From: Planctomycetota bacterium
GTDB lineage: Bacteria; Planctomycetota; GCA-002687715
Reading direction: 5' to 3'
DNA: 64,000 bases
Assembly (NCBI GenBank): GCA_009691765.1
Contig: SIAO01000011.1
Span: 16,407-80,406, forward strand
Within the stretch, counting starts at the first letter, position 1, and each line of letters starts with the position of its first letter. Shown in pieces: positions 1-64,000 of the stretch. The position numbers were made by a program, and so were the translations under genes. The notes under the pieces were generated by a model. The model ran no database searches. It worked only from the letters and a program-made list of their open reading frames with translations, and was not told where the DNA came from.

Positions 1-63
1 GAAAAACGCATCACGGAATTGGCTCTGCAACCGGGCGACAGCATTCAAGCTGGCGAAACACGC

Positions 64-2466
64 ATGAGCGTCGCACAAGAAAGCAACGAAGCTGCTGATG
101 CCAGCCGCGGCCTCGTTGGCAAGGTCGTTGGTGGCTACCAGATCATTGAACGCCTCGGACGCGGTGCCATGGGCACGGTCTACAAAGCCAATCAGATCAG
201 TCTCGACCGCGTAGTTGCACTGAAGATTCTCTCGCCACGGCTCTCCAGCAACCCGCGCGAAGTCACACGCTTCATCAACGAGGCGCGCGCCGCCGCCAAG
301 CTGAATCACCAAAACATCGTGCACGTTCACGAAACTTCCTCCGATCGTGAGCTTCATTTCTATTCCATGGAGTACATCGAGAACGGCTCGGTGCAGGATC
401 TCGTCACCAAGGAAGGCAAGCTCGATTCGGAATTGGCTTTGTCCATCATTCTCGATGCTGCACGCGGTCTCGAGTACGCCGAGAAACGCGGCATCGTTCA
501 CCGCGACATCAAACCCGACAACTTGATGGTGAACGCCGACGGTGTTGTGAAGATTTCCGACATGGGCTTGGCGCGCGACGCCGGCGAGCTCTCTCGGGCC
601 GCCGAGCAAGGCACCGCTGGTGAAGACGGCATCTTCGGCACGCCGCATTTCATTTCACCAGAGCAAGCACGCGGCGCGGCAGTAGATATTCGTTCCGACA
701 TCTATTCGCTTGGTGCCACGCTGTACCGCTTACTGGCTGGCACCACGCCATTCCAAGGCGCCAACATCCGCGAAATCATTCAGAAACAAATCGAAGAACT
801 GCCACGCCCCATCCGCGAGACAGTGCCTGAGGTGCCTGCGGCGCTCGATGAACTCACCATGCGCATGTTGAAGAAGGACGCGACGGAGCGTCCTCAGACG
901 GCGGCGCAGTTGGTGCTGGATTTGGAACAGGTGCAACGGCGCGTCGAAGGTGGTGCGAAAAATCGCGGGGCACTGGTGCTCGCTGGCATCGTGCTCTTGG
1001 GCGGTGCAGCCGCGGGAATCTGGTTCGCATCGCAGCCGCCCGAAACCGATCCAAACACGGTGGTGCCCACGCGCATTGTTGTGCCAGTCGACGACTCCGG
1101 CACGCGAGCGCGCGAGGCGGAGGCTGCCGCCAAAGTGCGCGCCGCCGAAGCACGTGAACGCCTTGCGGAGTTGCGCATTGAAGACACGCAGCTCCAAGCA
1201 GAAACGCGCACCGCAGAGAAACTCGCCGATTTGAAGGCGCGTTACGAAGCGTTTGCAACGACTTTTGCAAACACCCCTGCGGCGGCCGATGTGGCCAACC
1301 TCGTGGCCACCTTGGATAAAGAGATCGCAACGCGCGCCACGAATGAAATGGCCCGCACCAACGCGATTGCCGAGCAAGAGAAGACAGCGCAAATGCGCAA
1401 GACGGTGGCCTTGCGCACGGCTGATGAAGCTGTCGCGCTTGGCAAGCATGGCTCTGCGCTCACGGCGCTCGAAGCCGCGGCATTGACACCGGAAATTGTG
1501 GGTTCGCCGCACGCCGTTGAACTCAAGACGCGTGCGACGGCCATCTTGATTGCGCTGCAATCCGATTGCACGACCCTGTTGCAACAAGCGCGCGGCAACG
1601 CGAATATTGAAGCGGCCGTTTCGATGCTCAGCACACGCGCAACACAACTGCGTGAAGGCTTGGGCAGCACGGAAACATTGCAACCCGTGCACAGTTTGGC
1701 CACCAATCTCGAAACCGAGGCGAATGCGTTGCGTGCGGCTCATGCAGCGAAAGTCGCGACCGATGATGCGCACGACAGCAAGCTGCTGCGCGAAACGATG
1801 CGCGGCGTCACGCTGCAACTCCACGCAAAGTTCGATCTCACCGCACCGCGTGCACAGTTGGAAGCAGCACGAGCGCAAGGGCGCACCAACGCTACGGCCG
1901 CCGCAGTCAACGCGATGCTCTCTGACATCGAAGCCTTGGAGAGGTTCAAGCAGGCGATCACAGCAGAACTCGGCATGGGCCTGAAAAATCCGCCGCTACG
2001 CATGCCCTCCGATCGCGATCCCGCGCGCTTGGTCACATGGAATTGGCTCGGCGCTGATGCCACTGGCTTCTCCGCGAAAATCGGCAATAGCGAGCCGCGC
2101 AAGTTCCTCTGGGACGAGTTGAAGCCCGCGGTGCTGTTCGAACAGGTCTTCAAAACGCGCATGCCCGACAGTGCGGCGCTGCGGCGCGACGCTGCCGTCT
2201 TCGCCTTGCGCGCTGGGTTGCCGGATGACGCAGTTGCTTTGTTGTCCGCTGACACGGACACAAGCGCACCTGTCGCCGCACTCAAAGAACGTGCAGCGCA
2301 AGAATGCGAAGCTGTGAAACTCCTCGTTTCCATCCGCGAGCTCGAAAAGCAAGCCAACACCGATCCACGCGCATGGCTGCAACTGCTGCCGCGTATTGAG
2401 CGGTTCTTGAAATCCTTCGCAGACACCGTCGTTGGCGTCCTCAACACCCGCGGCGATGCCCGCTAA
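64..2466 (+). CDS. Serine/threonine protein kinase with C-terminal TM segment and long coiled/helical extracytoplasmic region
   Basis: Hanks motifs: GRGAMGTVYKA, VALKIL, HRDIKPDNLM, DMGLA, GTPHFISPEQ; TM 'ALVLAGIVLLGGAAAGIWFA'. Start may be 19 or 64 (MSVAQES). Confidence 0.9.
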   Translation: MSVAQESNEAADASRGLVGKVVGGYQIIERLGRGAMGTVYKANQISLDRVVALKILSPRLSSNPREVTRFINEARAAAKLNHQNIVHVHETSSDRELHFYSMEYIENGSVQDLVTKEGKLDSELALSIILDAARGLEYAEKRGIVHRDIKPDNLMVNADGVVKISDMGLARDAGELSRAAEQGTAGEDGIFGTPHFISPEQARGAAVDIRSDIYSLGATLYRLLAGTTPFQGANIREIIQKQIEELPRPIRETVPEVPAALDELTMRMLKKDATERPQTAAQLVLDLEQVQRRVEGGAKNRGALVLAGIVLLGGAAAGIWFASQPPETDPNTVVPTRIVVPVDDSGTRAREAEAAAKVRAAEARERLAELRIEDTQLQAETRTAEKLADLKARYEAFATTFANTPAAADVANLVATLDKEIATRATNEMARTNAIAEQEKTAQMRKTVALRTADEAVALGKHGSALTALEAAALTPEIVGSPHAVELKTRATAILIALQSDCTTLLQQARGNANIEAAVSMLSTRATQLREGLGSTETLQPVHSLATNLETEANALRAAHAAKVATDDAHDSKLLRETMRGVTLQLHAKFDLTAPRAQLEAARAQGRTNATAAAVNAMLSDIEALERFKQAITAELGMGLKNPPLRMPSDRDPARLVTWNWLGADATGFSAKIGNSEPRKFLWDELKPAVLFEQVFKTRMPDSAALRRDAAVFALRAGLPDDAVALLSADTDTSAPVAALKERAAQECEAVKLLVSIRELEKQANTDPRAWLQLLPRIERFLKSFADTVVGVLNTRGDAR

Positions 2467-2538
2467 ACGCACGACTAAGCTCGCCTCGCAGCGTTGGACA
2501 GTGCTTGATGCAGGGGTATTGTGCCCGCGGAGATCAGC

Positions 2539-3378
2539 ATGCAACCGACACAAGACATGATTGCCACTTCTGTTGCCGCCATCCGCGCGAAGGCGCCCAA
2601 GGCCGCGCCAAAAATCGGCATCATCTTTGGCACAGGCTTGTCCTCGCTGCGCAAAGACTTCACCAACACGCTCACCATCCCCTACGCGCAGATTCCTCAT
2701 TTTGTGCGCAGCACCGTGGAAAGCCATCCCGGCGAATTGCTCTTCGGCAAGCTCGAAGGGCACAGCGTGGTGGCGATGCGCGGACGCTTTCACGCCTACG
2801 AGGGCTACAGCTTCGACGAAGTCACGTATCCCGTGCGTGTCATGAAAGCGCTCGGCGTCGAGATACTCATTGTGAGCAACGCTTGCGGCCTCATGAATCC
2901 ACAATGGTCGGTGGGTGAAGTGATGCTGATCGAAGACCACATCAACCTCATGGGTGGCAATCCGTTGGTGGGGCGCAACAACGACACTCTCGGCCCGCGC
3001 TTTCCCGACATGTCCGCGCCTTATGACGCAAAGCTAATGGCCTTGGCGTTGCGTGCGGCTGCCGACGAGAAGATCCGTTTGGAAAAAGGCGTGTACGTGG
3101 CCGTGCTTGGGCCGAACCTCGAAACACGTGCTGAGTACCGCATGTTGCGCGCCATGGGTGCTGACGTCGTGGGCATGAGCACGGTGCCGGAAGTTGTGGT
3201 CGCGATTCACGCAGGGATGCGCGTGCTCGGTTTCTCGGTCATGACCGACGCCTGTTTCCCCGATGCGTTGCAAGCCACCGCACTCTCCGACATTCTCGCG
3301 CGCGCTGCTTCCGCTGAACCAAAAATGAACAGCATTGTGCGCGGCGTACTCCGCCGCCTGAAGGCCGCGAAGCGATGA
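2539..3378 (+). CDS. Purine nucleoside phosphorylase (trimeric PNP family)
   Basis: IGIIFGTGLSSL, HAYEGYS, SNACGLMNP, DHINLMGGNPL, GADVVGMSTVPEVVVAIHAGM; overlaps ileS start by 4 nt. ORF can extend to 2521. Confidence 0.9.
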   Translation: MQPTQDMIATSVAAIRAKAPKAAPKIGIIFGTGLSSLRKDFTNTLTIPYAQIPHFVRSTVESHPGELLFGKLEGHSVVAMRGRFHAYEGYSFDEVTYPVRVMKALGVEILIVSNACGLMNPQWSVGEVMLIEDHINLMGGNPLVGRNNDTLGPRFPDMSAPYDAKLMALALRAAADEKIRLEKGVYVAVLGPNLETRAEYRMLRAMGADVVGMSTVPEVVVAIHAGMRVLGFSVMTDACFPDALQATALSDILARAASAEPKMNSIVRGVLRRLKAAKR

Positions 3379-6300
3379 GCGAAGTCGTGCAAGACTCGAG
3401 TTCTGAGAAGGATGCTCCGAACTCCCAGGTACGGCTTGAAGAGGCCGCCTTGCAGCAGTGGCGCGAACTCGACTTGTTCCGCGCTGCGCAGAAGCGCCGC
3501 GCCGACGCACCGCGTTTCACTTTCTACGAAGGCCCGCCAACAGCGAACGGCCGTCCTGGCATTCACCATGTTCTGGCGCGTGCGCTGAAAGATGTCATCT
3601 GCCGTTATCACGATCTCGATGGAAAACTGGTCGAGCGCAAAGCCGGTTGGGACACGCACGGATTGCCCGTGGAAGTTGAAGTTGAAAAGAAGTTGAAGAT
3701 CCACGGCAAGCAGGCCATTTGTGATTACGGCATTGAGGGCTTCACGCGGCACTGCATGGATTCGGTGTTTCAATATGTCGGCGAATGGGAGAAGTTGACG
3801 GAGCGCATCGGCTATTGGCTGGATCTGGATTCCCCCTACGTCACCTATCACGAGAACTACGTGGAGTCGGTGTGGTGGTCGCTGAAAGAACTGCACAAGA
3901 AGGGTCTGCTGTATCAAAGCCACAAGGTGATCTGGTGGTGGCCGCGCGGCGGGACTGCGTTGTCCTCCGCTGAAGTAGGGCTTGGCTACCGCGAGACGAC
4001 AGACCCGAGTGTGGTGGCGCGCTTTGTATTGCGTTCACCGAGGGCTGGCGATGCAGCAAGTACTGCTGACATTTTCAGCGCTGCTTCTGGCAAGCATGTG
4101 GCGCTTCTCGCGTGGACAACGACGCCTTGGACATTGCCTTCCAATTGCGGCCTCGCCGTGGGGGCCAAGATCAAATACTCACTCTGCGACCTTGGCGCCG
4201 AGTGCGTCATTGTGGCGAGTTCACTCAAGGACAAACTGCTCGAAGCGCATCCGCACTCGGTACTGCGCGAATTCGATGGCGCTGCCCTCGTGGGGCTCAA
4301 CTATGAGCCGCTCTTCAGCTTTGCGCTGCCGGAAGGCGGGCGAGCGCACGAGGTTATCCACGCAGATTTCGTCGACATCTCCACAGGTACCGGCTGCGTG
4401 CATCTCGCGCCAGGGTTTGGTGAAGACGACACTCGTGTTGCGCGCGAAAACGGCATCGGCTTTCTGCAATTGGTGGAGCCCGATGGCACCATGTCGCCAT
4501 GCACGGGCCCGTTCGCTGGCCAGCCGATCAAAGAGGCTGACAAAGATATTCTTCGTGATCTGAAAACGCGTGGGCTGGTGTTCTCGAGCGGGCAAGTCCG
4601 CCACGAATATCCCTTTTGCTGGCGCGCGCCGGACGACCCGTTGATCCAATATGCACGTCGTAGTTGGTTCGTGCGCACTACAGCAGCCAAGGAGCGGCTG
4701 CTCGCTCTCAATAGCGCCATTGATTGGCACCCAGAACACATTCGTGACGGGCGCTTCGGCGACTTCCTGCGCAACAATGTGGATTGGGCACTTTCCCGCG
4801 AGCGCTTCTGGGGCACGCCACTGCCGATTTGGGTGAATGATGTCACTGGTGAAGTGGATGTCATCGGTTCGGTGCAAGACATCCTCGATCGAAACGCTCA
4901 CGCGTTCGACGCCTTTGAAGCAGCGCGTGCCGCAGACCCAACGCTGTCCTCACACTTCCGCGTGCACAAACCATGGATTGACGCCATCACATGGACGAAG
5001 CCGGGCAGCGAAGGTGTTTTTCGGCGCGCGCCTGAAGTCATCGACTGCTGGTACGACAGCGGCGCCATGCCGTTTGCGCAGCGGCATTATCCCTTCGAGA
5101 ACCGCGAGCTCTTCGAACAGACATTCCCCGCGGATTACATCTGCGAGGGTCTCGACCAAACCCGCGGCTGGTTCTATTCGATGCTTGCGCTTGGCACACT
5201 GCTCTTCGACAAGGCGCCGTACAAGAGCGTCATTGTGAATGGCCTCGTCAACGACAAGCAAGGTCGCAAGATGAGCAAGTCTGTCGGCAACACGGTGAAC
5301 CCGTGGGATGTCATTCCGAAGCACGGCGCCGATCCGTTGCGCTGGTATCTGCTCGCAAGCTCGCCGCCATGGCAATCCAAGTCCTTCGATGCAGACGGCA
5401 TTGCTGAAGTGGAGCGCCGCATCTTCGGCACTCTGTGGCCATGTCTCTCATTCTTCAGGCTGTACGCCGATGTGGATAGCTGGACTCCGGCAACACCTTC
5501 GCCTGCGGCACCACTGCGCCCAGCGCTCGATCGCTGGTTGTGTTCGCGTTTGCACTCCGTGACGCGCGACTATCGCGCTGCCATGGATGAGTTCGACCCG
5601 ATGAAAGCGACGCGCCTCTTGGGCACGTTCATTACGGACGAGCTTTCTAATTGGTACATCCGCCGCAATCGCGCCCGGTTCTGGAAGTCCAAAGATCCCG
5701 CCGACAAAAACGCTGCCTATGCCACGCTGCACGAAGCGCTGCGCACAGTGGCTTTCTTGCTTGCGCCCATCGCACCAATGTCAGCGCACCATTTGCATCG
5801 CGAATTGCGCTGCGCCGATGGCCTCGTCAGCGTGCATCTCGGTGACCTACCGCGTTGCGATGCTGCGTGCATCGACACGACGCTCGAACAGCGCATGGCC
5901 GCAGTGATGACGGTGGTCAGCCTCGGTCGCGCAGCCCGCGAGAGTGCTCGTTTGAAAGTGCGCCAACCCTTGCTGCGCCTCATCGCCTCGGGCCCGGATG
6001 TTGTGGCGCTCCAGGGCTTGAAAGACGAAGACCTCGCTCGCGAAGTGCGCGAGGAGCTGAATGTGAAGGAACTCCTCGTTGCGGAACGCAGCGGACCCTA
6101 TTGCACCATCAATGTGAAACCACACCTGCCTGTGCTAGGGCCGAAACTTGGCAAACGCCTCAGCGCTCTCAAGACGGCCCTCACCCAACTCAGCGAAGCT
6201 CAGGTGGCAGGCCTCGAAGAACGCGGCGAATTGATCCTCGATCTCGGCGACGGCCCAATCACGTTCAACACTGCGGAACTGCTCGTGGAGCGTAAAGGTC

Positions 6301-6641
6301 GCGAAGGTTTTGCAGTCGCGTCCGCTGCTGGATTTATGGCGGCGCTCGACACCACTGTCACTCCTGAACTCGAATGCGAAGGACTTGCGCGCGAACTCAT
6401 CAACCGCATTCAAACGCAGAGAAAAGCGCTTGGGCTCAAAGTGACTACGCGCATTACGCTGTGCATAAGTGGTGATGCGCAGGTGCAGGCCGCTGTTCGC
6501 GAGCACGGGAGCCGCATCGCCGCAGAAACGCTCGCCTTGGATCTCACCTGCGCGGACGAAGCACCGTCGGACGCAGTGCACGTAGACCTCGACGGCATCA
6601 CGGCCCACATTGCTGTGCGCGCGACCGGTGACGGTGCATGA
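3375..6641 (+). CDS. ileS: Isoleucyl-tRNA synthetase, resembling type 2/eukaryote-like IleRS
   Basis: PPTANGRPGIHHVLARALKD (HIGH-equivalent), GWDTHGLPVEVEVEKKL, TTPWTLPSN, KMSKSVGN; 1088 aa. Confidence 0.95.
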   Translation: MSEVVQDSSSEKDAPNSQVRLEEAALQQWRELDLFRAAQKRRADAPRFTFYEGPPTANGRPGIHHVLARALKDVICRYHDLDGKLVERKAGWDTHGLPVEVEVEKKLKIHGKQAICDYGIEGFTRHCMDSVFQYVGEWEKLTERIGYWLDLDSPYVTYHENYVESVWWSLKELHKKGLLYQSHKVIWWWPRGGTALSSAEVGLGYRETTDPSVVARFVLRSPRAGDAASTADIFSAASGKHVALLAWTTTPWTLPSNCGLAVGAKIKYSLCDLGAECVIVASSLKDKLLEAHPHSVLREFDGAALVGLNYEPLFSFALPEGGRAHEVIHADFVDISTGTGCVHLAPGFGEDDTRVARENGIGFLQLVEPDGTMSPCTGPFAGQPIKEADKDILRDLKTRGLVFSSGQVRHEYPFCWRAPDDPLIQYARRSWFVRTTAAKERLLALNSAIDWHPEHIRDGRFGDFLRNNVDWALSRERFWGTPLPIWVNDVTGEVDVIGSVQDILDRNAHAFDAFEAARAADPTLSSHFRVHKPWIDAITWTKPGSEGVFRRAPEVIDCWYDSGAMPFAQRHYPFENRELFEQTFPADYICEGLDQTRGWFYSMLALGTLLFDKAPYKSVIVNGLVNDKQGRKMSKSVGNTVNPWDVIPKHGADPLRWYLLASSPPWQSKSFDADGIAEVERRIFGTLWPCLSFFRLYADVDSWTPATPSPAAPLRPALDRWLCSRLHSVTRDYRAAMDEFDPMKATRLLGTFITDELSNWYIRRNRARFWKSKDPADKNAAYATLHEALRTVAFLLAPIAPMSAHHLHRELRCADGLVSVHLGDLPRCDAACIDTTLEQRMAAVMTVVSLGRAARESARLKVRQPLLRLIASGPDVVALQGLKDEDLAREVREELNVKELLVAERSGPYCTINVKPHLPVLGPKLGKRLSALKTALTQLSEAQVAGLEERGELILDLGDGPITFNTAELLVERKGREGFAVASAAGFMAALDTTVTPELECEGLARELINRIQTQRKALGLKVTTRITLCISGDAQVQAAVREHGSRIAAETLALDLTCADEAPSDAVHVDLDGITAHIAVRATGDGA

Positions 6642-7180
6642 AACGCATCGCGGTGCTGGCGTCTGGCGGCGGCCGCTCTTTCTTGAATCTCATTCAGTGC
6701 CAACAACGCGGCGAACTGCCTTGTGAAATCGCATTGCTGCTAGCCTCCGCTCCAAACATCGGCGCCATCGAACACGCGCAGGCCAACCGCATTCCGTTTC
6801 AAGTCCTCAGGCCGGATCAAATCACAGCCGCGCTCGACGCGGAGCACATCGACCTCGCAGTCCTCGCTGGCTACTTGAAACGTTGGCCCATCCCAGCGCA
6901 CTGGGAACGCCGCGCCATCAACATTCATCCTGCATTGCTGCCCGCCTACGGTGGCAAGGGTTTCTACGGCCACCACGTGCACGAAGCCGTCATCGCCAAC
7001 CACGAAACCACCAGCGGCTGCACCGTGCATTACGTGAGCGCCGAATACGACTCCGGCTCGATCATCGCCCAAGCACGAGTCACAGTACTCCACGACGACA
7101 CGCCCACCTCCCTCGCCGCTCGCGTCTTCAGCGCCGAGCTCGCGCTCCTCCCTCGCGTCATCACGCAGTTGCTGCACTAA
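6638..7180 (+). CDS. purN: Phosphoribosylglycinamide formyltransferase
   Basis: IAVLASGGGRSFLNLI, LAGYLKRW, NIHPALLPAYGGKGFYG, HETTSGCTVHYV; ATGA overlap with ileS. Confidence 0.88.
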   Translation: MKRIAVLASGGGRSFLNLIQCQQRGELPCEIALLLASAPNIGAIEHAQANRIPFQVLRPDQITAALDAEHIDLAVLAGYLKRWPIPAHWERRAINIHPALLPAYGGKGFYGHHVHEAVIANHETTSGCTVHYVSAEYDSGSIIAQARVTVLHDDTPTSLAARVFSAELALLPRVITQLLH

Positions 7181-7187
7181 CCGAACC

Positions 7188-8606
7188 TCACGCCAAGATG
7201 TCGTGAATGACGTTGCCGGCGGTGTCGGTGAGACGGAAGTCGCGGCCGGCATGGCGGAAGGTGAGTTTTTCGTGGTCGATGCCGAGGATGTGCAAAAGAG
7301 TGGCGTGGAGGTCGTGCACATGAACCTTGTTTTCGGCAGCGAACCAACCGTAGTCGTCGGTGGCGCCGTAGCTGCAACCAGGCTTTACGCCTCCGCCAGC
7401 CATGAACACCGTGAAGCCATGCGGATTGTGATCGCGCCCGGCGGCCTCGCCCATGGCCCCTTGGCGCGTTGGTGTGCGTCCGAACTCTCCAGCCCACAGC
7501 ACCAAAGTGTCGTCAAGCAATCCGTGCGCAGCGAGATCTTTGATCAAACCCGCGATGGGCTTGTCCACCTCAGCGGCATTGGATTCATGCAATCCCTTGA
7601 GTTGCTCGTGCTGATCCCACTTGTAGCTGTGCGTGCATTGAATGAAGCGCACGCCCGCTTCGGCGCTGCGCCGCGCCAAAAGGCACTGCCGTCCAAACTT
7701 CTCCGTCTTCGCTTCATCGACACCATACAGCGCGAGAGTCGCAGCTGATTCGCCGGAAAGATCCGTGAGGTCGGCAGCGGTGCGCTGCATACGAAACCCA
7801 GTTTCCAACGCGGCGATGCGCGCTGCGAGAGCGCCCTCCTCGGGCCGCGTCGCCACATGTTGCGCATTGATGGCTTTCAACGCTTCAAGTTGAAGCGGTT
7901 GAAGTTTTTCATCGCCGCCATCGACGAATGCAATCTTTGCGTCTTGCGCCTTCAACCCTGCGTGGCCAAGTGGAACACCAGCAAACTGCGCTGGCAAAAA
8001 TGCATTCGACCAATTCGCGACACCACCATGCCCAAGTGTCGGACAGATCGTGATGAACCCCGGCAAACTCTGATTCTCCGTGCCGAGGCCATAGGTGATC
8101 CACGAACCCATGCTGGGGCGCACAAATGTGTCGGAGCCTGTGTGCAATGCCAACAGCGCTCCACCATGCGCTGGATTCGTTCCATGCAGCGACTTCACGA
8201 AACAAAGCCGATCGGCGACTTGCGCCACTTCCGGGAAGAGCGCACTCACCCAGGCGCCGCTTTGCCCGTGCTGCGCAAACTTCCATGGCGATGCCATCAG
8301 CGTTTCCGTCTTGGCAAAGTTCACTCGCGGACGCTGTCCCGGAAACGGCTTACCGTCGTCGCGTTGCAACAGCGGCTTGTAGTCAAAGGTGTCTATCTGA
8401 CTTGGGCCGCCGTGCATGAATAAGAAGATCACACGCTTCGCTCGTGCCGGAATGCGTTGCGCCAGCGACGCTGGCAACAGACGCTGCTGCTCTTCATCCA
8501 GCAATCCACGCATCGCGATGGCGCCGAACCCGAGTGCAGCGCCTTGCAAAACAGCGCGGCGATGCGGCAGCGAGAGCGCTCCTGTGTTCGAGCGCTCAGT
8601 CCACAT
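7188..8606 (-). CDS. DUF1501 domain-containing protein (sulfatase-like fold)
   Basis: FLFMHGGPSQIDTFDYKP, LWAGEFGRTPTRQGAMGEAAGRDHNPHGFTVFMAGGGVKPG; partner of upstream DUF1549/DUF1553 gene. Confidence 0.92.
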   Translation of the reverse strand: MWTERSNTGALSLPHRRAVLQGAALGFGAIAMRGLLDEEQQRLLPASLAQRIPARAKRVIFLFMHGGPSQIDTFDYKPLLQRDDGKPFPGQRPRVNFAKTETLMASPWKFAQHGQSGAWVSALFPEVAQVADRLCFVKSLHGTNPAHGGALLALHTGSDTFVRPSMGSWITYGLGTENQSLPGFITICPTLGHGGVANWSNAFLPAQFAGVPLGHAGLKAQDAKIAFVDGGDEKLQPLQLEALKAINAQHVATRPEEGALAARIAALETGFRMQRTAADLTDLSGESAATLALYGVDEAKTEKFGRQCLLARRSAEAGVRFIQCTHSYKWDQHEQLKGLHESNAAEVDKPIAGLIKDLAAHGLLDDTLVLWAGEFGRTPTRQGAMGEAAGRDHNPHGFTVFMAGGGVKPGCSYGATDDYGWFAAENKVHVHDLHATLLHILGIDHEKLTFRHAGRDFRLTDTAGNVIHDILA

Positions 8607-11600
8607 GCAGCCACCCATTACTCGCAAATAAGGTCTGACACACAGCAGCCCAAGAGGCTGCCGCATCGAGCCCAGCGGTTTTCGTCTGCACCAAGAGTTG
8701 ACGCAACGGGATCAATTGCTCGGGCTCGGGAATGCGCAACATGAAGCGCGTCCACACGCGTTGGAGGCGTTCGTCCTCAGTACCGCTCTCAGCCGCCAGC
8801 GTGCGTCCCAAGTGCGCACAGGCATCGCGCACCAACGCACTATTCATGAAGAAGAGTACTTGCTGCGGTTGCACCGATTGGCCGCGTCGCTCCATGGGGC
8901 CGCTGGCATCCACGTAATCGAACACAGTGAACACTTCGTACATCGCGTTGCGCACCACTGGCAACCAAAGCGAACGGCGCGGTGTGTCATATTTGGCGAG
9001 ATTCACAGACTGATCGCTCGTCACGATTTGACCGTTGCCAACCTTGAAGGGCGCACCAAATGGCGTGAGGTCGAGTGTGCCGACAACGGCCAGTACACCG
9101 TCGCGCACTTCTTCTGCGCGCAATCTGCGTCGCCAGCCTCGCGCAAAAGTGCGGTTCTCGGGATCGGTTTCGGTTTGCCCTGGCACGGACGCGCTGCTGC
9201 GCTGCCATGCTTCGCTCAGCAGAAGGTTGCGCACCATGGATTTCACAGACCAATCACCGCGCACCAATTCCCCTGCGCTCCAATCCAGAACATCAGGCAT
9301 TGCCGGCGTATCGCCACGAATGCCGAAGTCCGATGGCGTGCGCACCAGTCCTTCGCCGAACAACCACAGCCACAACCGATTTGCCATCACGCGTGCGGTC
9401 AGAGGATGTTGCGGGTCTGTCATCCAGTGCGCGAGCTCGAGTCGCCCAGACGCGCCTTCAGGCACGACGAGTGCGGGCACTGTTCCGCTCATGCTCAGAG
9501 GCGTTCCTGCCGGCACAGGTTCGCCAACCGGAGCAAGATGATCGCCGCGTGGCATCACCTGAAGTCGTTTCAAAGGCGCCGCTTCAACCGCAAGGCCATG
9601 CGACAACGGCGGCGGTGCGGTGCGTTTCAGTTCTGCGACTTGAGCCTTCGCGCTGTCGTGCGCGGCCACTTGCTCTGCACTCCACAGCGCGCGGAGTTCT
9701 TCCGCGCGTAGCCAGAACAGGCCTTCTGCACCAGCAACCAAAGCCAGTGCAGCCCCGCGCGCCGCCTTCGGTTCGAAATCGGCTGGCTTGGCTTGCTGCA
9801 ACGCCGCCAAACACAGTGCTTGAAGCCGTCCAGCCAATTCGCGCCGATCACGCAGCGGTGGCCCTTCGAGCACCACCGCCAACTCTTGCATGGGACCGCG
9901 GCCTTTTGAGCGTTCGCGGGTGTGTTGCATCGCGGAAGCCACCGCAGTTTCATCTGCATCCGCAGCGAGCGCTGCAAAGTCGTGCCACACAGCGAAGCGC
10001 GGATCGTCAGTGCGTCGCGCTGCTTCGAGTGCATCCACCGCAGCTCGCAAAACCACAGGATCCAACCCACTTGGCGTGAGTGACGCAAACGGTGCGGCAT
10101 CGCCATCAACCGGTACGAGGCGCAGTTTGTCGACATGCGGCCAGTACGAATCGCTTTCAAAACGCAGACGATGTCGCCCCGGCGATAGATCGACTCGCGC
10201 GATTTCCTCCCAGCGTTGCCCCGCGACCTGCCAAGTGCCGGTGACTTTGCCGAGCGCTTTATTGCACAAGACCGCGCCGTCCAACAGCACTCGCACCGGG
10301 CGTGATTCTTCTGCCGCGTAACGCAGTAAGAGAGCATGACGACCAGAGCGCTCGAATTCGTACTCCGCGAATTGTTGCGTTCCTGCCGCGACCGTGTGGA
10401 TAACTGTGGAGCGCTTGTCGCCCCACTGGTGATCGTTAAGCCCGAGGTTGCTTGAAGCGAAGTCCTCAGCCTCGACACTCAGCACGCTGCGAGAGGCGTT
10501 GTCGGCAGCAAGAAGATAGTCTGCGAAATGTGTCGCCAAAGATTGGCGCGCTGTTTGCTCCGCGTTGTCGGCAACTTGCTCCTGCGTCTTCACTGCCGCG
10601 TTGAGTTTTTCGGTGTGCGCTTGCCGCTCCGCGATCTCAGCGCCGAGGCCTAATGGTCGTTCCATCCAGCGCGATACGAAGTTGGTGTGCTGAAAGGTGC
10701 GTGTGCTCGCAAACATCCCAGCCAAAGCGTAGTAGTCCCGAGTGGGCAGCGGATCGAACTTGTGATCGTGGCAGCGTGCGCAAGAAGTCCCAACACCCAG
10801 CGTGCTGCGAAAGAGCACATCCATTTGCTCGTCCACGACGTCGAGCAACATCTTGTCTTTGTCTTGCTCCGCCAACATCTTTGGACCCAAGACGAGGAAC
10901 CCTGTCGCGAGCAGCCGCTCCGCAGTAGCAGCAGAATCACCGTCCTCAGGGAGCAAGTCGCCAGCCACCTGCTCGGTGATGAACTGGTTGTAGGGCATGT
11001 CAGCATTGAAGGCACGCACCACCCAATCGCGATAACGCCACGCTTCCGCCATGGCGTGGTTTTCGTCAGCACCATTGCTGTCGGCATAGCGCGCGATGTC
11101 CAACCAGTAACGTGCCATGTGCTCGCCGTAGCGCGGTGAAGCCAAGAGTCGATCAACAACTTTGGCGAAAGCGTTGATGCTCGTGTCTGCAAGAAACGCG
11201 CTGAGCTCCTCTGGAGTCGGTGGCAACCCGTGAAGAGTGAGCGTGACACGCCGCAGCAGCGTCTCCTTGTCCGCGCGCGGCGAAACGGGCACATGCTGCG
11301 CACCTTGATGCGCTGCAAGCAACCGATCCAGTTCATGCCCCAGTCCGGCGGGCACAATGACAGACGGCGGTGTTTGGAAGGCCCAGTGCTTCACCGAGGC
11401 AGCAGCAGCATCAAGCACTGCCTGTTGCGTCGGCAACACAGCGCCATGCAGAATCCAATCACGCACACGCGCCACTTCTGAAGCTGGCAAGCGCTCCTTC
11501 GGCGGCATCCGGATCTCGCCCTCGTGGCCCAGCACCTCCACGATGAGACTTTCATCAGGACGGCCAGCAACAAAAAGAGGCCCAGTGCTTCCACCCTTGC

Positions 11601-11796
11601 GCAACCCTTCAACGCTATCCAGCAGCAATCCGCCCTTGGACTTCCCCGACTTCTCGCTGTGGCAGCCATAACAACTGCGGGCCAGCAGCGGCCGCACATG
11701 GCGCTCGAACTCGTCACTTCCCAAGGCGTCCGATTGCGTCACCGCCTGTGCCATCATTGGCAACGCAAAAACGAAAAGAACGAGGCTGCTGCGCAT
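8596..11796 (-). CDS. PSCyt1/DUF1549/DUF1553 protein with an internal carbohydrate-binding-like segment
   Basis: Signal peptide; CYGCHSEKSGKSKGG and SCARCHDHKFDPLPTRDYY (two CxxCH); C-term DUF1553-like region. ORF can extend to 11823 (GTG). Confidence 0.9.
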   Translation of the reverse strand: MRSSLVLFVFALPMMAQAVTQSDALGSDEFERHVRPLLARSCYGCHSEKSGKSKGGLLLDSVEGLRKGGSTGPLFVAGRPDESLIVEVLGHEGEIRMPPKERLPASEVARVRDWILHGAVLPTQQAVLDAAAASVKHWAFQTPPSVIVPAGLGHELDRLLAAHQGAQHVPVSPRADKETLLRRVTLTLHGLPPTPEELSAFLADTSINAFAKVVDRLLASPRYGEHMARYWLDIARYADSNGADENHAMAEAWRYRDWVVRAFNADMPYNQFITEQVAGDLLPEDGDSAATAERLLATGFLVLGPKMLAEQDKDKMLLDVVDEQMDVLFRSTLGVGTSCARCHDHKFDPLPTRDYYALAGMFASTRTFQHTNFVSRWMERPLGLGAEIAERQAHTEKLNAAVKTQEQVADNAEQTARQSLATHFADYLLAADNASRSVLSVEAEDFASSNLGLNDHQWGDKRSTVIHTVAAGTQQFAEYEFERSGRHALLLRYAAEESRPVRVLLDGAVLCNKALGKVTGTWQVAGQRWEEIARVDLSPGRHRLRFESDSYWPHVDKLRLVPVDGDAAPFASLTPSGLDPVVLRAAVDALEAARRTDDPRFAVWHDFAALAADADETAVASAMQHTRERSKGRGPMQELAVVLEGPPLRDRRELAGRLQALCLAALQQAKPADFEPKAARGAALALVAGAEGLFWLRAEELRALWSAEQVAAHDSAKAQVAELKRTAPPPLSHGLAVEAAPLKRLQVMPRGDHLAPVGEPVPAGTPLSMSGTVPALVVPEGASGRLELAHWMTDPQHPLTARVMANRLWLWLFGEGLVRTPSDFGIRGDTPAMPDVLDWSAGELVRGDWSVKSMVRNLLLSEAWQRSSASVPGQTETDPENRTFARGWRRRLRAEEVRDGVLAVVGTLDLTPFGAPFKVGNGQIVTSDQSVNLAKYDTPRRSLWLPVVRNAMYEVFTVFDYVDASGPMERRGQSVQPQQVLFFMNSALVRDACAHLGRTLAAESGTEDERLQRVWTRFMLRIPEPEQLIPLRQLLVQTKTAGLDAAASWAAVCQTLFASNGWLHVD

Positions 11797-11868
11797 CGCC
11801 AATGAGTTTAGTCCATGCCCCACCCCGATGGGTAGCGAGTCCCCGGGGAAACATTGAGCACCGCGCTC

Positions 11869-12720
11869 TCAGTCTCTTGGCACTACCCCCGCCTCACGCA
11901 AGCAGGTGGCGGCGGCAATCATGGCGCTGGGCGTGGTGGGATTGGCCAGTTCTCGGAGCAATCCGTGTTCGAGGGAGAACAGACTGAGGAGGTCGAGCGC
12001 GTTGTGGTGCATGACGGCGGCCATGCGGTGAGGCTGGCCACGCTGCAAGGCAAACCACTCGCGAGGGCACTCGGCACCGGGCAAGTCGTCCACGCGCTGG
12101 AAGCCGAGAAATTGGGACTCGAGAGTTTTGAGGCGGCAATCGGAATAGCGCCCTTTCAAGAAGCGCCGCGCCACGGGCGCCAAGTCGTCGTGCGGAAACA
12201 CTGGCAAGCTGCGACTGAAACCCGCGAGCGACAGACGGTCTTTGGTGCGCGGCACATCGAAACCCCGACCACAGAAGCTGAGCATGGCGCCGTACCTGTG
12301 AAGTTCCTGTTGCACCGCATGCAGCATGGCTGCTTCTTCCAATGGCGAGCGCATGAGGAACTGGCGCACGCACACGACTGCGCCGTCCCAAGCAGCAAAC
12401 CCCATAAGAAACACGTGCACTCCGGCGCCAGAATTGAGACTGGTGGTTTCGGTGTCAAAGGCAACTCGCGCGCCAGAGCGTGGCGGACGACGATGCAGCA
12501 CCGAGCGCTCAGCCTCAGACGCTTCGCAGTTCGGCAACAACGCAACACCCTCTGTGCCTGGTGCGACGCGCCATTCGCGAAACCAACATGGGCCATGAGG
12601 GGTTTCGATTTCGTGTCCAGGCAAATCTGAAATGCCAACATCACTCCGCAACACCGGCGCACTCGGAGCATGCAACACACCCAGCCTTCGCAGCCGTGCT
12701 TGCAACGACGAAGGCATCAT
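11869..12720 (-). CDS. RNase H-like 3'-5' exonuclease, YprB/MrfB family
   Basis: VAFDTETTSL, FCGRGFDVPRTKDRL, CRLKTLESQFLG, HHNALDLLSLFSL; coupled with the helicase gene. Confidence 0.82.
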   Translation of the reverse strand: MMPSSLQARLRRLGVLHAPSAPVLRSDVGISDLPGHEIETPHGPCWFREWRVAPGTEGVALLPNCEASEAERSVLHRRPPRSGARVAFDTETTSLNSGAGVHVFLMGFAAWDGAVVCVRQFLMRSPLEEAAMLHAVQQELHRYGAMLSFCGRGFDVPRTKDRLSLAGFSRSLPVFPHDDLAPVARRFLKGRYSDCRLKTLESQFLGFQRVDDLPGAECPREWFALQRGQPHRMAAVMHHNALDLLSLFSLEHGLLRELANPTTPSAMIAAATCLREAGVVPRD

Positions 12721-15161
12721 GCGCAAACCTCTCGCGCCACAGGATCAGGCGCAATGGCCCGCGCCGCATCAACATGCTGCAACGCCAATTCAAGAAGCTC
12801 GCGCACAGCGCGCTTGGCATCGGGGCCACGAGCCAGCCCCACTCCGATGCACGCTGGACAGCCATGCAAACAAGGGCAAGCGCTGATCACGCGCTGCGCA
12901 CAACGCAAGAGACCATCGCGCTTTGCGTAGAGCTGCTCCGCCAAACCGATGCCGCCAGGAACGGTGTCGAGCAGCAACACCACAGGCCCCAAGAAATGCG
13001 CGTGATAACCAAGCCCCAGACCACGCACTTCAGAACGCCCCTGCTGACACAGGGCCGGCACTACCGCACGAAGTAACGCAGCTGTGCCTTCCAAGGTGCC
13101 GGCCCGCGCCGTGTCGTCCAAGCGCAAACGCGCTACAGCCGTCGGCCCGAGCGCCAACCAACACGCGGTGGTGTCCATTTCTTCCGGCGGCAAGTCGATG
13201 GGCCCAGTCTCCAAGTTCTCGTTGGTGTAGAAACGCACGCGTTTCCACAAACTCGCAATGCGCGTGACATGCACATCGCCACTTCCAAACGCAACGTGCT
13301 TCCGCGTCTCTATGACATCTTCCGAGAGCACCTGCACTTCAGTTTTCGTTTCGGCGTCTGTCCAATAATCCACCTTCACGCGCTCCGCGTGAGCCCGCCG
13401 TCCCTCCCAATCCAATTTCGTAATGACAAACTGCGCGCCTTGATGCTGATAGATGGCCTGAGGATGCAATGTCGTCATCACCGAAGATCGGTCCACATGA
13501 CCGAGGCTGCGGCCTGACGGCATCTCCACAACAAGAAAAGTATCGTTATCGCCGCGATCCAAACTGACATCTTCCGCGGGATACGCCTCGTCCATCCAGT
13601 AAGTGCGCCCAGCCTTGCTGAGCAAAGGCCCACCGGGAGTGCAGAGCGCCTCCAACACCTCCGCTGTGTGGGGAAACTTTCCGAAGTTCTCTCCGGCCGT
13701 GAAGGGGAGCTCGAAGGCTGCGCACTTCAGGTGATTGGTCGCGATCACCAAGTTGTCTGGGTTGGTGACCGCCGCCGGACCCGCCAAATGCGCGAACAAA
13801 TGCTCTGGCGCCTGCAACACGTATTGGTCCAACGGTAAAGACGACGCCACCATCACTGTCACGGAAGGCCCGAGTCGGCGCCCGGCACGGCCACTTTGCT
13901 GGTGGTAACTGGCCACCGACCCCGGATACCCCGCCATCACGACGGCATCGAGGGACCCAATATCGACACCCAATTCGAGCGCGTTTGTAGCCGCCACCAA
14001 CGCGATCTTCCCTTCGCGCAAACCGTGTTCGATGCTGCGCCGCAAGTCCGGCAAATAGCCACCGCGGTAACCCACCACACGATCCGGGTTGATCTGCAAG
14101 TCCGCCGCAGCATCTTTCAAATACTTCGTGAGCACTTCGACACGTGAGCGAGATCGTCCAAAGACCACGCCGGGCACTCCAAGGCGCAACAACTCACGCG
14201 CCACATTGCGTGCTTCATCCAGCGCTCTCGCCCGCAAACCCAATGGCACGTTCACCACCGGCGGATTCAAGAGCACATGGTGTCGTTCGCCGCGCGGCGC
14301 GCCGCTGCGATCCACCAAATGCACGGGCTGTTCCACCAAGCGCTCACAATGTTCGCGTGCGTTGGCGATGGTCGCTGAACAAAAAACAAACACAGGTGCC
14401 GCACCGTAATGCCGCGCGATGCGTTGCAACCGACGCAACACATTGGCCATGCTGGCGCCAAACACACCTTGGTAATGGTGCACTTCGTCCACCACGATGA
14501 AACGCAACCGCCGAAAAAAGTCTGCCCAGCGCGGGTGATTCGGGAGAATCGCAACATGTAGCATCGAAGGATTGGTGATGATGATGTCTGCGGATTCGCG
14601 CACGCGCCTGCGCACATCCGGTGGCGTGTCTCCGTCGTAGGTCCATGCCCCCACTGGCGCAATGCCAGCCGCACGCAAGCGTTCGGGATCGAGCAAGTGC
14701 TGCAACTTCTCACCAGGACCGGATTCTCCAGTTGCGCGCAACGTGTCATTCAGCGCGCTGGCCTGATCTTGTGACAACGCCTTGGTTGGAAACAGATACA
14801 GCGCCGAGGGACGCGTCCTCGCGGGAACGACATGCCCCGTGCCGGACAAACCCAGCGAGCGGCTCTCTGAGGCAGCGAGCATCGCTGAGAGAATCGGCAG
14901 GTTGTAGCAGTGGCTTTTTCCGCTCGCTGTGGGCGTCGCCACCACGGTATTGCGCCCTGCAAGAATCGACTCGAAAGCCTCACGTTGGTGGCTGTAAAGC
15001 TGCATCACACCGCGCTGCCGCAGACTCTGCACGAGAAACGTATGGAGCGCGTCGGGAAAGTCTGCACTGCAGCCTTCCACAGCGGGATCGACATGCCAAT
15101 GCGCGATGCGACTCGCGAAACCACGGTCTGTTCTGAGTTGTTGAAGAAAGCGCTCCACCAT
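12717..15161 (-). CDS. DEAD/DEAH-box helicase with DUF1998-like C-terminus, YprA/MrfA family
   Basis: VVATPTASGKSHCYNLPIL, VVDEVHHYQGVFGASM, QQSGRAGRRLG; C-terminal CPCLHGCPACIG cysteine cluster. Confidence 0.92.
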   Translation of the reverse strand: MVERFLQQLRTDRGFASRIAHWHVDPAVEGCSADFPDALHTFLVQSLRQRGVMQLYSHQREAFESILAGRNTVVATPTASGKSHCYNLPILSAMLAASESRSLGLSGTGHVVPARTRPSALYLFPTKALSQDQASALNDTLRATGESGPGEKLQHLLDPERLRAAGIAPVGAWTYDGDTPPDVRRRVRESADIIITNPSMLHVAILPNHPRWADFFRRLRFIVVDEVHHYQGVFGASMANVLRRLQRIARHYGAAPVFVFCSATIANAREHCERLVEQPVHLVDRSGAPRGERHHVLLNPPVVNVPLGLRARALDEARNVARELLRLGVPGVVFGRSRSRVEVLTKYLKDAAADLQINPDRVVGYRGGYLPDLRRSIEHGLREGKIALVAATNALELGVDIGSLDAVVMAGYPGSVASYHQQSGRAGRRLGPSVTVMVASSLPLDQYVLQAPEHLFAHLAGPAAVTNPDNLVIATNHLKCAAFELPFTAGENFGKFPHTAEVLEALCTPGGPLLSKAGRTYWMDEAYPAEDVSLDRGDNDTFLVVEMPSGRSLGHVDRSSVMTTLHPQAIYQHQGAQFVITKLDWEGRRAHAERVKVDYWTDAETKTEVQVLSEDVIETRKHVAFGSGDVHVTRIASLWKRVRFYTNENLETGPIDLPPEEMDTTACWLALGPTAVARLRLDDTARAGTLEGTAALLRAVVPALCQQGRSEVRGLGLGYHAHFLGPVVLLLDTVPGGIGLAEQLYAKRDGLLRCAQRVISACPCLHGCPACIGVGLARGPDAKRAVRELLELALQHVDAARAIAPDPVAREVCA

Positions 15162-15288
15162 GCGTGTGAGGAGCCTTGCCCCGCTGCGGAGGCCTCCCCG
15201 CGGTGCGTCCTACCATTCAGGGGGGACAGCGCGGCGAGCGCTGCGATTCTCATGACACTGCGGGTGCGAGCATGGAAACCCAGCGCAC

Positions 15289-16218
15289 TCACCAACCATG
15301 AACAGGTCCGTCAGCCTTTGCAAGCAGGGCGAACGCTCCGGGCAGCGCATCTGTCACATGGGCACCAAGCGCATCAGCGAGTAGTGGCTCAAGCCAAGGG
15401 CGCAACGCCAAAGCCACGCTGCCGCTCGTCGCCACGCAAGGTTCGCGCGCAGCATCAATATTGATCCCGCAACGCTCAACACATGCCGCCGCGAGCCGCG
15501 CGAGGTCCTCTGCAGCTCCAACACACAGAAGCCTCGCTAGGTCGTCATGTGCCGCCGCCTCAACGATCAGCGGCGCGAGATCGCACGCTCGAAACGAGCT
15601 CTCGCGCAAATGACGCTCCCACGTGCGCGGAGACTCAGGCACATGACCACGCAGCCACTCCGGCAGCGCCTCTCCCGCGTCCCACTGCTCGGCCACCACG
15701 CGCAGCGCTGCCATGCCCAGCGCATGTCCGCTGCCTTCATCTCCAACGCTCGGCCCGAGCCCGCCACAGCGATGGTCGCCAAGTGGTCCTCGACCCCAAG
15801 CGGCACTTCCTGTACCTGCCGCGAGCAGCACACCGTGACCCGCTGCAAAGGCGGCTGCTCGCGCAAGTTCACCGTCATCAATCAGCACCCGGATCCGAGC
15901 CTCTGGCCACTCTCGAAGCGCGGCGCGCAGCACTTCTCCAGCGGCAGGATGGCTCCGCCCCGCCAATCCAACAGCAATTCCTGCAAATCCGTGATCAAAG
16001 ACCCTTAAAGCCGCTGCAGGCGTTGCCGAAGCAAGGTCATGCAGTGCTTCTTGCACGCCAAGCTGAATCGCAGAGACCGCTGCCTCTACGCCAACGCGGT
16101 GCGGATTCGACGCACTCGCGTTACCACGAGCCAACACGCTCCCTTGCGCATCAAAAATGCCTGTGCGCGTGCCACTTCCACCACCGTCGACGCCCAGCCA
16201 AGTTTGAAGATCTGCCAT
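15289..16218 (-). CDS. BadF/BadG/BcrA/BcrD-type ATPase (N-acetylglucosamine kinase-like)
   Basis: WLGVDGGGSGTRTGIFDAQG, GVLLAAGTGSAAWGR, GGLGPSVGDEGSGHALGMAAL. Confidence 0.88.
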   Translation of the reverse strand: MADLQTWLGVDGGGSGTRTGIFDAQGSVLARGNASASNPHRVGVEAAVSAIQLGVQEALHDLASATPAAALRVFDHGFAGIAVGLAGRSHPAAGEVLRAALREWPEARIRVLIDDGELARAAAFAAGHGVLLAAGTGSAAWGRGPLGDHRCGGLGPSVGDEGSGHALGMAALRVVAEQWDAGEALPEWLRGHVPESPRTWERHLRESSFRACDLAPLIVEAAAHDDLARLLCVGAAEDLARLAAACVERCGINIDAAREPCVATSGSVALALRPWLEPLLADALGAHVTDALPGAFALLAKADGPVHGW

Positions 16219-16259
16219 CATTGTGCAGTAGTATGCCGACAACACAGTACGGATTCAGT

Positions 16260-19200
16260 ATGCCCAACCGCAACCTCTACAGCCTCGCACTTTTGTGCCT
16301 GATCTTGACCGCTTGCGGCGGTGATTACGCCAAAGAAGGGCACGAGGCATTCGCTCGCGGCGAATTTAAGGTCGCCGAACGCATGTTGTCGGTAGCCGTG
16401 CGCGATGGCAATGCTCCCGCCGCTAGCCGCTTCATGTGGGGAGCGTCGCTCGCACGCCTCAAACGCGTCGGCGAAGCCAGTGCCGTGCTCGAACCCCTCA
16501 TGTCAGACGAGCAATACGGCCCACGCGCAACGCTGCTGTGCGTTGAAGCTGCTGTCAACGATGCGCGGCTTGACGATGTGCGTCGCATGGTTGCCGCGGC
16601 AGCCACACGCTGGCCGAACCATCCATGCACCACAATGGCTTCGTTCCGCCTAACCGAAGCAGACTATTCAGGTGCGCGGCGTCAGTTCGAGTCCATGCTT
16701 ATGCGCTACGGCGGCGCGCCTTCCGTAACAAAGCAAGAGGGACGCATTTCACGCCTCCTATTCGCGAAGGAGACGACTCCAACCGAAATCAGTCTGCTGC
16801 AAGCTATCGCTCTGGAATGCGCGCTGACTGAAGCCAGTGTCATCATGCCGTCGCTCGAAGCAGCACGCACCGCCGCAGCGCGTATGGAAGCCAGCGCTAC
16901 GGCAGCCGCAACGGCCGATCCGGCAGCGTTTGAAGCCATCGTTCGCCTCATCGAATCTGCAAAGCACCGTGTGGAACCAGATCTCGTGCTGCAACAAGCT
17001 GTGAGAATTCTGCACCTGAAACCAGCGGAAGTGAGTGCCGAAGAGCGGCGCGGATTTCTCGAAGCAAGACGCTTAGAGGCTGCAGGCCATGTCACGCAGG
17101 CCTTCGAAACTGCAAGGCGCATTCCTGAAGCCGTGGTTGCGCTGGAGGCCGCTGCACCCTGCTTCGCCAACCCGCTCATCCTCGACGAAAAACTCGCGCG
17201 GCTCTACTACATCGCTGGTGATGTTGAAAAGCTTGATGTCATTGCACAACGCTGGTTGAAGGCCGACGGCCGCAACTTGCTCGCCTCCTTCTATCGCGGG
17301 TATGTGCTTTTCCGCCTCGCGCGTTACGAGGAGGCCGCCAACTATCTCGAGCGCGCCCGCGGACTGAACTCCACGACGCAGGCTTTCAATCTGATGGCTG
17401 CCATCAATTTCGCCAAACTCGGAAATCACGCTCGAGCTGCACCGCTATTCGCCATGTCTGCTGAAAACGGTCCACTGGATGCCGAGTCCATTGTGGGCTG
17501 GGCCGACACCATGCAAGCGCTTGGCGATAGCACTCGTGCGCGCGCACTTTTGCGCGACGGCATGAAAGTGCGCTTCCCGAATCCGCTTTCGGAGGAGCAC
17601 AAGAAACTGCAGGACACCCTGCTGCGCTATTACAAAAACGCCGGTCACGCCATCGACAATCTCGAAGAGGCACGCACGCTGCATCGCGAAGACCGCGGCA
17701 ACGCTTACATCACTTTGCGTCTGGCTCAGCTCGAACTCGATGGCGGCGATGAACGCACCGCGTTGCAACTCTGCCGCGACGTTCAAGATGACCACCCGAC
17801 CTTGGCTGATGGCTGGCGGCTTGGTGCTGAAACCGCGCTGCTCATGAAAGACAATGCATCAACCGCTCTGATGCTCGAGCGCCTCAATCGTCTGTTGCCC
17901 AATGATGCCTCCGTCGCTTGGCTACAAGCTCGTGCAGCCTTGGCTCAGAAAAACACAGGGCGTGCACGCCATTACGCAGGGATAGCGCTGGAACGCGACC
18001 CAACCACGCTCGGACCAGCCTTGGTGCTTGTGCAAGCCTCGCTCGAAGACAAAAGGCCACGAGAAGCGCTTGAGATTGGCGAAGAGCTCCTCAAACGCGC
18101 GGGCGAAAGCGCGGGACTGCTCACCCTTGTCGGGAACGCAGCGCAACAACTGCGTCTCAATGACAAGGCGGTCGATTTCTTGATGCGTGCTGAAAAGGCC
18201 GGCGCTAACGACAGCGATTTCACTTTGCTGCTGGTGCGTGCCCTTGTGCGCAGTGGACGCAACGCTGTTGCAATACCGCATGCCATGCGGCTCACGACTG
18301 ACAAGAACTGCCCGCCCTTTTCACGGATGGCACTCGCCGAGATCTTGATTGAAGCTGGAGCGGCGCTCGAAGCCGCAACGCTTGCGAAGGACACCTTGCC
18401 GACGCTTCCGAAGGGTCCTGAGCTCATCGCGGGCTTGGCCATCGCCGCACGCTGCCACATAGCTGCTGGGCACTGGCTGGATGCATGCACGGCACTCGTA
18501 GGTTTACGGCGTGCGAGCGACCATAGCGCTGCAGCAACGCTGTTTATTCCGGCTGCGTTGAAACAAAGGGCCTATGCCGAAGCTGCGCACTGCGCTGAGA
18601 TTGCTTTAGAAGAAAAGGCCCTCAGCCAAGAAGTGATCAGCGACGCTTTGCGCGCGCTCATGCTGACAGAGAATTGGGTTTCAGCGCGGCGTGTGGCAGA
18701 ACTTTGCGCCAAAAAGAACCCCGCCTATCAACTCCCAGATCTCGTGCTGAGAGCGCGATTGCTCTCCCACGATGGGCAACACGACCAATCTGCAAAGTTG
18801 TTGGAGCTCGCCTTTGTTAACGGCAATGCTGCAGTCAAGCGCGACGCGGTTGAGGCTCTTGCTGATTCCTCCATCGCAAACGACGGCGATGCAGCCGTCG
18901 CGGCACAGCTCGTTCAGTGGTTGAGAGATGCTCCCGACTCAGTGCACTTGCGGGAACAGGGCGCAAGAACCGCATTGCGAGCGCGCAATTACGATGAAGC
19001 AGCGGCGCTACTCGCAGAAGCAGCCAAACTGTCGAAGAACCGTGACGACATTGTGCGCCTTCAGGCGCGCGTCGAGCTGCTACGGCAGCGCCCTCGTGAA
19101 GCTGCGGCCCTACTCGCTCCCCTTGGCCATGAGCGCTCTCGCACCCTTGCTGCGTTGGCATTGGCGTTGGCCGAAAGCCCAACCTTGAAGGGCAGCACTG

Positions 19201-20186
19201 GTGAATACTGCGCTCACTTGTTGCAACGCCGGTTTGCTGAGGCAGCCGCATGTGCAGCACAATTGCGTGATGTTCCGCTCACATGGAGAGATCCGCTTTC
19301 AACGCTATCGCTGCGCTTAAAAGCGCACCCAGATGAAACCGTTCTGTTCATGCGTCACTTCACACTTGCCTTGGCACTCATGGACGAGCCAATGCTGGCT
19401 AACGCCGGCGTGAATGCTCTTGACGAAGCGCGCAAGGTGCTGGAATCTGAAACGAAACCCCTCGAACTCTGGCGCGCACTGCTGCGTATGCAGGCTGGTG
19501 ATGGGACTGCCGCAGCGCGTATCGCCGCCCCGCGCCTCGAAGCTGACAACCCAACACTCTTCGAGCTAGCCATTGCTGCCCGCGCAGCAATGCTGAATGC
19601 TGGTCCCGCGAACATGCTGAAGGTCCTGGAAGGTGCCGGACTCAATGCAGCAGTGCCTGCACTCCTTGCGCGCGAACTGGCTGAATTGGCCCGTAGTGCA
19701 GGAGATCACGCCAGCGCCGCGGCCCTCCTCTCGCGCTTGGCTTCACCGGAAGATTCCGATCTTGCTTCGCTCGCCTTGGACTTGGCTGTTTGCGCTCCTG
19801 ACAAGGTTGCATCAGTGGTGCTGCGCATCAAAGAGGACTCTGGCGTGCCGCGAGCAGCACGACTCCTGCGTGCTACTGCCTTGGCACGCAGTGGTGCTCC
19901 CGGCGAGGGCATTGAGGCGCTGAAGCGCGCACTCGCAGGCAAGCCAGTGCTTGACGCAACGGAACTGCTTTTTGCCGTTGAGGCCGCCGCGGCTGCTGGT
20001 GATGACCTGCTTGCCGAAACGTTGGTTCATCAAGCGCTCGCGGCGCAGCCGTGGAAAACCGCAGGAATGGCCCGCTGCGCGCTACTGCTGCGCCAATACC
20101 AGTGCCTGCCCGAGCTGCAGACAGCACTGAATGACGCCCTGAGTTTCATCGACCAGGGTGGCAAATTACGCAAGAGCAAGCGCTAG
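16260..20186 (+). CDS. Very large TPR-repeat lipoprotein (~1308 aa), PrsT-like by context
   Basis: MPNRNLYSLALLCLILTACGGDYAKEGHEAFARGEFKVAERML: lipobox LTAC then TPR-like repeats throughout. ORF-track start 15483 is rejected because the upstream part is antisense to the BadF kinase gene. Confidence 0.85.
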   Translation: MPNRNLYSLALLCLILTACGGDYAKEGHEAFARGEFKVAERMLSVAVRDGNAPAASRFMWGASLARLKRVGEASAVLEPLMSDEQYGPRATLLCVEAAVNDARLDDVRRMVAAAATRWPNHPCTTMASFRLTEADYSGARRQFESMLMRYGGAPSVTKQEGRISRLLFAKETTPTEISLLQAIALECALTEASVIMPSLEAARTAAARMEASATAAATADPAAFEAIVRLIESAKHRVEPDLVLQQAVRILHLKPAEVSAEERRGFLEARRLEAAGHVTQAFETARRIPEAVVALEAAAPCFANPLILDEKLARLYYIAGDVEKLDVIAQRWLKADGRNLLASFYRGYVLFRLARYEEAANYLERARGLNSTTQAFNLMAAINFAKLGNHARAAPLFAMSAENGPLDAESIVGWADTMQALGDSTRARALLRDGMKVRFPNPLSEEHKKLQDTLLRYYKNAGHAIDNLEEARTLHREDRGNAYITLRLAQLELDGGDERTALQLCRDVQDDHPTLADGWRLGAETALLMKDNASTALMLERLNRLLPNDASVAWLQARAALAQKNTGRARHYAGIALERDPTTLGPALVLVQASLEDKRPREALEIGEELLKRAGESAGLLTLVGNAAQQLRLNDKAVDFLMRAEKAGANDSDFTLLLVRALVRSGRNAVAIPHAMRLTTDKNCPPFSRMALAEILIEAGAALEAATLAKDTLPTLPKGPELIAGLAIAARCHIAAGHWLDACTALVGLRRASDHSAAATLFIPAALKQRAYAEAAHCAEIALEEKALSQEVISDALRALMLTENWVSARRVAELCAKKNPAYQLPDLVLRARLLSHDGQHDQSAKLLELAFVNGNAAVKRDAVEALADSSIANDGDAAVAAQLVQWLRDAPDSVHLREQGARTALRARNYDEAAALLAEAAKLSKNRDDIVRLQARVELLRQRPREAAALLAPLGHERSRTLAALALALAESPTLKGSTGEYCAHLLQRRFAEAAACAAQLRDVPLTWRDPLSTLSLRLKAHPDETVLFMRHFTLALALMDEPMLANAGVNALDEARKVLESETKPLELWRALLRMQAGDGTAAARIAAPRLEADNPTLFELAIAARAAMLNAGPANMLKVLEGAGLNAAVPALLARELAELARSAGDHASAAALLSRLASPEDSDLASLALDLAVCAPDKVASVVLRIKEDSGVPRAARLLRATALARSGAPGEGIEALKRALAGKPVLDATELLFAVEAAAAAGDDLLAETLVHQALAAQPWKTAGMARCALLLRQYQCLPELQTALNDALSFIDQGGKLRKSKR

Positions 20187-20210
20187 CTGACGCACTCCGC
20201 CGTCGTCATT

Positions 20211-21149
20211 TCACTGCGTGTTGAGCGGATAGCCAGCAGCGCGCAGTGTGTCTCGAATGGTCCCGAGTTTGAACTCTCGTAGCAGACACTCGAGGCGCGG
20301 CATGGTGTGCTTCAGCCCGACATAGTGGCGAAATGCACCTGCGCGGCTGGTGAATCGGCGCAAGTTCGGTTGCTCTTGGTCTGTCTCCCACGGATGCAAG
20401 TAAAATACAAATGGGCGCTGCTTCTGAATGCGGTTCAAACCCCAGCGTGTCAGCCACCAAGGCAGCAGTCGGAAGTAGCCGCCACCAGAAACCGGTATTG
20501 CCACGCCGCAACAGCGCGCAACGGACATGGGCAGTTCCACGAGGCTGTGGCTTCCATTGCTGCGAATCGTGTGCGCTACATCGCCCACGGAGGGCATGCC
20601 GTAATCGGGGTGTCTCACTGGGAAAATGGAGCTGTCGTAGGTGTACCCTGCATCCAAGAGCTCATCGAGCGCCCAAAGCGTTTTCTCCATGATGCTGAAA
20701 GATGGCGCTCGAAAACCGTGCACTGGCTGCCCGCTCAAGTCCTCGAGGAGCGCCTTCGATTCGCGAGCCTCTGCACGAAACTCAGCACGAGTCATGCTCG
20801 TGATGACCGCGTGACTCATGCCGTGACTGCCAACTTCGTGCCCCGCTGCGGCGATTTCGCGCACAAGCTCCGGATGTTGCGCAGCTACACAACCGAGTAC
20901 GAAGAATGTCGCGTGCACTTGGTGCTCTGCGAAGAGAGCAAGAAGTCTGCGGGTGTTTGGCACGACACGTGACTCCTGACGAGCCCACTCCGAGCGCGGC
21001 AATCCACGTGCAAAATTCAGGACTTGGTAGTAGTCCTCCACATCGACGCTAAGCGCGTTGAGCAAGCGAAGAGCCCCCGTGCTTGGGAGCGTATCAGCGC
21101 GTGCCGCGGCCAGTGAGGCAGCGAACGGTGAGGAAGATAATCGCGACAT
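20211..21149 (-). CDS. Polysaccharide deacetylase, exosortase-locus (XrtA-associated) type
   Basis: LSVDVEDYYQV, HATFFVLGCVAAQHPELVREIAAAGHEVGSHG, HGFRAPSFSI, GGGYFRLLP, FYLHPWETD. Confidence 0.9.
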   Translation of the reverse strand: MSRLSSSPFAASLAAARADTLPSTGALRLLNALSVDVEDYYQVLNFARGLPRSEWARQESRVVPNTRRLLALFAEHQVHATFFVLGCVAAQHPELVREIAAAGHEVGSHGMSHAVITSMTRAEFRAEARESKALLEDLSGQPVHGFRAPSFSIMEKTLWALDELLDAGYTYDSSIFPVRHPDYGMPSVGDVAHTIRSNGSHSLVELPMSVARCCGVAIPVSGGGYFRLLPWWLTRWGLNRIQKQRPFVFYLHPWETDQEQPNLRRFTSRAGAFRHYVGLKHTMPRLECLLREFKLGTIRDTLRAAGYPLNTQ

Positions 21150-21708
21150 CTGTCATCAGACACATGCGCTTGATGTACAGAAGGTCGTAGCGCAATTTGC
21201 GCTCGACATCGCGCACCGTTTCGTCGTAGTGGCCTGAAACCTGTGCCAGCCCAGTGATGCCAGGCTTCACGTCAAGGCGCTTCTCGTAATCCTGCACTTG
21301 CACTTTGAACTGATCGACAAAGAACGGCCGCTCGGGCCTCGGCCCCACGAGACTCATCTCGCCGCGCAGGATATTGATCAGTTGTGGCGCTTCGTCCAAA
21401 TGCGTGGCCCTGAGGAAACGTCCCAAGCGCGTAATACGCGGGTCGTTGACCCGTGCCCAAATGGGGCCAGTATCCGCTTCGGCGTTCATGACCATGGTGC
21501 GCAGTTTGATGATTCCAAAGTTCTTGCCGCCCCTGCCAACGCGCTCCTGAACGAAAAAGACTGGGCCGCGGCTGCCAAGTTTGATCGCCAGAGCAAGCAG
21601 TGCCAGGACCGGCAGGAGCATGAGGAGACCAAGCCCGGCCAAAAACCGGTCGAGAAAGTCCTTTAGCAGGTCGAATCGTGCGCGAAGTACCAGCGAAGCA
21701 AGGGGCAT
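21094..21708 (-). CDS. Undecaprenyl-phosphate sugar phosphotransferase (WcaJ/EpsL C-terminal catalytic type)
   Basis: LLKDFLDRFLAGLGLLMLLPVLALLALAIKLGSRGPVFFVQERVGRGGK, FLRATHLDEAPQLINILRGEMSLVGPRPERP, GITGLAQVSG. Confidence 0.92.
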   Translation of the reverse strand: MPLASLVLRARFDLLKDFLDRFLAGLGLLMLLPVLALLALAIKLGSRGPVFFVQERVGRGGKNFGIIKLRTMVMNAEADTGPIWARVNDPRITRLGRFLRATHLDEAPQLINILRGEMSLVGPRPERPFFVDQFKVQVQDYEKRLDVKPGITGLAQVSGHYDETVRDVERKLRYDLLYIKRMCLMTDVAIIFLTVRCLTGRGTR

Positions 21709-21921
21709 TGTTGTGGGAGTTCTCAAAAACTGTCCGTAGTATAATCTCCGGACTCCATGAAACAGCTATCAAACTTTGGTGAATCTAGCGCAAAGCGGGT
21801 GTATTCAACACGGCCAAGGTCGGGGTGAACGGCTTGAACAAGAGGAAGTTATTCCGCGATCCGCCAGGGAGCAAGATATTTCTGGCCTTCCAGTACTCGT
21901 TGTCACTTTTCGAGTTGTGCA

Positions 21922-23376
21922 TCAAAGCTGCGCCAGAATTGCGCTAAGACCCGGTGCCATTTCTCTCAAGAACCAGCGCAGTTCCTGTCGTGCCCGGTCT
22001 ACATCGCCCGCGACCAAAGGCGTGCTCAGTAACACCAAAGCCTGTGGCTCACTTGGTCTCAATAGAACCCTCCAAGCAAAGGAGTTGTATTCAGCCATGG
22101 ACTGTCGGCCAGCGCGGTAGAAGCTCCAACTCAGACGTTTTTCCGTGCCCTTCAAGAGCAGAACCTCGTGGAGCCCTACTGGCGATTCGGGAAAATCATC
22201 AGGGCAGGGCAGCATCTGCATCCCTTGGACTTCGTAGCCATTCCCCCGGTAGCAGATTTCCGGAGCGTGGATGCGAACTTCCGGACCAGCACCGTAAACC
22301 ACGCAAATGCTGAACCGATCACCGACGCCAAAGGTCCTGTAGACCCAGCCCCTGGGTTGAAGGAGTTTGAGCGTCGAAGGCTCGAGCTCGACCTCCCGAC
22401 TCGTCAAGACCTGAACGCTCTCAAGGCGTAGCTCTTTTGGCAACAGTCTTCCAAGGTCCGCGGGCACTGAAACAGGTGCCGCAACGCCGACGAAGAAAGC
22501 CGCGATCACGAAAACGGCCGCGAGCGACACAAACCAGATCCTCGCAGGCGGTGCGCCCGTTGGCACAGCTCCAGTTGATGACGCTGATCCGCCACGGGTG
22601 GTCCAGAGCATCAGTGCACTCGCCACAATGAAGGCCACGATGCCTGAACCGTCATGGGCCAAAGTGCCAGGCGCAGCAGCATCGATGCCGCTCCGTTGCG
22701 CCACATGAATGAGGAACGCAACGCGCAATGCGTTGGCGAACACAGCACACAGTGGTGCCGCCAGCACACACACTGCAAAGCGCCACGGTTTCAACTTCGT
22801 GAGCGCAGCGAACATCCATGCAACAGCTAGCAAGGTCACGCTACTCCGCAACCCTGAGCACACCTCGCCCACTAACAAGCGACCCGCGCCCACGATGAGG
22901 CGCGCTCCTTCGCCTTCGCGCACAACACCATCCGGTGCCAAAAGCAACCCACCCTGCAAAGCAAAATCACGCAAAGGCAAGCTCAGATCATCGACGAGCT
23001 TGAGCGGCCATGGCAGCGCAAAGAACAGAAACCCCAGCGCGGGAAACAAGTGCCGCAACATGGCTGTTCCGCCGCCTGCAGCAATCAAGGCCAGCAACGC
23101 CAACCATGCTCCTAGGGCTCCAGCAGAACCGCTGCCGCGAGCAGCGAGCATCCACAGAAAAAACGCCGCTGGAAGTGCGAGAAACACTGCCGCGAGGATG
23201 CCACGCGAGCGCGGAACACGACGTGCTGCAAATAGCAGCCACGGAATGGCAGCAGCAACCACAAGCGGACCGTGGCTGAAAGCTCCTGCTTCTTCATCCC
23301 AACGCAGCAGCAACCAAGGTCCAAGATTGTGTGCGCAGAGAATCACCACACCAAAAGCTGCAAGCACCGTCAACAT
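21922..23376 (-). CDS. Exosortase fused to EpsI-type (DUF3485) C-terminal domain
   Basis: Multi-TM protein with GEVCSGLRS (Cys), NALRVAFLIH (Arg), HDGSGIVAF (His) exosortase signature; C-term VYGAGPEVRIHAPEICYRGNGYEVQG like EpsI. Confidence 0.9.
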   Translation of the reverse strand: MLTVLAAFGVVILCAHNLGPWLLLRWDEEAGAFSHGPLVVAAAIPWLLFAARRVPRSRGILAAVFLALPAAFFLWMLAARGSGSAGALGAWLALLALIAAGGGTAMLRHLFPALGFLFFALPWPLKLVDDLSLPLRDFALQGGLLLAPDGVVREGEGARLIVGAGRLLVGEVCSGLRSSVTLLAVAWMFAALTKLKPWRFAVCVLAAPLCAVFANALRVAFLIHVAQRSGIDAAAPGTLAHDGSGIVAFIVASALMLWTTRGGSASSTGAVPTGAPPARIWFVSLAAVFVIAAFFVGVAAPVSVPADLGRLLPKELRLESVQVLTSREVELEPSTLKLLQPRGWVYRTFGVGDRFSICVVYGAGPEVRIHAPEICYRGNGYEVQGMQMLPCPDDFPESPVGLHEVLLLKGTEKRLSWSFYRAGRQSMAEYNSFAWRVLLRPSEPQALVLLSTPLVAGDVDRARQELRWFLREMAPGLSAILAQL

Positions 23377-25673
23377 CAGGGGTGACGCACCTGCGGCGCG
23401 TCGGTTCGAGTGCGCAAATCGTAGATTCGGATGATGCGGCGATTATCGCTGGATCCAGTGCCAAACTCCCAAGCGTCGTAGTGAGCTGCTACGTCGGCGT
23501 AAAATGCAGCCCAGTCTGGGAAATTCGCGGCTTTGCGCGCGGCGTTTGCATTCCCGAAGGCTTCATAGTTGTGCTGGCACGTCACCAACCACGCTGCACC
23601 ACGCAGTGCATTGCGCGCAGCAGGATCCGTGTTGCGCGTCAACCAACGAGCCGATACGGGCGAAGCCCTACTCCACAGCAACGCGAGATTTGGAGTACTC
23701 GAGCCAAGTCCGAATCGAATTCGTGCTTGCTCAACCCGCTCCGCAATAGCGGCTTGCGGATCATCAGGCAACGGCTTCAGCGCAGCCACAATTTGCGTTG
23801 CATCGCGGCGCAACAGATCCGTGAGGTGCTGATCAACATGTGCCCAAATCCAAGTCGAGTTCACGCCAGCCACGCTGGCGGATGCCTCCACCAGCACTTC
23901 GCGCATCACATGTCCAAGTGGCGATCGTAGTGGCAGCGGGCTGTATCCGGAAGCGCCTTGAAGGCGATTGTTCAAATCTTCGGTGTACCAATCTTGATCC
24001 AGCGAAATCACATCCCAGGTTGCATTAGGTGCTTCTCCCGCAGCGCGTTTCAGCAACTGCCAGCGCCGCTGATAACCCTCACACGCCTGAATCGAAGCCA
24101 GCGCTTGTGTAAGTCGCCGCGATCGCACCGTCGGATCCAGTTCCATTTCCGCGCTGCTGCGATGACGCTCTGCATCGTCACGCAACCTACCGATTTGTTC
24201 TAGTACCTTCTCGCAGCGCGCTGCAGAGGGCTGCAACGGAACCCAATCGCGGTCGTTCAGCACGACACTGCCAGCCGCGACATTGTGCTCCATCCAGCGC
24301 AACGCTGAAACCCTTGGATCCTCGTTGCGCCGAGCAATCGTCCGTTGAACAATCACTAGCGCCGGAAACTGCGGCAGAGGCACGAGCACGATCAAACACA
24401 GCGCCATGAGTGCGCCACGCCCACGCCAAGTCTCGCGACCGCCAATGCGACAAAGCGCATCAGCAAGTGCTGCGATTCCGCAGGCCACGAGAATGGCAGC
24501 GAAGGGATACAGCGTGTTCAAGTGACGAGGTTCGCTGAACTGGATGTTGGCGAATGCGGCCGCAGCACCAACGCAGACACACGTGACGAGCAAGAGCCAA
24601 AGTGCACCATTGTCTCCCTGGCGCAAGCGCCTTGAACGCTGCAGCGCTGCGAACGCACCGAAAACCATGAGCGCTGCCAGGACGACGCCCATGCCTTGTG
24701 CAGAAAAACAGCGTTCCGCTGTGTAGAGCGCTGAATCCAAGAGTGAATGCGCAGCCGGATCCACGATGCCTGCGCCAGGACCAGCAGCACCCTGCCACAG
24801 TTGGTCGAGATGCAAACGCGAAAGCATGAAACGAAATTGCGGCAACACGCGCTCGTTCCAGAACTGTGCAGAAATGAAGTTCCACGGACTGCCACAGAAA
24901 AAACCGACCCAGAAAAGGAACATGCCCCACCAGAGTCGCGGCGCGTTGAATGCACGCGATTCAAGGATTTTCGCTTGATCCGACCTAAATAGGTGAGCGC
25001 ACAGGAACGGAACGAATAGGGCCACTGCGTAGTACTTCGTGGCCATCGACAAACCGGCCAGCAATCCGCAACGCACATAGTCACGAACGCGACCAAAGCG
25101 CAGCATGTCAAACATGCTGATGGATGCGGCGATGGCAAAGGCAGCAGCCACAACGTCCTTCTTGACCTCTTGTGAACTGGCAACGTGGCCCATCATTGCA
25201 GCCAAAGCCGCTGCTGCAGCAAGCGCGAGTCTGCGACTCAGCATGCGCCGTGCCAAAAGGTAGGTCAGCCAAATCCCGAGAGTGCCAAAGATGGCCGCAT
25301 TGATGCGCCCAATGATCAGCAAAGGTTGCGGGTCTCGAAACCACTGCACCGCAAAGTCGTCAGGCCCTGTGAAACGCCCAAGCAGGCGGCCAACGCCATA
25401 GTAGGCGCCGTATTCACCCAACAGGATGTAATAGCCCAAGGCTGGCTTGTTGAACCACTTCGGGTTCATTGTGCCCTCGGCAGCAAAACGCAACGCGCGC
25501 TCTACGTTGTTTTCCTCGTCCTTGTAGAAGGTCCAAGGCAGCCCCCCATCGAAGCAACCGAGAATGCGCACACCAAGCGCGAGCAAAAGCACTAGCAATA
25601 AAATCCGTCGAGCCTGTGGGCGCGTGATGTCTCTCACGCCCGCGCTCGCCGATCCCTCAAGTGCCATGTTCAT
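23376..25673 (-). CDS. Multi-pass membrane glycosyltransferase-like protein (GT39/ArnT superfamily)
   Basis: Many TM helices; N-term GVRILGCFDGGLPWTFYKDEENNVERALRFA acidic loop pattern. ATGA overlap with exosortase gene. ORF can extend to 25730. Confidence 0.75.
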   Translation of the reverse strand: MNMALEGSASAGVRDITRPQARRILLLVLLLALGVRILGCFDGGLPWTFYKDEENNVERALRFAAEGTMNPKWFNKPALGYYILLGEYGAYYGVGRLLGRFTGPDDFAVQWFRDPQPLLIIGRINAAIFGTLGIWLTYLLARRMLSRRLALAAAAALAAMMGHVASSQEVKKDVVAAAFAIAASISMFDMLRFGRVRDYVRCGLLAGLSMATKYYAVALFVPFLCAHLFRSDQAKILESRAFNAPRLWWGMFLFWVGFFCGSPWNFISAQFWNERVLPQFRFMLSRLHLDQLWQGAAGPGAGIVDPAAHSLLDSALYTAERCFSAQGMGVVLAALMVFGAFAALQRSRRLRQGDNGALWLLLVTCVCVGAAAAFANIQFSEPRHLNTLYPFAAILVACGIAALADALCRIGGRETWRGRGALMALCLIVLVPLPQFPALVIVQRTIARRNEDPRVSALRWMEHNVAAGSVVLNDRDWVPLQPSAARCEKVLEQIGRLRDDAERHRSSAEMELDPTVRSRRLTQALASIQACEGYQRRWQLLKRAAGEAPNATWDVISLDQDWYTEDLNNRLQGASGYSPLPLRSPLGHVMREVLVEASASVAGVNSTWIWAHVDQHLTDLLRRDATQIVAALKPLPDDPQAAIAERVEQARIRFGLGSSTPNLALLWSRASPVSARWLTRNTDPAARNALRGAAWLVTCQHNYEAFGNANAARKAANFPDWAAFYADVAAHYDAWEFGTGSSDNRRIIRIYDLRTRTDAPQVRHP

Positions 25674-25677
25674 GCTG

Positions 25678-27027
25678 TTAGGTTGCGCCGACACCCTGAA
25701 ACCCTTCGACCTCGGCGCGTCGTGGCACATGCTGTGTCCTGTGACGCATCAGTGAGCGCCGTTGCACCATGAGATCGAGTGCCGAAACGCAGCCCATGTA
25801 CCACCACAGGAAGTCGAGTTTGATATGGGACCCGAAAGATGATCCAACGATGAATGCTACCCACATTCCCATCATGGCTGTAGCGTGCGTAGCAATCAAT
25901 GAGCCATCAGGATCGGACCTTGCCATCCGCCGACAGCGCCAGAGATAGAGCATGGCCGCCGGGAATAGAAGTAGGAATGGGATGGCTGAGAGCAAACCGC
26001 CCTCAGCGAGAGTCTGAAGCCAAGTGCTATGGGCCACGAAACCGGAGCGCGCTACTCCCGGTGTGTAGGTTTCCATGTTGCGCCCCGCATAGAAACCTGC
26101 GTAGCGCGGCGACAGCAAGGAGAAATTATCAGGCCCGACTCCCAACATGGAATGGTCTGACCACATCTCGAGCGCAGCTTCCCAGAGCAGCACGCGGCTC
26201 TGAGCTGCAAAATCTCGCTGCTCCTCTGGCCCAATGCCCTTTTGTAGTCGATCCCACTGAGCGCTGGGCATGGCAAGCAAGAGCACGACAGCCGCAATGC
26301 CTGCTGTCAGCAACCCAAGCACCTTGCGGTTGGTGAGCAACGTCATCACCAACACTGTGAGTCCCATGGCGAGATACCCGGCGCGTGAGCCGGTGAGCAC
26401 AATGCAAAGCAAGACCAACGGAATGAGCACCAGCGAAACCGTGCGTTCGCGAGCGCGCCCCGTCTGGAACTTCATGAACAAGAAGGGCAGCATCATGACG
26501 AGAATCATGGCGAGATAATTGGCGCCACCACCCTGCCCGACGCCTACGTCCACGCGCAAGTCTTCCGTCACGCCACCACCGATGAACCCGAGGTACAGAA
26601 TGGTCTTGATGTTCCAGACCATGCCCAAGATGTTCATCCACAGAAACACATTGAGTTTGCGTGGCGTATCCACCAGCTGCATGGTTAGGAATTGGACAAT
26701 GATGAGCTTCGCCAACACATTGACGAGGTTCAAGGAATCCTCAACGCTTGCGACCGCATTCAGCGCGGAGATCAAATGGCCTATCAGCACAGCGACCGAG
26801 AACGCTAAGAGTAAATGCGTGCGGAAGGTACGCACCTGCAATGCCCAACCCACCGCCACGGAAACAGTGATCCACATCAAAGGGCGGAACCAATCTGGTG
26901 CCTCCCAAATGTCTGGGCGAAAGTAATACAAAAACACGAGGCAGAGCAATCCCCAGAATGGCCTGAACACACCGAGCAGGCATGCCGCAGGAGTCGCCAC
27001 AAGCATGAAGGCGAATCTCAGGGACAT
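25678..27027 (-). CDS. O-antigen ligase/Wzy-like membrane protein, exosortase-associated type
   Basis: YYFRPDIWEAPDW, long TM protein, GVGPDNFSLLSPRYAGFYAGRNMETYTPGVARSGFVAHSTWLQTLAEGGLL Wzy_C pattern. Confidence 0.85.
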   Translation of the reverse strand: MSLRFAFMLVATPAACLLGVFRPFWGLLCLVFLYYFRPDIWEAPDWFRPLMWITVSVAVGWALQVRTFRTHLLLAFSVAVLIGHLISALNAVASVEDSLNLVNVLAKLIIVQFLTMQLVDTPRKLNVFLWMNILGMVWNIKTILYLGFIGGGVTEDLRVDVGVGQGGGANYLAMILVMMLPFLFMKFQTGRARERTVSLVLIPLVLLCIVLTGSRAGYLAMGLTVLVMTLLTNRKVLGLLTAGIAAVVLLLAMPSAQWDRLQKGIGPEEQRDFAAQSRVLLWEAALEMWSDHSMLGVGPDNFSLLSPRYAGFYAGRNMETYTPGVARSGFVAHSTWLQTLAEGGLLSAIPFLLLFPAAMLYLWRCRRMARSDPDGSLIATHATAMMGMWVAFIVGSSFGSHIKLDFLWWYMGCVSALDLMVQRRSLMRHRTQHVPRRAEVEGFQGVGAT

Positions 27028-28241
27028 GGCATCCCCGACTTCGGCGCAGCATGCGCGCCGCGCGTAAGACTGCCAACGATGTGCTCAAAGGCCGTGTCGA
27101 ATTGCGACCAGCAGTGATTGCGTTGCACAAAACGGCGCCCAAGCTGCGCCATGCGCTCCCGCTCTGCACTATCGCCGAGCAGAGCGCATGCCGCCGATGC
27201 CATGCCTTCCGGAGTACACGCCAAGACGCCGCCTGCACCACCGTCTTGCAGCGACAAGGCCACCCCAGGCGTCGTGAGCACCGGTAATCCGTGCGCCAGT
27301 GCCTCCAAAACCTTGTTTTGAATGCCGCGCGCGATGATCAAGGGCACGAGTGCCAATGACGCCGCCGCAAGGTGAGGAGCAATACTCACAACTTCACCTG
27401 TGACTTCGACACCCGGCAACACCGCGAGTGCGCGGACACTGCCTGTTGGATTTCGCCCGACAATGCGCAAGCGCGCTTGAGGTCGTTGCGCTCGCACCGC
27501 TGGCAGGATGACGCGCGCGCCCAATTCGGCAGCCTCGACATTAGGCGCATAATCCATCGCTCCGCTAAACACCATGAGGTCGGATTCGCGCGCTGCTGCC
27601 GGCGGCACTTCATTTGGAAAAGCGACGCCATTGCCTATATGAACTGCAGATCCTGACTGAACGGCTTCGCGCCATAACGCAACTTCGCGCGGGGTGCATA
27701 AAATCACACGATCGGCGCGGTTGCCACAGTTTCGTTCGAAACGCCGCATGCGCACCGCTTCCAGCCCAGACAACCAGCGTCGTACTCCGCCAGTGCGGCT
27801 GTAATCCGCCCATTTTTCGCTGTCGACATCCACCGCATCCAGCATGACAGGCACTGTGCAGTCGCGAGGAATATAGGCCACTACCTGCGATGAAAACGCA
27901 ACGATCAAATCGTAGTCCTGCGACGCGATCATTTGTTCGACACGCGATTTGACCCGTGCGCGAGTCATCCACGCTACAGAGAGTGGCTGTGCACTGAAAA
28001 GCGCTACCGTCGCGCGCAATCGCCCCGTCATGCTGTGCAACGCTTCGACATACACGCTGCGGCAAGATTCACGCAGATGTTCACAGTGCCGCAAGTCTCT
28101 TGGATCATCGGCGTGGCTGACAAGGTCGACATCACCGATGCGGGTGCATAAGTTCAGCAGATGCCAAGAACGGATCTTGTCCCCCTTGTTAGGTGGATAT
28201 GGGATCCGGTGCGAGAGAAAGAGGATCTTCAGGCGTGCCAC
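27018..28241 (-). CDS. Glycosyltransferase family 4-like, exosortase-system associated sugar transferase
   Basis: ILFLSHRIPYPPNKGDKIRSWHLL, DYDLIVAFSSQVVAYIP, LDAVDVDSEKWADYS, GNGV, GIQNKVLEALAHGLPVLTT. GTG start. Confidence 0.9.
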   Translation of the reverse strand: MARLKILFLSHRIPYPPNKGDKIRSWHLLNLCTRIGDVDLVSHADDPRDLRHCEHLRESCRSVYVEALHSMTGRLRATVALFSAQPLSVAWMTRARVKSRVEQMIASQDYDLIVAFSSQVVAYIPRDCTVPVMLDAVDVDSEKWADYSRTGGVRRWLSGLEAVRMRRFERNCGNRADRVILCTPREVALWREAVQSGSAVHIGNGVAFPNEVPPAAARESDLMVFSGAMDYAPNVEAAELGARVILPAVRAQRPQARLRIVGRNPTGSVRALAVLPGVEVTGEVVSIAPHLAAASLALVPLIIARGIQNKVLEALAHGLPVLTTPGVALSLQDGGAGGVLACTPEGMASAACALLGDSAERERMAQLGRRFVQRNHCWSQFDTAFEHIVGSLTRGAHAAPKSGMPCP

Positions 28242-28261
28242 CGCAGGATTCTCCCTGCGCG

Positions 28262-29008
28262 TCAGGCGCGGCTATTCACGGAAACGGCACCGAGGACACT
28301 CACACCGCTTCGGGTGAGCCGCTCGATCGCCTGTTCGGCCTTCTGGCGTGGGTCACGTCCAACCTCGATGACCAGCACCAAACCGTCGGCACATGCACCA
28401 AGAACTTCTGAGTCGGCAGAAGCATTGAGCGCTGGTGCCGCTACTAAGACCAAATCCCATCCGGCCTTCGCTTGTGCAAAGAGCGCCGTAGTCGGCGCAG
28501 AGCGCACAGATCCGCCTTGCACACGATTTTGATCACCAGCTGGAAGAAAATCCACTCCAGGGACAGCGCTGGGTTGCACCGCACCGCGATCGAAACTGGC
28601 GCCAAGAGCTTCTGCAAAGCCTGGGCTGCGACGTGCTGCCAGCATGGCATCAAGGCGCCCGGCCCTAAGATCGCCATCCAGCACGAGCACACTGCCTGCA
28701 CCACCCTCTGCGAAAGTCGCAGCCATATTGGCCACGAGCAGCGCGGATTGTTCGCTGTCGTTGATCCCTGCGAACACCACAACCTTGGGTTGCGGATTCA
28801 TGCGCTGTAGCGCCGTACGCAAGCGACGAAACTCCTCGCAACGAGGATCGTGCGGCGCACTAAACGCAATCAAGCGTTCATCGACGCGCCACGCAGCGCG
28901 CTCGTTCACGGCAGCCACTGGGCTGGCGCCCGCTGGCGCACCGCTGTCAGCTCGGGTTTGTTCCCGCTCAGCGGCAGCTTTGTTCAACGCGTCATGCATC
29001 CGGCCCAT
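28262..29008 (-). CDS. CpsD/CapB-like (BY-kinase/MinD superfamily) ATPase-like protein with degenerate P-loop
   Basis: DPRCEEFRRLRTAL, VVVFAGINDSEQSALLVANMAATFAEGGAGSVLVLDGDLRAGRLD. Confidence 0.8.
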   Translation of the reverse strand: MGRMHDALNKAAAEREQTRADSGAPAGASPVAAVNERAAWRVDERLIAFSAPHDPRCEEFRRLRTALQRMNPQPKVVVFAGINDSEQSALLVANMAATFAEGGAGSVLVLDGDLRAGRLDAMLAARRSPGFAEALGASFDRGAVQPSAVPGVDFLPAGDQNRVQGGSVRSAPTTALFAQAKAGWDLVLVAAPALNASADSEVLGACADGLVLVIEVGRDPRQKAEQAIERLTRSGVSVLGAVSVNSRA

Positions 29009-29017
29009 GCTTAGTCC

Positions 29018-29920
29018 TCAACGCTGGCCCCCGAAAAACGGGAGTTTGATGAATGTACGCCTTGGCCCACCTCGGGCCGCAGCTTCTTCGCGTTCACGCG
29101 AACGAAAATCGAAATCCTGCCCCTCGATCTCACGCAATCCGGCCATCACAGTCGCTTGTTCCAACTTGCGCTGATTCTCTGTGAACGCCACGAGTAACGA
29201 CTTATCGCAAGCGAGGTTCACGAGACGCGGAATACCTCGCGAATAACGCCACACAGTAGCGACGGCACGATCGCTGAAGCGCACCGATCCACTAGCGCCG
29301 GCGCATTGCAAACGGTGATTAATGTAATGCTGCGTCTCTGCCATGTCCAAACCCTGCAAATGAAACCTCAGCGTGATGCGCTGACGCAACTGACGCAAAT
29401 CTGGATGGTCCACGCTTCGGCGCAACTCTGGCTGTCCCACCAGTACGATCTGCACCAGTTTTTCGCGCTCCGTTTCAAGGTTGGAAATCAAGCGCAATTC
29501 TTCCAAGGTCGACCTTGGCAGGTCTTGAGCTTCATCCACAAGCAACACGACATTGCGATCTTGAGCAAGGCAATCAATGAGAAACCGATTGATGGCTTCG
29601 AGGAGCTCCGGCCTGCTGGGCTTCACTCCCTCGAGGCCGAATTCCCGTGCCACCGTCTGCAACAACTGCACACCAGTGAGGCGGCTGTTGGTAATGATGG
29701 CAGTGGCGGTGCGTGGATTCAGACGCTTCAAGAGTGCGCGGGTGACCGTGGTCTTGCCAGCGCCGATTTCACCACTCAGAAGCGCGAATCCGCGGCGGCT
29801 CTCCACGCAGTGCAATAGCTGCGCCAAGGCCTCGTTGTGTTGCGCGGATCCGAAAAAGAAACTGGTATCCGGAACATTGTCGAAGGGGGATTTGGAAAGT
29901 CCGAAGTACGACTCGTACAC
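29018..29920 (-). CDS. ExeA-like AAA ATPase, exosortase-locus associated
   Basis: VYESYFGLSKSPFDNVPDTSFFFGSAQHNEALAQL, LLSGEIGAGKTTVTRALL, VVLLVDEAQDLP. GTG start at 29920 two bases after the upstream stop. Confidence 0.9.
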   Translation of the reverse strand: MYESYFGLSKSPFDNVPDTSFFFGSAQHNEALAQLLHCVESRRGFALLSGEIGAGKTTVTRALLKRLNPRTATAIITNSRLTGVQLLQTVAREFGLEGVKPSRPELLEAINRFLIDCLAQDRNVVLLVDEAQDLPRSTLEELRLISNLETEREKLVQIVLVGQPELRRSVDHPDLRQLRQRITLRFHLQGLDMAETQHYINHRLQCAGASGSVRFSDRAVATVWRYSRGIPRLVNLACDKSLLVAFTENQRKLEQATVMAGLREIEGQDFDFRSREREEAAARGGPRRTFIKLPFFGGQR

Positions 29921-29922
29921 GC

Positions 29923-31557
29923 TTACCCCACCTTGTAGAAACGCGCCATGAGATCGAACAATGCCGGCGGCAAGACGCTTTGGAGCGAGTGCACAAAGAA
30001 GCACACATGAAGCAGCGCTACGAGCGCGACCAGAACCAGCAGCACAATGGTCACTGTCTTGCGCCGCTTGCGCGACTTCTGCTGTGTACCGGATGAAATG
30101 ACGCTCTCAACGCTTGCGAGAAGAGGCACACTCAACGCGCGGCGGACTTCGGCGCTGCTCGTGTACGAGCTATTCGCGAATTCAGAGAAGAACACAAGCG
30201 CACCACCGAGAAGGAGCCCGACGAAAGCACCCACTGCGCCGAACAACGGCACGCTGGGGAACACCGGATCAAGGGTGCTCGCTTCTTCAACCACTGGCAT
30301 GCGTAGATCACGGAAGAACTCGCCGGCGTCTCCATTGACGCGGTCCCACAACCCGTTGGCTGATATCAAACTGTCAGAAAGGCGCGACATCGTTTCTGCT
30401 GCGTGGTCGCGATCAATCCTCAGATTCCAAGCCTGCTTGTTCAGCCCAGGAATCCCTTTGCAGACTGTCTCCAAGTTTGCCGATGATGCGCGCAAACGAG
30501 TGATCCGGGCACGAACGGCTTGCAATTCCGCATCGACCTCAGTACGGCGTACATCAAGATCATCGAATTTTTTGCTTGGATCGCTGGTACGTTCCACATC
30601 AATCAACTCTGGAACGGCGGCGAGCTTCGCTTGTTCGATTTCAACTAAGGCGATTAGCTTTTTGTAATCGGGGTGGCGTTCGGTGCCGCGCTTCTTGAGA
30701 GCCTCGATGGCAAGGCTCGCTTCCGACACACGCCGACGCTGCTCCTCGTATTCAGGATTGCGCTTCTGCGTGCGCTTCACAGTTTCGACCGGCGTGACGG
30801 ACACGCTGCTGCGCAAGCGTTCGAGCTTCTCAATCAAACCTTGTTCCAGGACTTCTTCGTCAGCAAGTTGCTCACGCTGACGCGCCAACTCAGTAAGCCG
30901 CGAAGTGAGCACGTTCTCGCCGATCAACTGGAAGTCGTTGTTCTTCTGAAAAGACTCATAGGCGCTGAGCGCTGTGTCTGCACCCGTCTTGGCGGCATCG
31001 CGACGCGCGACCAAGCTTCGGCGCGCACGAGCAATCTCGCCGCGATACACCTCAAGCACGTAGTCCTTGTATTTCTGGACCACAGCATTTACGAAAGAGA
31101 TGACCTTGCGGGCATCGCGACCGCGGTACCCGATTTCGAGCAAGTCCGGGCCGATCTTCTGCTCAGTAAGCTTCACGGTCGTGCTGTCCAGCACTCGTTG
31201 CACCAGGCGCGCACGCCCCTTGGGATCATCGGGATCGAAGCCTTCCGTGATGTTCAAACGCGTGATCACATCACGAAGAAACGTCGGGCTCTTGATGACT
31301 TCCGCGATGGTGGTCAAGAACGGCTTGTGCGGCAGAGTGAAATCCATCTGCTGAAAGAACTTGTCTAGCAACTGCCGGTCAACGGCTTCGATTGTCGCTG
31401 ACGCTTGAAACTGAGGTGGCAGCACAAGCGCCAGCAGCACTGCGCCTACCAAAAGCACGCCAAAGGGCGCGAGCAGCACCCATTTGCGCCTGCGGAGCAA
31501 CGGCAGAATGTCGCCGCCGCCGATCCCGACAAAAGTTTGTTGCTCGTTTTCCGCCAT
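29923..31557 (-). CDS. Polysaccharide chain-length determinant (Wzz/GumC family), exosortase-locus type
   Basis: N- and C-terminal TM, central coiled coil, Wzz-like N-terminus; between Wza-like and ExeA-like genes. Confidence 0.87.
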   Translation of the reverse strand: MAENEQQTFVGIGGGDILPLLRRRKWVLLAPFGVLLVGAVLLALVLPPQFQASATIEAVDRQLLDKFFQQMDFTLPHKPFLTTIAEVIKSPTFLRDVITRLNITEGFDPDDPKGRARLVQRVLDSTTVKLTEQKIGPDLLEIGYRGRDARKVISFVNAVVQKYKDYVLEVYRGEIARARRSLVARRDAAKTGADTALSAYESFQKNNDFQLIGENVLTSRLTELARQREQLADEEVLEQGLIEKLERLRSSVSVTPVETVKRTQKRNPEYEEQRRRVSEASLAIEALKKRGTERHPDYKKLIALVEIEQAKLAAVPELIDVERTSDPSKKFDDLDVRRTEVDAELQAVRARITRLRASSANLETVCKGIPGLNKQAWNLRIDRDHAAETMSRLSDSLISANGLWDRVNGDAGEFFRDLRMPVVEEASTLDPVFPSVPLFGAVGAFVGLLLGGALVFFSEFANSSYTSSAEVRRALSVPLLASVESVISSGTQQKSRKRRKTVTIVLLVLVALVALLHVCFFVHSLQSVLPPALFDLMARFYKVG

Positions 31558-31565
31558 GGTGATCC

Positions 31566-32387
31566 TTAGAACGCCCCGCCCATCGCAAAGGTCGCATCCC
31601 CGGAGAGAATGCGCACTGAGTAGTTCACACTGACGACGGCCCTACTAATTGTGAACAAGCTCTGGAATGGCGCCGAGATTCCCGCAATGGCGCTGTTCAC
31701 ATGCCCGATCCAAGTCGGCGGCACGTAAATAATGTCGTCTGGGCGAATCTGAATGTTGCCGCCCGTCAGCCCCTTCTTGTAAATCTCTGTCACGTTCACA
31801 GTGAGAACGCGCGGTTGGCGCGGATCACCGCGAATGATTTTCACGTGCTTGTCATCATCGAGCAGCGAGGAGGGTGCCCCCATCTGCACAAAGACATCGA
31901 AGAGCACCACGTCACCGCGAAACTCCATGGACTTGATGATGGATCCGCCCAGCCGAATGTCCGGGGCAGCGATGTAGTAGCGCTTGCTCTGCACCTCCCC
32001 GACACCAAGAACCACTTCCGGATCTTTGAGATACAGAGCGAGGCGGCCAGTGACTTTCTTCTTCAATTGCGAAGGTGTCAGGCCTGCGCCCAAGATGTCG
32101 CCCATCCAAGCGAAGCTGAAGTTGCCGTCATTGCGAATCGCGAAGCGCCCGCTGAGCTTCGGTTCATCCGGAACTTCAATCAGCACCTCATCGCCGACAC
32201 CGAACACAAACTCGTTCTCTTCAGGATCTTGTGAATACTTGCGCCCAAAGCCGCGGGTATTGCCGTCGGCACCGAGCTCGTCAAAAGTAGACCCAGGCCC
32301 GTTGCTGCACGCTTGCAGCAGCAGGAATCCTGTCGCGGCAATGAGCACGCACACGAGTTTCAGTGCCCGTCGGGCCTTTGCTGTCAT
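31566..32387 (-). CDS. Polysaccharide export lipoprotein (Wza family)
   Basis: Lipobox LLLQAC; YSQDPEENEFVFGVGDEVLIEV, SLRB-like repeats, IQIRPDDIIYVPPTWIG. Confidence 0.92.
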   Translation of the reverse strand: MTAKARRALKLVCVLIAATGFLLLQACSNGPGSTFDELGADGNTRGFGRKYSQDPEENEFVFGVGDEVLIEVPDEPKLSGRFAIRNDGNFSFAWMGDILGAGLTPSQLKKKVTGRLALYLKDPEVVLGVGEVQSKRYYIAAPDIRLGGSIIKSMEFRGDVVLFDVFVQMGAPSSLLDDDKHVKIIRGDPRQPRVLTVNVTEIYKKGLTGGNIQIRPDDIIYVPPTWIGHVNSAIAGISAPFQSLFTISRAVVSVNYSVRILSGDATFAMGGAF

Positions 32388-32576
32388 GATCCCTACCCCT
32401 TGGCGAGTGCAAACCACTGCGCGTCATTCCCTTCGCCTAGCTGCACCTGGGAATCGGATGCAACCTGGTTCACCCACCCATCGGCAGCGCTTGCCTTCTG
32501 GGTTGAGCCATCATAGCCGTGGAGCACTGTTTACGGCCGTTCCCACCAGTACCGAAGGCACATCCCTACCATCATT

Positions 32577-32593
32577 GTTGCTTCACGAGCAAC
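32577..32593. repeat. Perfect inverted repeat GTTGCT-tcacg-AGCAAC in the intergenic region upstream of the wza-like gene
   Basis: 6-bp perfect stem, 5-nt loop; no adjacent T-tract, so not called a terminator. Confidence 0.5.
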
Positions 32594-32673
32594 CTATAGA
32601 TGAATGCCGCAACAAGTTACGACAATGCGCTTAGATCTCAACAAAGTCCTAAAAAACGAAACTGAGCGCGTAA

Positions 32674-33414
32674 CTAGTCTTGACGCTGCTGCCGTGGAAG
32701 ACGCTTCGGGGCGGCGCTGAGGAAATTGAAGCGTGCGATGGCCCAAAGTGCTGAGAAGCCATCAAACCAGCGGATCTTCTTGCCTTCGTCGAAGTCACGG
32801 CCGCTGTATGAGACAGGCACCTCATAGACCTTGGCCCCCATGCGGGCCACCTTGGCGGTGATCTCGGGCTCGACGTCAAAGCGGTTGGCGCACAGCTCAA
32901 GCCGCTCTACTACGCTGCGCCGCATGACTTTGTAGCACGTCTCCATGTCCGTGAGGTTCAGCCCCGTACACAGGTTTGAGACCAACGTCAGGAAACGATT
33001 CCCCATGTAGTGCGCGAACAAATGGACGCGGTGTGTCCCACCACGAAAGCGCGAACCGAAAACCACATCAGCTCGTCCGTCGAGCAATGGCGCGAGCAGC
33101 ACGAGATAGTCACTGGGGTCGTACTCAAGATCTGCATCCTGCACGAGGACAATGTCGCCACGCGCAGCGGCAAACCCGGTGCGCAACGCAGCACCCTTCC
33201 CCGAGTTCTTGCTGTGACGCACCACCGAAACACCAGGCCACTGTGCAACGAGCTTCGAAAGCACTTCAGCAGAACCATCAGTGCTGGCATCATCCACTGC
33301 CACGATTTCGAGTTGTACGCCTTGTGGCAGCGCGGCAGCAAGCACACGACGCACGCAGCGCTCGACGGTGGCGACTTCATTGAAAACAGGAATGACGATG
33401 CTCAGTAGAGTCAA
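32674..33414 (-). CDS. Glycosyltransferase family 2 (dolichol-phosphate mannosyltransferase-like)
   Basis: LSIVIPVFNEVATVERCVRRVL, VDDASTDGSAEVL, GKGAALRTGFAAARGDIVLVQDADLEYDPSDY; probable TTG start overlapping rfbB stop (TTGA). Confidence 0.88.
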   Translation of the reverse strand: MTLLSIVIPVFNEVATVERCVRRVLAAALPQGVQLEIVAVDDASTDGSAEVLSKLVAQWPGVSVVRHSKNSGKGAALRTGFAAARGDIVLVQDADLEYDPSDYLVLLAPLLDGRADVVFGSRFRGGTHRVHLFAHYMGNRFLTLVSNLCTGLNLTDMETCYKVMRRSVVERLELCANRFDVEPEITAKVARMGAKVYEVPVSYSGRDFDEGKKIRWFDGFSALWAIARFNFLSAAPKRLPRQQRQD

Positions 33415-34433
33415 GGTTGCGCCAGACGCGAGCCGTACATGCGCTCGTAATAGCCACGGTAGTCCCCCGAACGCACTCGCTCCCACCACGGACGCTGTTG
33501 TTGATACCAAGCGACAGTTGCAGCGAGGCCATCTTCGAAATTGTGCAGCGTGGCATAGCCGAGTTCTGCGCGGATCTTCTCGTCATTGATGGCGTAACGC
33601 CGATCGTGCCCGAGCCGATCCTTCACATATCGAATCAATTCCTCGCCGTGTCCGAGCGCACGCAGAATCGTGCGTACGACATCGATATTTCGGCGCTCGC
33701 TCCGGCCTCCAACGTTGTAGACCTCGCCGACGCGACCATCGCGGCGTACCAAATCCACCGCACGGCAATGGTCTTCCACGTGAATCCAATCGCGCACGTT
33801 CATGCCGTCGCCATATACGGGCAGCTGCTTGCCCTCCATGGCATTCGCGATCATGAGCGGAATCAATTTTTCGGGGAATTGATACGGACCGTAGTTGTTG
33901 GAACAGCGTGTGATGAGCACAGGCATGCTGTGCGTGTGGAACGCAGCGCGCGCGAGCAAGTCGCTGCCAGCTTTGCTCGCAGCGTATGGGCTGTTGGGCG
34001 CAAGAGGCGTAGTTTCGCTGAAAGCCGGGTCTGTCGGGCCGAGCGACCCATAAACCTCATCTGTAGAGACATGAACAAAACGCGCCACGCCGCGACGACG
34101 CGCGAAATCCAAAAGCGTCTGCGTGCCTAGAACATTGGTGCGCAAGAATGTCGCCGCATCCTCGATGGAGCGGTCCACATGTGACTCAGCCGCGAAGTGG
34201 ACAATCTCATCCACGCTCGCAGTAATAGCATCCAAAGCAGCTGCATCGCAGATGTCTGCTTTCAAGAACGTGTAGCGCGGAGCACGCTCAACTGCGCTCA
34301 GATTCTCGAGATTGCCCGCGTAGGTCAGCGCATCGAGATTCAACACCTGCACGTCGCTGTGTTGCTGCAAGACAAGGCGAATGTAGTTGCTGCCGATGAA
34401 CCCAGCACCACCCGTTACGAGAATTGTCTTCAC
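33411..34433 (-). CDS. rfbB: dTDP-glucose 4,6-dehydratase
   Basis: KTILVTGGAGFIGSNYIRLVL, HFAAESHVDRSI, VSTDEVYGSL, YAASKAGSD, TRCSNNYGPYQFPEKLIPLMI. Confidence 0.96.
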   Translation of the reverse strand: MKTILVTGGAGFIGSNYIRLVLQQHSDVQVLNLDALTYAGNLENLSAVERAPRYTFLKADICDAAALDAITASVDEIVHFAAESHVDRSIEDAATFLRTNVLGTQTLLDFARRRGVARFVHVSTDEVYGSLGPTDPAFSETTPLAPNSPYAASKAGSDLLARAAFHTHSMPVLITRCSNNYGPYQFPEKLIPLMIANAMEGKQLPVYGDGMNVRDWIHVEDHCRAVDLVRRDGRVGEVYNVGGRSERRNIDVVRTILRALGHGEELIRYVKDRLGHDRRYAINDEKIRAELGYATLHNFEDGLAATVAWYQQQRPWWERVRSGDYRGYYERMYGSRLAQP

Positions 34434-35305
34434 CGCGCATCTCCATGCAGAGCCACATGCTCCGCCAGTGCTTCTTGCCAAGTCCGCTGGAATAGCCCCA
34501 GCCTCTCCTCCAGCACACGGTTGTGCAAGGCCGAGTACTCAGGGCGTTGCGCTGGCGTGGGCCAATCGCTCGTACTAATCGGTGTAATCTCGACTTTGAT
34601 TCCTGCAAGCCTGCAGGCCTCAACAGCAAACCCATACCACGACACCACGCCCCGGTTCGCAGCATGCACGGTGCCACGCAAGCCTGCTTCGAGTGCCTTC
34701 AATGCTGCCTGCGCCGCATCGCACGTGAAAGTCGGGCTCCCGAATTGATCCACCACCACTCGCAGTGCACCGCGTGTTCGCGCAACCTTCAAAATCGTGT
34801 CCACGAAGTTCTTGCCGCCTGGGCCGAACAACCAAGCCACACGCAGAATCACATGTTCCGGAGCAATGCGGCGCACTTCGCGTTCGCCGGCTTCCTTGGA
34901 ACACGCGTACACCCCAACTGGAGCGACCGCCTGCGTTTCATCACAGGGAGCCGCGTGCGCGCCTGAAAACACAAAGTCCGTGCTCACATGCAGCAGCACT
35001 GCGCCGCTTGCGGCGGAAGCACGAGCAAGTGCGGCCGCGCCGTGTGCGTTGCTGCGAAAGGCTTGCGCTTCTTCCACTTCGGCTTTGTCCACCGCGGTGT
35101 AGGCCGCGCAGTTCACGATCCAATCTGGTTTGAACACAGCGACACACTCGGCCAATGCAGCCTCATCCGTGATGTCTAGCGCCTGCGCGCCAGAGCCAGC
35201 ATTCCTCGCTGTAGCTAGCACTTCATGCGCCACGGAGAACGCTTCAGTCATGCGCTGACCGAGCATTCCCAAAGCCCCAGTGATAAGCACTCGCGCCACA
35301 GCTAC
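34430..35305 (-). CDS. rfbD: dTDP-4-dehydrorhamnose reductase
   Basis: VLITGALGMLGQRM, PDWIVNCAAYTAVDKAE, HVSTDFVFSG, RVAWLFGPGGKNFVDTILK. Confidence 0.92.
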   Translation of the reverse strand, partial: VAVARVLITGALGMLGQRMTEAFSVAHEVLATARNAGSGAQALDITDEAALAECVAVFKPDWIVNCAAYTAVDKAEVEEAQAFRSNAHGAAALARASAASGAVLLHVSTDFVFSGAHAAPCDETQAVAPVGVYACSKEAGEREVRRIAPEHVILRVAWLFGPGGKNFVDTILKVARTRGALRVVVDQFGSPTFTCDAAQAALKALEAGLRGTVHAANRGVVSWYGFAVEACRLAGIKVEITPISTSDWPTPAQRPEYSALHNRVLEERLGLFQRTWQEALAEHVALHGDAR

Positions 35306-35306
35306 C

Positions 35307-36038
35307 TCAGTCCATGCGGTTCGCACCGCCGTCGTGCACCAACTGGGATGCACGGTACAGCGATTCAAACGTCCCGGCGTCAGTCCACCATCCATCCAAA
35401 ACCTCGCAACTCATGGTGCCTTGTGCGATGTAGGCATTGTTGACATCTGTGATTTCGAGCTCGCCGCGCCGACTGGGTTTCAGCGTCTTGGCAATTTCAA
35501 AGACGTTGGAGTCATAGAGGTAAATGCCAATGACTGCGAGATTGCTCTTGGGGTTCGTAGGTTTCTCCTCGATCCCAACGACACGTTTGCCATCGAGCTC
35601 TGCGACACCGAAACGCTCCGGGTCGTGAACCTCCTTGAGGATGATCTTGGCTCCGCGCTCCACATGTTCGAAATCTCTGACAGCCTTGGCAATGTTGCGT
35701 TCAATGATGTTGTCGCCAAGCACCACACAGATCTTCTCGCCTTCCGCAAAGTGTTCGGCCAGCTTGAGCGCGTCCGCAATGCCGCCCTCCCCCTTCTGGT
35801 AGGCGTAATTCACACGCTGCAAACCAAACTCTTCACCGTTGCCGAGCAGCTTCAGGAAATCACCGGCGCTGTTGCCGCCTGTTACGACCAAAATGTCGCG
35901 TATACCAGCGTTCACCAAACACTGGATGGGGTAATAGATCATCGGCTTGTCCCATACGGGCAGCAGATGCTTGTTGGTGATGCGAGTCAATGGGTGTAGG
36001 CGACTACCGAGACCACCAGCGAGAATGACACCCTTCAT
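35307..36038 (-). CDS. rfbA: Glucose-1-phosphate thymidylyltransferase
   Basis: MKGVILAGGLGSRLHPLTRITNKHLLPVWDKPMIYYPI. Confidence 0.95.
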   Translation of the reverse strand: MKGVILAGGLGSRLHPLTRITNKHLLPVWDKPMIYYPIQCLVNAGIRDILVVTGGNSAGDFLKLLGNGEEFGLQRVNYAYQKGEGGIADALKLAEHFAEGEKICVVLGDNIIERNIAKAVRDFEHVERGAKIILKEVHDPERFGVAELDGKRVVGIEEKPTNPKSNLAVIGIYLYDSNVFEIAKTLKPSRRGELEITDVNNAYIAQGTMSCEVLDGWWTDAGTFESLYRASQLVHDGGANRMD

Positions 36039-36997
36039 GACAACTTCCTTTCCCGTGCGTTCGCAGCATGTTGCGCACGGAACCACTTCACTGTGGCTGC
36101 AATGCCTGTGGACAACGGCGTATTGGGGTTGTAACCGAGAATACGTTGAGCAAGCCCAATGTCCGCTTGACTGTCGCGCACGTCGCCGGCGCGATCAGGT
36201 CCGTGCACCGCGTTTGCAGGCACTCCGAGGCAAGCAGCGATCTCATGCAACAGCGTGAGTAGATCGGTGCGGCCACCAGCTCCAATATTGAGCACCTGGC
36301 CCGGAGCGCTTGCCGCTTCTGCCGCCAGCAGATTCGCCTTCACGACATCACTGATATAGGTGAAATCACGGCTTTGCTTGCCATCGCCATGAATATGCAC
36401 GGCCTCACCACGCAAAAGCGCATCCACAAACTTTGGAATGACTGCGGCGTAGGCCGAATCTGGACGCTGGCGCGGACCAAACACATTGAAGTAGCGCAAC
36501 GCCACGCACTCAAGTCCGTAGACCCGCGTAAACACGCGGCAGAGGTTTTCGCCGTGCACTTTGTCCGCAGCATAGGGGCTCTGCGGTTGCTGCAACATGT
36601 CTTCACGCTTGGGCAAGACAGCCGTGTCGCCATAGGCGCTGCTGCTCGCGGCGTACACCACGCGTTTCACACCGCACTCCTTCGCAGCCAAGAGCACATT
36701 CAACGTGCCCAGGGCGTTGACTGCAAATGATGTGGCAGGATCGTCCACACTGCGCGGCACAGACGGCAGCGCGCCTTCGTGAAACACGAGATCCACGCCC
36801 TTGCACGCGCTCATCACTGCTGCGGCGTCGCGCAGATCGGTTTTCAAGAACTCGATACGCTCGGCAACGTCTGCGAGATTGGCCTCATGACCCGTGCTCA
36901 GATTGTCCAACACACGCACGCTGTCACCGCGCGCCACAAGTGCGTCCACAATGTTGGAGCCGATGAATCCCGCTCCCCCTGTCACCAGCACTTTCAT
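36035..36997 (-). CDS. NAD-dependent epimerase/dehydratase (UDP-hexose 4-epimerase-like SDR)
   Basis: MKVLVTGGAGFIGSNIVDALVARGDSVRVLDNLSTG; YxxxK-type YAADK; RYFNVFGPRQRPDSAYAAVIPKF. Confidence 0.9.
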   Translation of the reverse strand: MKVLVTGGAGFIGSNIVDALVARGDSVRVLDNLSTGHEANLADVAERIEFLKTDLRDAAAVMSACKGVDLVFHEGALPSVPRSVDDPATSFAVNALGTLNVLLAAKECGVKRVVYAASSSAYGDTAVLPKREDMLQQPQSPYAADKVHGENLCRVFTRVYGLECVALRYFNVFGPRQRPDSAYAAVIPKFVDALLRGEAVHIHGDGKQSRDFTYISDVVKANLLAAEAASAPGQVLNIGAGGRTDLLTLLHEIAACLGVPANAVHGPDRAGDVRDSQADIGLAQRILGYNPNTPLSTGIAATVKWFRAQHAANARERKLS

Positions 36998-38100
36998 GGT
37001 TTTCCTCCATAACGCAATAAGAGATCGGCACAGATGCGCTGTGCAGCACGTCCATCCCACAAATCGGGAATGCGCGCAGGCGGCGCGCGCCCTTCGAGCA
37101 CCTCGATCGCAGCAGATTCAATCAACGCGGGATCGCGCCCGACAAGTCTGTTGCCGCCAACTTCGACCGTGATCGGACGTTCCGTGTTCTCGCGCAAAGT
37201 GAGACACGGAACACGCAAAATGCACGCTTCTTCTTGAATGCCGCCGCTATCCGTGAGGATCAACGCGGACGCTTCCATCAAGGCAAGAAAATCGTGATAG
37301 CCCTGAGGTTCAAGGAAACGCACACCATGCGGCGCTGTGCCTAATCCAAGACTTTGCAAGCGAGCTGCGGTGCGCGGATGCAGCGGGAAAAGCAAGGGCA
37401 GGCGCCTCGCGAGTCGCTCCAACACACCAAGCAACATGCGCAATGTAGCGGGGTCATCGACATTAGAGGGACGATGCAGCGTCACGAGCCCATAGCCGCC
37501 GCGCTGCAACTGCTGACGCTCGAGAGTGCCCGCAGCGCGTGCGGCCGGAAGCTGCGCGAGCAATGTGTCGATCATGACATTGCCGCTCAAGACGACGCGA
37601 GCGGGATCCACGCCTTCACGGGCGAGGTTTGTGCAACCGGAGGGCTCGCTGACATAAAGCACATCACTGATGGCGTCCGTGAGCACGCGATTGATTTCTT
37701 CCGGCATGCTGCGATCAAAGGAGCGCAGGCCAGCTTCAACATGGGCCACGGGAATGCCACGCTTCGCAGCTGCGAGCGCGCAAGCAATTGTGCTGTTCAC
37801 GTCGCCCACGACGAGCACCACTTGGCTCGGCGCTTCTGCAAGAAGTGCATCGAAGCGCGTGAGGATCTCCGCTGTTTGCGCAGCGTGCCCAAGCGACCCA
37901 ACGCCGAGGTTGCGCCAAGGCTCGGGAATGTTGAGTTCACTGAAAAAACTCGCCGACATGCTCGCGTCGTAATGCTGACCGGTGTGCACGATGCGATGCC
38001 GAATGCGCGGTTCTTCTGCAAAAACCTGCGCAAGAGGCGCAATCTTCATGAAATTCGGCCGCGCGCCGGCAACGCTAATGATGTCGAGAGTGTGGCTCAT
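36994..38100 (-). CDS. wecB: UDP-N-acetylglucosamine 2-epimerase (non-hydrolysing)
   Basis: GARPNFMKIAPL, HTGQHYD, VVGDVNSTIACALAA, HVEAGLRSFDRSMPEEINR, TDSGGIQEEA. Confidence 0.95.
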   Translation of the reverse strand: MSHTLDIISVAGARPNFMKIAPLAQVFAEEPRIRHRIVHTGQHYDASMSASFFSELNIPEPWRNLGVGSLGHAAQTAEILTRFDALLAEAPSQVVLVVGDVNSTIACALAAAKRGIPVAHVEAGLRSFDRSMPEEINRVLTDAISDVLYVSEPSGCTNLAREGVDPARVVLSGNVMIDTLLAQLPAARAAGTLERQQLQRGGYGLVTLHRPSNVDDPATLRMLLGVLERLARRLPLLFPLHPRTAARLQSLGLGTAPHGVRFLEPQGYHDFLALMEASALILTDSGGIQEEACILRVPCLTLRENTERPITVEVGGNRLVGRDPALIESAAIEVLEGRAPPARIPDLWDGRAAQRICADLLLRYGGKP

Positions 38101-39050
38101 GGCTGCGCCCCAGCTTTCATCCACGTGCAAAACTGCGCGATGCCTTCGCTCATGGAGACCAAGGGCTCCCAACCGAGAAGCGCTTTAGCACGCGTGTCAT
38201 CGGCCCAAGTCTCCCTCACATCTCCGGCTGGCACATCCTCATAGCGCAGACGCGGATCCATTTTCAAAGCCGCGGCCAACAACTTCACCAGCTCCGTGAG
38301 CGAAGTCGTCTTGCTGCCACCGAGGTTTATGAGGCGGTACCCCGACGGTGAGTCCAACGCAGCAAGCACACCGCGCGTGATATCGCCGATCCATGTGTAA
38401 TCACGGCGCATACTTCCATCGCCGAAGATCACCACTTCCCGACCTGCGAGCATGTTGCTGGCAAAAAGCCGAATGGCCATTTCCGGGCGCTGCCTTGGTC
38501 CGTAAACCGTGAAGAAGCGCAGTGCGCTCACCTGCAATGAGGTTGTCTGAGTGAAGCTCGCCCCCAGTAACTCAGCAGCTCGTTTCGTGGCGGCATAGGG
38601 GCTCAGAGGCAGATCCGCTGGATCGTCCTCACGAAAGGGTGTGCGCGTCGAGTTTCCGTACACGCTCGAAGAACTCGCAAGCACACAATGCGGGACGCCT
38701 GCAGCAACACAGGCATGTAGCACTTCTGCTGTACCCGTAACATTGACGTGAGCATACAAAGCAGGATCGAGCAATGATGGCCGCACTCCAGCGCGAGCCG
38801 CCAAGTGGATCACCGCGTCAAAACTCCCATTGTGAAAGACGCGCTGCAACAACACTGCGTCGTTGATGTCCCCTTCGATCAAGCTCATAGTGCCCTTGCG
38901 GTGCAACGCTTCGATGTTGGCTCGCTTCAATTCCGGCGCGTAGGCCACATCGAAGTTGTCCAACACCGAGACGCTGTCCCCACGTTGCATGAGCGCTTCG
39001 GCCACATGCGAACCAATGAATCCAGCACCACCTGTCACCAGCACGCGCAA
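38097..39050 (-). CDS. NAD-dependent epimerase/dehydratase (UDP-glucuronate 4-epimerase-like SDR)
   Basis: MRVLVTGGAGFIGSHVAEALMQRGDSVSVLDNFD, ASSSSVYGN, PYAATKRAAE, RFFTVYGPRQRPEMAIR. TTG start. Confidence 0.9.
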   Translation of the reverse strand: MRVLVTGGAGFIGSHVAEALMQRGDSVSVLDNFDVAYAPELKRANIEALHRKGTMSLIEGDINDAVLLQRVFHNGSFDAVIHLAARAGVRPSLLDPALYAHVNVTGTAEVLHACVAAGVPHCVLASSSSVYGNSTRTPFREDDPADLPLSPYAATKRAAELLGASFTQTTSLQVSALRFFTVYGPRQRPEMAIRLFASNMLAGREVVIFGDGSMRRDYTWIGDITRGVLAALDSPSGYRLINLGGSKTTSLTELVKLLAAALKMDPRLRYEDVPAGDVRETWADDTRAKALLGWEPLVSMSEGIAQFCTWMKAGAQP

Positions 39051-39051
39051 A

Positions 39052-40380
39052 TCAGAGTCTCACGAGGCGGCCCTTCACAGAGCGGCCCTTCATCAAGTTG
39101 CGTGTGTCCACGATGAGTCGCGCATGTTCTGCAATGAGCGCGATATCGAACGCGGTGTGGTCCGTGACCACAATCACGAGGTCTGCCGCCGCAAGCTGCG
39201 CCTTGTCGCATGGCACCGCGCGCATATCCAATCCATGAAAGTCGATCTTGGGCACATGCGGGTCTGCGTATTCCACGCGCGATCCAGCCTGTTGCAGCAT
39301 AGTGATGATGTCCAAGCCTGGCGACTCGCGGCAATCATCCACGTCGCGCTTGTAGGCAACACCTAACACGAGGACGCGCGAGCCCTTCAACGGCTTAGTG
39401 TCCGTGTTCAGGCTTTGCGCGCACAGATCCAGCACATACTCCGGCATGTGCGAGTTAATCTCGCCGGCCATCTCGATGAAGCGCGCGTTGTAATTCAGGG
39501 CTCGCAGTTTCCACGAGAGATAATGGGGATCGATCGGAATGCAATGTCCGCCGAGCCCAGGCCCTGGCCAGAACGGCATGAATCCGAAAGGCTTCGTGGC
39601 AGCGGCGGCGATGACTTCCCACACGTCCACATTGAGTTTGCGGCACATGATGGCCATTTCGTTGACCAAACCGATGTTGACGCTGCGAAAAGTGTTCTCG
39701 AGCAACTTCACCATTTCGGCTGCTGCGCAGGAATTCACAGGCACCACGCGGTCAACGGCTGCGCTATAAAGCAACGCCGCCAACTGCGCACATAACGGAG
39801 TGTGGCCGCCAACCACTTTGGGGGTGTTTCGCGTGTTGAACTTAGGGTTGCCAGGATCGACGCGCTCCGGCGAGAACGCGAGGAAGAAATCCTCTCCCGC
39901 TTTCAATCCGGTTTCCGCGAGTCGCGGCAAGATCACTTCTTCCGTCGTCCCTGGATACGTCGTGCTCTCAAGCACCACTAATTGCCCACGGCGCAGTGTG
40001 GCTTTCACCATGGCTGTCGCCGAATTGATGTAGCTGATGTCCGGATCGCGTGTCTTACGCAAAGGCGTCGGCACACAGATGGAAATACAATCCGCCGTTT
40101 CGAGTTCCACTCCGGGCAGCACGGCACGCAACTTGCCCGCCTTCACCAACAGGCCGAGTTCCGCTGTGGGAATGTCACCAATGTAGGAATCGCCGCGGTT
40201 CACGGCATCCACGCGACGCTGATCGACATCCACACCAAGGACTTGATAACCGGCGCGCGCAAATTCGACGCAAAGCGGCAAGCCAACATAGCCAAGCCCG
40301 ATCACGGCGACGACTGCCGTGCGGTCTTCGAGTTTCTTTTGCAGCGACGCTGCCACAGTAGAGGGTGCGAGTGTGTTCAT
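39052..40380 (-). CDS. Nucleotide-sugar dehydrogenase (UDP-N-acetyl-glucosamine 6-dehydrogenase, WbpA/TviB-like)
   Basis: VVAVIGLGYVGLPLCVEFARAGYQVLGVD, SPERVDPGNPKFNTRNTPKVVGG, PGPGLGGHCIPIDPHYLSWK. Confidence 0.93.
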   Translation of the reverse strand: MNTLAPSTVAASLQKKLEDRTAVVAVIGLGYVGLPLCVEFARAGYQVLGVDVDQRRVDAVNRGDSYIGDIPTAELGLLVKAGKLRAVLPGVELETADCISICVPTPLRKTRDPDISYINSATAMVKATLRRGQLVVLESTTYPGTTEEVILPRLAETGLKAGEDFFLAFSPERVDPGNPKFNTRNTPKVVGGHTPLCAQLAALLYSAAVDRVVPVNSCAAAEMVKLLENTFRSVNIGLVNEMAIMCRKLNVDVWEVIAAAATKPFGFMPFWPGPGLGGHCIPIDPHYLSWKLRALNYNARFIEMAGEINSHMPEYVLDLCAQSLNTDTKPLKGSRVLVLGVAYKRDVDDCRESPGLDIITMLQQAGSRVEYADPHVPKIDFHGLDMRAVPCDKAQLAAADLVIVVTDHTAFDIALIAEHARLIVDTRNLMKGRSVKGRLVRL

Positions 40381-42203
40381 TGAACGGTGACAGTTTTTGC
40401 AAGGTTGCGCGGCTGATCCACATCGGCGTTTCTGGCCACAGCGGTCCAGTACGCGAGCAGCTGCAGCGGAACGATATTTACGAGAGGTGAGAGGTTTTCA
40501 GGAACGGCAGGCAGCACAATGGTGCGCCACGCGGATTTCGCAACGCGATCGTCTCCTTGCGATACCAAGGCGATGATGCGCGCACCGCGCGCCTTCGCTT
40601 CTTCCACATTGCCGGCGATCACGGCATAGGTGGCAGCGTGCGTCGCAATGGCAATCACCGGCATACTTGCATCGATGAGCGCGATGGGACCGTGCTTCAT
40701 TTCGCCTGCGGGATAACCCTCCGCATGGATGTAGCTGATTTCTTTCAGCTTCAAGGCTCCTTCGAGCGCTATGGGGTAATTCACGCCGCGGCCGATGAAT
40801 AAAGCGTCGCGCGCAGCCGCAAGTTCCGCTGCGATGTCTTTGGCTGCATCAGACGAATGCAAGGCAGCCTCGATCGCGTGGGGCAACAACTTCAGTTCAT
40901 GCAAACGCCGGCGTAACTCGCCATTCGTCAACTTGCCGCGCACCGCACCCAGTTTCAGCGCCAACAAGGACAACACAGTGAGCTGTCCCATGAAGGCTTT
41001 GGTAGATGCCACGCCAATCTCAGGCCCTGCATAGGTGAGCAAGACGCTTTGAGCATCACGAGCCATCGACGATCCGGCTACATTGGAAATCACCAACGTG
41101 TGCGCACCAGCTTCGCGTCCGCGACGCAACGCAGCGCGCGTGTCCGCGGTTTCACCCGACTGCGAGATGGCGATGAGCAGGTCGTCCTTGCCCAGCATTG
41201 GCTCGCGGTAAATGGCCTCCGAAGCGTAGTCCACTTCCACAGGCAAGCCGGCATCTTGTTCGATGAGGAAGCGTCCCACTTGCCCCGCATGCCAGGAAGT
41301 CCCGCACGCAACGATGCTCACGCGCCGCAGCGAACGCAGCGTGTCGTCATCGATGTTGAATCCATCGAGCGTAATCGTCCCGGATTTTTCCGCGATGCGC
41401 CCGAGCAGTGCGTTTGCGACCGTCGTGGGCTGTTCGTGAATCTCCTTCAGCATGAAGTGGGCGTAACCGCCCTTCTCTGCCATCTCAGCAGACCAAGAGA
41501 TCTCCACGACAGGTCGGTGCTGCTTCTTCCCAGCCATATCAGTCACAGAAAGCGCTGTGGGGTGCAGCTCTGCAACGTCGCCATCTTCGAGGTAGATCAC
41601 ACGGCGCGTCCATGGCAGCAGTGCCGCCACGTCGCTCGCCAACCAATGCGCACCTTCACCAACGCCAAGGACTAGCGGACTATCGCGACGCGCAGCCACG
41701 ATCACTTCCGGCGTATCTTCATGCATCAGCGCCAGTGCGAAAGATCCTTCGAGACGCCCCACTGCCGCACGCACCGCCGCGGCAAGGTCACCCTGCCACA
41801 AGCTTGCAACAAGATGCGCCACCACTTCCGTATCCGTCTCGCTTTGAAACACCGCGCCGGATGCTCCGAGTTCTTGGCGCAGTTCGAGGTAGTTCTCGAT
41901 GATGCCGTTGTGCACCACCACCAATTTCCCGCAGCGGTGAGGATGCGCGTTGGCTTCTGTGGGCCGACCGTGCGTGGCCCAACGTGTGTGTCCAATGGCA
42001 GTGCTCGCTATCAGCGGTTCCTGTTGCAATTGCGCTTCAAGCTCGCGAATCTTGCCAACACGTCGAACGATGCCGATTCCTTGGACAGTCTGCGCCGCGA
42101 TGCCAGATGAGTCATAGCCGCGGTACTCCAACCGTTTCAATGACTCGACGAGGCCTGCGACAACTTCGCCACCCTGCGCTGTGCATCCAACAATGCCGCA
42201 CAT
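40377..42203 (-). CDS. glmS: Glutamine--fructose-6-phosphate aminotransferase (isomerizing)
   Basis: MCGIVGCTA..., HTRWATHGRPTEANAHPH, SQSGETADTRAALR, PRNLAKTVTVQ C-terminus. Confidence 0.97.
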   Translation of the reverse strand: MCGIVGCTAQGGEVVAGLVESLKRLEYRGYDSSGIAAQTVQGIGIVRRVGKIRELEAQLQQEPLIASTAIGHTRWATHGRPTEANAHPHRCGKLVVVHNGIIENYLELRQELGASGAVFQSETDTEVVAHLVASLWQGDLAAAVRAAVGRLEGSFALALMHEDTPEVIVAARRDSPLVLGVGEGAHWLASDVAALLPWTRRVIYLEDGDVAELHPTALSVTDMAGKKQHRPVVEISWSAEMAEKGGYAHFMLKEIHEQPTTVANALLGRIAEKSGTITLDGFNIDDDTLRSLRRVSIVACGTSWHAGQVGRFLIEQDAGLPVEVDYASEAIYREPMLGKDDLLIAISQSGETADTRAALRRGREAGAHTLVISNVAGSSMARDAQSVLLTYAGPEIGVASTKAFMGQLTVLSLLALKLGAVRGKLTNGELRRRLHELKLLPHAIEAALHSSDAAKDIAAELAAARDALFIGRGVNYPIALEGALKLKEISYIHAEGYPAGEMKHGPIALIDASMPVIAIATHAATYAVIAGNVEEAKARGARIIALVSQGDDRVAKSAWRTIVLPAVPENLSPLVNIVPLQLLAYWTAVARNADVDQPRNLAKTVTVQ

Positions 42204-42206
42204 GTT

Positions 42207-43151
42207 TTAGGCCCCTCCAGCAATGCGACGGCGAAAGTCTTCCAGCGTCCAAGCGAGCCCTTCTTCAAGGCACACTTGAGCTTCCCAGCCTAGGATGGCA
42301 CGAGCACGTGTGATGTCCGGCTGCCGCACCTTGGGATCGTCTTCGGGCAATGGACGGAATACGACTTTCACACTGCTTCCGACCATCTTCACAACGCGCT
42401 CAGCGAACTCGCGGATAGTGATTTCCGTGGGGTTGCCGATATTCACGGGCATGACTTCATTCGAGAGCATCAAGCGATAGATGCCTTCGCACAAGTCTGA
42501 CACATAGCAGAAAGAACGCGTCTGACTGCCGTCGCCAAACACTGTGACGTCTTCGCCTCGCAGAGCTTGACCCATGAACGCTGGCAGCGCGCGACCGTCA
42601 TTCAAGCGCATGCGCGGTCCATAGGTGTTGAAGATGCGCACGATGCGAGTCTGCACGCCATGGAAGCGGTGATAGGCCATGGTCATGGCCTCCGCGAACC
42701 GCTTGGCTTCGTCATAGACGCCACGCGGCCCCACAGGATTCACATTGCCCCAGTAGTCTTCGCGCTGTGGATGAATCAACGGATCGCCATAAACCTCGCT
42801 GGTGCTGGCCAACAAGAACACGGCTCCCTTGGCCTTGGCAAGCCCGAGAACTTTGTGCGTACCAAGCGAACCGACCTTCAAAGTCTGGATCGGAAGCTGC
42901 AGGTAGTCGATGGGGCTGGCCGGAGAAGCAAAGTGCAAGATGAAATCCAGCGGTCCAGCGACATAGATGAAGTTGGTGACATCGTGCTTGATGAACGTGA
43001 AGTCGGGCCGCCCAAGCAAGTGCGCAATATTGGCGGGGTCCCCAGTGATGAAGTTGTCCATGCAGACCACTTCATGCCCACGTGAGAGCATGAGCTCGGA
43101 GAGGTGCGACCCCAAGAAGCCGGCTCCACCAGTGATGAGGACTCGTGCCAT
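42207..43151 (-). CDS. UDP-glucuronate decarboxylase (UXS)
   Basis: [103 protein letters not shown]. Confidence 0.95.
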
Positions 43152-43256
43152 GTGCCCTTTTCTATAGCGCCGAAGTTTCCAGCAACTCTACCCCGCTCTG
43201 CCTATATGCGCAGACCCCTTGCGGACGCCGCCTCAAGTCAGCAGAGGCACTCGTGT

Positions 43257-44624
43257 TTAGCCCTTTCGGTCAGAACCCATCAAGCGCAAAAGATTGCGAT
43301 CCAACCATGAAGTGTCAACAGCACCGGACGTAAATTCTGCGTCAGTGAGGATCTTTTTGTGCAACGGAATGGTGGTGCGCACACCTTCCACGACCGTCTC
43401 ATCGAGAGCGCGGAGCATGGTGGCGATGGCTTCTGCGCGAGTTGGTCGATGCACCACGAACTTGGCGATCAAAGAGTCGTAGTCCGGCGGGATGCGGTAG
43501 CCGGAGTAGAGGTGCGAGTCCACGCGCACCGAGTGTCCACCCGGCGGCACCCAAGTGGCCACCTTGCCAGGCGAAGGCCGGAATCCGTGCGCAGGGTCTT
43601 CCGCATTGACGCGGCATTCGATGGCATGCCCCCGTGGCTGAAGTTGCGACTGGGTGAATGGCAACGGCTCGCCTCCGGCAACGAGGATTTGCGTTTGAAC
43701 AAGATCGGTGCCCGTCACCAACTCGGTCACTGGATGCTCGACTTGGATGCGAGCATTCATCTCCATGAAATAGAAGCGCCCCTGCGGATCCAACAGGAAT
43801 TCGACTGTTCCGGCGTTCTCATAAACAGCCGCACGAGCAAGCGCGATGGCGGCCTCACCCATGGCGACACGGGTGCGCGCCTCCAAAACGGGGCTCGGTG
43901 ACTCTTCAATCAACTTCTGATGCCTGCGCTGCACGGAGCAATCGCGCTCGCCCAAGTGCACGAAATTGCCCTGCGAGTCTGCGAAAATCTGAATCTCGAC
44001 ATGTCGTGGATTCTCGACGTAGCGCTCGATGTAGACATCGCCGTTCTTAAAAGCCGCCAGCGCCTCTGCGCTAGCCTGGGCAAATCCGCTGCGTAGCTGT
44101 TCGGCATCGCGAGCGAGTCGCATGCCGCGCCCGCCCCCGCCAGCGACCGCCTTGATCATCAGCGGATAGCCGAGGCGTTCCGCGATCTCAAACGCCTCAT
44201 CAACATCCTTCAGCACGCCTTCGCTGCCGGGCACCACAGGCACCCCTGCGCTCACGGCCAAAGCACGCGCGCGAGCCTTGTCCCCGACGGCGAGCATGGC
44301 TTCTGGCGATGGGCCGATGAACCCGATCTTGCAATCGCGGCACACTTGGGCGAAGCGCGGATTCTCGGACAAGAATCCGTAACCCGGATGAATGGCGTCA
44401 ACATCCGTAATCTCGGCGGCTGCGATGATGCGCGGAATGTCGAGGTAGGACTGCCGACTCGGGCCTGGCCCGATGCACACGGTCTCGTCAGCAAAGCGCA
44501 AATGTAGTGCGTCTTCGTCCACCTCGGAGTACACAGCCACCGTCTCGATGCCGAGTTCCTTGCAGGCGCGAATGATCCGCAGAGCAATCTCGCCGCGGTT
44601 GGCGATCAGGATGCGCTTGAGCAT
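43257..44624 (-). CDS. accC: Acetyl-CoA carboxylase biotin carboxylase subunit
   Basis: [65 protein letters not shown]. Confidence 0.97.
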
Positions 44625-44628
44625 GGCG

Positions 44629-45096
44629 TCACAGCGGCCTGATCAGAAACAGAGGCTGGTTGTACTCCACCGCCTCGTGGTTCTCGGCCAGGACCTCCAC
44701 GATGATCCCGCTGCGCTCGGCCTTGATCTCGTTGAACACCTTCATCGCTTCGATCAGACAGAGAGTGGTGTCAGCATCGACTCGGTCACCGACCTTGATG
44801 AAAGGGGGCAATTCAGGGCTCGAACAGGAAAAGTACGTGCCCACCATCGGAGAATTGAAGGTGACCGTGCCCTCGGCGCGCGCTACGGAAGCAGCGCCGG
44901 CCAGCGGCGCGGCTGGTCCAGCGAGCCCAACGCTATGGGCCGTACCCATTCCAAAGGCGGAAGCCATAGGCATCGTCGCGCCTTGAGGCGACGCCTTCTC
45001 GAGCAGGCAGCGGTGCCCACCTTCTTCGATTTCGAGTTTGGCCAGCCCATGTCGCTCCATGAGCTTGATGAGCTGCTTGATTTCTTTGTGGTCCAT
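44629..45096 (-). CDS. accB: Acetyl-CoA carboxylase biotin carboxyl carrier protein
   Basis: [22 protein letters not shown]; biotinyl site [15 protein letters not shown]; coupled to accC. Confidence 0.95.
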
Positions 45097-45243
45097 CGCT
45101 CTTTTCCAACCTGCTGAGCATGCAACTGACTCGCGCTGCTCGACGAGGCCTCCAAGGGAGGCGCGTACTGTATCCGTCGAGCATGGCTGGTCAACGGACG
45201 CGCGTGAACGAAGCAGCGCCGGGAACCATGCTGCGCAAAGGGT

Positions 45244-45732
45244 TTACGCGCGGACGCAGTCGCCGCCTTCGCCAACCGCGACCTTCAAGACATGCAGCGC
45301 GGCGGGTGCGACAAGCTCGAAGCACTCCACGGCACCTTTGGGCGAACCCGGTAGGTTCACCACGAGGGCCGTTCCGCAAAGACCCGCCAGCGCCCGCGAA
45401 CCGAGCGCTGTTGGAATGGTCTGAAAAGACCTCATGCGCATGGCTTCGCCGAAGCCGGGCAATTCGCGCTGGATCACGCGCCGCGTCGCTTCAGGAGTGA
45501 CATCGCGCAGTGCGGGTCCTGTGCCGCCGGTCGTCAGGACCAGCCCGCCCTGCTTCGTCGCCTCAAGCAGCGCAGCTTCAATCTCGGAAACTTCGTCAGG
45601 GACCACTCGCACGTGCCCGGCTCGAAAACCTGCCGCTTCAGCCACAGGAAGCAGCAAAGCGGCCGTCGCGTCAGGGCGCACTCCGCTAGCCGCACGGTCC
45701 GAAACCACGATCAACTGCACGAGCGGTTTCAA
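45244..45732 (-). CDS. Molybdopterin adenylyltransferase-like protein (MogA/MoaB family)
   Basis: VSDRAASGVRPDATAALL, VVPDEVSEIEAALLEATKQGGLVLTTGGTGPALRDVTPEAT, VVNLPGSPKGAVE. Confidence 0.9.
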   Translation of the reverse strand: MKPLVQLIVVSDRAASGVRPDATAALLLPVAEAAGFRAGHVRVVPDEVSEIEAALLEATKQGGLVLTTGGTGPALRDVTPEATRRVIQRELPGFGEAMRMRSFQTIPTALGSRALAGLCGTALVVNLPGSPKGAVECFELVAPAALHVLKVAVGEGGDCVRA

Positions 45733-46211
45733 ACCTCGCTCCGCTTCCAGTCGCCGCTCTTGCCCCCGGACTTGCGCAGCAAACTAATCTCTCTCACCAG
45801 CATGGAGCGATCGACAGCTTTCACCATGTCATAGATGGTGAGCGCAGCGATACTGGCGGCCGTCATGGCTTCCATCTCGACGCCAGTGCGGTCAAGAGCT
45901 TGTACGCGCACGTCCACTTGCAATTCTTCGGTACCAACCGCAGTGAACGTGACTTCCACCCCGCTCAGGCGCAAGGGGTGGCACATGGGGATCAGCTCTG
46001 CTGTGCGCTTGGCCGCGAGCACTGCTGCGATGCGCGCCGTTTCCAACACGGCGCCTTTGGGCAAGTCGCCCGCAAGGACGCGCTCACGCACACCGACTCC
46101 GAAGCGAACGGTGGCACGCGCTGTCGCCGAGCGCAGCGTCTCTGCCTTAGCGGCGACATCCACCATGCGGGCATGACCTTTGGGGTCCAAGTGTGAGAAC
46201 TCAGCGTCCAT
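45729..46211 (-). CDS. moaC: Cyclic pyranopterin monophosphate synthase
   Basis: FSHLDPKGHARMVDVAAKAETLRSATA, AAKRTAELIPMCHPL, GVEMEAMTAASIAALTIYDMVKAVDRSM. Confidence 0.95.
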   Translation of the reverse strand: MDAEFSHLDPKGHARMVDVAAKAETLRSATARATVRFGVGVRERVLAGDLPKGAVLETARIAAVLAAKRTAELIPMCHPLRLSGVEVTFTAVGTEELQVDVRVQALDRTGVEMEAMTAASIAALTIYDMVKAVDRSMLVREISLLRKSGGKSGDWKRSEV

Positions 46212-46243
46212 GGCGCGAGCATAACGCCCTGCCCGTGATGGCG

Positions 46244-47776
46244 TCACGACGCTTCGGCCTGTTCCGGAAGGCGAAATGCAAGGGCTTCGCTCAAATGGTC
46301 GCTGCCAACGCGCTCCGCCCCAGCAAGATCCGCGACGGTCACGGCCACGCGCTCGAGCCGACGCATCCCGCGGGCCGACAAGCGATGCTTCAACATGATC
46401 TGGGTCAGGAGCCGACGCTCCACAGGGCCCGGTGCGATGGCCGCGCGGATAGCCGCGTCTGGAGCACGGGCGTTACTGACACCCTCGCCGAAGCGCCGAT
46501 GCATGCGTTCGCGTGCCGCGCTCACCCGCGCTCGGACTGCTGCACTGTTTTCCTCGGTGCCATCGTCAAAAAGCTGCTCCGCCTTGGGAGGACGCACAAA
46601 GACACGCAAGTCGAAGCGATCGAGCAGTGGCCCTGAGATGCGCGCGCGGTAGTTCGTCACTGCCTTGGGAGTGCAGCGACAACGGCCGTCGCCCATGCCT
46701 GCAAACCCGCACGGACACGGGTTCATGGCCGCGGCGCACATGAAACGCGCTGGGAAGCAGCGCACCCCCGTGGCACGAACCACATGAACCACATGATCCT
46801 CGAGCGGTTCGCGCAACGCTTCCAAGGCACGGCGGTCGAACTCCGGGAACTCGTCAAGAAAGAGCACACCCCCATGCGCCAAGGACACTTCTCCCGGCCG
46901 CAGTGGCTGGCCGCCACCCACCATGCCCGCTACCGAAGCTGTGTGGTGCGGCGAGCGGAACGGCGCACATCGGAATTGTGCTGGGACCAATCTGCGCACA
47001 GCACTGTGGATCAAGGCGACATCCAAAGCGGTGCTGTCGTCTAGGGGCGGCAACAACCCCGGCAACCGTCGCGCTAAGAGCGTCTTGCCTGAACCCGGCG
47101 GACCTTCAAGCAACACATTGTGCCCACCAGCGGCTGCCACTTCGAGAGCGCGCTTGCACTGGTACTGCCCGCGCACGTCGCTGATGTCCAACATGCTGGC
47201 TGCGGGCGTCGCTGGTGCTATCCGCTGCTCCGGAATACTGCACACCAACTCGCACGGCTCGGACGCGAACAATGCCAGGGCTTCTTCAACGCTCGCCACG
47301 GCGTGCACAGGAATGCCATCGACCAGCGCAGCCTCGTCCAAATTGCCAACGGGCAAGACCACACCACGCCGCCCCGCACGGCGCGCCGCCAACAAGGCAC
47401 CAAGCACTCCCGGCACGGCGCGCACCTCACCTTCGAGTCCGACTTCTCCGATGAACACGAGCCCCTGCAGTTTCTCGGCCGGCGTGCCACGCAAGACCGA
47501 AGCCCATGCGATGGTGAGTGCGAGGTCGAGGCTTCGTCCGCCCTTCGGCACATCTGCTGGGGCGAGATTCACCAACAGGCCGTAGGGCTGGTGCGCGAGT
47601 TCATGGGAGAGCTGCCCGCGCAGCGCTGAGCGCGCACGCAGCAACCCTTCGCGCACCGACGTCGACGCCATGCCAACGATGCGCGGCTCCGATGGACGCA
47701 AGGCCTCATCGAGACGCGCCTCCAACACAACTTCCACGGCCTCGATGCCATCAAGCACCGTCCCAAGCAATCGCAT
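46244..47776 (-). CDS. YifB/ComM family Mg-chelatase-like AAA ATPase
   Basis: VNLAPADVPKGGRSLDLALTIA, VLLEGPPGSGKTLLARRLPGLLPPL, FRSPHHTASVAGMVGGG, AAMNPCPCGF. Confidence 0.94.
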   Translation of the reverse strand: MRLLGTVLDGIEAVEVVLEARLDEALRPSEPRIVGMASTSVREGLLRARSALRGQLSHELAHQPYGLLVNLAPADVPKGGRSLDLALTIAWASVLRGTPAEKLQGLVFIGEVGLEGEVRAVPGVLGALLAARRAGRRGVVLPVGNLDEAALVDGIPVHAVASVEEALALFASEPCELVCSIPEQRIAPATPAASMLDISDVRGQYQCKRALEVAAAGGHNVLLEGPPGSGKTLLARRLPGLLPPLDDSTALDVALIHSAVRRLVPAQFRCAPFRSPHHTASVAGMVGGGQPLRPGEVSLAHGGVLFLDEFPEFDRRALEALREPLEDHVVHVVRATGVRCFPARFMCAAAMNPCPCGFAGMGDGRCRCTPKAVTNYRARISGPLLDRFDLRVFVRPPKAEQLFDDGTEENSAAVRARVSAARERMHRRFGEGVSNARAPDAAIRAAIAPGPVERRLLTQIMLKHRLSARGMRRLERVAVTVADLAGAERVGSDHLSEALAFRLPEQAEAS

Positions 47777-47842
47777 GCAGTCTCTGAGTGTGCGACGACC
47801 GCGGTCATCCCGTGCCAGTAGGAACTGCGTCTGCGACGTGGT

Positions 47843-48247
47843 CTAACGCGGGATGTCGAAGGGGAACGCGCGCTTGATTCCTTCGGGGCGCTGCTCTGGA
47901 TGAAGCCCCGACAGCATCCAAACCACGCTCGCGGCGCACTCAGATTCCGTCGGCGCGCAACGCCGGTGGATCATTGCGCCATAGGCGAATCGGTCCGTGG
48001 AGAACGGCACCTGCGATTCTTTGTAGAAGAACGCAACCATGACGCCCATGTCTGGCGCGAACAATTTCAAACGCGCACGGTTGGGCTGTTCGGCGACCGG
48101 AATCGCGCAAGCAAGGTCAATTCCCGCGCGGTCTTGCCGCCAGTGAAAAAGCGCTGCGCTCGATTGCAAGGCGTGAAGCCAAGTTTGCAGTGCCACCACA
48201 TTGCCGTCCGGCGGTACTGCGAAATCTCCGGCAGGTGTCCGAATCAT
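47843..48247 (-). CDS. Small protein of unknown function, translationally coupled to the radical SAM gene
   Basis: ATG at 48247 overlaps the upstream TGA at 48246-48244 (ATGA); 134 aa starting MIRTPAGDFAVPPDG. ORF-track start 48358 lies inside the upstream gene. Confidence 0.6.
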   Translation of the reverse strand: MIRTPAGDFAVPPDGNVVALQTWLHALQSSAALFHWRQDRAGIDLACAIPVAEQPNRARLKLFAPDMGVMVAFFYKESQVPFSTDRFAYGAMIHRRCAPTESECAASVVWMLSGLHPEQRPEGIKRAFPFDIPR

Positions 48248-49512
48248 GGGCGCGACATCGTCGATAGTTGCGCAGGCTTCAAAGTGCCGCGCACCTGTTG
48301 CGGGCGCATGGCCCGCTTGAAATGCCGTTGCGCCAGCAGTTTCACCATGCGCAGCCACAAACGATCCAAGTGGAACGCGGGTGTGCGCGGCACGAGATAC
48401 TGAGCGTCATCAGGATTGACGATGAGCGACACTTCGATGTTGGGAGCCACACCGATGGGGATGCCGGCACGGCGGCAAGCCACATACATGTGACGCATGA
48501 TGGGCAGCATGTCTTCGTAGCGCGGCGACGGGTAATGCTCCATGTCCGAACCAACCACGGGGCGGAAGATGCAAACCGTCGGGAACGCACCGACACCCGT
48601 GATGTAGTCGATGGCTGCGAGCGTGGCTGCCACAGGTTCGACACCCGCGATGATCTCGCCACTGCATGCGCCCTTGGGCATGCGCGCTTGGCAGTATTCC
48701 ATGGCGCGGAAAAAAGCCTGTTGCCCTACGGTTTCTTCTTTGCCGGGCAACAATTCTGCAAACACTTCTGGAGTGTGAAACTCGTAGCAAAAGGAAAAGT
48801 GATCCGCGCCAAGGTCGCGCAACCAGTCGTATTGCCACAGTCCAGAACTGTCGCGCGGTGGCACAGCTTGAACACCGATCAACGCACCCACGCGTTCTTT
48901 CACTGCTTTGACATAGGGCGCGATCTGCTGCAGCCCACGCCCTTTCTGATACCCCGTGTTGAAATGCACGAAGGTGACACCAGATTCATCCTTGGCTCGT
49001 TGCGCAAGCTCCACCACATCTTCGATGGACTTCTCAGCCACTTCGTTGACGCCGACATTGAACCCTGTGGTGCAGAAGCGGCAGTTCTTCGCAGGCTCGC
49101 CGTACCAGTACATGCACGAGTTCGAAACATAGATGCCGAGATACGTCCCTTGCAGCACGCCAACTTCGCGCATCCGCGTGCCAGCCGAGGTCGTGCCTTC
49201 GTACCAGCGTGGTTCGGTCGGGAGACGCAACACATACACCTCGCCATTGCGAGCATCCGTGACTTCGTAGCGTCCCTCGCGCTTGCGCAACAAGTAGGGC
49301 GAGGAGCGCACGAAATCTTCCTCGACGGGCACATTCACCCACAGGTCTTTCAGGTTTCCTGGAATGATAATTTCAAGCCCGGAGCCAAGCCCAGCACGGG
49401 TCCGAGCGACTGGCCTACCGTCCTCGGCGATGCAGCAGGAAACATCCATGCGCACTCCGTGGCAGAACAGGTCGATCTCAAGTTCGCAGGGGTTCCTGCG
49501 GGGTGTGCTCAT
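48244..49512 (-). CDS. Radical SAM superfamily protein with non-canonical CX10CX2C motif
   Basis: CMYWYGEPAKNCRFC motif, then VTFVHFNTGYQKGRGLQQIAPYVKAVKE and a GEIIAGVEP segment consistent with a TIM-barrel radical SAM core. Confidence 0.78.
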   Translation of the reverse strand: MSTPRRNPCELEIDLFCHGVRMDVSCCIAEDGRPVARTRAGLGSGLEIIIPGNLKDLWVNVPVEEDFVRSSPYLLRKREGRYEVTDARNGEVYVLRLPTEPRWYEGTTSAGTRMREVGVLQGTYLGIYVSNSCMYWYGEPAKNCRFCTTGFNVGVNEVAEKSIEDVVELAQRAKDESGVTFVHFNTGYQKGRGLQQIAPYVKAVKERVGALIGVQAVPPRDSSGLWQYDWLRDLGADHFSFCYEFHTPEVFAELLPGKEETVGQQAFFRAMEYCQARMPKGACSGEIIAGVEPVAATLAAIDYITGVGAFPTVCIFRPVVGSDMEHYPSPRYEDMLPIMRHMYVACRRAGIPIGVAPNIEVSLIVNPDDAQYLVPRTPAFHLDRLWLRMVKLLAQRHFKRAMRPQQVRGTLKPAQLSTMSRP

Positions 49513-49605
49513 GCTCAGAAACGTAGCCACAGATGGCGCAACGCTCAATGCGCAGCCCATAGTGACCTAGCTTACGGATAAGATCGGGGCCCCCGGAACC
49601 ACCTC

Positions 49606-52038
49606 ATGGAAAGAATCAACATGCCCGTTGCCGTTGCAGCATTACTGATGCTTTCGTTGGGCCTTGTGCCAGCGCAAGACCCAAAGCCCGCGCAGGACAC
49701 CAGCGCCCTTGTAATGCGCCTTGCGACGGCGTCGCCCGAGAACTGCTGGCGCATCGTGAATGATCTTGTCGATCTCGGAGTGCAAGCTCGCCCAGCACTC
49801 AAGGCCGGTTTGACGGCTGCAGAACCCACAGTGCGTTATGGCGCAGCCCGTGCGCTTTGGCAGATCGACAGTGCGCCAGAGGCCGCGATCGTGCTGGCTG
49901 AGTTGGTGCGTAGCGAAGGCAATGAAGCGGTGTCGTTGCTCGCAGCAGATTTCATTGCCGATGAATCCATCGAAGCTGGCGCCACGGCCATTGCCGACCG
50001 CCTCACGCGAACCAAGGGCGCCGAGCGTGCCCGTCTCGCTCGTGACTTGTACGGCGCTTCCAAACAACATCGCGACGTAGCGCGACGCACCTTGCGCGCT
50101 TTGCGCAATGACGCTGAGCGTGAAACCGTGGAAGCGGCGGCCCTCGCGCTTGCGGACATCGGCGATGTCGATGCCGCGCGACCTGTGCTCGAAGCACTCA
50201 AAGACGACCCAGGCTTGCGCGGCAAGCTCGCGCGTCTTCACTTGTTCGCGGACCATCTGAAAGATCTCGTCGAACAAGCCGCCGCGCAAGGCACGCAGAG
50301 CAAGGCGCCTGATCTTCTCGATGAAGTGAAAGCCATGGTGCGCGAACTGCACCAAGAAGGCGACAAGTGGACGGACCGCGAGATGATGGAAGCGGCAGCA
50401 GGCGGCTTGTTGATGGCGCTCGATCCACACTCGGCTTACTTGCCCGTAGACGAACTTGAAGAGTGGGAATTCGATCTCAATCCCACTTACGGCGGCATCG
50501 GTGCCTATGTCAACCTCGACGACTCTCGGCGCATCTTCATTGTGCGCCCGATTTACAGCGGCCCCGCGTACAAAGACGACCTGAAGAGCGGCGACAAGAT
50601 CTTGAAAGTCGACGGCTGGGACACCATGGGCCACGAGCTCAATGAGATCACCAGTCGCATGAAGGGGCCATCAGGCACGAATGTGGTTTTGAATGTGCAC
50701 CGCCGTGGCTGGACCAAGCCACGCGACTTCTCGCTGCTTCGCGCGCAAATCCGCATTCCTACCGTCAACGCAGATCTGCTGCCCGGTGGGCTCGGTTATG
50801 TGCAAGTGACAACCTTTGGTGCCACCACCACCAACGAACTCGAGAACTCGCTGCGCGAACTCGAGCAACGCGGCATGAAAGCGCTCATTCTCGATCTGCG
50901 CTTCAACTCCGGCGGTTTCCTGAAGGCCGCGCAAGACATGGCCGGCAAGTTTTTGTCCGGCAAGCAAGAAGTGGTGTCGTGGGAAGGGCGCAATACGCGT
51001 CTCGCACCCAAGCGTCACCTCTACTCCACCGAACAAGATCATGTCCGTGACCTGCCGCTGGTAGTCCTTGTGAATCGCTATAGCGCATCGGCCTCGGAAA
51101 TCGTGTCCGGTGCGTTGCAGGATCACAAGCGCGCCATGCTCATCGGCGAGCGCACCTTCGGCAAAGGCTCTGTGCAGCGTTTCTTTCCTCTGCAGACCTT
51201 CCCCTCCGAGAGCTTCACAGACGAAGGCCGCTCCAACGGTTTCCACGATGAAGGTGAGGCCTACAAAGACGCCAACCACAACGGAGCTTGGGATGCAGGC
51301 GAATCCTACACGGACGCTGCAACTCGAAATGGTGACTGGGACAAAGGCGAGCCATACACCGACGCCAACAGCAACGGAGTGAAAGACGAGACCGAAGGCT
51401 TCGTCGACCAAAACGGTGACGGCCGCTGGCAAGGTCCAGAAGTGTTCGTGGACGCCAACGACAACAAGAAATACGACCGCGGCCCCGAATTGAAAATGAC
51501 CATCGCGCGCTACTTCCTTCCCTCAGGACGCAGCATTCACACGGAGCGTGATCGCAAGGGCAAAGTCATCGATAAGGGCGGCGTGCTGCCAGATGAAATC
51601 ATCTCTCAGCGTCCTTATGAGGGTTGGAAAGAAGAGGAGTTCACACGCATCCTCGAGACCAAGAAGTTGGAGGAGTTTGTGGACCAACTGGCCAAGACCA
51701 ATCCGACTTTGGCACGTGAGCTCGCTGAATCCGATGGGAAAGACGGTTTGCGCTATCCAGGCTTTGAAGCTCTGCGCGAGGCGCTTCAGACACCCTTGAA
51801 GCCAGACGACTTGCGCCGCCTCACGCGCGCACAGTTGCGCCGGGCCGCGGCCGACTTGCGCGGGCGTGAATACATCGCCGACATTCAAGAAGACCGTCAG
51901 CTACAACGCGCCATTCATACGGCACTGTCGCGCCTCGGCCTCACTATTGGTGACGTGGAGGCCTATGCCTTCTTGAAAGACAACATCCCGCAGCCAACAG
52001 ACCCGACCAAGGAAGAAGCCTCCGACACTGACATCTAG
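49606..52038 (+). CDS. Secreted S41 C-terminal processing peptidase with N-terminal HEAT-like region, PDZ domain and inserted Asp/Asn-rich calcium-binding-like repeats
   Basis: Signal peptide; GGIGAYVNLDD, PDZ-like AYKDDLKSGDKILKVDGWD, NRYSASASEIVSGALQDHKRAMLIGERTFGKGSVQ, LKMTIARYFLPSGRSIH. Confidence 0.93.
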   Translation: MERINMPVAVAALLMLSLGLVPAQDPKPAQDTSALVMRLATASPENCWRIVNDLVDLGVQARPALKAGLTAAEPTVRYGAARALWQIDSAPEAAIVLAELVRSEGNEAVSLLAADFIADESIEAGATAIADRLTRTKGAERARLARDLYGASKQHRDVARRTLRALRNDAERETVEAAALALADIGDVDAARPVLEALKDDPGLRGKLARLHLFADHLKDLVEQAAAQGTQSKAPDLLDEVKAMVRELHQEGDKWTDREMMEAAAGGLLMALDPHSAYLPVDELEEWEFDLNPTYGGIGAYVNLDDSRRIFIVRPIYSGPAYKDDLKSGDKILKVDGWDTMGHELNEITSRMKGPSGTNVVLNVHRRGWTKPRDFSLLRAQIRIPTVNADLLPGGLGYVQVTTFGATTTNELENSLRELEQRGMKALILDLRFNSGGFLKAAQDMAGKFLSGKQEVVSWEGRNTRLAPKRHLYSTEQDHVRDLPLVVLVNRYSASASEIVSGALQDHKRAMLIGERTFGKGSVQRFFPLQTFPSESFTDEGRSNGFHDEGEAYKDANHNGAWDAGESYTDAATRNGDWDKGEPYTDANSNGVKDETEGFVDQNGDGRWQGPEVFVDANDNKKYDRGPELKMTIARYFLPSGRSIHTERDRKGKVIDKGGVLPDEIISQRPYEGWKEEEFTRILETKKLEEFVDQLAKTNPTLARELAESDGKDGLRYPGFEALREALQTPLKPDDLRRLTRAQLRRAAADLRGREYIADIQEDRQLQRAIHTALSRLGLTIGDVEAYAFLKDNIPQPTDPTKEEASDTDI

Positions 52039-52046
52039 GCTGCACT

Positions 52047-52424
52047 TCAGGCGCTGTAGGACACCTCGAACGCGTCGCGAAAGATGTAGCCGCCGCTGAA
52101 ATCCTGTTTGGTGTCGGTGTCCTGCTTCGAAAGCAGGTTGGCCTCGATGAGTTCGAAGACAATTTCTCCAAAGTCCTCGGTGCGGTACACGCCGAGCAAC
52201 TCAAAAACCGTGCGCGCGAGGTAGCCGTAGCGTTCCGTCGCCATGTCGCGCATGCCCGCCAGCAACTGTTGCCCCGTGATGTGGCTGCGCTGGCCTGCTG
52301 CGGCGTGTTTGTGCACGCTGAACGTCACCGCAGCAAGCGTGAAGAGATAGGCCTCTACGCGATAACGCTTGCCGCGTTCCGCAACGGCTCGGACCTTCTC
52401 AAGGGCTTCGTTGACATCGCTCAT
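52047..52424 (-). CDS. Conserved hypothetical of the Planctomycetes/Verrucomicrobia (Minf_1886) type
   Basis: AYLFTLAAVTFSVHKH, HITGQQLLAGMRDMATERYGYLARTVFELLGVYRTEDFGEIVFELIEANLLSKQ. Start from ATG at 52424. Confidence 0.75.
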   Translation of the reverse strand: MSDVNEALEKVRAVAERGKRYRVEAYLFTLAAVTFSVHKHAAAGQRSHITGQQLLAGMRDMATERYGYLARTVFELLGVYRTEDFGEIVFELIEANLLSKQDTDTKQDFSGGYIFRDAFEVSYSA

Positions 52425-52458
52425 GCTGGCAACCTGCTGGATCTCGCCAGAGTTCTTA

Positions 52459-53469
52459 TCAGAAGCCCCGGACGACACCAACGGAGACCCTGCCCCCCAT
52501 GGCGACATGCGTGAGCACCGTCTGCGCTGCCACATTACTGTCCACCGCTTGGAGCGCCTGCAGCAGCTCTGCGCTACGCCTGTCGATCTCGACGGCGTCC
52601 ATGGATTCAAGTCCCGCGCTCGTAGGCAATCCTGCAGGTGTTTCCAGACCTTCCAGCGTGCGCCTCCGCAGGCGCAAGAGAAACAGCGCTGCTCTCAATA
52701 ACTGGCGCAAGCGCTCGCGAGTGTCTTCCATCTGCTTCTTGTCTTGTTCCAAGGTCGGATAGATCTCTTGAGCCGCAAGAAACGGAGCGCTGCGTGCCTC
52801 GAGCAAACGAACCGCCGGCGCCAGTTGTCCCGCGAAGTCAGCCCGCGCAAGTCCGAGAGCACGTCCAGGAGCCCCTTGCGCAGCAAGTGCCGCGAGATCG
52901 GCAGATACACCGCTGAACCCCTCGCGCGCAAGAAAAGCACTCAGTACGCCACGATCGAGTGGCCCGAGCCGCACGCGCACGCAACGCGAAACCAGCGTTT
53001 CCATGAGCGCGCCCAAAGCGCTGGCTGTGAGCAACAGATGGCTGCCCTCCGGCGGTTCTTCGAGCAGCTTCAAGAGCGCGTTGGCCGCTTCTTCAGTGAG
53101 CCGCTCCGCGTCCACGACAATTGCGACGCGCCGCGAGGCTTCCAGCGGTTTCATGCTGAATTCGCTACGCAGCGCACGCACGTGATCGATGCCAAGCTGA
53201 CGCTTGCCCTGCTCGCGTTGCAACAGCATCAAATCAGGATGCAGTCCTTGTCGCGCCCGCCACGCCGCGCGATCTGCAGAATCCACAAGGCCTTCGGAAT
53301 CTCCAAACATCAGTGCTTCCGCAAAGGCGAGTGCAAGCGTGCGCCGCCCGCTGCCTTCGGGGCCAGTAATGACGATGCCGTTGGGCACACGCCCACGACG
53401 GAGCATGGCACGGAAGAAAGTGCAGGCTTCAGCATGACCAACGACGCGCGCTAGTGGATCCTCGCGCAT
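52459..53469 (-). CDS. holB: DNA polymerase III delta' subunit-like AAA protein
   Basis: VVGHAEACTFFRAMLRRGRVPNGIVITGPEGSGRRTLALAFAEAL; VDAERLTEEAANALLKLLEEPPEGSHLLLTA; upstream of tmk. Confidence 0.85.
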   Translation of the reverse strand: MREDPLARVVGHAEACTFFRAMLRRGRVPNGIVITGPEGSGRRTLALAFAEALMFGDSEGLVDSADRAAWRARQGLHPDLMLLQREQGKRQLGIDHVRALRSEFSMKPLEASRRVAIVVDAERLTEEAANALLKLLEEPPEGSHLLLTASALGALMETLVSRCVRVRLGPLDRGVLSAFLAREGFSGVSADLAALAAQGAPGRALGLARADFAGQLAPAVRLLEARSAPFLAAQEIYPTLEQDKKQMEDTRERLRQLLRAALFLLRLRRRTLEGLETPAGLPTSAGLESMDAVEIDRRSAELLQALQAVDSNVAAQTVLTHVAMGGRVSVGVVRGF

Positions 53470-53472
53470 GAC

Positions 53473-54069
53473 TCAGAGCACCGCTTGCACCGCGGCGCGG
53501 GCCAGAAGTGCGGGTGGCAAAGTTGCATCGAGCACGCGGAACCGCGCTGGGTCGCGCGCTGCTTCGCGCAGATAACCGTCGCGCACGGCTTGCAAGAACG
53601 CGACACCTTTCGCTTCCATGCGATCGTGCTGGCGCTGAATCCTGCCGAGTGCGGTCTGCGGATTCAAATCGAAAAGCAGCACGCGATCTGGCAGCAATGC
53701 TCCCGTTGCGGCGAGATTCATGGCGCGCAGAGCCTCGACATCAGCTCCTCCGGCGTAACCTTGATACGCGAGCGTGGAGTACCACCAGCGATCGAGCAGC
53801 ACAGTTTCACCGCGCGCCAAGGCGGGACGAATCACGGTTTGCACCAACTCAGAGCGAGCCGCTGTGAACAAGCAAGCCTCAGTCCACGCGTTCAGTGCGC
53901 CGCTCGCGGGATCGATCAAAACGGTGCGCAACTTTTCGCCGAACACGGTGCCGCCGGGTTCGCGCAAACAGACGACCTGTTCACCACGTGCCTCGAGGCA
54001 AGCCCTCAGCACAGGAACGCAGCCGCTTTTTCCGGCTCCGTCCATGCCTTCCAGAACCAGTAGCGGCAT
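53473..54069 (-). CDS. tmk: Thymidylate kinase
   Basis: MPLLVLEGMDGAGKSGCVPVL, CLREPGGTVFGEKLRTVLID, LLDRWWYSTLAYQGYAGG, LLFDLNPQTALGRI. Confidence 0.9.
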   Translation of the reverse strand: MPLLVLEGMDGAGKSGCVPVLRACLEARGEQVVCLREPGGTVFGEKLRTVLIDPASGALNAWTEACLFTAARSELVQTVIRPALARGETVLLDRWWYSTLAYQGYAGGADVEALRAMNLAATGALLPDRVLLFDLNPQTALGRIQRQHDRMEAKGVAFLQAVRDGYLREAARDPARFRVLDATLPPALLARAAVQAVL

Positions 54070-54070
54070 A

Positions 54071-55396
54071 TCAGGCCTTGGGTTGAAACAGCCGACGGTC
54101 CACTTCGCGTGATAGCCGCGCAAGGACCGGACTGCTGCGAAAGTGCACGGCTTCGCGCTGCACCATTTGGTGCACGGCCGTGTGGCTGCGCTGACCGAGC
54201 CGTTCGCCGATCTGCTTCAACGTCAGTCCGGCCATTTCTTTCAACAAGAACGCGGCGGCGCCACGCGGCGGACTGAGCGTGCGCGTCTTCTTGCGCGAGA
54301 GGATCGACTCCAGCGGTACGGCGAAATGCTCGCACACCACGGCGAAGATGCAGCGCACGCGACGCTCACGCGGATCGCTCGGTCCTTGAATCTCGGAAAG
54401 GTGCTGGTCAAGGAACGCCTCGGTCACAGGAGCGCCACTCAATCCTGCGAATGCGTATGTCTTCTTCACCAGCAACTCGAGATCGCGCAACGACACATCC
54501 GTGCGTGCTGCGATGAGATCCACGGCCTCACTAGGAATGCGCGCCGGTCCGTATGCGAAACGCGCCCGCAAGATGGCGGCCATCTCGGCACGGCTTGGCG
54601 TGCCAAGACCCACGGTCATGCCGGAGCACAAGAGCGAAGCCAACACGGGATCCAAAGCACTCAACTGTGCGAGCGGAACCTGAGAGAACGCGAGCAGTTT
54701 CCCGCGCCGCATCAACAGTTCCTTCAACTGCAAACTCAGCTCGCGCTGCGTTGCGACTTTGCCCACGAGAGCTTGCACATCGTCGAGGATGACACAGTCA
54801 GCTCGCAAGAAGCCGCCGCGGAAATCGTTGATGTGACGCGAACGCTGCGCCCAACCGAAATCGCGCACAACTTTCTCGCCATTCAAAGCCAACACTCTGA
54901 GTGCCCGCGACATGGTGGATTGCGCCGCATCCGCTAGATGCGTCTTGCCGCTCGATGTCGACCCGCAGACCAACAAAGGGTTCAGCATCGGCTGACGCCC
55001 TTCCATGAAGTGGCGCAGCGCCTTCAGGGCGGCTGCCGAGCCCGCTGTAGGAGCGAATTCCTCGAATCCTCGGCCGGGTCGTGGCGCGCGGCTGCGCCGA
55101 GCTTGTTCCTTGTCGGCTTGAGTCTCCGCGCTGGCAGACACCGCAGCGGCATGCACCAGCACTTCGATCTTCATCGTGGCGCCGAATTCGGCAGCGACGA
55201 GACGCTCCAACTGGCTGCCGAAACTGGTGGTGATCCACTCGCGGGTCGTCACGTTAGGCACGCCGAGCTGCAACGTGCCACGCTTCAGTTCTACAAAACG
55301 AGCACGCACGAACCACAGCTTCCAAGCTGCGTCCCCGATGCTGGCGCGCATGAGTTCCAACACTCGTGCACAACGACTGTGAATCACCGCGTCCAT
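54071..55396 (-). CDS. DnaA-like protein, divergent
   Basis: N-term domain I-like WKLWF...LQLGVPNVTTREWI; Walker A CGSTSSGKTHL; Walker B CVILDDVQAL; C-term LTLKQIGERLGQRSHTAVHQMV like DnaA domain IV. Confidence 0.85.
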   Translation of the reverse strand: MDAVIHSRCARVLELMRASIGDAAWKLWFVRARFVELKRGTLQLGVPNVTTREWITTSFGSQLERLVAAEFGATMKIEVLVHAAAVSASAETQADKEQARRSRAPRPGRGFEEFAPTAGSAAALKALRHFMEGRQPMLNPLLVCGSTSSGKTHLADAAQSTMSRALRVLALNGEKVVRDFGWAQRSRHINDFRGGFLRADCVILDDVQALVGKVATQRELSLQLKELLMRRGKLLAFSQVPLAQLSALDPVLASLLCSGMTVGLGTPSRAEMAAILRARFAYGPARIPSEAVDLIAARTDVSLRDLELLVKKTYAFAGLSGAPVTEAFLDQHLSEIQGPSDPRERRVRCIFAVVCEHFAVPLESILSRKKTRTLSPPRGAAAFLLKEMAGLTLKQIGERLGQRSHTAVHQMVQREAVHFRSSPVLARLSREVDRRLFQPKA

Positions 55397-55415
55397 CAAC
55401 CGCCCGTCGCCTCCA

Positions 55416-58286
55416 TCATCGAGCCCCCGCTCGACGGCGCACATCCTTGGCGATCTCGTGCTCGGGCACAAGGGCCAATGCTTTTTCTGCAACACTCAAC
55501 GCCTCTTGTGAACGTCCAAGTTGCAACAACACCTCGCCGAGCGCCGCCAAGAGATCGGCCTCTGCGGTCGTCGTCGGCTGACACGCAAGCCCTACGCGCA
55601 GCGCTGCTTCTGCTTCAGCGAAGCGCTTGAGTTCTGTGCCCACGCGCCCACGTTGCAGATGCAGTTGAGCATCGATCGGATGCACGAGCGTTTGCGCGTC
55701 GAGATGCCGCAACATTTCTTCGCTTTGCCCCTTGACAGCCAAGAGCTTCAAGATCTCAGCACGCGCTTCGAGATCTTCGGAATCCAGCGCAACATGTTCG
55801 GAAAGAACTTGCATGGCTTCTTCACTTCGATTGTGAGTCAAAAGCAACTTCGCAAGCTGGCGACGCGGGCCTGTGCGCGACGCGTTCATGGGGAAAGTGG
55901 TGATGGCAGCGCGCATCTCTCGCTCTGCCCCTTCCGTGTCGCCTGAGTCGAGCAAGAGTCGCGCAAGCAGAGCGTGGATGTCAGTGTCTTCGAGGCCCGC
56001 TTTGCGCGCGTCTTGAAGGTGCTTCAGTGCGCTGCCCTTGTCTCCAGCTTTGGCAGCGAGTCGACCTTGCAAAGCCAGCAACTGTGGATCGCCTGCGCCC
56101 AACTTCGCCGCCACTTGGTCCACCGCCAAGCGTGCGGCCGCAAGGCTCGTGCGATCGAGCAGCGTCGCAGCAGCGCTCAGCAATGTGGCTGCATCAGCGG
56201 TGCCGCTGGCCGCGCCCGCAGTCGCCACTTTCAAACCCTGTTCCGAAAGGCGCGGGATGCGCTTCAGCGTTGCAATGCGCGCCCGTGCAGCAGTCGCGAT
56301 ACCGCGATCGAGCTCGTCCAAACTCAAGCCGAGAACATCTTGGGCAGCGGCCGCGAAACCCTTGTCCTCACCAAGTGCAACCAGCAGAGCGCGCATGCGT
56401 TCCATGCCGTACTCCTGCACCAACCATTCCGCGGCAAGCCCCGCCTGGAAATACGCGAACACCACTCGCGGTGATCCGAACGCTGCTTCGAACTGCCGGA
56501 CGGGAATCAACTCGCCCGCCGCCACGGCATCATGAAGATCGAGGTCCATGTGCCTGTCCCACGCCGGAAAGAGCGCGCGCTCTTCGTAGGTGCTCAGACC
56601 TTCGGTGAGCCACCGCGGAACACGGCCACGAGACAACCCGAGCGTGAAACTGTGCGCCAGCTCGTGATGCAAAGTGCGCGCCCATGAAGCACTGCCTGGT
56701 TGCAGCGCACTTGGCGACAACATGGTCAGGAGTGGACCGAAACAGAAACCAAGAAAGCCCACGCGCGGCAAAGCAAAGGTGCGCGCTGTGAGATCGCCAC
56801 TGCTCATCAACACTTCCACGCGCATACGCCCTGCGTCATCCAGACCTTGCGGTTTGAATCCGTATTTCTTTTCCAGAAGCGCCCACGATTGCTCCGCGAA
56901 AGGCGCGATCACGGGTTCCAGCGCGGCGCGTTCACGCTTTGCCAGACGCAAGAGCAAATGCTGCGTGGGCACATCTTCGTAGTAGCGCCCGACCACGCGC
57001 ACAAACTCACTCATGTTCTTGCGGCGCACATGCGAGAACTTTTCGGCTGCGGCAGCGGCATTCAGAGCTTCTTCTGCCAGCTTGTCTTCGCCAAGAAACA
57101 GCGCGTAACGCGCCACAGCATCGTGAGCGAGCGCGCTGGATGGCTCCAATGCAGCAGCGGCTCGTGCGAAAGCCAGGCTCTCGCTCCAACGCCGACGATT
57201 GGAGAGCACCTCGGCCACCATCAAACGCGGCACGGCTTGCTGAGAGCGCAACGCGTCAGCACGCGAGAGAGCCGCTTCACCAGCGACAGATCCATCAGCG
57301 AGCAACGCAAGAGCCGCAAGCAATCCAAGCCCGCGCAAATCCCGCGGATGCCGCTGCATGAACTCTGTCAGCGTGCCACTGGCTGCATTGAGCTCGACGT
57401 TGTCGAGCATGCGTGCTGCCTTCCACAGAGTTGCTTCCGGTTGGAGCGAATGAATGCTCAACGCGCGCGTGTAGGCCGCCACAGATTCTTCTTGCTTCTG
57501 CCAAGACTCGTACGCCCGTCCGAGCAAACCCAATGCTGGCGCAAGGTCTTTGCGCAACAACAAAGCCGCCTTGCCCTCCTCCACCGCATCACCTTCAAGG
57601 TGATGCTGATCAAGGTAAAGCCGCGCAAGGCCTAGCGTGGGGATCCAAATATCCAAGTCCACCGTTTCTGGGTGCGCGCGCGCTGCACTCTCGACGCTCT
57701 TTTGCGCTTCGACCAGCACCGCTTCGGCTTCCTTCGGCCCACCGAACACAACATAAGCCTCGGCAAGAGCCACGAGGTCGCGCGGTGCGCGCAACACCAC
57801 GCGGCGCGACTCGTCGAGCATGCGCTCGAGCAAAGCGTCGCTCTCGCTTTGCAAACCTGCATCACGACGCACCGCAGCGAGCAGCGCTGTCGCAGGCAAA
57901 TCGAATGCTGGCTCGCTTGCAGGCGCAGGGTCTTTGGAGCGCGTGAAGGGTTCGAGCAACGCAACTGCTGCATCAAGCTTGCCGCTCTCGTGGAGTATGC
58001 GCGCACGCGCCAGTGTTGCTGTGACGCTTTGCGGACAGAGCGCGAGCCAAGCGGTGGAATACGATTCCATGGAATCGAACGCACCCGTGTTCACGGCTGC
58101 ATGAAATGCGACCTCCAGCCACTCAGCAGCAAGCGGGCCTTTGGCAGCCGCTTCTTGCGCTGCTTTGAGCACTGCGGCGTCACCACCCTGCAACAACATG
58201 CGGCGCGCTTCATGCGCTTCGTCTTGAGCAACCAGCGGCAAAGACTGAACGAAAAACCAAAGACAAATGGCGATAGTGCAACGCAT
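55416..58286 (-). CDS. Secreted TPR protein with gluzincin metallopeptidase (peptidase MA-like) domain
   Basis: Signal peptide; HHELAHSFTLGLSRGRVPRWLTEGLSTYEE (HExxH plus downstream Glu); TPR arrays on both sides. Confidence 0.88.
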   Translation of the reverse strand: MRCTIAICLWFFVQSLPLVAQDEAHEARRMLLQGGDAAVLKAAQEAAAKGPLAAEWLEVAFHAAVNTGAFDSMESYSTAWLALCPQSVTATLARARILHESGKLDAAVALLEPFTRSKDPAPASEPAFDLPATALLAAVRRDAGLQSESDALLERMLDESRRVVLRAPRDLVALAEAYVVFGGPKEAEAVLVEAQKSVESAARAHPETVDLDIWIPTLGLARLYLDQHHLEGDAVEEGKAALLLRKDLAPALGLLGRAYESWQKQEESVAAYTRALSIHSLQPEATLWKAARMLDNVELNAASGTLTEFMQRHPRDLRGLGLLAALALLADGSVAGEAALSRADALRSQQAVPRLMVAEVLSNRRRWSESLAFARAAAALEPSSALAHDAVARYALFLGEDKLAEEALNAAAAAEKFSHVRRKNMSEFVRVVGRYYEDVPTQHLLLRLAKRERAALEPVIAPFAEQSWALLEKKYGFKPQGLDDAGRMRVEVLMSSGDLTARTFALPRVGFLGFCFGPLLTMLSPSALQPGSASWARTLHHELAHSFTLGLSRGRVPRWLTEGLSTYEERALFPAWDRHMDLDLHDAVAAGELIPVRQFEAAFGSPRVVFAYFQAGLAAEWLVQEYGMERMRALLVALGEDKGFAAAAQDVLGLSLDELDRGIATAARARIATLKRIPRLSEQGLKVATAGAASGTADAATLLSAAATLLDRTSLAAARLAVDQVAAKLGAGDPQLLALQGRLAAKAGDKGSALKHLQDARKAGLEDTDIHALLARLLLDSGDTEGAEREMRAAITTFPMNASRTGPRRQLAKLLLTHNRSEEAMQVLSEHVALDSEDLEARAEILKLLAVKGQSEEMLRHLDAQTLVHPIDAQLHLQRGRVGTELKRFAEAEAALRVGLACQPTTTAEADLLAALGEVLLQLGRSQEALSVAEKALALVPEHEIAKDVRRRAGAR

Positions 58287-58340
58287 AGGTGAGTTGGGAG
58301 AAGCTCATTGAACGGGATGCGCGAATCCCGCGCAACCCGG

Positions 58341-59330
58341 TTAGGAATGCGCCGTCAGTACAGCCTGAAGCAAGCGCTGCACCTTTTGACGCAGACTCTC
58401 CGGCGCGAGCACTTCAAACTCACCGCCAAAGGCCAGCAGCACCTTCGCAAGCGATTCTTCATCAGCGATCTGTGGATACCAAAGCGCAGATCCATCAGCG
58501 CCGTCTTCGACGCTGCCGGCTTCGGCACCCTCGCGAATCCAGCGTGCGGCGACACCCGTGAAACGCACTTTCGCGCGCTGATGTGCTTCGAAACCCAAAA
58601 GCGGTCGGCGCGTCCACTCTTCAAGACGCAAACTTGCCGGGATCTCGAAATGCCGATCCAAGACACGCATTCCCCGAACGCGATCAAAGCGGAAGAAACG
58701 CGGAGCGCTCTCACCTTCCACCAACGCCACGAGGTACCAGTGACCATCACGGTGCACCCCACCGTAGGGGTGCAAATCAAGCGCACGAGCGACACCGTCT
58801 CGCCCCGCGACGTAGTCCAACGAAATCACGCGGCGATCAAACAGCGCTGACGCCAAACGCTGCTGAATGCTGCTGCCAGACTCGACCGCATCTTCTGCGA
58901 GGCGAACGCGCTTGCTGAGCGAGCGGAACAGACTGCGCTGTTTGGGCCCCATGCTCTCCTCAACTTTGCGCAATAGCACCTGAATGGACTTGTTAGGCCG
59001 CTCACCCAAAGGCGCCGTGCTCTCGCACGCGATTTTCAGAGATAGCGCTTCAATGGCATTAAGACTGACAGGCCGCCGGAAATGATCGGCGAAGGCCATG
59101 TGCACACGATCGCCTTCGAGCGAAAAACAAATGTAGTCGTGCGGGAAGTATGGCGGCACACCGCACATGAGCAATGTCGAGCTCAAATCTTCAAGCACTT
59201 GTTCGCGCGTAGAGAAAGCACGCTTCGCAAGTTCATCAACGCTGATGCCTTGGTGTTGCAACACGATGGGCACCAAACTGAGGCAACGATTAAGAGTTTC
59301 GAGAGTGCTGTCCGCCATGAGTGATTTCAA
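58341..59330 (-). CDS. WYL-domain transcriptional regulator (PafC-like)
   Basis: SLDYVAGRDGVARALDLHPYGGVHRDGHWYLVALVEGESAPRFFRFDRVRGMRVLDRHFEIP; ATGA overlap with upstream WYL gene. Confidence 0.87.
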   Translation of the reverse strand: MKSLMADSTLETLNRCLSLVPIVLQHQGISVDELAKRAFSTREQVLEDLSSTLLMCGVPPYFPHDYICFSLEGDRVHMAFADHFRRPVSLNAIEALSLKIACESTAPLGERPNKSIQVLLRKVEESMGPKQRSLFRSLSKRVRLAEDAVESGSSIQQRLASALFDRRVISLDYVAGRDGVARALDLHPYGGVHRDGHWYLVALVEGESAPRFFRFDRVRGMRVLDRHFEIPASLRLEEWTRRPLLGFEAHQRAKVRFTGVAARWIREGAEAGSVEDGADGSALWYPQIADEESLAKVLLAFGGEFEVLAPESLRQKVQRLLQAVLTAHS

Positions 59331-60376
59331 CCAGCGCTCGCAGCGAGCTGTTCAGGGGTTGCAATTGTGTGGTTGACAGCATTGGTCTGCAGCAGTGCTT
59401 CCGCAGCTTCGCAGACTTGTTGACGCAAAGACTGCGGCGCATCCACCACCACGGCGCCGCCTCTGGCAAGCAACCACGGAATGAGCTCCGCAGGACGACG
59501 AACGCTCAATTCGAAGCGCACTCCGCGAGCATCGCTGCTCACTTCCGCTGCACGAGCCGGCATGATCTGCGTCGGGGCGCCCTGCGGTACACGCAACAGC
59601 ACTGTGAGCGGCTTGTTGTCGCCAAGCTCCCAGCCTTCTTCGCGCAAGTGACGCGCCAACGCGAACTCCACAGGAACATCGAAGTCCGGTCCTTGGCCTT
59701 GACCACACAGATCCACTTCGCCTTGAATGCGTGCGAGCTTGAACGTGCGGATTTCCTGCTGGTGGCAACAATGTCCGACGACATACCACGCGCCGCGGAC
59801 CATGCCGATGCCGTACGGGTCCAGTTGCCGCACCGCGGCTGTACCGCTTAAAGGTGCATATTTGAAACGCACGCGCCGACTCCCGGCCACCGCTTGCGCG
59901 AGTGCAGCAAGGGTCATTTGTGCACCGGGGTCACCACTTTGAGCGCGAAGACTCGTGAGCGCGTGGATTTCCGCAGCAATGTCGCCATCCGGTAAGTCCA
60001 CAGACAGCTTGCGAAGTGCACTCTTCAACGCTTCGCCGAGCAATCCACCACCGGTAGCCACTTGCCCCACGCGTGCAGCCATGCTGAGCACGACCGCTTC
60101 TTCGTGGGTGAACTCCATTTCGCGCTGCGTGACGCGCTCCCTGCGGATCACATACCCCAGTTGATCCGGATTTTGGTCCGTGTAATCGACCTCAATGGCA
60201 AGTTGCCGCAGATCGCGCTTGTCGCGTTCGAAGCGCTTCTCAAGAGCTTCCGCACTGGCCGCATCGTCGTAACCAATCACTTGCCCACGGATGGCGCTGA
60301 ACGGAATCGGATGCTTGGACGCCAACAACACCGCTACGAGATTCATCAATCTTTCGAGCTTAGATACAACTGCCAT
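59327..60376 (-). CDS. WYL-domain transcriptional regulator (PafB-like)
   Basis: KLERLMNLVAVLLASKHPIPFSAIRGQV, EKRFERDKRDLRQLAIEV, RQLDPYGIGMVRGAWYVVGHCCHQQEIRTFKLARI. Confidence 0.9.
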   Translation of the reverse strand: MAVVSKLERLMNLVAVLLASKHPIPFSAIRGQVIGYDDAASAEALEKRFERDKRDLRQLAIEVDYTDQNPDQLGYVIRRERVTQREMEFTHEEAVVLSMAARVGQVATGGGLLGEALKSALRKLSVDLPDGDIAAEIHALTSLRAQSGDPGAQMTLAALAQAVAGSRRVRFKYAPLSGTAAVRQLDPYGIGMVRGAWYVVGHCCHQQEIRTFKLARIQGEVDLCGQGQGPDFDVPVEFALARHLREEGWELGDNKPLTVLLRVPQGAPTQIMPARAAEVSSDARGVRFELSVRRPAELIPWLLARGGAVVVDAPQSLRQQVCEAAEALLQTNAVNHTIATPEQLAASAG

Positions 60377-60534
60377 CGGACACCCTTCTTGAACGCGCTC
60401 TCTCCCCGGATCGAAGACCGCACCGGGTGCTGCAACCGCCAACCGCCGCAACAGCGCCGCGATGCTATCCACGCCAAGGGAGTGCGGTCAACCCAGTGCC
60501 GAGCAGAAGCAGAACTCACGGCTGCGGCATGACT

Positions 60535-61908
60535 TCAGCGACGCCGAGTTTTCCATTGTCCGCGCTGCCACAGCACGACATAGAGGATTGCACCGAGTGC
60601 GTGCACCAATCCGATACACCACCAGACGGCGGAAGGGCCACGCGGGAGAGTACTCAACGGCAACAGCAACGCGAGCGGCAACAGCAATACGAGATAGAGA
60701 AACAAATCCACCAACATGGCCGTTCGGGTACTCCCAGCACCGTTCAAACCACGAGCGATCACGATGCCAACGCCGAGCCCCGGCAGAAACGGCAACAGCA
60801 CAGCAAGATAGGCGCGCGCTGCATCCAAGCTCTCTGCACGCAGTTCTGGCATGAGCCCGCGCAAGATTGGCTCATGCAACCACCACATCAACGCAGCGGC
60901 AAGCCCCATGCTGATGGCCGCCGCGCCAGCGAGGATCCACACGCCGCGCCCAGCGCGCTGCACCGCCCCGGCCCCGAGGTTTTGCGCAACGAAGGGCGTG
61001 GCTGCCGCGCCGAAGCCAAGCCCCATGAACACTGCCATCATTTCGAGGCGCACGCACAGCCCGACGCCATCCATGAAGGCCGCGGCAGAACCCGGAGTGA
61101 GATCTCGCGCGATGCGCAGCATCAAGAACACCGACACCACGCGCGCCGCGAGCTGCAACGACGTTGGCAAGCCTTGCGCCAAAAGACTGCGCAGTGAGGG
61201 CATGGCACCGATCAACTTGCAGGGCCGTACGCGCAAGCCGTGCACTCCGCGCACGAGCAGCATCACACCCAACACCGCAAAGATGACTTGCGCCGCAACG
61301 GTGCCGAGTGCCGCACCGACCACTCCGAGCCGCGGGAATCCCGCGAGCCCGTAGATGCAACAAGCTGTGAGCACGAGATTGGCAGCGTTGGCGCCAACAA
61401 GGATGTAGAGAGGCCAACGCCCGGATCCAACAGCGCGCAAGATCGCGGTGGTCTGCAAGATGAAAATCATCCCGCCCATGCCGTAGCCCATGATGGCGAG
61501 GTAGGCGACGCCGTCTTCGACCACGTCTGCGTTGTCGATCGCGAAGAACTGCACGAGTGGACGCGCACCGAGGCCGAACACAAGCGCGCACACCAGCGAA
61601 GCAAGACCCGCGACGCGCAGCGATTCTTCTGCGATGGACTGAGCTTCGTCGTGTTTCCCTGCGCCGAGAGCGCGCGAAAGACGCTCCACCGTGGCTGTGC
61701 TGAGTCCGTCGAAGATCAAGAAACCCAGCGGCAAGATGATGCCGCCGATCGTGACGCTCGCGACAGCACCGGGGCCGAGACGCGCGACCATGAGCATGTC
61801 CACGAGGTTGAAAAGCCCGTGCGCCAACATGCCGAGAGCCAGAGGCGCGCCAAGGAACAAGGTTTGGCGCACCAGCGGCCCAGTGGTCAGTGTGCCGTGA
61901 GGCTTCAC
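60535..61908 (-). CDS. MATE-family multidrug/polysaccharide-lipid-superfamily transporter
   Basis: GPLVRQTLFLGAPLALGMLAHGLFNLVDMLMVARLGPGAVASVTIGG, 12-TM pattern. GTG start overlapping upstream stop (GTGA). ORF extension to 62151 rejected. Confidence 0.92.
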   Translation of the reverse strand: MKPHGTLTTGPLVRQTLFLGAPLALGMLAHGLFNLVDMLMVARLGPGAVASVTIGGIILPLGFLIFDGLSTATVERLSRALGAGKHDEAQSIAEESLRVAGLASLVCALVFGLGARPLVQFFAIDNADVVEDGVAYLAIMGYGMGGMIFILQTTAILRAVGSGRWPLYILVGANAANLVLTACCIYGLAGFPRLGVVGAALGTVAAQVIFAVLGVMLLVRGVHGLRVRPCKLIGAMPSLRSLLAQGLPTSLQLAARVVSVFLMLRIARDLTPGSAAAFMDGVGLCVRLEMMAVFMGLGFGAAATPFVAQNLGAGAVQRAGRGVWILAGAAAISMGLAAALMWWLHEPILRGLMPELRAESLDAARAYLAVLLPFLPGLGVGIVIARGLNGAGSTRTAMLVDLFLYLVLLLPLALLLPLSTLPRGPSAVWWCIGLVHALGAILYVVLWQRGQWKTRRR

Positions 61909-62822
61909 GACGCAACCACGCTGCGGGCGTGTTCGAGAATCTCGCGTAATGCTTGCTGCACTTCGCGCGTCGGGCTCCAGCCTGTAGCTTGGCGCAAGCG
62001 CTGCGCCGAACCAACGATGCGCGCAGGGTCTTGAGCGCGCAGACGGCTCGTGTCGGTTTCCACTTGGAACTGCAATGGCGACAAAGCGAGCAGGCTTTGC
62101 AGTGCCGCGTGCAACGAAAGCGCGCGTCCGCACGCAATGTTGAAGATCCACTCAGGCCCCGTGTACTGCAACAAGAGCATGTACGCCGCGACGACATCAG
62201 CCACGTGCAAGAAGTCGCGCTCGGCCGCGAGGTTGCCGGTGCGGAGCAAAGGCGCCACAGCACCGCGTTCTGCGTTCGCAATCTGCTGCGCGAAATGCGC
62301 GAGCGAGATCTTCGGGTTCATGCCAGCACCGATGTGGTTGAAGGGTCGTGCGACGATGACATCGAGCCCGCGTTCTCGTGCTCGACGGCAGAGATGCTCC
62401 GCAGCGATTTTCTGCAAACCATATGGATGCGTGCTGTCGAGCGACGCCGTTTCTTGAAGCGGTAAGTCCTCGGGGCGCGGATCGCCATAGACACTGCACG
62501 TGCTGATATGCAGAACGCGCGGCGCTGGCACGAGGGCCGCGGCTTCATCGAGAACATTCAGAGTCCCACCAACATTCACGGCGTAACTCGCGCGTGGCTG
62601 CGCGGCCACATCGGGCACGTAAGTCTTGGCGGCGAGGTGTACCACTGCGCTAGGGCGCAGTTCCGCCATGGCTGCTGCCACTTCGCTGCGACAAGTGACA
62701 TCAAGCACCGCGCCACTCAAACCGATGCTGACGCGCGCTCCAGCGTTTTCGAGGGCATGCACGAGGTGTCTGCCAACAAACCCTCGCGCTCCAGTCACCA
62801 GCACATGTGCAGGCAGCGGCAT
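61905..62822 (-). CDS. NAD-dependent epimerase/dehydratase, GDP-6-deoxy-lyxo-4-hexulose reductase (RMD)-like
   Basis: HVLVTGARGFVGRHLVHAL, STCSVYGDPRPEDLPLQETASLDSTHPYGLQKIAAE, VARPFNHIGAGMNPKISLAHFAQQIA; coupled with gmd. Confidence 0.85.
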   Translation of the reverse strand: MPLPAHVLVTGARGFVGRHLVHALENAGARVSIGLSGAVLDVTCRSEVAAAMAELRPSAVVHLAAKTYVPDVAAQPRASYAVNVGGTLNVLDEAAALVPAPRVLHISTCSVYGDPRPEDLPLQETASLDSTHPYGLQKIAAEHLCRRARERGLDVIVARPFNHIGAGMNPKISLAHFAQQIANAERGAVAPLLRTGNLAAERDFLHVADVVAAYMLLLQYTGPEWIFNIACGRALSLHAALQSLLALSPLQFQVETDTSRLRAQDPARIVGSAQRLRQATGWSPTREVQQALREILEHARSVVAS

Positions 62823-62835
62823 GAGCGCTCGCTCC

Positions 62836-63810
62836 TCAGGCTTGCGCAATTTCGCGGCGCACGCGTACAAGATCCGCGTCCACCATCATGCTCACAAGCT
62901 GCTCGAAGCTGACTTCAGGCACCCAGCCCAACGTCTCGCGCGCGAGGCTCGCGTCGCCCAAGAGCGAATCAACTTCAGCAGGGCGCAACAAGTTTGTGTT
63001 GGTCACCACGTGCTGCTGCCAATCCAAGCCCACGTGACCGAAAGCCAATTCGCAGAGTTCGCGCACGGTGTGCTGCCGACCACTGGCAATGACGTAGTCG
63101 CCGGGCGTGTCTTGTTGCAACATCAGCCACATCGCACGCACGTAGTCGCCGGCGTAGCCCCAGTCGCGTCGCGCATCCAAGTTTCCGAGTTCGAGTTTCT
63201 GCTGCTTGCCCAGTTTGATGCGCGCAACAGCGTCAGTGATCTTGCGGCTTACAAACTCGCGCCCACGCCGCGGCCCTTCGTGATTGAAGAGGATGCCGCA
63301 CGACGCATGCATGTCGTAGCTCTCGCGATAGTTCACTGTGATCCAATGCGCGTAAGCCTTCGCGACACCGTACGGACTGCGCGGATAGAACGGCGTGGTT
63401 TCCGTTTGCGGCACTTGGCGCACGCGGCCGAACATCTCGGAAGAGGATGCCTGATAGAAACGAATGTTGGGATCAATGATGCGCACAGCATCAAGAATGC
63501 GCGTGACCCCGAGCGCCGTGAACTCGCCCGTCAGCACAGGCTGTTCCCAAGAAGCCGGCACAAAGCTCATGGCCCCGAGGTTGTAGAGCTCGTGGGGGCG
63601 CACGCGGTCGATCACCTTCACCAGCGAGCTTTCGTCCAACAAGTCGGCCTGGTGGATCTCGATGCGATTCAGCAAATGCCCGATGCGTTCGCTCTGGTCC
63701 ACACTCGAACGGCGCACGATGCCTGCGACGCGGTAACCCTTGTCCAGCAGCAGATCTGCGAGATGCGAGCCGTCTTGCCCTGTGATGCCTGTGATCAACG
63801 CTGTACGCAT
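62836..63810 (-). CDS. gmd: GDP-mannose 4,6-dehydratase
   Basis: [93 protein letters not shown]. Confidence 0.96.
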
Positions 63811-63925
63811 GGTTCGCGCTGATCGTATCCGCCAGCGCGGGCGTGGCGCTCGAGCCCACACAACTTCTTCGCACCCGCGGGGTTGACCTCTGCCCACTCC
63901 TTGCCAGAATGGCGACCGTCTACTG

Positions 63926-63999
63926 GGGCGTATAGCTCAGTTGGCTAGAGTGCCACATTGACATTGTGGAGGTCACTGGTTCGAGCCCAGTTACGCCCA
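63926..63999 (+). tRNA. tRNA-Val (anticodon GAC), CCA not encoded as far as visible
   Basis: Cloverleaf by eye: GGGCGTA/TACGCCC acceptor, GCTC/GAGT D-stem, CCACA-TTGACAT-TGTGG anticodon arm, ACTGG-TTCGAGC-CCAGT T-arm, discriminator A. Confidence 0.95.
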
Positions 64000-64000
64000 T

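Follow-up and report, generated by a model that had tools for sequence, protein, structure and literature searches.

DnaA2, an operon-encoded and divergent DnaA of planctomycetes, is probably a regulator rather than a replication initiator

The stretch of DNA analysed here (the window, 64,000 nucleotides of a Planctomycetota bacterium) encodes a divergent DnaA paralogue, DnaA2, which is probably a regulator rather than a replication initiator. We give a probability of roughly 0.55 to the reading that DnaA2 is an operon-encoded, ancient paralogue and a site-binding, DnaA-derived regulator which would be unable to build a filament or to melt an origin. As read from the alignments, DnaA2 keeps domain I, the P-loop (in most members) and the HTH of domain IV, and has lost R285, R281, R227, V211 and R245 (E. 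coli numbering). Because several of the defining residues tested are absent, the protein is placed in the DnaA family by homology and not as an initiator. DnaA is usually regarded as a single, nearly invariant protein, and many planctomycetes have an unusual division. Here many families of one phylum hold two DnaAs. Next to a conventional initiator there is a partner encoded in an operon, and in this partner nearly every residue biochemically tied to oligomerisation or origin melting has been removed, and the DNA-binding residues and the operon have been held. DnaA2 can be seen as a natural separation-of-function DnaA, which gives a way into the roles of DnaA besides initiation and offers a route to planctomycete cell-cycle control.

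The gene starts with the ATG at 55396 (MDAVIHS...), which fits the N-termini of the orthologues better than the GTG upstream at 55495. The protein matches Pfam DnaA_N (1.6e-8), Bac_DnaA (1.8e-16) and Bac_DnaA_C (5.8e-15) in this order, all above the Pfam cutoffs, and the DnaA equivalog model TIGR00362 spans its whole length at 221.5 bits, under the cutoff of 343.9 bits. The gene and its parts are:

54071..55396, minus strand: dnaA2, divergent DnaA paralogue of 441 aa with domains I, III and IV (Pfam, TIGR00362, AlphaFold)
55157..55396, minus strand: domain I, residues 1-80; Pfam DnaA_N at residues 11-68, T in place of F46, W50 kept
54941..54964, minus strand: Walker A GSTSSGKT, residues 145-152, intact by alignment; Lys kept in 8/9 class and 15/16 clade members
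54779..54796, minus strand: Walker B, residues 201-206 (...DD), intact by alignment
54674..54700, minus strand: sensor I region, Q239 aligned with D269; R at this position in 13/16 clade members
54620..54652, minus strand: box VII region, residues 249-259, R281 replaced by V251 and R285 by L255 in the alignment
54467..54493, minus strand: sensor II region, residues 302-310, Arg present in the alignment (R304 = E. coli R334)
54074..54364, minus strand: DNA-binding domain IV, spanning residues 345-441; R399 is K370 and D433 is S404, with H405 and T406 kept

An AlphaFold model based on an alignment of 16 orthologues has a mean pLDDT of 86.7 and a pTM of 0.58, so that it leaves the mutual placement of the domains uncertain. 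All of its best PDB matches are DnaA structures, and structure comparison of the model assigns the DnaA fold to domain III (rmsd 2.4 Å over 232 columns to domain III of B. subtilis DnaA, 8bv3; TM 0.88 by target). Within the dnaA2 clade of 16 members the AAA+ and HTH domains are covered in 16/16 and domain I in 12/16. Canonical DnaA (TIGR00362; B. subtilis 8btg, T. maritima 2z4r, A. aeolicus 1l8q) shares with DnaA2 the three folded domains and their order as well as Walker A and B, K243, R407, H434 and T435. Unlike canonical DnaA, DnaA2 is without R285, R281, R227, V211 and R245, carries S for D433 and K for R399, and is not linked to dnaN. Hda (TIGR03420), a DnaA-derived AAA+ regulator, is a weak match to DnaA2 (48 bits against a cutoff of 195) and is without domains I and IV, whereas DnaA2 has both. 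The DnaC/DnaI/IstB-type ATPases belong to the same AAA+ initiator clade; DnaA2 differs from them in having DnaA domain I and the DnaA-specific HTH domain IV.

Positions inside motifs were counted on the E. coli DnaA sequence. In DnaA, R227 (AID-1) is an inter-subunit residue, and V211 and R245 are the ssDNA-binding H/B residues which grip single-stranded origin DNA. R285, R281, R227, L290 and K243 are oligomerisation residues, of which R285, R281 and R227 are required for domain III contacts (PMC5742627). Arginine-finger mutants of three other DnaAs bound TNP-ATP and failed in strand separation (PMC8287927).

The translation of dnaA2 was aligned to the DnaAs of B. subtilis, T. maritima and A. 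aeolicus, with E. coli numbering according to PMC5742627. It contains all motifs quoted in an earlier note on this DNA (CGSTSSGKTHL, ILDDVQAL, VLASLLCSGMTVGL, SLRDLELLVKKTYAFAG and GQRSHTAV), and the alignment bears out that Walker A (K151) and Walker B (D205, D206) are intact, as was stated there. The box VII arginine was rightly reported as missing: both R281 (V251) and the arginine finger R285 (L255) are gone, and the stretch P241-S267 holds no Arg or Lys that might serve as a displaced finger. The sensor II arginine was reported as missing too, but it is present: R304 in SLRDLE is aligned to the arginine which B. subtilis has in (N)IRELEG and which corresponds to E. coli R334. The accompanying statement that the box VII and sensor II arginines are needed for oligomerisation holds for R285 and R281 but not for R334, which matters for ATP hydrolysis and is dispensable for initiation complexes (PMC5742627). 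The earlier note passed over the further substitutions R227L, V211G, R245A, D269Q and R399K; the change at R245 is by itself weak evidence, because B. subtilis DnaA also departs from R at this position, with Q. K243 is kept; at L290 there is M, which several canonical copies have too. The DnaA-box contacts R399/R407/D433/H434/T435 read K/R/S/H/T, three of five being kept; in the DHT segment, described earlier as altered, Asp is indeed changed (S404) but His and Thr are kept.

Residues were counted in nine DnaA2 copies of the class and in 38 canonical copies; the wider operon clade has 16 members, seven of them outside the class. The finger R285 is found in none of the nine DnaA2 copies against 37 of the 38 canonical ones, R281 in 1/9 against 37/38, R227 in 0/9 against 38/38, and I, V, L or M at V211 in 0/9 against 38/38. 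Sensor II R334 occurs in 3/9 DnaA2 copies (canonical 38/38) and D269 in 1/9 (canonical 36/38). The first Walker B Asp is present throughout (9/9 and 38/38), and the Walker A Lys in 8/9 against 38/38; since the DnaA2 of genome G001 has R in place of this Lys, ATP binding may be dispensable. Outside the class, R285 is found in three of the seven clade members (3/16 of the wider clade). Independent genomes from about ten families show substitutions at these positions too, which rules out a sequencing error.

Domain IV is the most conserved stretch of the class alignment, with invariant residues in the nine sequences that include K403, P410-R411, T425, G430, G434 and R436-S437-H438-T439 (numbering of the 474-aa frame). 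R407 and H434 are each present in 9/9 DnaA2 and 38/38 canonical copies. R399 is K in all nine DnaA2 copies against R in 36/38 canonical ones, and D433 is S in all nine against D in 37/38; with both changes fixed in the class, the altered DNA recognition proposed earlier is plausible. Conservation of H434 and T435 does not extend beyond the class, with 9/16 in the wider clade. F46 of E. coli DnaA is a contact to helicase and DiaA. It is replaced in the own genus of dnaA2 (T, T, M) and in G009, which argues against an adaptor that recruits helicase or serves the replisome through domain I and the link to holB instead of acting on DNA sites; so does the conservation of domain IV. W50 of domain I, kept in 9/9, and the operon shared with holB speak for such an adaptor, which we nevertheless regard as quite doubtful.

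The neighbours of dnaA2 in the window are:

53473..54069, minus strand: tmk (dTMP kinase), beginning directly after dnaA2 (TIGR00041, 1.5e-42)
52459..53469, minus strand: holB, DNA polymerase III delta' subunit (TIGR00678, 2.5e-45, 154 bits, below the cutoff of 180.6; Pfam DNA_pol3_delta2, 2e-34, above cutoff)
52047..52424, minus strand: Minf_1886 family protein, final gene of the conserved cluster (TIGR04138, 6.8e-34; orthologues at the same loci)
55416..58286, minus strand: TPR protein carrying a peptidase domain of gluzincin type (HELAH), opening gene of the cluster (Pfam TPR, Peptidase_MA_2; same place elsewhere)
58307..58335, minus strand: weak promoter-like TTGCGC-N17-TTCAAT ahead of the cluster, spacing shared by G003, G004 and G009
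58341..60472, minus strand: pair of WYL-domain regulators, the HTH of one being PafC-type; linkage seen in the class families f1 and f2
49606..52038, plus strand: S41 peptidase containing PDZ and HEAT repeats; a convergent gene, conserved as neighbour at the same loci

As the earlier note had remarked, dnaA2 sits beside tmk and holB, which directly follow it, with no oriC-like cluster nearby. The box scan found no DnaA-box cluster near dnaA2, a weak test in that the canonical loci of the genus and class are box-poor as well; because boxes are few even at the canonical dnaA of the genus, no cognate site can be proposed for DnaA2. Nor is dnaA2 linked to dnaN, its neighbours being tmk and holB. 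The order TPR-peptidase, dnaA2, tmk, holB, Minf_1886 with the convergent S41 peptidase occurs in families f1, f2, f3, f6, f8, f18, f21, f27, f37 and f41; some loci have inserted genes, an undetected tmk, or a contig end reached first. Minf_1886 (TIGR04138) is the closing gene of the tmk-holB operon at almost every locus that has it, and its protein is possibly replication-related. The constant first gene encodes a secreted-looking TPR protein with a gluzincin motif. A promoter footprint before the operon was rejected as a basis, a TTG-N20-TTCAAT-like element being present in few members only and too weak. The WYL pair lies directly upstream of the operon in f1 and f2 and was not seen in G009 (f3). 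PafBC of mycobacteria are regulators which respond to DNA damage, and by this analogy the WYL pair suggests a possible DNA-damage link for the dnaA2 operon.

The window belongs to a 90% complete MAG (G000; 2.58 Mb, 28 contigs). In two domain searches of this assembly nothing but dnaA2 matched the DnaA ATPase and HTH families, as would be expected if DnaA2 were the sole initiator of the species, a lineage-specific DnaA with an altered mechanism and origin. This is hardly credible, however, given the incomplete assembly, in which dnaN has no match at all and orthologues of two genes that flank canonical dnaA in G002 are absent (distant homologues only), and given that both congeners have a canonical locus dnaA-dnaN-gyrB in addition to dnaA2. 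As dnaN and the two flanking-gene orthologues are absent along with canonical dnaA, a gap in the assembly is the simplest reading, and the canonical dnaA locus is most simply missing from G000 in this way. The earlier note had offered two alternatives and proposed a search of the complete genome for a second, canonical dnaA. Such a gene is absent from the G000 assembly but present in both congeners, and so the alternative of a lineage-specific sole initiator falls, whereas that of a paralogue which binds DNA and ATP and forms no canonical helix is supported.

Across 59 Planctomycetota genomes, 46 have at least two matches to the DnaA ATPase family; in a few cases the second is a short DnaC/IstB-like protein. 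The class (12 genomes of one order, G000 included) has operon-type DnaA2 in 10 and canonical DnaA in 10 genomes. In G007, a 93%-complete MAG of the same order, no DnaA match at all was found, which is probably due to its fragmentation (about 330 contigs). Extra full-length DnaA copies are on record for other members of the PVC group, as excerpts of two accounts report: Waddlia has DnaA1 and DnaA3, which in Chlamydiae are treated as transcription factors (PMC4989314), and Kuenenia has three dnaA copies, only one of them beside dnaN and gyrB (PMC7709395). Unlike what is seen for DnaA2, neither a tmk-holB operon nor a missing finger is described in these excerpts (PMC4989314, PMC7709395), and no description of a tmk-holB-linked DnaA2 or of its missing finger was found among open-licence papers. 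DnaA multiplicity in the PVC group is known, and the operon-linked DnaA2 class was not found described.

DnaA2 is an ancient, vertically inherited paralogue. In a tree of 37 rows, 14 operon-type DnaA2 sequences split from all canonical DnaAs, those of B. subtilis, Thermotoga and Aquifex included, with support 100/99.8; the position of the DnaA2 root is unsure because of long branches. Holding the DnaA2 of the class together with the class's own canonical DnaA was rejected (p-AU 3e-5), and a recent duplication from the latter is ruled out by this AU test. Within the class the DnaA2 subtree roughly follows the canonical subtree. A phage origin was rejected as well, with weak matches only (best 25% identity) and no PHROG match.

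The gene is under purifying selection (dN/dS about 0.15). Between G000 and G002, DnaA2 shares 74% identity with a dN/dS of 0.149, against 0.165 for holB and 0.157 for the TPR gene, ratios which are approximate because synonymous sites are near saturation. DnaA2 evolves faster than canonical dnaA (48% versus 73% identity between G001 and G002), and this together with the eroded AAA+ core would fit a decaying, functionless relic carried along by the operon. Such decay is very improbable in view of a frame that stays open in about ten families, the low dN/dS between close relatives, the invariant residues of domain IV and the high-confidence predicted fold.

As a DnaA-derived regulator, DnaA2 would bind nucleotide and, via domain IV, particular double-stranded sites, with a preference that may have been shifted from DnaA boxes by the changes of R399 to K and D433 to S. 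It would be unable to donate an arginine finger, to form the canonical head-to-tail filament or to melt the origin, and would most likely act as a transcription factor or as a site-occupying modulator which couples initiation or the tmk-holB operon to the state of the cell. Since the DnaA-box scans found no binding site for DnaA2, site-specific binding is deduced from domain IV by itself, and regulation of tmk-holB from the operon position by itself.

Another view, possible if unlikely, is that the ATP site of DnaA2 accepts the finger of canonical DnaA while DnaA2 donates none, so that it caps or poisons the helix and limits initiation, as a full-length, DNA-bound counterpart of the role of Hda in E. 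coli. The ATP site is kept and the donor arginines are lost, R285 and the ATP site lie on opposite faces in E. coli (PMC5742627), and most members keep domain I, all of which would suit a cap; but the inter-subunit R227 is lost as well (0/9), the clade as a whole does not conserve sensor I and sensor II, and no clamp-binding or hydrolysis role is visible. Distinctly unlikely is a trans-acting brake on initiation, a full-length ATP- and site-binding DnaA that would join or block canonical assemblies, donate no finger and be co-produced with dTMP kinase and delta', in f1 and f2 maybe under damage-responsive, PafBC-like WYL regulators. We prefer the site-binding regulator over both.

Linkage to dnaN was found for most of the canonical dnaA copies fetched. 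At four loci, L060 (G057), L048 (G024), L071 (G027) and L044 (G018), the dnaN-adjacent DnaA is a divergent copy, and in these genomes the copy which scores better with the DnaA profile is located elsewhere, as if the roles were swapped. In G003, of the same family as G000, the DnaA linked to dnaN and gyrB (L074, 7263-8750) is otherwise canonical and has R285 replaced by L, R281 by K and D269 by N; R227 is retained, and the V211 position is still hydrophobic. A finger-less initiator at the canonical locus would be odd.
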